Source: a virus
DNA length: 20,475 bases
Virus record (IMG/VR): IMGVR_UViG_3300033064_006802
Location: 1 to 20,475 of that record
Strand: one strand, 5' to 3'
Under the pieces are notes generated by a model. That model made no database searches. It saw nothing but the letters and a program-made list of their open reading frames with translations, and was not told the DNA's origin. Each line of letters begins with the position of its first letter. Within the stretch, counting starts at the first letter, position 1. This document shows, in pieces, positions 1 to 20,475 of this stretch. Both the position numbers and the translations under genes were made by a program.

Positions 1-1
1 T

Positions 2-421
2 ATGTATCATATGGCACAGCGGGAAAGTGATAACACCGCACATGTGGTTAATCAGTTTGGAATGTTGGGTAAATACCAGTTTAGTCCCACTACTATCAAA
101 ATGTTGGGATTTAATATATCCAATGCAAAATTTCTAAACAATCCTAAACTTCAAGATTCTGTTATGATCGCCAATTTACGTCTAAACAATCAAGAATTAA
201 ACTCTATTATTAAAAAATATGAAGGAAAATTAGTAAAGGGAATCAAAATTACACGAGCAGGTATATTGGCAGCCGCACATTTAGCCGGACCAGCGCATGT
301 CATGAAGTTCTTTGCAAATGCAAATGATGCAATAGGACTACAGGATGCAAATGGAACTAGTGTGAGAGATTATCTTCAATTGTTTGCCAAGCATAACATC
401 AAGAACGAGCATCTATTATGA
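2..421 (+). CDS. Lysozyme/lytic transglycosylase-like domain protein, 5'-truncated
   Basis: Probable peptidoglycan-cleaving domain that would open the cell wall during tail penetration or lysis. The visible 139 residues look like the end of a lysozyme-fold domain. An Glu-Ser pair (residues 8-9) is followed by a G-K-Y-Q-F motif (residues 23-27), then a leucine-rich stretch with LQDS (50-53), an ITRAGILAAAHLAGP segment (about 83-97) and D-x-N-G-T-S-V-R-D-Y near the C-terminus. This order is typical of phage transglycosylase-like proteins, with Glu8 the likely catalytic acid. Only seven residues precede that Glu, too few for the fold's first helix, so the ATG at position 2 is probably internal and the gene begins upstream of the window. 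It overlaps the next gene by ATGA. Because the gp5-like gene nearby lacks a lysozyme domain, this protein may supply that activity; that is inference. Confidence 0.6.
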   Translation: MYHMAQRESDNTAHVVNQFGMLGKYQFSPTTIKMLGFNISNAKFLNNPKLQDSVMIANLRLNNQELNSIIKKYEGKLVKGIKITRAGILAAAHLAGPAHVMKFFANANDAIGLQDANGTSVRDYLQLFAKHNIKNEHLL

Positions 422-702
422 TATTGTTAAGCATTAGCGCAGTACTAAATGTCGTATTACTATATGCAGCATGGAACTCCGTGCGTAAAATAGAGATGTT
501 AGAAGATACACTCGGTAATTTATATTCCCGCATACAAGGTACACTAAACACAATGCGGGAGCTAGACGAAAAACAGATGTTTGAGAACGACGATGAAGTG
601 GGAGATGTATTCGCACAAATCACGGACACTGTTAATGAGTTGCGCCCGTTCATCTATGGGAGCGTCAATGCAGATGGTCAAGAAGAAACAAGTACTAGGT
701 AA
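418..702 (+). CDS. Small single-helix membrane protein with coiled-coil tail
   Basis: Unrecognised 94-residue protein. Residues 1-20 (MILLSISAVLNVVLLYAAWN) form a clear hydrophobic, probably membrane-spanning helix. A basic residue and a heptad-like charged helix (about 23-56) follow, and then an acidic C-terminal half. Proteins of this shape, an N-terminal anchor plus a short cytoplasmic helix, are common beside late genes in T4-like aquatic phages, but their role is not established. The start codon overlaps the stop of the lysozyme-like gene (ATGA), which suggests translational coupling, and its last 35 bases overlap the sigma-factor gene. A holin or spanin role next to a lysozyme-like gene is possible, but no lipobox or second membrane segment is present. 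Confidence 0.75.
   Translation: MILLSISAVLNVVLLYAAWNSVRKIEMLEDTLGNLYSRIQGTLNTMRELDEKQMFENDDEVGDVFAQITDTVNELRPFIYGSVNADGQEETSTR
658..662 (+). promoter_or_regulatory. Ribosome binding site deciding the start of the late sigma gene
   Basis: GGGAG lies five bases before the ATG at 668 and inside the upstream gene. It supports starting the sigma factor at 668 (or at the in-frame ATG at 674) rather than at the upstream in-frame ATG at 581, which would overlap the membrane-protein gene by more than 120 bases and add residues with no sigma-like character. Confidence 0.5.
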
Positions 703-1411
703 AATTTATTTTACACAAGAAACCGAAAACGCAATCATCAAGTACAACAAGACAGATGATTTAGAAGAACGCGAAGAAGTATACAGAGAATTTATACAAG
801 CCCCGTTTGATAAGTTGGCAGAAAATGTCATCAATCGGTTTAAATTTCCATACATGACAGGTTCCTTTGATGATGTTAAGTCAGAGGTAGTGTCTTTTTT
901 GGTTATTAACATCCACAAATTTGCAGAAGGCAAAGGCAAGGCATTTTCCTATTTTAGCGTGATTGCCAAAAACTATCTTATATTACACAATAACAACGCT
1001 TATAAGGACGAAAAGCGGTCAGTATATTTGGTAGATAAAGTAGATGATGCCTTTATGTTGGAAGAAATCTTGATTATAGAACCAGCAGATCAAGAACTGC
1101 AAAGCGATATGCGTGATTTTACGCAGTTGCTTGTGCAATACTGGGATTTCAATTTAACCAAGATCTTCAAAAAGAAGCGAGACATAGATATCGCTACCGC
1201 CGTGGTGGAATTACTTCGTCGAGTAGATGGTATTGATAACTTCAATAAGAAGGCACTGTATCTTATGATTCGTGAAATGACTAATCATAAGACTTCGCAC
1301 ATCACGAAGGTTATTAATAAGATGAAAGTCCATGTATTTGCAAAAATGCAGGAATTCCGCAGAACCGGACATCTTGCAGATCCATCCAACTATTTTACAT
1401 ATAAAAAATAA
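668..1411 (+). CDS. 55: Late-transcription sigma factor, T4 gp55-like
   Basis: Directs host RNA polymerase core to phage late promoters. With the start at 668 it has 247 residues. Residues 46-113 match sigma region 2 of gp55-type factors: FDKLAENVINRFKF (47-60), then DVKSEVVSFL (69-78), NIHKFAEGKGKAFSYFS (81-97) and AKNYLILHNNNAYK (100-113). This is the part that binds the polymerase clamp and melts the promoter. Residues 190-230 are helical with a helix-turn-helix look (REMTNHKTSHITKVINKMK, 202-220), which may correspond to a region-4-like DNA-binding element. T4 gp55 is shorter (about 185 residues) and ends in a hydrophobic/acidic clamp-binding tail. Here the C-terminus is basic/aromatic (NYFTYKK), and no such tail is obvious. 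It overlaps the preceding gene by 35 bases. The assignment rests on region 2 and is fairly secure; the exact start is less so. Confidence 0.85.
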   Translation: MQMVKKKQVLGKIYFTQETENAIIKYNKTDDLEEREEVYREFIQAPFDKLAENVINRFKFPYMTGSFDDVKSEVVSFLVINIHKFAEGKGKAFSYFSVIAKNYLILHNNNAYKDEKRSVYLVDKVDDAFMLEEILIIEPADQELQSDMRDFTQLLVQYWDFNLTKIFKKKRDIDIATAVVELLRRVDGIDNFNKKALYLMIREMTNHKTSHITKVINKMKVHVFAKMQEFRRTGHLADPSNYFTYKK

Positions 1412-1449
1412 CCTTTAACTATTTATAGAATAGTAACTTGGAGGTTATA
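1409..1449 (+). promoter_or_regulatory. Leader with TATTTATA octamer and hairpin that can mask the ribosome binding site
   Basis: This short gap holds an AT octamer TATTTATA (1420-1427), which is the reverse complement of the T4 late-promoter consensus TATAAATA. It also holds a strong GGAGG ribosome binding site (1440-1444) five bases before the ATG at 1450. TAACCT (1409-1414, including the upstream stop codon) is the exact complement of AGGTTA (1442-1447). Inside that pair, ACTAT (1418-1422) pairs with ATAGT (1430-1434) around a seven-base loop. A long read-through transcript could therefore hide the binding site, while a transcript starting just after the octamer could not. The pairing is directly visible; the regulatory reading is inference. 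Confidence 0.4.
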
Positions 1450-1845
1450 ATGAGCTTAGACAAAGAAATATTTGATGGAAAGACACTTTCCGACCTATTT
1501 TCCGAAATTTACAAGAATACGGATACCAAAAGACAACAAATTAATACGTTTGTGTCTAAATTGGTCATGTTAATCCGCACCCCAGAAGATGCGGCGGTGA
1601 TTGGTCCTATTATAAAAGATTTTATTGAAGTAAATGTCAAAAACGACGAACATTTAGTTCGTGTCGCCCAAATTGCCCAACGTATTGTCGGAGTAATGTC
1701 AACTGGCGAGACTATTGATGGGCTATTGACTGAAGAAGAAAAGCAAAATCTGCTGAAGGACATTAAGTTAGAAGTAGAAGAAATGCAGGATGACGGCAAA
1801 AATATCGAAGAAAATATCTTCGCTATACAAAAACGAGTCAATTAA
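1450..1845 (+). CDS. Conserved-looking helical protein upstream of the gp5-like hub gene
   Basis: Unrecognised 131-residue protein, predicted to be almost entirely helical and soluble. The central part (residues 30-82) carries QINTFVSKLVMLIRTPEDAA (30-49), then IGPIIKDFIEVNVKNDEHLV (51-70) and a further helix, RVAQIAQRIVG. The last third is acidic and coiled-coil-like. I chose the ATG at 1450 over the in-frame TTG at 1438 because GGAGG lies five bases before 1450. It ends with TAATG shared with the hub gene, so the two are probably translated as a coupled pair. A small chaperone or baseplate-associated role would suit the position, but nothing in the sequence proves it. Confidence 0.8.
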   Translation: MSLDKEIFDGKTLSDLFSEIYKNTDTKRQQINTFVSKLVMLIRTPEDAAVIGPIIKDFIEVNVKNDEHLVRVAQIAQRIVGVMSTGETIDGLLTEEEKQNLLKDIKLEVEEMQDDGKNIEENIFAIQKRVN

Positions 1846-3224
1846 TGCAACCAGGTGGCTTTCGTGTAACAAACAGACAAGGTGGACAAAAAACATTAAT
1901 GCCCGGGGCTGACTACGGCAGTTCAGCCCAGGCGCAGCCGTTTATTTATGATGTTGCCCAAGTGGAAACTGTTATTTATAATGAAGAAAGCACAACACCA
2001 AATATTGGCCAATATTCACAAACTCGGTCCGACGAAACTGCAGGTCGTATTCAATTTCGTTTGTTATCAATAGATCAGCAAACAAAACGAAAAGATTTAA
2101 GTTGGGCAGATCCCCTTACTCCATACCAATCCGTGTTCCCTATTATCGGGGAGCATGTATTGATATTTAAGGCACTTGGTCGCTATTATTATATCGGTCC
2201 ATTAAATACCAATCGCAATATTACGCAAAATACATCACCATTATTGGGCGATACGGTAGAAGCAGCCGGTAGCACCCATCAACGCGCTAGGGAAAGTTTG
2301 GCAGGTATTACCAGAACCATGTCAAATGCGGGTAATACTAATAGAAGCAAATTTAAAGACATTAACGTTAATCCGTTAAAAGTCTTTGAAGGTGACATTG
2401 TATTACAAGGTCGTTATGGTAATTCCATACGATTTGGTAGCAGCCAACGCAGCGGACCAGCGAGCCAACAAAATCCTAACATTATTATTCGTGCAGGACA
2501 GGCAAAGAACGCCCCAAAAACAGGGAATGCGAAATTAGCACTGACCATTGAAAATACAAACAATGACGCCAGTTCTATTTATCTATCATCAAACGAAACC
2601 ATTGCGTTTAGTCCCGCCACACTATCCAGCAAAGCATTTTTAGCATCGCTAAAGAATAGACCTGGTGTATTTGATGGCGCACAAATATTAATTAATTCCG
2701 ACAGAGTAGTAGTGAACGCCAAGGATACATCTATATTCCTATTTGCAAAACAAGGTATTCACTTAAATGCCATATCGGAAGGAATTACACTGGACGCCGA
2801 AGGAGTGATCATATTACGCTCCGAGTCCAATACCACCATAGCCGCTAAGAGCACAGTATTGTTGAAGAGCGAAGCAGATATTACAGTGACTGCTAAGCAA
2901 TATTTAACAATGGATGCAGATAAGCGCATGACATTACGAAGTAATGAAATTTATATGGGTGGCTATAGTAATATGTCACAACCACTGGTCTTGGGCACGA
3001 CATTAAAATTATTCTTATTAGAATTGAAAGAAATATTTAAGGTGGCACAACCACTAACACTCCCAGGCTCAGGATTAGTAAGTCCTGTATTTTTGGGGTT
3101 GATGGAATTGCTGTATGCAAAGTATATGGTGTTGCCGGGTGTTGTCAATCCCCTCTGGGCATCTAATGATAATTTTGCATTAAAGTCTAATACGCAAACT
3201 GCTGGCTCAACGGTCACGGTATAG
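1845..3224 (+). CDS. 5: Baseplate central spike/hub protein, gp5-like (OB fold plus beta-prism, no lysozyme domain)
   Basis: Forms the trimeric needle under the tail tube that pierces the outer envelope. Of 459 residues, about 38-120 form a gp5/VgrG-type OB fold (GRIQFRLLSID at 67-77, FPIIGEHVLIFKALGRYYYIGPLN at 98-121). Residues 183-250 carry the GDIVLQGRYGNSIRFGS segment (183-199) and an ENTNNDASSIYLSSN stretch, typical of gp5-like proteins of T4-like aquatic phages. Residues 282-370 are a run of short alternating beta strands (for example STVLLKSEADITVTAKQYLTM, interrupted at residue 350), the intertwined beta-prism. The C-terminal 85 residues are more hydrophobic and may form the tip or a partner-binding region. 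T4 gp5 is about 575 residues and has a lysozyme domain between OB fold and prism; none is seen here. Starts on TAATG shared with the upstream gene. Confidence 0.85.
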   Translation: MQPGGFRVTNRQGGQKTLMPGADYGSSAQAQPFIYDVAQVETVIYNEESTTPNIGQYSQTRSDETAGRIQFRLLSIDQQTKRKDLSWADPLTPYQSVFPIIGEHVLIFKALGRYYYIGPLNTNRNITQNTSPLLGDTVEAAGSTHQRARESLAGITRTMSNAGNTNRSKFKDINVNPLKVFEGDIVLQGRYGNSIRFGSSQRSGPASQQNPNIIIRAGQAKNAPKTGNAKLALTIENTNNDASSIYLSSNETIAFSPATLSSKAFLASLKNRPGVFDGAQILINSDRVVVNAKDTSIFLFAKQGIHLNAISEGITLDAEGVIILRSESNTTIAAKSTVLLKSEADITVTAKQYLTMDADKRMTLRSNEIYMGGYSNMSQPLVLGTTLKLFLLELKEIFKVAQPLTLPGSGLVSPVFLGLMELLYAKYMVLPGVVNPLWASNDNFALKSNTQTAGSTVTV

Positions 3225-3227
3225 TAT

Positions 3228-4865
3228 ATGTCCGATAAACGACTGGATCTAGTAGCCACTACATTAAAAAATTTGGGTACGGGCGCTAGTGAACGCATAA
3301 CCGCAATTTCACAGATACCGGCTGACATAAACAGTATTACAAAAACCGCAATTATGGCACAAGCCCGGCAGGAAGTATTGCGCGGTGGTATGTCCGATGC
3401 TATGTATAATATTACGCAAAAATTCCTGCAGGAAGAATTAGCAAAAGGAGTAGATTCTCGCTTATCAAATTTCAAACCCGCCATATTAGCGGGTAATGCA
3501 CTGCAACGTAAAAATACAAGCACGGTGGAGGGAAGTGATCCTGCAGCAACAACATCAACAGCACGAAAAGCTGCAATGGCAGGATTAGATCCCATAACAA
3601 AAAAAATTACTGATGAAATTGATAAACTCACCAAATTAGCAGATACAAAGAATATGCTGATGCAGCAGTCCAGTGCGATTTTTGCGCAAATTAATGCATT
3701 GACGGAACGATTGAATGGACTGACAGGGAACTTCGGCGCACAGCAATTACAATTATACCAGCAACAATTAGATAGTCTGCAGACGGTCTACGATACTACC
3801 ACGGCTGCTATAGATACAATTACTGCTCTGTATAACGCGAAATACGAAACATTACAAAAATTAAATCTGCTATATATAGAAAAAAAGAAGACAATACTAG
3901 ATATTATTGATACATACCAGAAGTTACTCCGCTTGCCAGAAATTCCAAGGAGTATCAAATTTCCAAAATTACCAAAGCTTCCCAATATCAATCTTTCCAA
4001 GGCTGATTTTAAGCAGCAATTTTCTAATTTAGTGACTGCGGTGGTGAATGCATCAAAAGTGGCAGCACAAACATCATTGAAAAACGCAGAGAAACAATAT
4101 CAACCCAAGTTAGCTACTGAAAAGCCGACTGACGCCTTTACTACAGCAGTTTCGTCTGCAAAAAAGGCACTGGGACAGGCGGAAGCACGAATCAATGCGC
4201 TTAACGCAGCAAAACAGGCAGCAATAGATACGGTCACCGGTGCACTAACAACACAGATCAACGGATTGATTGCCGGGGTAGCATTAACACAGCAAAATAT
4301 TGCGTCTAATATTGGTAGAGTGACAGCACAAGCACAGCAAAATATTATTAATATTCAAACTGCGCAACAAAAAGCGCAGGCGCTCGCGGCCGGATTGACT
4401 CAAGGATCCGATCATTGGCGTCAATTTGCAGATACAATGACGGAAGATACGGCCACTTTGCTCGCACAAGCAGCGGCGGGTATGAAATCCGCACAAGATA
4501 CGATACGGGGAAATCTAGCAGCAACAGATATCATAGCAAACGCATCGGGAGCAAGAACCCCAACGTATACGACAGACGAACAAGAAAAATTGGATGCATT
4601 ACAAGCCAATATAACAACATTTTTGAATGCGGGTAGGTATAATAATTTCAAAATTGGTGTAGGCAAGGCAAAGACACTGGGCGATGCGCTCGGTCAATCT
4701 CTAAAATTACAAGAATTTAAGGCAGCATTTCCAGATGCCTTCATTAATACGTTCTATGACAAGCGAAATATAATTAGTAATGTGAATGGCGTTTATCTGG
4801 TAGTCACCGCCGTATATCAAACAAGACCGCTTGTGATCCCTGCAGCATCGGTGGTCAACCCGTAA
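3228..4865 (+). CDS. Long coiled-coil structural protein, possible hub or tape-measure-like component
   Basis: Unrecognised 545-residue protein rich in Ala, Gln, Lys and Thr. It is predicted to be long helices: about 125-235 and 268-435 are heptad-like, with no membrane segment. A Pro/Lys hinge rich in LP pairs (residues 236-262) separates the two helical halves. The C-terminal 40 residues turn beta-like (NGVYLVVTAVYQTRPLVIP), perhaps a docking piece. In T4 the hub protein gp29, which also sets tail length, is a similar size (590 residues). If a tape measure spans about 0.15 nm per residue, 545 residues would suit a tail near 80 nm. The gene begins three bases after the gp5-like stop with only a weak binding site, consistent with coupled translation. 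A hub or needle-associated structural role is the safest statement; tape measure is a guess. Confidence 0.7.
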   Translation: MSDKRLDLVATTLKNLGTGASERITAISQIPADINSITKTAIMAQARQEVLRGGMSDAMYNITQKFLQEELAKGVDSRLSNFKPAILAGNALQRKNTSTVEGSDPAATTSTARKAAMAGLDPITKKITDEIDKLTKLADTKNMLMQQSSAIFAQINALTERLNGLTGNFGAQQLQLYQQQLDSLQTVYDTTTAAIDTITALYNAKYETLQKLNLLYIEKKKTILDIIDTYQKLLRLPEIPRSIKFPKLPKLPNINLSKADFKQQFSNLVTAVVNASKVAAQTSLKNAEKQYQPKLATEKPTDAFTTAVSSAKKALGQAEARINALNAAKQAAIDTVTGALTTQINGLIAGVALTQQNIASNIGRVTAQAQQNIINIQTAQQKAQALAAGLTQGSDHWRQFADTMTEDTATLLAQAAAGMKSAQDTIRGNLAATDIIANASGARTPTYTTDEQEKLDALQANITTFLNAGRYNNFKIGVGKAKTLGDALGQSLKLQEFKAAFPDAFINTFYDKRNIISNVNGVYLVVTAVYQTRPLVIPAASVVNP

Positions 4866-4973
4866 CTTAACTCGGTATTTTTCTGTAGAGAAACGCCATA
4901 AATCGTTCAAATTCAATATCTTTTGATATTTAAATAAAGGGGTAATACGGTTATTTTCTTCAAGGAGAACAAT
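4866..4973 (+). promoter_or_regulatory. Intergenic leader with two small hairpins and TTTAAATA octamer
   Basis: This is the longest gene-free stretch (108 bases). It contains a small stem TTTCT/AGAAA (4880-4884 and 4889-4893), then AATATC-TTTT-GATATT (4915-4930), a perfect six-base stem with a four-base loop. The octamer TTTAAATA (4929-4936) overlaps the end of that stem and differs by one base from the T4 late-promoter consensus TATAAATA. The ATG at 4974 follows with AAGGAG at 4962-4967. A late promoter for the gp25/gp6 group is the likeliest function. The stems lack a following T-run, so a terminator is not supported. Confidence 0.4.
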
Positions 4974-5336
4974 ATGGATAATGCATTATTTAGGGCATAT
5001 GTAAAGGAATTGGTCAAAGAACAGGTAGAAGAAACAATAGAAAAGACCGTACGGAAAATGTTACCAGAGTTATTAGGTGAAGCGGTAGCAGAACTTAAAA
5101 ATACTTCTACTATTACAGAATCTGCCTCTGTTAAAAAGACCACCCCTAATCGTCAACGTATAGCAGAAATGATGGGGCTAGAACGGATAGGAGACACCCT
5201 TTCAGCCAATACAAGCACGATGCAGACACAGTTACCACCACATGTGAATCCAAATGATCCAGGTGTTAAGCTTGCGATAGACGCAATTAACAAAGATTAT
5301 AGTATGCTCATGAAGAAAATAGCTACTACAAGGTAG
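4974..5336 (+). CDS. Small helical protein upstream of gp25, function unknown
   Basis: Unrecognised 120-residue protein with a very good ribosome binding site (AAGGAG, seven bases upstream). Residues 1-44 form a charged amphipathic helix rich in Glu, Lys and Val (from ALFRAYVKELVKEQVEETIE at 4-23 to about 44). A Ser/Thr-rich linker follows, then a Pro/Asn segment (about 88-96, PPHVNPNDP) and a short C-terminal helix. No membrane segment or enzyme motif is seen. It sits first in the transcription unit that continues into gp25 three bases later, so an assembly factor or minor baseplate protein is plausible. The N-terminal helix could mediate oligomerisation. Confidence 0.75.
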   Translation: MDNALFRAYVKELVKEQVEETIEKTVRKMLPELLGEAVAELKNTSTITESASVKKTTPNRQRIAEMMGLERIGDTLSANTSTMQTQLPPHVNPNDPGVKLAIDAINKDYSMLMKKIATTR

Positions 5337-5339
5337 TTT

Positions 5340-5777
5340 ATGTCTAAGACTGTATACTTGGGATCCACGTTACCATTAGGTCGTAATCGTGTAGGATATT
5401 TTGCGACTACTACTGATCCATTGGAAAACGAAAAGTCCAAGTTTATCAACTTAATGTTGACGATGAAGGGAGAACGAGTTTCCAATCCAACATTTGGCTG
5501 CGATTTGTGGAAACTTTTGTTTGAACAAAAAACAGATAATATGCAAGATTTGGCAAAACAATACGTTACCGATGCGGTAGAACGGTTTATGCCATATCTA
5601 AAGCTACGCCAAATTTCAATCACGAATGTTGATACATTTTTGACTGACAATACTATCAATTTATATGTCCAGTATGCGTTTGCGAATAATCCACTAGCGG
5701 TGCAATCTGTTCAACTGACCATTGGTGATCTTCCGCAGGGAAGTTTAGTAAGTTCTGGTATGTTATCTACACTCTGA
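5340..5777 (+). CDS. 25: Baseplate wedge protein gp25 (GPW/gp25 family)
   Basis: Wedge subunit that joins the gp6 ring to the tail sheath and is thought to start sheath assembly; homologous proteins exist in phage P2 (gpW) and type VI secretion (TssE). At 145 residues it is near the usual family size (T4 gp25 is 132). The family pattern is visible: a helix with an Asn-Leu pair (residues 37-38), then GER (44-46), Pro50 and F-G (52-53), followed by the LLFE helix (59-62) and two C-terminal beta strands (residues about 93-103 and 108-116). A binding site AAGG (5330-5333) overlaps the end of the upstream gene. gp6 follows eight bases after its stop, an order seen in many T4-like phages. Confidence 0.9.
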   Translation: MSKTVYLGSTLPLGRNRVGYFATTTDPLENEKSKFINLMLTMKGERVSNPTFGCDLWKLLFEQKTDNMQDLAKQYVTDAVERFMPYLKLRQISITNVDTFLTDNTINLYVQYAFANNPLAVQSVQLTIGDLPQGSLVSSGMLSTL

Positions 5778-5785
5778 GATAAGCA

Positions 5786-7732
5786 ATGGCAATATTGAAT
5801 AATGATGTTATCAAAAAAATAACTGTAGCACCCAAGGAAGTCCGATATCTCAACAAAACCTTTGTTGATTTTAAGTCGGACCTTACCACATATATCAAGC
5901 AATACTATCCAACCACATGGACTGACTTTAATGAAGCCAATCCTGGCATGATTATGTTGGAAATGGCGGCGTATGTCGGTGAAGTGTTGTCATTTTATAT
6001 TGATAATCAATTTAAAGAAAGTTTATTAGCATACGCAGAAGAAGAACGCAATGTTATCAACATCGCACAAGCATTTGGGTACAAGCCAAAAATTATTGCA
6101 CCGTCGACAACAGAAATTCTTCTGTCACAAGTTGTACCCGCGCTAGGGTCCGGGGACGGTTATGTTCCCGATGCGACTTATATGTTGCGTATTGATAGGA
6201 ACTCAACATTTTCTACTACCGGACCAAATGTTGTAAATTTCAGAACAGTGGAGTTGGTGGATTTTGCGGATAATGTCGGACGCACCATTCAGCCATATCA
6301 AATTGATCAGACAACATTACAGCCTACCACATATTTGTTTACTAAGACAGTTAACGTGTTGGCCGGTAATTTAAAGTCGCAAACATTTAGCTTTGGTGAT
6401 CCTGCCAAATTCTCTGCTATTACCTTGGGCGATCCTAATGTAACCGCAATTAATAAGGTCACTGACGGTGATGGTAATTTATGGTACGAAGTAGATTTCT
6501 TGGCACAAGATACGATTATTAACGACACCGTGGTATCGTATACCGCTAATGTATCCGAATCTACGAATCCCCCATATGTTATTAAGTTCAGAACAGTACC
6601 ACGCCGCTTTGTAACCAGATTAAATGCCGATTCAAATTTACAATTATTATTTGGTTCTGGACAAGGAAATGTATCTGAGGATGTTGTTTCACTAGATTAT
6701 CGCCAAGTAGCCAACCCCGAGTATCAAACAAATATTGCGAATGTAGCACTAGACAATACAGACTTTTTACAGACAGATAGTTTTGGATTAGCTCCTGCCA
6801 ATACCACACTCACGGTAGAATATACCACCAGTGGTGGTATAACTACGAACGTATCCTCTGGAGCCATTACCGAGGTTGGTGTATTGAATGTGGTAAACTC
6901 CACAACAGAATTTAATTCGTCCGAATTGGCATTATTTAGAGATATTGTAAGTACCGTATCGGTATTCAATACCATGCCAGCGACCGGCGGCAATGATGGA
7001 GAAACCGTAGAAGAAATTAGCCAACGAGCATTATCATTCTTGGGTGCGCAGAATCGTGTGGTGACTCGTGAAGATTATGAAAATCGTGTACTAGCAATGC
7101 CAGCAAAATTTGGAGCAGTTGCTAAAGTGTTTGCGGTATCCGATGCACAACAAAACAAGATACAAGGATTGAGTAGTCCGGACCAAGTGGGCATACAAAA
7201 TGCTACATTTGTAGATGATCAACCAAAGCCAAATGCAATCAATTTATACATGTTGGGCTATAATCAAAATGGAAAAATCACCCAACTAAATTCATTAGTA
7301 AAGAAAAATGTGCAGTCATATTTATCACGATATAGAATGTTGACAGACCAAGTAAATATTCTAGATGCGTTTGTGGTCAATATTGGTATCACATTTGACA
7401 TCATCGTATTCAAGAATCATAATATGTACGATGTATTGGCGGTGTGCTTAGACGCAGTACGTAATTATTTTAATACCAAGAATTGGGATATTAATCAACC
7501 GATTACTTTGTCAGACTTGCGGGTAGTGATTGCCGCACAGGATGGGGTACAGAGCGTTACCAATTTGGAAATTAATAACAAGTATTTCTATAAGGACGGC
7601 AGAGATTATCAAAACTACCGATATGACATTGCCAGTGCAACAGTTAACGATGTAGTCTATCCTTCATTAGACCCGTGTATTTTTGAAGTCCGCTATCCAG
7701 AAACCGACATCGTAGGAAATGCTACCCAATGA
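5786..7732 (+). CDS. 6: Baseplate wedge protein gp6-like (baseplate J-like)
   Basis: Core wedge protein; in T4 two gp6 chains per wedge form the inner ring of the baseplate. The 648 residues match T4 gp6 length (660). The N-terminal part has the family pattern of an Asp-Phe-Asn motif followed by PGMIMLEMAAYVGEVLSFYI (about residues 54-73), and then an AYAEEERNVINIAQAFGYKP helix where the aligned T4 protein is also helical. Residues about 405-440 hold the J-like core: DGETVEEISQRALSFLGAQN, then R-V-V-T-R-E-D-Y-E. The C-terminal third has the mixed alpha/beta pattern (VNIGITFDIIVFKNH and a later SDLRVVIAAQDGVQSVTNLE) common to J-like proteins. Eight bases separate it from gp25, and it ends in ATGA shared with the next gene. 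Confidence 0.9.
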   Translation: MAILNNDVIKKITVAPKEVRYLNKTFVDFKSDLTTYIKQYYPTTWTDFNEANPGMIMLEMAAYVGEVLSFYIDNQFKESLLAYAEEERNVINIAQAFGYKPKIIAPSTTEILLSQVVPALGSGDGYVPDATYMLRIDRNSTFSTTGPNVVNFRTVELVDFADNVGRTIQPYQIDQTTLQPTTYLFTKTVNVLAGNLKSQTFSFGDPAKFSAITLGDPNVTAINKVTDGDGNLWYEVDFLAQDTIINDTVVSYTANVSESTNPPYVIKFRTVPRRFVTRLNADSNLQLLFGSGQGNVSEDVVSLDYRQVANPEYQTNIANVALDNTDFLQTDSFGLAPANTTLTVEYTTSGGITTNVSSGAITEVGVLNVVNSTTEFNSSELALFRDIVSTVSVFNTMPATGGNDGETVEEISQRALSFLGAQNRVVTREDYENRVLAMPAKFGAVAKVFAVSDAQQNKIQGLSSPDQVGIQNATFVDDQPKPNAINLYMLGYNQNGKITQLNSLVKKNVQSYLSRYRMLTDQVNILDAFVVNIGITFDIIVFKNHNMYDVLAVCLDAVRNYFNTKNWDINQPITLSDLRVVIAAQDGVQSVTNLEINNKYFYKDGRDYQNYRYDIASATVNDVVYPSLDPCIFEVRYPETDIVGNATQ

Positions 7733-8760
7733 GAACATTTATAACACCATCAGCAGATACAACTTTGTATCAGCGGTTTCCAACCAATAATGCTGGATTA
7801 GACGAAATCCTTGAAGTGGGCAAAGTAGCCGCACCAGAAGATTTGGGTATTGCGTATACGGGAAGTTCTGCCAGAGCATTATTAAATTTTACATTACCCA
7901 CAAGTGGTTCGTCACCAGCCACCGCCTCGTATTATTTAAATCTTAAAATAGCAAACGCAGAAAAGTTACCAATTAACCAACAAATATTAGTCTATCGAGT
8001 GTCATCATCGTGGACAGAAGGATCGGGATATTTTGTACAACAATCACAGAACGCCGGGGACGGTGCAACGTGGAGACAAGCCACGGCTGCCGTATCGTGG
8101 AGTGTGGATGGCGGTTCGATAGTTACTACACCATCACAAAGTGTAACATTGAGTGAGTATCCATTACAAGATTTGCGTATTGATGTCTCATCTATTATGC
8201 AACCGGTAGTATCTCAGTCATTAAATTGGTATGGATTAGCACTACGATTCCCATCGGCAAGTGATAGTGATCAAACCAATGCAGGAAATATTAAGTTCTT
8301 TTCTCGTCAAACGCATACCGTGCATGCACCTACGTTGGAAATATTGTGGGATGATAGTACCTTTAGCACTGGGTCACTAAAAACTATCCCAACAGTGTAT
8401 GATATAGATATCATGCCACGTAATCCTCGTGAAAACTATGTGGTGGGCACAAAAGAAAAGATACGATTTACTGTCCGTGACAAGTATCCACAAAAGAATT
8501 TTGATGCAACACTGCGTTATAAGAGCAAGTATTATTTGCCACGAACTACCTATGTTAGTATCGTAGACGCACAAGCAAATACCACAATTGTTTCATATGA
8601 TGTGGCGTCAAAGGTTAGTTGTGACCCCACTGGATCATTCTTTGTATTGGATACAACCCCATTATACAAGAACCGGTATTATACGGTCAATATCAAGATT
8701 GAGAATGGTACATCAGACACAGGATATTTTCCAGAACTCTTTACTTTTAGAGCGAAGTAA
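7729..8760 (+). CDS. Virion protein with DNRLRE-like carbohydrate-binding fold and C-terminal Ig-like domain
   Basis: Residues 4-210 follow the pattern of DNRLRE-type beta-sandwich domains found in bacterial surface proteins. They open with ITPSADTTLYQRFPTNNAG (5-23). ARALLNFTLP (49-58), YLNLKIANAE, a WTEGSG motif and WRQA follow, then the DLRIDVSSIMQ strand and NWYGLALRF. The domain closes with FFSRQTHTVHAPTLEILWDD. Residues about 215-343 form a second, Ig-like beta sandwich. The gene overlaps gp6 by ATGA, and the following gene starts immediately after its stop, so it is almost certainly made together with the baseplate proteins. A peripheral baseplate part that docks fibres or touches surface sugars is the likeliest role. 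The fold call is from pattern recognition only. Confidence 0.7.
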   Translation: MRTFITPSADTTLYQRFPTNNAGLDEILEVGKVAAPEDLGIAYTGSSARALLNFTLPTSGSSPATASYYLNLKIANAEKLPINQQILVYRVSSSWTEGSGYFVQQSQNAGDGATWRQATAAVSWSVDGGSIVTTPSQSVTLSEYPLQDLRIDVSSIMQPVVSQSLNWYGLALRFPSASDSDQTNAGNIKFFSRQTHTVHAPTLEILWDDSTFSTGSLKTIPTVYDIDIMPRNPRENYVVGTKEKIRFTVRDKYPQKNFDATLRYKSKYYLPRTTYVSIVDAQANTTIVSYDVASKVSCDPTGSFFVLDTTPLYKNRYYTVNIKIENGTSDTGYFPELFTFRAK

Positions 8761-9966
8761 ATGGCAAAATTAACGTATATAGAACGCACGGTAGTAGATC
8801 GTCCAGATTTTACTAATCCCACCCAAGATCTCAATGTACGTATTGACTTGGGTAATGGGGAAGCAGTGTCATTTACTGCCGAAAAAGAATTCTTTACACC
8901 ACGAAGAATTGCAACTAATACGTCAGAAAATTTAGATTTAGATAATACCGTTCAGTATACCCCGAATAATATTGCAATAATCAAACAACCAAATTTGGAT
9001 GTGGGGATAACAACACCACAATACTACGCAAACTCAACAGTAAAAGATATGTATATACCTCTATCGGTGGACACATTTTTCACCGAACTGGATAATGATT
9101 TGGCAGTACCGGAATATGTAGGTAATCAGAGGGAACAGAGGGATGCAGTACTGCGAGCGTTGGCAAATATTAATGATGCTGCTGGTGCTGCTGCGGGAGG
9201 TGACGTACTATCCTATGGTGAAGCACAACTCACAGTAGATGATGAATTTGCGCAATTGGCAGGACTACAAGATGCCGCTGCACAATTCGATCCATCAACG
9301 GTCATAACACCAGAAGAAGAAGATCAACTTGCCGCATTGGACTTTGTAGGATTGGGTGGGAATACGCCAGATATTGCAGCAGATGAAATCAATCCACTGC
9401 CAGAGATCAACGATAGTGATCTTATCCAATTTGGAAGCTCCTTACGCCCCGTGGGAGGAAAAACTGCTGGCGTGGATACAATCAATAAGGCGATTGAACT
9501 GTTAAACTTCGGTGTACAGCAAGCAGAAAAAGCCAATCCTTCAAAATTTAATGATGAAGGAAAGTGCAAGAGTATTGAAATTGCGAAAGGAAAAAAAGGA
9601 ATATTTGGTATTGGGAAAAAGAATGCTAATAACGTACTCCGAGCAGATATAGAAGACCGCTTGGCAAAAGTTAAGACCGATATCACAGCACAATACGATA
9701 GTAATACGACAATTGTTAAAAATACTAGTGGTGTTCCAACCACTGTTAAAATTCAAAAGGGTGGATTATTTGGTAAATTGTTGAACGGTATTGGAAAGGC
9801 AGGAATTTTAGGAAAAATTGCAGCAGTTGTTGCTGCTCCATTGTTGGGAGTTGCTCTCTTGGCGGCGGTGCCACGTGGTTATAGAAGTATGAATAAAAAT
9901 GAAGCATTAAAAGTATTGGAAGAAACGAAAAAACAATTAGAAACTATTCTCGCAAAGGACTGTTAA
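8761..9966 (+). CDS. Structural-operon protein with acidic middle and membrane-active-looking C-terminus
   Basis: Unrecognised 401-residue protein. Residues 1-120 are beta-rich. About 125-215 is Ala/Asp/Glu-rich and probably flexible. About 265-330 is helical and Lys-rich with a GKKGIFGIGKK stretch (277-287). Residues 334-370 are strongly hydrophobic and glycine-rich: GGLFGKLLNGIGKAGILGK (334-352) runs into IAAVVAAPLLGVALLAAV (353-370), long enough to cross a membrane. A charged helix and a terminal Cys401 end the protein. The start ATG directly follows the previous stop. Such a C-terminus would suit a virion protein that inserts into the host membrane during DNA entry, but a buried hydrophobic helix is also possible. 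No signal peptide is present. Confidence 0.7.
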   Translation: MAKLTYIERTVVDRPDFTNPTQDLNVRIDLGNGEAVSFTAEKEFFTPRRIATNTSENLDLDNTVQYTPNNIAIIKQPNLDVGITTPQYYANSTVKDMYIPLSVDTFFTELDNDLAVPEYVGNQREQRDAVLRALANINDAAGAAAGGDVLSYGEAQLTVDDEFAQLAGLQDAAAQFDPSTVITPEEEDQLAALDFVGLGGNTPDIAADEINPLPEINDSDLIQFGSSLRPVGGKTAGVDTINKAIELLNFGVQQAEKANPSKFNDEGKCKSIEIAKGKKGIFGIGKKNANNVLRADIEDRLAKVKTDITAQYDSNTTIVKNTSGVPTTVKIQKGGLFGKLLNGIGKAGILGKIAAVVAAPLLGVALLAAVPRGYRSMNKNEALKVLEETKKQLETILAKDC

Positions 9967-9969
9967 GAT

Positions 9970-10851
9970 ATGCCGCGTCAGCCGAATTATGGTGAACTGA
10001 TACCGCTTAAACCGCAATCCAAGGCAATGTCCCGTATTGCGGACTCGGAATTGGATACGGATATTCTTCAAGCAAGAGTACCTGCGGGGTTTGGCTTTGA
10101 TTATACGGATAATATAGAATTACATTTTTATGATTCTCAAAATAATTTGGTCAATACAACCATTATTCCCGTTGCATCAGGAATGGTGTCGGTGCGAAGT
10201 ATAAGTTTGCCCGATGGGGGCATTGAAGAAAAAGTTATTATAGATATGGCTCGTGTACAAACGGAGTTGGGATTGTTCTTAATGCCGGGCACGTATACCG
10301 TAACTATTAATTTATTTTCAGATGAAATCGGTTCGTACGGTAATAAGAAATTAACAATTGAAGAAATTTCTCCATCTCGTACGGAACTGCGTCTTGGGTT
10401 TAATGTGCGATACACCGATACAGAATCATCAGAATTGTTTGAATTTATTGAACCGTCACTACCGCGAGTTGTTGCTGTAGGTACAATTGGTAGTATTGTT
10501 GGGCATAATGAAGCAGAACTAATCACGCAGGTAAAAGAACCACCACAAACACAAACTCAGATGTTTATTACTGATGTAAATGTGGAGTTAGAATCGTTAG
10601 TCCCAACGATACAGTCGGACTTAACTACTATTGAATCTGCATTACCAACTGAATTAAATGATACGATTGCTATTGCGGGTGAATATGTGTATGAGGAATT
10701 TGTAAAGTTGTTAGAAACTACACTTACGAGTAAAACATTTGATCGCTTACAAAAAAATGAATTAGATGTACTGATTGAACAAGCAGTCGCAAACGCATTT
10801 GCAAATAATAATATTGATGTATTCGTCAAAGCCAAAATTCAAATAATTTGA
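9970..10851 (+). CDS. Virion structural protein with N-terminal fibre-attachment-like domain
   Basis: The first 150 of 293 residues resemble a beta domain repeatedly found at the N-terminus of tail-fibre and baseplate proteins of T4-like aquatic phages: NIELHFYDSQNNLV (48-61), LPDGGIEEKVIIDMARV (79-95), then PGTYTVTINLFSDEIGSYGN (105-124), followed by KKLTIEEISPSRTELRLGF (125-143). The C-terminal half is mostly helical and acidic (residues about 170-293). This suggests a protein that anchors through the beta domain and passes a helical arm to a partner such as one of its large neighbours. A usable AAGGA binding site lies inside the end of the upstream gene (9955-9959). No enzymatic motif is seen. 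Confidence 0.7.
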   Translation: MPRQPNYGELIPLKPQSKAMSRIADSELDTDILQARVPAGFGFDYTDNIELHFYDSQNNLVNTTIIPVASGMVSVRSISLPDGGIEEKVIIDMARVQTELGLFLMPGTYTVTINLFSDEIGSYGNKKLTIEEISPSRTELRLGFNVRYTDTESSELFEFIEPSLPRVVAVGTIGSIVGHNEAELITQVKEPPQTQTQMFITDVNVELESLVPTIQSDLTTIESALPTELNDTIAIAGEYVYEEFVKLLETTLTSKTFDRLQKNELDVLIEQAVANAFANNNIDVFVKAKIQII

Positions 10852-10859
10852 GGTAGGGT

Positions 10860-12362
10860 ATGGCAAACGCAGCAGAGTTTCTACGATTTTCTACAAATAA
10901 ACTAACAGCGGATTATAAACTCCGTACCCGCACTGCCGTCCCGGGACAAAACATCACGGTTACGAATATATCACCTGACTATGAAGTAACGGTAGTAATT
11001 GCAGGAGCGTTCGACGGTGCAACCGTTACGCCTTCGCAAGTAATATTAGTGCCAAACCAAACTAAGACATTTACCGTTACCTATGATATTGCGTATTTAG
11101 AAACATTACCAGCAGGAATCGTTACTAGTAATGTTAATTTTGCGGCAACGGCACGGGCACTCTTTATTCCAACACACGCCGATGTACCACCACCGTCACA
11201 CACCGATGTACCGTCACACACCGATACACCACCACCGTCACACGACGATGTACCACCACCGTCACACACCGATGTACCTTCACATGCCGATGTACCTTCA
11301 CATGCTGATGTACCTCAACCGGACACTGTTACGATCTTACCGGCGTCCCAAGCCATTACGACAGGGGCAGATACAACATTCACCGCGATAGTACGAAATG
11401 CCAGTGGCACTGTATTGACGAACAGATTGATCACCTGGTCTTCGTCTAATTCTGGTGTTGCTACGATTTCTACTAACGGAATGGTCATGGGAGCAACAGC
11501 AGGTACAGCGACAATCACCGCTACTAGCCCCGGAGCAGTGCAGGACACAGCCACGATCACTGTATCTGCACAGATAGTAGAACAGGATACTATTACGATC
11601 TCACCGGCGTCCTACGCCATTACGACAGGAAACTCTACAATATTCACCGCAATGGTAAAGAATGCCAATGGCATCCAACTCAATAAACCGGTCACGTGGA
11701 ATTCGTCTAACCCTGGGGTTGCTACCGTTGTACCTACCGGAATCATCATGTCACAGAACTCAGCCGCACAGTTCGGCGCCGGGACCACCGTCACCGGAGT
11801 AACCGCAGGTACAGCGACAATCACCGCTACTAGCGGCGGAATATCGAGCACAGCCACAATCACTGTATCTGCACAGAATAATGTAGTTACGGTTATGGTA
11901 TCCCCGAAAGAACGTACAATATTTGCAAACCAGCGCGAGACACAACAATATACTGCTCAATTGATGGTTAATAATAGTCCAGTTGATGCGACATTTACGT
12001 GGAGTCTAGGCACTCCCTTCGGTCCACCAGGATCAGGATTTAGTATTGGAAATGCGGGGTCGGTCGTAGCGCAAACCGAAGGATTCTATTCAGCAACTGT
12101 TATAGCAACAGTGGATACGCCTATTGCGTATCGTGGCGCAACGGATACCGCACCAGCAGTGGCAAATATTAACCCGCCAGTATCAAAGACATACACACTG
12201 GAATTAGTGCACCCCGAAACTCTGACTCAAAATACCAGTGATAAAGTGACGGGCACTATATACGAAGATGGCGTACCAACAGATATTCCCGTTAGCTTTA
12301 CTATAGCATTTGCTCCCAGCACCAGTGGTGGCAGTGATGACGACGACAATACTCGGGACTAA
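10860..12362 (+). CDS. Ig-domain virion protein with His-Asp-Val-Pro repeat and two BIG2 domains
   Basis: A 500-residue modular protein. Residues 25-100 form an Ig-like beta sandwich. Residues 106-154 are a seven-unit repeat, each unit starting H-x-D-(V/T)-P and running 6 or 8 residues (SHTDVP, SHADVP or PPSH types). About 155-238 and 241-338 are two BIG2-type Ig domains, each with a WxSSNxGVAT core and a TAGTATITATS strand; BIG2 domains occur in adhesins and phage tail proteins. About 340-440 is a further beta region, and 442-490 looks like the first half of another Ig domain, ending in an acidic Gly/Ser/Asp tail. The second BIG2 domain carries about 15 extra residues (298-312, with Q-F-G-A-G). 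A host-surface-binding or spacer role is likely, judging from the domains and the location among fibre-like genes. Confidence 0.8.
   Translation: MANAAEFLRFSTNKLTADYKLRTRTAVPGQNITVTNISPDYEVTVVIAGAFDGATVTPSQVILVPNQTKTFTVTYDIAYLETLPAGIVTSNVNFAATARALFIPTHADVPPPSHTDVPSHTDTPPPSHDDVPPPSHTDVPSHADVPSHADVPQPDTVTILPASQAITTGADTTFTAIVRNASGTVLTNRLITWSSSNSGVATISTNGMVMGATAGTATITATSPGAVQDTATITVSAQIVEQDTITISPASYAITTGNSTIFTAMVKNANGIQLNKPVTWNSSNPGVATVVPTGIIMSQNSAAQFGAGTTVTGVTAGTATITATSGGISSTATITVSAQNNVVTVMVSPKERTIFANQRETQQYTAQLMVNNSPVDATFTWSLGTPFGPPGSGFSIGNAGSVVAQTEGFYSATVIATVDTPIAYRGATDTAPAVANINPPVSKTYTLELVHPETLTQNTSDKVTGTIYEDGVPTDIPVSFTIAFAPSTSGGSDDDDNTRD
11175..11318 (+). repeat. In-frame tandem repeat coding HxDVP units
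   Basis: Seven in-frame units code for H-x-D-(V/T)-P of six or eight residues each. At the DNA level, a 32-base block at 11181-11212 recurs exactly at 11247-11278 (offset 66). Two 18-base units at 11271-11288 and 11289-11306 differ by one base. The high identity implies recent expansion or contraction by slippage or recombination. Seven His residues spaced 6-8 apart with neighbouring Asp could bind divalent metal, but the region may equally be a stiff proline-rich linker. Confidence 0.85.
11320..11878 (+). repeat. Duplicated BIG2 domain coding sequence
   Basis: Two consecutive domain-coding stretches align in frame with a period of 306 bases. A 30-base block at 11499-11528 is identical to 11805-11834, and further shared stretches flank it (the TTACGATCT start and the final CACTGTATCTGCACAGA). 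The second copy has an insertion of about 45 bases near 11752-11797 that is richer in G and C. The pattern indicates a relatively recent internal duplication followed by divergence. Confidence 0.8.
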
Positions 12363-12387
12363 GATAATACAACAATCTTTTCACACT

Positions 12388-12392
12388 AAGGA
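12388..12392 (+). promoter_or_regulatory. Ribosome binding site deciding a small gene start
   Basis: AAGGA lies seven bases before the ATG at 12400. It supports this start over the in-frame ATG at 12310, which would overlap the previous gene by 53 bases and add an unstructured leader. Confidence 0.5.
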
Positions 12393-12399
12393 ATTCTAT

Positions 12400-12624
12400 A
12401 TGTCAGAGATTACAATATCAGCCAATAACGGACCAGGAACATACACAATTATTGGTACGGCGACCACACCAACCGGAATAATCAATAATGAGATTTTCAT
12501 TACTGTAGCACGTACAGCGGTACAAAAGACCACAGTTATAACGACCGGCGGCGGTGGTGGTGACGGCGGTGGTGGTGTTGGTGACGGGCAGACAGAAAGT
12601 ATTGCACAACAATTTCTAGCATAA
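12400..12624 (+). CDS. Small beta-strand protein with glycine-rich tail, possibly the partner half of an Ig domain
   Basis: Unrecognised 74-residue protein. Residues 1-40 alternate like beta strands of an Ig-like fold (SEITISANNGPGTYTIIGTA, residues 2-21, then NNEIFITVAR, 29-38). Residues 50-63 are almost pure Gly/Asp (GGGGGDGGGGVGDG), and a short polar helix ends it. The preceding gene ends in what looks like the first strands of an Ig (BIG1-like) domain (TIYEDGVPTDIPVSFTIA) and an acidic Gly/Ser tail, so this small protein could complete that domain as a separate chain. It could also be a free-standing minor structural protein. The next gene begins nine bases after its stop. Confidence 0.7.
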   Translation: MSEITISANNGPGTYTIIGTATTPTGIINNEIFITVARTAVQKTTVITTGGGGGDGGGGVGDGQTESIAQQFLA

Positions 12625-12633
12625 TAATATAGA

Positions 12634-15600
12634 ATGGCTGACACATTTGTAGAAGCGGGCGCCGCACAAATACAATTAATTGTATACATATCTATGGTTG
12701 AAGTTCCATCTTCAGCCACAGATGTGTCGCTGGTGTTGAACATTGCTCCATATGATGCTGTGTTGGTGCCCTTACAACAAGCCATTGTCACCGTCATTCA
12801 AAATAGAATTCATACGATTATTGCGGCGTATAGTGACCCCGATAGATTTCTTAAAACCTTATTAAATTTTGGTGATGATACTCACAAGATTATAACCAAT
12901 TGGCGATATGACCCCAGAGATTCATCCAAATTATTGGTGAAGATGTTGGAGCCAGTGGACTTCTCCTTTAATCAAGGGCAGAATGTCTTTGTCAGTCGTG
13001 AAGTGGCTAATACAATTATTGATACAATTAAGTTTGAATTATTACCAATCCCAGATACCACTCCGTATCTTCGTCCATTAAATGCAGATATCACCATTAT
13101 TAACCAGGTTAATAGTTTACGGGATAAGACATTACAATCGATTGGAATTGATACCCAGGGAGTCAGTGATAATTACGGCAATTATAGTTTTGCCAATGAA
13201 ATTTTGCGCAAGTGGTATACCGACGATTATCGGTCAATAGAATTAAATATAGACTTTACGGACTATACCAATTTCGTATCATACGGATCAGCAGAATTAC
13301 GATTGGCAGCATTTCGTCAAAAATTAACACGGATCTATGACCTTGAACAAAGTTCACGGTTCATTACAGCAATCGCAACATCCTCCGTATTTGGCGTTGC
13401 ACAAAATATCATTACCACGCCCATAACGATTACCGTACCCACGCAGTCATATGCAAGCCCCTTAGTTATTCTTCCACCAAGTGGTTCATTAACTACTTCC
13501 TCCCTGTCTTCATATATCGTATTCACCCCGAACCAACTTACATCGGCATCAGTATATATTCAAGAAGGATCAAAGAAAGCTGCCTTAGAAATTGAACAAG
13601 TTATTCGTAGCTTTGATGGGTACGAACGATATTTGTTCTATAATTCAGGAAGTGCATACAGTGCCAGTGCATACTGGGCAAACAATGGTACGGAATATCA
13701 TGCGGATGGCACATGGCCTAAGCGCCCGAACGGAACATTATATGCACCAGCGGATCAAACGGCAATCACGTGGTACAGTGCACAAAGTGCTATTGGTAAT
13801 CGGTACGACGAATCTAATCACAACCTGTTGTCAAATGCAATCCCGGCATATCTGCAAGCAGATCCAGACTCCGCAGAATTTATCAAATTTACCAAGTTGA
13901 TTGGGTATTTCTTTGATAATATAAAGTTGTATATTGAAAATATGAATACTATATATGACCGAAATACTATTGCCACGCAAGGTATGTCGCAAGATTTGGT
14001 GTGGTACATTGCTCAGTCATTTGGAGTAAAATTAACAGACCCCAATGCAGCAACGGTACTATACGATTATATTGCGAATGGGTCACTAACGAAACGCAGA
14101 GAACTTACATCTGAATTCTTCAAGAGATATCTGCACAATGCATTATATCTTAACCGACTTAAGGGTAGCCGTGAATCGCTTCGGGCGTTATTAAACATTT
14201 ATGGACTGAACGAACAAATTGTTAGTATTCGTGAAAGCGACACAGCAACCACGGGCAGCTTTGAAATCTTTGATGAAAATACCTATGCATTAAGATTTAA
14301 TTCGGGTTCATATTTATCCCTGCCTATGTCGGCCTCTGTGAGCGCGTCACAGCGACTAATGTATACGGCACAGGTGAGATTTAGTCTACCGACAACAGTA
14401 CAAACAACCACCGTGGCGACTGGTGATAACCGCTGGCATCTACGAGTAGTACCTCATCCGTCATCATCGTCCACATTAGGACGTATGGAAGTTACCAATA
14501 ATAGTGGAAACGTGTTGCTATCCAGTAGTTATGCGCAATTCTATAATGAAGAATATTATGATGCCATGCTACGATGGAACGCCAGTACAGTTAACCTTCA
14601 AGTGGCACAGGCCGATGGAGAAGAAATACTATTCTCATCCAGCATGTACACCACCGCGTCATATCTCATAACTGCATTACCATTAACGCAATATATGAAT
14701 GTGGGTGGTTCTGGTTCGTTAAGTCTTGGAAATTTCCAAGGCTCGGTGGACGAAATTCGTTTGTGGGGAGAAGAACTGTCGGATGCTACATACAAGAAAC
14801 AAGTATTAAATCCAGGCAGTTATGCGGGTAATACGTACGACTCTGCAGCAGAAAGATTGTATATCAAATTATCATTCCATAAGCCCACAAATCTTAATAT
14901 ATCTTCATCACTAAATGATTCGCCGTATAAACATAAGGATGGTGCATCAGACATTACAAAACCATTACTAGACAATCTTACGGCTATACTCCCACATGGC
15001 TTTACGTCGGTTACTGCGTTTCCATATCAAGCAGAGCGTATTCTTCGTCGTGTCTATCAATATACGACCAATGGCGGTGCAGCGTCCTACGGCAGCAATA
15101 AGATCATTATCGCCCCACCTGCTGTTTTTACAGAAGTTACACCGTTGAACGAACCGATACTCCATCGTGATAAGAGTATTGTATCTATTGCCGCACGTAC
15201 CCTGCAGCCACAATCCAAGCGATTTGTTGGATTCTTTGTATCGCCAACCGATGCGGTGAATAATGTTATTATTCGTGCACTGGGCAACATTGATATCAAT
15301 AATTTGATAGGATATCCGGGGCATCGCTTCAAAAAGTCATATACGGCGTTGGAAGCCTATAAAAATTATTATAATAAATATTATGGAGTAGCGGTCAATG
15401 TTCCAGAATTTGTGAAGTTCTTTGACCAATTGGCTCCAACATTGTTTGACCAAGCACGACATTTGATACCAGCAAAAGCTACATTATCAACTGGTGTGGT
15501 CATAGAGCCAAACATATTGGAACGTGCTAAGGCACTATTTGATCGACCGATACAATTGAGTGGCGCTAATACACGAATCACGACCGCCACCAATTCAAAC

Positions 15601-17091
15601 TTCGTTCTATCTACAGAAACTACACTGTCGATCAGAAGCGATTATATATCATCAAGCGCGTTATATAACAGCTATGAAACAGCGGTCACTATAACCTCTG
15701 GCAGCGTACAGCCATCGGGTGTCATTAATATTAATTATGATGCGGTGTTTTCGGCGGTTAGTGCCAGTGTTATTGGATTGTTGAATGATTACGACACCAC
15801 AATTATTGCACAGTCACAATCAGTCTTGTCAGAACAATTGACCTATACGGCACCCGCTATTACCAGTAGCGCCTTAATGCCGTACGCCTCATATGTCACA
15901 TATGAAGCAACTACGAACATAATTACCGATGACAGTATATCTGCACAAAATAATACGTACGCAAGCACGATACCAAGCAGTATGATATCTGGCAGCGATG
16001 CATTGAATATACATTATGCGAGCAGTTCTATTATTACAGAAATCAGGCCACGCGCGGATTTTGATGATTATGGGGTAATCAATTATTTTAACCAAGCAGC
16101 AGGTATTTATACGTTTGAACGAGTACAAAAGACCATGCTTGGTATAAATCAATACAATTTCTTGACAGGATCTGCTGCAACCTGGTCGTTTGGTACTATT
16201 TATAATAGAAATGATGTGGTGGCGCAACACAACTCCACTGGATCCGCGACAAACGGGGACGGAAAATACTACAGATTTGTGGCACAGAACGCGCCAATAA
16301 AGTCCTATAATAATCCATCAGTCGATCAAAACAAATGGGTGCCTATTTATTACCATGGGACTGCTATTGAAAAGCCATACCGTGTGGTGTTTGATGTTAA
16401 TAAAAATGTCAATAATGCAGCAGGATTGGAAACACTGCCACTAACTATAGTAGACATAGCCAGACCAATTAGCCAACCAGGTAGAGTTACCAAACGGTTG
16501 GGAATCGCTACGATTATCAGCGGATCATCGGTATCTGGTCGGGTTAATTTAGATAAGATTTCTAGTTTATTTGGAGTACAATCTTCTCACGATAATCTCC
16601 GTATTAGATTGTATGATAATGAAACTCGTCAGTCTGCTGATGCGACTCGCTCGATTGGAGTAGAACCTATTGGTAGCCACGGGGTATTATTTGACTTTGT
16701 AATTGGATCTGGGAGTTCGGGGATTTTCTCATTATACCCACCGGTGACGATTCTTAATAATGATGGGGTGGTAAAGGCGGCTATATATTATACGGTAGAT
16801 AGTTTATCTGCCACAAATACAACGGCTATCGTGTTGAACTTTAATTATTTTGCAATAGAGGCACAACCAATTATTCCAGTAGGTTATCTCCCACGGCACT
16901 ATAAGTTCTACCGAGATAATCTATTATCAACAAAACGGCGTAATTATTTGGGATGTCTACAGACTCAAGATACCACCACGGACGGCAAACCACCAGTAGA
17001 AGTTACTTTAACGGCAGGTACCGTTATTACCGTGTCACCAAATATCTTGACTTCCGGCGAAAATTTGGGTGGAACTAACCTAAATGTGTAA
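12634..17091 (+). CDS. Giant baseplate/tail protein with LamG-like lectin domain (gp7-like by position)
   Basis: A 1485-residue protein, the largest here. The N-terminal 500 residues are mixed alpha/beta. About 488-525 carries RRELTSEFFKRYLHNALYLN (interrupted), then RLKGSRESLRALLNIYGL, a pattern shared with tail proteins that clamp onto the wedge. About 550-735 is a LamG/concanavalin-like jelly roll, ending GNFQGSVDEIRLWGEELSD. About 926-972 has the FVKFFDQLAPTLFDQARHLI segment, then GVVIEPNILERAK, frequent in marine T4-like structural proteins. About 1184-1242 has spaced aromatics (WSFGTIYNRNDVV, KYYRFVA, NKWVPIYY) resembling a small chitin-type carbohydrate-binding module. In T4 the large wedge protein gp7 (1032 residues) follows gp6 in gene order; equivalence here is inference. 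Likely a peripheral baseplate scaffold that also touches surface glycans. Confidence 0.75.
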   Translation: MADTFVEAGAAQIQLIVYISMVEVPSSATDVSLVLNIAPYDAVLVPLQQAIVTVIQNRIHTIIAAYSDPDRFLKTLLNFGDDTHKIITNWRYDPRDSSKLLVKMLEPVDFSFNQGQNVFVSREVANTIIDTIKFELLPIPDTTPYLRPLNADITIINQVNSLRDKTLQSIGIDTQGVSDNYGNYSFANEILRKWYTDDYRSIELNIDFTDYTNFVSYGSAELRLAAFRQKLTRIYDLEQSSRFITAIATSSVFGVAQNIITTPITITVPTQSYASPLVILPPSGSLTTSSLSSYIVFTPNQLTSASVYIQEGSKKAALEIEQVIRSFDGYERYLFYNSGSAYSASAYWANNGTEYHADGTWPKRPNGTLYAPADQTAITWYSAQSAIGNRYDESNHNLLSNAIPAYLQADPDSAEFIKFTKLIGYFFDNIKLYIENMNTIYDRNTIATQGMSQDLVWYIAQSFGVKLTDPNAATVLYDYIANGSLTKRRELTSEFFKRYLHNALYLNRLKGSRESLRALLNIYGLNEQIVSIRESDTATTGSFEIFDENTYALRFNSGSYLSLPMSASVSASQRLMYTAQVRFSLPTTVQTTTVATGDNRWHLRVVPHPSSSSTLGRMEVTNNSGNVLLSSSYAQFYNEEYYDAMLRWNASTVNLQVAQADGEEILFSSSMYTTASYLITALPLTQYMNVGGSGSLSLGNFQGSVDEIRLWGEELSDATYKKQVLNPGSYAGNTYDSAAERLYIKLSFHKPTNLNISSSLNDSPYKHKDGASDITKPLLDNLTAILPHGFTSVTAFPYQAERILRRVYQYTTNGGAASYGSNKIIIAPPAVFTEVTPLNEPILHRDKSIVSIAARTLQPQSKRFVGFFVSPTDAVNNVIIRALGNIDINNLIGYPGHRFKKSYTALEAYKNYYNKYYGVAVNVPEFVKFFDQLAPTLFDQARHLIPAKATLSTGVVIEPNILERAKALFDRPIQLSGANTRITTATNSNFVLSTETTLSIRSDYISSSALYNSYETAVTITSGSVQPSGVININYDAVFSAVSASVIGLLNDYDTTIIAQSQSVLSEQLTYTAPAITSSALMPYASYVTYEATTNIITDDSISAQNNTYASTIPSSMISGSDALNIHYASSSIITEIRPRADFDDYGVINYFNQAAGIYTFERVQKTMLGINQYNFLTGSAATWSFGTIYNRNDVVAQHNSTGSATNGDGKYYRFVAQNAPIKSYNNPSVDQNKWVPIYYHGTAIEKPYRVVFDVNKNVNNAAGLETLPLTIVDIARPISQPGRVTKRLGIATIISGSSVSGRVNLDKISSLFGVQSSHDNLRIRLYDNETRQSADATRSIGVEPIGSHGVLFDFVIGSGSSGIFSLYPPVTILNNDGVVKAAIYYTVDSLSATNTTAIVLNFNYFAIEAQPIIPVGYLPRHYKFYRDNLLSTKRRNYLGCLQTQDTTTDGKPPVEVTLTAGTVITVSPNILTSGENLGGTNLNV

Positions 17092-17150
17092 TAAAAAGAA
17101 TTTACAACATATTTATATTTGACAACTTAAGTACAAAAGGGGTACTAACT
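17092..17150 (+). promoter_or_regulatory. Leader with TATTTATA octamer and hairpin presenting the ribosome binding site
   Basis: TATTTATA at 17110-17117 is the same octamer as in the leader at 1420-1427. AGTAC (17130-17134) pairs with GTACT (17142-17146), placing AAAAGGG in the seven-base loop, so the ribosome binding site is exposed in a hairpin loop eight bases before the ATG at 17151. A late promoter for the final structural genes is plausible. No terminator-like stem with a T-run follows the giant gene. Confidence 0.4.
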
Positions 17151-17780
17151 ATGGGATATCTTAATAATGCAACGGTCACCGTTGACGCGATTTTGACCAA
17201 GAAAGGTAGAGAACTACTTTCGAAGGGGCAAAGCCAATTTAACATCACACAATATGCGGTCGCAGATGACGAAGTAGATTATACTTTGTATAATACGGGG
17301 CACCCGCTAGGCACGAACTATTATGGTTCGGCTATTGAAAATATGCCAGTATTAGAAGCGTCACCAGACGAAACACAGGTTATGCGATATAAGTTAGTAT
17401 CGCTTGATCGTGGAACAAAGGAAATTCCAACGATTTCATTTGGGTATGATGCGATTAATCTTAACTACAACGATTCTGTCAATATTACGCCAAGTACCAC
17501 CAACGGACTACAAGCTGGGGGATATACGGCGATTCTATATGATGGAACGATTGCTACTGTAGCAACCGGTACTCCGTTGTCCAGTGGTACCACGACACCA
17601 TTCTTTAGTGCAACATCGGCTATATCAGCAAATGCCGTGGTGCTTCAAGGGCTTTCATTTAGCCTTGCAGCCAAGACACTTACTGTAACTCGCACCACAC
17701 AACTTACCGTAGTCAACAATCTCACAGGCGCAACTAAGACTGTAACTGTTACAGTCAATGCCAAGCCTACAACGGCTTAA
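17151..17780 (+). CDS. Conserved phage structural protein with C-terminal Ig-like domain
   Basis: Residues 1-100 carry a pattern recurrent in structural proteins of T4-like aquatic phages: MGYLNNATVTVDAILTKKGR (1-20), then ELLSKGQSQFNITQYAVADD (21-40), EVDYTLYNTGHPLG (41-54), YYGSAIENMPVLEA (56-69) and YKLVSLDRGTKEIP (80-93). Its exact place in the virion is unknown to me. Residues about 105-209 are Thr/Ser/Ala-rich with alternating strands ending LTGATKTVTVTVNA, an Ig-like add-on. An exposed AAAAGGGG binding site eight bases upstream and its own leader suggest high late expression. The gene 17795-18934 follows after 14 bases, probably on the same message. Confidence 0.75.
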   Translation: MGYLNNATVTVDAILTKKGRELLSKGQSQFNITQYAVADDEVDYTLYNTGHPLGTNYYGSAIENMPVLEASPDETQVMRYKLVSLDRGTKEIPTISFGYDAINLNYNDSVNITPSTTNGLQAGGYTAILYDGTIATVATGTPLSSGTTTPFFSATSAISANAVVLQGLSFSLAAKTLTVTRTTQLTVVNNLTGATKTVTVTVNAKPTTA

Positions 17781-17794
17781 TAGAGGTTTAATAT

Positions 17795-18934
17795 ATGCCA
17801 GTTAGAACATTCGTTCCCTTTAATGCTGCCGATGATATCGTAGTTGCAAATCAAACTACAGTAACGCTGGGGTTGTGGTCAGGTGACACGGGAAGCTTAA
17901 CAGCTTTCTATTCATCAAGTGATCAAATTAGTAGTAATAGCGGTAAGTATTATTTTGACATCTACAACAAAGATGTTACGGATGCTACCGCAGAAGTACA
18001 ATTTGCTGTTGCGTATGGACACGTAAATGGTGGTGGTAGTCCGACATTAAATCAAGATCCGAACACCACATTAGCTACCGAAGCAACGTATTTACAATAT
18101 AAAAACATTTTGCTTGGTGCAACCGACGATTTGTTTACATTTGGTACACATCAATCAAATCACGTTTATATTATCAATATTGAACGTGCAAGACTTCGTG
18201 AACAATTTGATCCGGGTAATTGGCAATTATCGTTGTCAGGTTCCAATGGATTATTTACCTTCATTGATGATAGTGGTCAGACCTTAAGTGCAAAGTCTGC
18301 AACTGCAAGGTCCGGTCGTATATTTAATGTAGTATCGGGGTCATTATCGGGCGTTAGCGGCAGTACAATTATGACGGGCAGTACTTCGCAGTCAGTAGAA
18401 GGCGGTACCTTTGGGCTTTGCTATCCAGATGTAGGTATTGTGATATTGAATCCAGACGCCATCGTACCAACCGTAGGATTCTATTCAGCATCAGGAACCT
18501 ATTCGGGCTGCGCCACGGCATCTGGGGAAAATTTCTACGCTAATACTGTCGCCGCCAACGTTGGACGCCCGTTTGCACCATTTACGGGATCGTTGACTGG
18601 CACCTTTGAAGAACAATATAATCATGCTGGATTGGTACGTTCAATTCGTGCTGCTGGTGAATTTGACGCCCGTTCCGCAGAAACTATTTCGTCAACACAT
18701 TACTTTGTACGCTTGAGAAATAAGGACTTTAATTATTCAAATAACCCAACCTTCTATAACAATACCAATGGGCAAATCTTGACAGATGAGTTCGTACAAG
18801 ATCCACACGTATATATTACCACGATTGGGTTGTATAACGATAATAGCGAATTATTGGCAGTAGCAAAGATTAGTAGTCCATTGGAAAAGACATTTGACAA
18901 GGAAGCATTACTCCGAGTCAGGCTCGACTTCTAA
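17795..18934 (+). CDS. Virion structural protein, first of a tandem paralogous pair
   Basis: A 379-residue beta-rich protein. The C-terminal half contains FYSASGTYSG, HYFVRLRNKDFNYSNNPTFY, then VYITTIGLYNDNSELLAVAK and a final SSPLEKTFDKEALLRVRLDF. This ending is a signature of structural proteins in many T4-like marine phages, with no assigned role known to me. The next gene has the corresponding pieces: VYITTIGLYND matches YVTTIGLYND, and the GIVILNP region matches GIAVVKA. The N-terminal part (about 100-160) resembles the partner more loosely (NHVYIINIERARLREQFDPG). A strong AGAGG lies eight bases before the start. A decoration, collar or tail-attached protein is possible; the sequence does not decide. 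Confidence 0.8.
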   Translation: MPVRTFVPFNAADDIVVANQTTVTLGLWSGDTGSLTAFYSSSDQISSNSGKYYFDIYNKDVTDATAEVQFAVAYGHVNGGGSPTLNQDPNTTLATEATYLQYKNILLGATDDLFTFGTHQSNHVYIINIERARLREQFDPGNWQLSLSGSNGLFTFIDDSGQTLSAKSATARSGRIFNVVSGSLSGVSGSTIMTGSTSQSVEGGTFGLCYPDVGIVILNPDAIVPTVGFYSASGTYSGCATASGENFYANTVAANVGRPFAPFTGSLTGTFEEQYNHAGLVRSIRAAGEFDARSAETISSTHYFVRLRNKDFNYSNNPTFYNNTNGQILTDEFVQDPHVYITTIGLYNDNSELLAVAKISSPLEKTFDKEALLRVRLDF

Positions 18935-18952
18935 TATTAATAGGGAGGTTTT

Positions 18953-19882
18953 ATGAGAGTTCTTAAACCTCTCCCTCGTGACGCATACACAAAAGAACCG
19001 TATGTAGCACATGCGTCACAAATATATGAAATTGTTTCGGGGTCAGCAACAAATCCAGACCAAGTAACAATTGATATTGCCAATCAGCCGCCAAGCGATT
19101 GGCCTGAATCGGGGGAAACGGGTTACTATAATAGTGAAACAGGCATTTATGCCTATCAACTATTTGCATTCTTGAAATCTAAGTTGTACTCTACGGCATC
19201 ATTAATACAGTATAGTACAGCCTCGGTTTCTTCTATAACGCAGTTTACTCCAACGGGTTCGTTGTATGTCTTTAATTTGGCAAACGAAGCAGTTGGCGAT
19301 GGCATCGTAGAAGGATCGTTTAGTATCAATGTAAATGGAACTACTAAAATAGTAGATGATACGTATGGAAGATTACATGTCAGTGGTAGTGCCGCAGTAA
19401 TCGGAAATATTTTTTATAAGCACGGTATAGCAGTAGTTAAAGCAAATGTTACCGCATCAAATCAGTCAGCATCACCAGATGGATTGCGAATTGTTAGCTA
19501 CATTCCATTGAGTGCATCGTTTACCTCGTCAACAACAATTTACGAACACAAAATCTTATGTAGATTGGAGCCAACGGAATTTACGAATACATTCTTCAAT
19601 CCAAGTATGAAGTTCTATACAGAAGTTACGGGGTCGTATGTTAGTGGGTCAACAACGGTTACATATGCAAACTATAACTTAACTGTAAACCCATCAGCGT
19701 CGGCTACTGCATCATCTGGTGAATCGTTAATAAATCTGTTTGCATCAGGAACTATAGTACCGTATGTTACGACTATTGGATTATACAATGATTTACAATT
19801 GGTTGCGGTAGCAAAGTTAGCACACCCTATACCAAGAACAAAAAATGTTCCACAAACTTTCATTGTAAAGTTTGATACATAA
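18953..19882 (+). CDS. Virion structural protein, second of a tandem paralogous pair
   Basis: A 309-residue protein that shares the layout of its upstream neighbour. SLYVFNLANEAVGDGIVEGS aligns with its VYIINIERARLREQFDPGNW. GNIFYKHGIAVVKA aligns with GTFGLCYPDVGIVILNP, EFTNTFFNPSMKFY with DFNYSNNPTFYNN, and VPYVTTIGLYNDLQLVAVAK with HVYITTIGLYNDNSELLAVAK. The ending is TFIVKFDT. It lacks about 70 residues found in the first copy, mainly in the middle. GGGAGG stands four bases before the start. The N-terminal 60 residues are not obviously shared, which suggests different partners or attachment sites. Confidence 0.8.
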   Translation: MRVLKPLPRDAYTKEPYVAHASQIYEIVSGSATNPDQVTIDIANQPPSDWPESGETGYYNSETGIYAYQLFAFLKSKLYSTASLIQYSTASVSSITQFTPTGSLYVFNLANEAVGDGIVEGSFSINVNGTTKIVDDTYGRLHVSGSAAVIGNIFYKHGIAVVKANVTASNQSASPDGLRIVSYIPLSASFTSSTTIYEHKILCRLEPTEFTNTFFNPSMKFYTEVTGSYVSGSTTVTYANYNLTVNPSASATASSGESLINLFASGTIVPYVTTIGLYNDLQLVAVAKLAHPIPRTKNVPQTFIVKFDT

Positions 19883-19895
19883 GTGGAGAATTTAG

Positions 19896-20336
19896 ATGTC
19901 AAAATTATTAGATTTATTTAACAGTTCAGATTACGCACGATTGAGTAGTATGCCAGCCAATAACGGCACACCCAGAACCTTTAGTGTTCGTAAACAATCT
20001 AACACAGATTCGGTAATTCAGCAAGAGAATGCGGTCAACTTCATTGATGCGGACCAGAAAATTCAAACGGAATTTACCGTGGACGAAGCAAAGAACGCCC
20101 TGTCAGCTACGGGTATTGCAAAGGACATGGGCACGGATAATACAAAGTTTACCGCTGCTGCACTCGCCACGTATGATACACGTAGTAAGGATCCAAAATT
20201 AATTTATATTAATAACAATACCAGTAAGTTAATACAACGGTATGTTGCACCGTCAACCGCTGCAACTGCCGGTAAGCAATATTCGGCAATGAATCACAAA
20301 GCCCCTGGAGTAGTATTAGGATATACACCAGCGTAA
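19896..20336 (+). CDS. Small structural-operon protein, function unknown
   Basis: Unrecognised 146-residue polar protein. It begins MSKLLDLFNSSDYARLSSMP (1-20), has a central helix-rich part (DEAKNALSATGIAKDMGTDN, residues 63-82) and ends with a Pro/Gly-rich APGVVLGYTPA. No membrane segment or catalytic motif is visible. A GGAG binding site lies six bases before the ATG. Its place after the paralogous pair and its Asn/Ser/Thr-rich composition suit a minor virion component or an assembly factor. Confidence 0.7.
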   Translation: MSKLLDLFNSSDYARLSSMPANNGTPRTFSVRKQSNTDSVIQQENAVNFIDADQKIQTEFTVDEAKNALSATGIAKDMGTDNTKFTAAALATYDTRSKDPKLIYINNNTSKLIQRYVAPSTAATAGKQYSAMNHKAPGVVLGYTPA

Positions 20337-20358
20337 TACCAAAACTTAAAGAGGTTAC

Positions 20359-20475
20359 ATGAAGACTCGAAGCGCAAAAAACAAAGGGAAACGACTGCAG
20401 AACGCAATTCGTGACCGTATACTAGAACACTTTCCACAGCTAGAACCCGATGATGTTGTTTCGACACTCATGGGA
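20359..20475 (+). CDS. Probable nuclease-like phage protein, 3'-truncated by the window edge
   Basis: Only 39 residues are visible: MKTRSAKNKGKRLQNAIRDR (1-20), then ILEHFPQLEPDDVVSTLMG. A basic, Arg/Lys-rich start followed by a helix, an acidic D-D-V and M-G at this spacing recalls a family of small phage proteins thought to have a restriction-endonuclease-like (PDDEXK-type) fold. In those the acidic and lysine active-site residues come later, outside this window. The start is well supported by AAAGAGG at 20348-20354, four bases before the ATG. It lies 22 bases after the structural gene, at the apparent boundary of the tail module. Confidence 0.5.
   Translation, partial: MKTRSAKNKGKRLQNAIRDRILEHFPQLEPDDVVSTLMG

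Follow-up and report, generated by a model that had tools for sequence, protein, structure and literature searches.

His-x-Asp arrays are tied to a radical SAM enzyme family in phages, and a short array of this kind may form the stalk of a tail or baseplate Ig protein

Arrays of the form His-x-Asp (HxD) are tightly tied to a family of radical SAM enzymes, and they appear to be used as substrate by radical SAM/SPASM-like enzymes of phages and of some bacteria. Our analysis concerns a repeat in a virus record of 20,475 bases, which seems to be a fragment and which in its entirety we refer to as the window. To this repeat we assign, with about even confidence, the role of a short HxD array of the radical SAM/SPASM-like substrate kind that would serve as the stalk of a tail or baseplate Ig protein.

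Results

The repeat joins Ig-like domains in a tail or baseplate protein

The features of the gene that carries the repeat are collected in Table 1. In agreement with the sequence-only reading, which had placed the repeat in an Ig-domain structural protein of the virion, the product matches Pfam Big_2 in two stretches (E 2.7e-15) and the PHROG entry 'structural protein with Ig domain' (E 3.6e-26), and baseplate wedge genes (PHROG, 5340-7732) lie 5' of its gene. The N-terminal domain has 14 invariant columns in an alignment of nine sequences (A2), and AlphaFold2 models its approximately 110 residues mainly as strands (mean pLDDT 73.7, pTM 0.59). Its top Foldseek matches are SPD-2/ASH, MSP and PapD-type domains at E of about 2e-3, with none at E <= 1e-3, and we describe these residues as a predicted Ig-like sandwich. 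Given the Big_2 domains, the PHROG names, the baseplate wedge neighbors and the Ig-like N-terminal domain, the window protein is, as judged by annotation, an Ig protein of the tail or baseplate that has a stalk, and on the predicted domain map the array is the junction between the N-terminal Ig-like domain and the two Big_2 domains. Two Big_2-like domains after the repeat are a likeness to other Ig-domain phage structural proteins (Big_2; PHROG 215), yet an orthologue of the window protein at locus L011 lacks Big_2 domains and nonetheless retains an HxD array. Just downstream of the Ig protein gene lies a short Gly-rich ORF (window 12310-12624) without a Pfam or PHROG match.

Table 1. Features of the Ig-domain protein gene, in window coordinates
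Feature	Position	Strand	Basis
Gene for a 500-aa Ig-domain structural protein, holding the repeat	10860..12362	+	ORF; Big_2; PHROG; N-terminal domain relatives in 26 loci
N-terminal conserved domain, Ig-like (predicted ASH/MSP/PapD-like fold)	10860..11171	+	alignment, AlphaFold2, Foldseek
Seven-unit His-x-Asp array, residues 106-152	11175..11312	+	translation, Tandem Repeats Finder
33-base exact block, copies 66 bases apart	11180..11212 (first), 11246-11278 (second)	+	sequence comparison
First Big_2 Ig domain, residues 156-235	11325..11564	+	Pfam
Second Big_2-like domain, about residues 239-337 (edges approximate)	11574..11870	+	second Pfam stretch; PHROG and PDB alignments reach 337-338
C-terminal domain common to L011 (edges approximate)	11880..12330	+	phmmer, residues 341-500 against L011, E 6e-31

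The array consists of the units HADVPPPS, HTDVPS, HTDTPPPS, HDDVPPPS, HTDVPS, HADVPS and HADVP, which start at residues 106, 114, 120, 128, 136, 142 and 148; the HxD motifs run from 11175 to 11309. The spacings are 8, 6, 8, 8, 6 and 6, so that the regular seven-unit repeat in steps of six or eight residues reported from the letters is indeed present; Tandem Repeats Finder scores it at 129, 135 and 88. The motif had been given as His-x-Asp-Val-Pro, and this form holds for six of the seven units, the remaining one being HTDTP, whereas HxD occurs in all seven. Seven of the eight His residues of the protein sit in HxD, and three kinds of residue (A, T and D) occupy the middle position. At the DNA level an exact block recurs at the 66-base distance previously noted, with a length of 33 rather than 32 bases. 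As the units are near-copies in DNA, constancy of His and Asp inside the window alone may mean just recent duplication. A match to Cornifin across the repeat (Pfam E 3.3e-4, below the cut-off) was discarded as a match of composition.

The evenly placed His residues had been taken to suggest metal binding, by analogy with phage spikes that hold iron. An unmodified array in which seven His with Asp neighbors bind Zn, Ni, Ca or Fe, stiffening or docking the stalk, would account for the regular spacing of both residues, and His-rich phage fibre tips can bind iron. The analogy with spikes is not supported for the window, where the array gene is not the spike gene; the latter we read, from sequence alone, as the gp5-like gene at 1845-3224, for which PHROGs returned no match. 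Metal binding by itself seems to us quite improbable, the least favored of the alternatives considered here, because it leaves unexplained both the association of HxD with radical SAM genes described below and the Phe/Tyr-x-Asp/Asn version of the arrays. It is not exclusive, since modified arrays might still bind metal.

His and Asp are retained at the repeat site in a close orthologue

No relatives of the whole window protein were confirmed in viral contigs, and none were found in GenBank phages. Orthologues were gathered instead via gp6 (80 loci), via a 1485-aa tail protein (8 loci) and via the N-terminal domain (26 loci); some of these 26 are partial or near-copies, and the counts are of loci rather than of independent events. 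The only close orthologue available, L011, has an N-terminal domain 81% identical to that of the window protein and no match to its Big_2 region. Its array reads HADVPV, HADVPVPAV, HADVPT, HNDIYVPT, HNDIYVPT and HNDVPQ, with both His and Asp in each of the six units, spacings of 6 to 9 and the Pro at unit position 5 missing in two, and three further HxD units lie near the C-terminus. All nine His residues of the L011 protein are in HxD, with four kinds of middle residue. Across the window and L011 units the middle position is taken by A, T, D, N, G or Y, while His and Asp, alone among the residues, are retained in 16/16, with codons that vary in the third base only. Because L011 retains His and Asp while the middle residue, the Pro/Val context and the spacing shift, we take the core of the repeat to be HxD and not HxDVP. 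The sequence-only reading had held that loss of His with Pro and spacing kept would favor a plain linker; in L011 all six units keep His and Asp. A plain linker would hold no residue in particular, and the 16/16 retention of His and Asp speaks weakly against one, as it involves one close orthologue only.

More distant orthologues present a different picture. Among the 26 N-terminal-domain loci, 24 of those other than L011 are without HxD and have at most one His each in the available protein, and L288 is too short at the site. Where the site is readable, a Pro-rich linker stands at the same position after the same N-terminal domain but, unlike the window array, it has no His and no HxD, and this places the array at a stalk position. 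After this linker come either GCTDPxAxNYNPxATxDDGSC repeats, which are numerous in L005:7547-9475 (a protein without a Pfam family), L006:8207-9688, L018:7153-9090 and others, or other sequence. Another orthologue, L025:8508-10514, closes with a long Thr-Pro dipeptide run followed by a Gly-rich end.

The main rival to the substrate reading is that the repeat is no more than a Pro-rich stalk of variable length connecting Ig modules, in which slippage has copied an incidental HxD. Such a stalk fits the linkers at the same site in the other readable orthologues, the near-identical tandem DNA copies of the window units with their 33-base exact block, and the lack of an enzyme within the window fragment. 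It does not fit the synonymous third-base changes in the codons of two residues that alone are held throughout, the further HxD cluster near the L011 C-terminus, or the near absence of His from the remaining orthologues. We consider it unlikely on balance, though the strongest of the rivals. The length-variable stalk had been raised earlier as the alternative to metal binding, and it is borne out in part, by the linkers of distant orthologues. The comparison with L011 supports an importance of His and Asp greater than a plain linker calls for, and the sequence-only interpretation as a whole is partly supported.

HxD-rich phage records hold a radical SAM gene

Two pattern scans of viral contigs returned 34 and 36 stretches, many of them chance pairs or simple DNA repeats in open frames, together with long HxD proteins (up to 62 HxD). 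One match fell in the tail of a radical SAM enzyme (L131), and we therefore searched the HxD phages for radical SAM genes. Such a gene is present in all 11 HxD-rich phage records, which had been selected by eye before the enzyme search and of which two (L124 and L127) are near-identical in sequence; L131 had been selected since its matching ORF is the enzyme, and a separate 32-unit HxD ORF is also found there. As controls, radical SAM genes occur in 4/38 pattern-hit records (simple repeats or chance hits kept as a control set), in 1/27 window-phage relatives of at least 20 kb, and in 1/18 when most of the remaining pattern records are taken, the single case being L136, already among the 11. 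When an after-the-fact rule is applied (five HxD in 60 aa with at least four kinds of middle residue), 11 of the 12 records that pass carry the enzyme, compared to 2/16 below the rule. The one passing record without the enzyme is that of L011, with its four kinds of middle residue, while the window array alone, with three, falls below the rule. Short window-like units occur in other proteins at two loci of enzyme-bearing records (L116 and L147), as HNDVPP and as HNDAPHNDAPHGDIP (HNDAPHGDIP), inside or after other sequence. Among open PubMed Central titles and abstract openings, mostly without subscription literature, we found no report that links phage HxD repeats with a radical SAM gene. The earlier statement that no phage module with this motif was known has to be revised, given that HxD arrays recur in phages beside a radical SAM gene.

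This tie points away from a simple metal site and towards a repeat that is modified by an enzyme. Several observations count against the substrate reading for the window itself, among them that neither the 20-kb window record nor the 9-kb L011 record holds a radical SAM gene (0/2), that the window array is short and its units are near-copies in DNA, and that a plain Pro-rich linker occupies the site in more distant orthologues. The enzyme is present in 1/27 orthologue records, the other 26 being fragments of less than 100 kb. Whether the window array is a substrate is, in our estimate, roughly an even bet, with the plain linker as its main rival.

Enzyme loci carry HxD arrays and a DUF483-like partner

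In the reverse direction, an alignment of 11 radical SAM enzymes (A1) led to 302 related viral contigs, of which 79 loci were kept; some are near-copies, and again loci rather than independent events are counted. At 72/79 of these loci an ORF other than that of the enzyme, on the same strand, has four or more HxD within 45 aa, and at 59/79 such an ORF ends no more than 1.5 kb upstream of the enzyme. When the enzyme ORF and both strands are counted, clusters of HxD are present at 73/79 loci, compared to 4/79 for HxE and 0/79 for HxK, and the control loci around gp6 and the tail protein have an HxD cluster in 1/88, namely the repeats of L011. The four enzyme loci that lack any array (L199, L202, L203 and L206) have just 0.4 to 3.5 kb of upstream sequence. 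The enzymes themselves often hold the motif, with at least two HxD within the last 130 residues in 62/79. ORFs rich in aromatic-x-Asp/Asn (six in 45 aa) are found at 74/79 viral enzyme loci, with less clean controls, as 11/88 gp6/tail loci and 5/68 distant radical SAM loci also reach the threshold.

Cellular genomes give a comparable result: among the best 80 loci, an HxD cluster is present in 10/12 closer relatives of the enzyme (L296 and L297 being the two without) and in 0/68 distant radical SAM loci. Among the bacterial examples are ORFs that are 70 to 112 aa long and have 7 to 11 HxD. A second gene accompanies the enzyme, in that a three-sequence profile detects a DUF483-like gene at 73/79 viral loci and 12/12 closer cellular loci, and at 0/88 controls; two of the proteins tried pass the Pfam DUF483 cut-off. 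At six bacterial loci (L291, L292, L293, L294, L296 and L297) the enzyme and the DUF483-like match share a single open frame, suggestive of a fusion.

Cultured Thermus phages and a relative of the window phage carry the module

The enzyme is also encoded by the Thermus phages Cumys, phiMa and phiLo, at 45%, 45% and 51.5% identity, respectively, to L174, the enzyme of the relative G055 described below. An HxD array gene is situated directly upstream of the enzyme in Cumys (Cumys_13, 54 HxD) and in phiMa (53 HxD), and in Cumys the baseplate genes are followed in turn by the collar fibre gene, one small gene, Cumys_13, the enzyme and a DUF483 gene. The rSAM module of these phages is thus built from the same enzyme family with an HxD array gene upstream and, in Cumys, a DUF483 gene downstream. 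In the sections of the published account that were consulted, the Cumys module is described as having two neighbors of unknown function, DNA modification is suggested, and the word histidine is absent (PMC11437467). Our reading is that Cumys_13 is probably the substrate of the Cumys radical SAM enzyme.

G055, a relative of the window phage whose gp6 is 69% identical to that of the window, has an orthologue of the window protein (L285) without HxD. Its enzyme is located 67 kb from gp6, with four HxD/HxN/FxN ORFs upstream of the enzyme, one of them fused to a collagen-like tail fibre (Pfam, PHROGs). Given this distance, the cassette would lie outside any 20-kb fragment around gp6 if the layout in the window phage is as in G055.

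The arrays fit the residue pattern of peptide-cross-linking radical SAM enzymes

The A1 enzymes have a CxxxCxxC motif plus further conserved Cys. Among the best 25 NCBIfam matches of each of 10 enzymes, none passes a product-level cut-off, and the SPASM domain model passes for L169 only. Matches below the cut-off include models for anaerobic sulfatase maturase, DynA, AmcB and YhhB, several of which are named as cyclophane-forming, and the best scores of the family go partly to sulfatase maturase and partly to cyclophane enzymes. By sequence, the closest solved structures are the anaerobic sulfatase-maturating enzyme and ChlB.

According to the parts of PMC11002830 consulted, triceptide enzymes (XncB, OscB, MscB, YxdB, HaaB and YhhB) are likewise radical SAM peptide maturases and join an aromatic residue i (Trp, Phe, Tyr or His) to the residue at i+2, which can be Asn, Asp, Arg, Ser or Ala. 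To compare the arrays with this scheme, residues were counted in 62 non-redundant HxD ORFs (of 102; 11,171 residues in total). Asp or Asn stands at +2 after 53% of 227 Phe and 36% of 247 Tyr, as opposed to 23% overall and no more than 13% after non-aromatic residues, whereas Trp is without enrichment (19% of 31). The corresponding value for His, 99%, arises by construction as the regions were cut at HxD, while Phe, Tyr and Trp were not selected. HxD, FxN and YxD all fit the triceptide i/i+2 motif, which may point to a related chemistry, and the window array also has an aromatic residue at i and a cross-linkable one at i+2, as a pattern only. There are differences from the systems described in the same parts of that source (PMC11002830): triceptide precursors are RiPP peptides of biosynthetic gene clusters, whereas the arrays found here are in phage proteins, some of them tail-fibre-like; the phage HxD arrays reach about a hundred sites, unlike the described precursors; and the examples given do not include a pairing of His with Asp.

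A further possibility is that HxD arrays belong to the radical SAM module but serve another chemistry or purpose, be it a different side-chain change or DNA modification. The resemblance of the enzyme family to sulfatase maturase as well as to cyclophane enzymes would allow for this, and DNA modification is what the authors of the Cumys paper propose for the module (PMC11437467). Against it, Cumys_13 is a 54-unit HxD array encoded just after baseplate and collar-fibre genes, and an aromatic-to-Asp/Asn i/i+2 motif suits peptide cross-linking (PMC11002830, in part). We judge other chemistry improbable, more so than a plain stalk and less so than metal binding alone.

On the substrate reading, an enzyme of the host, or one whose gene lies elsewhere in the phage genome, would abstract a hydrogen and link each His ring with the beta carbon of the Asp at i+2, in the manner of triceptide enzymes. 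A floppy, protease-sensitive Pro-rich linker would by this route become a stiff chain of small rings. For the window phage we infer each of these elements, namely the array as substrate, the presence of the enzyme, a cyclophane product and a stiffening role. A broader proposal, which we put forward tentatively and with less confidence than the stalk reading itself, is that tailed phages install His-Asp, Phe-Asn and Tyr-Asp cyclophane chains in their own fibre and tail proteins via a phage-encoded radical SAM enzyme and its DUF483-like partner, and that the window Ig protein would hold a seven-ring stalk of this type. Should this hold, radical SAM peptide chemistry, so far described for small peptide natural products in the parts of the sources consulted, would extend to virus structural proteins as large substrates with many sites. 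The rSAM module of the cultured Thermus phages would gain a specific, testable role, and a probable substrate would be named for an enzyme family that has 302 related virus contigs and lacks a curated product name. Such a modification would also represent a little-known viral route to the chemical finishing of fibres, and ring-stiffened, genetically encoded long fibres could be considered as a material.

Other features of the HxD proteins and their loci

Neither Cumys_13 nor the L129 HxD protein belongs to a Pfam or PHROG family. HxD proteins such as those of L263, L265, L129, L145, L299, L301 and L302 often have about three GSxWVxGxxxxYxDxxGxxR repeats at the start. At L177:10965-16482, upstream of the radical SAM gene, collagen-like (Gly-x-Thr/Pro) tail-fibre ORFs occur together with HxD/FxN ORFs, and a small ORF with HADHVD (L177:17889-18284) separates the radical SAM gene of this locus from its DUF483-like gene.
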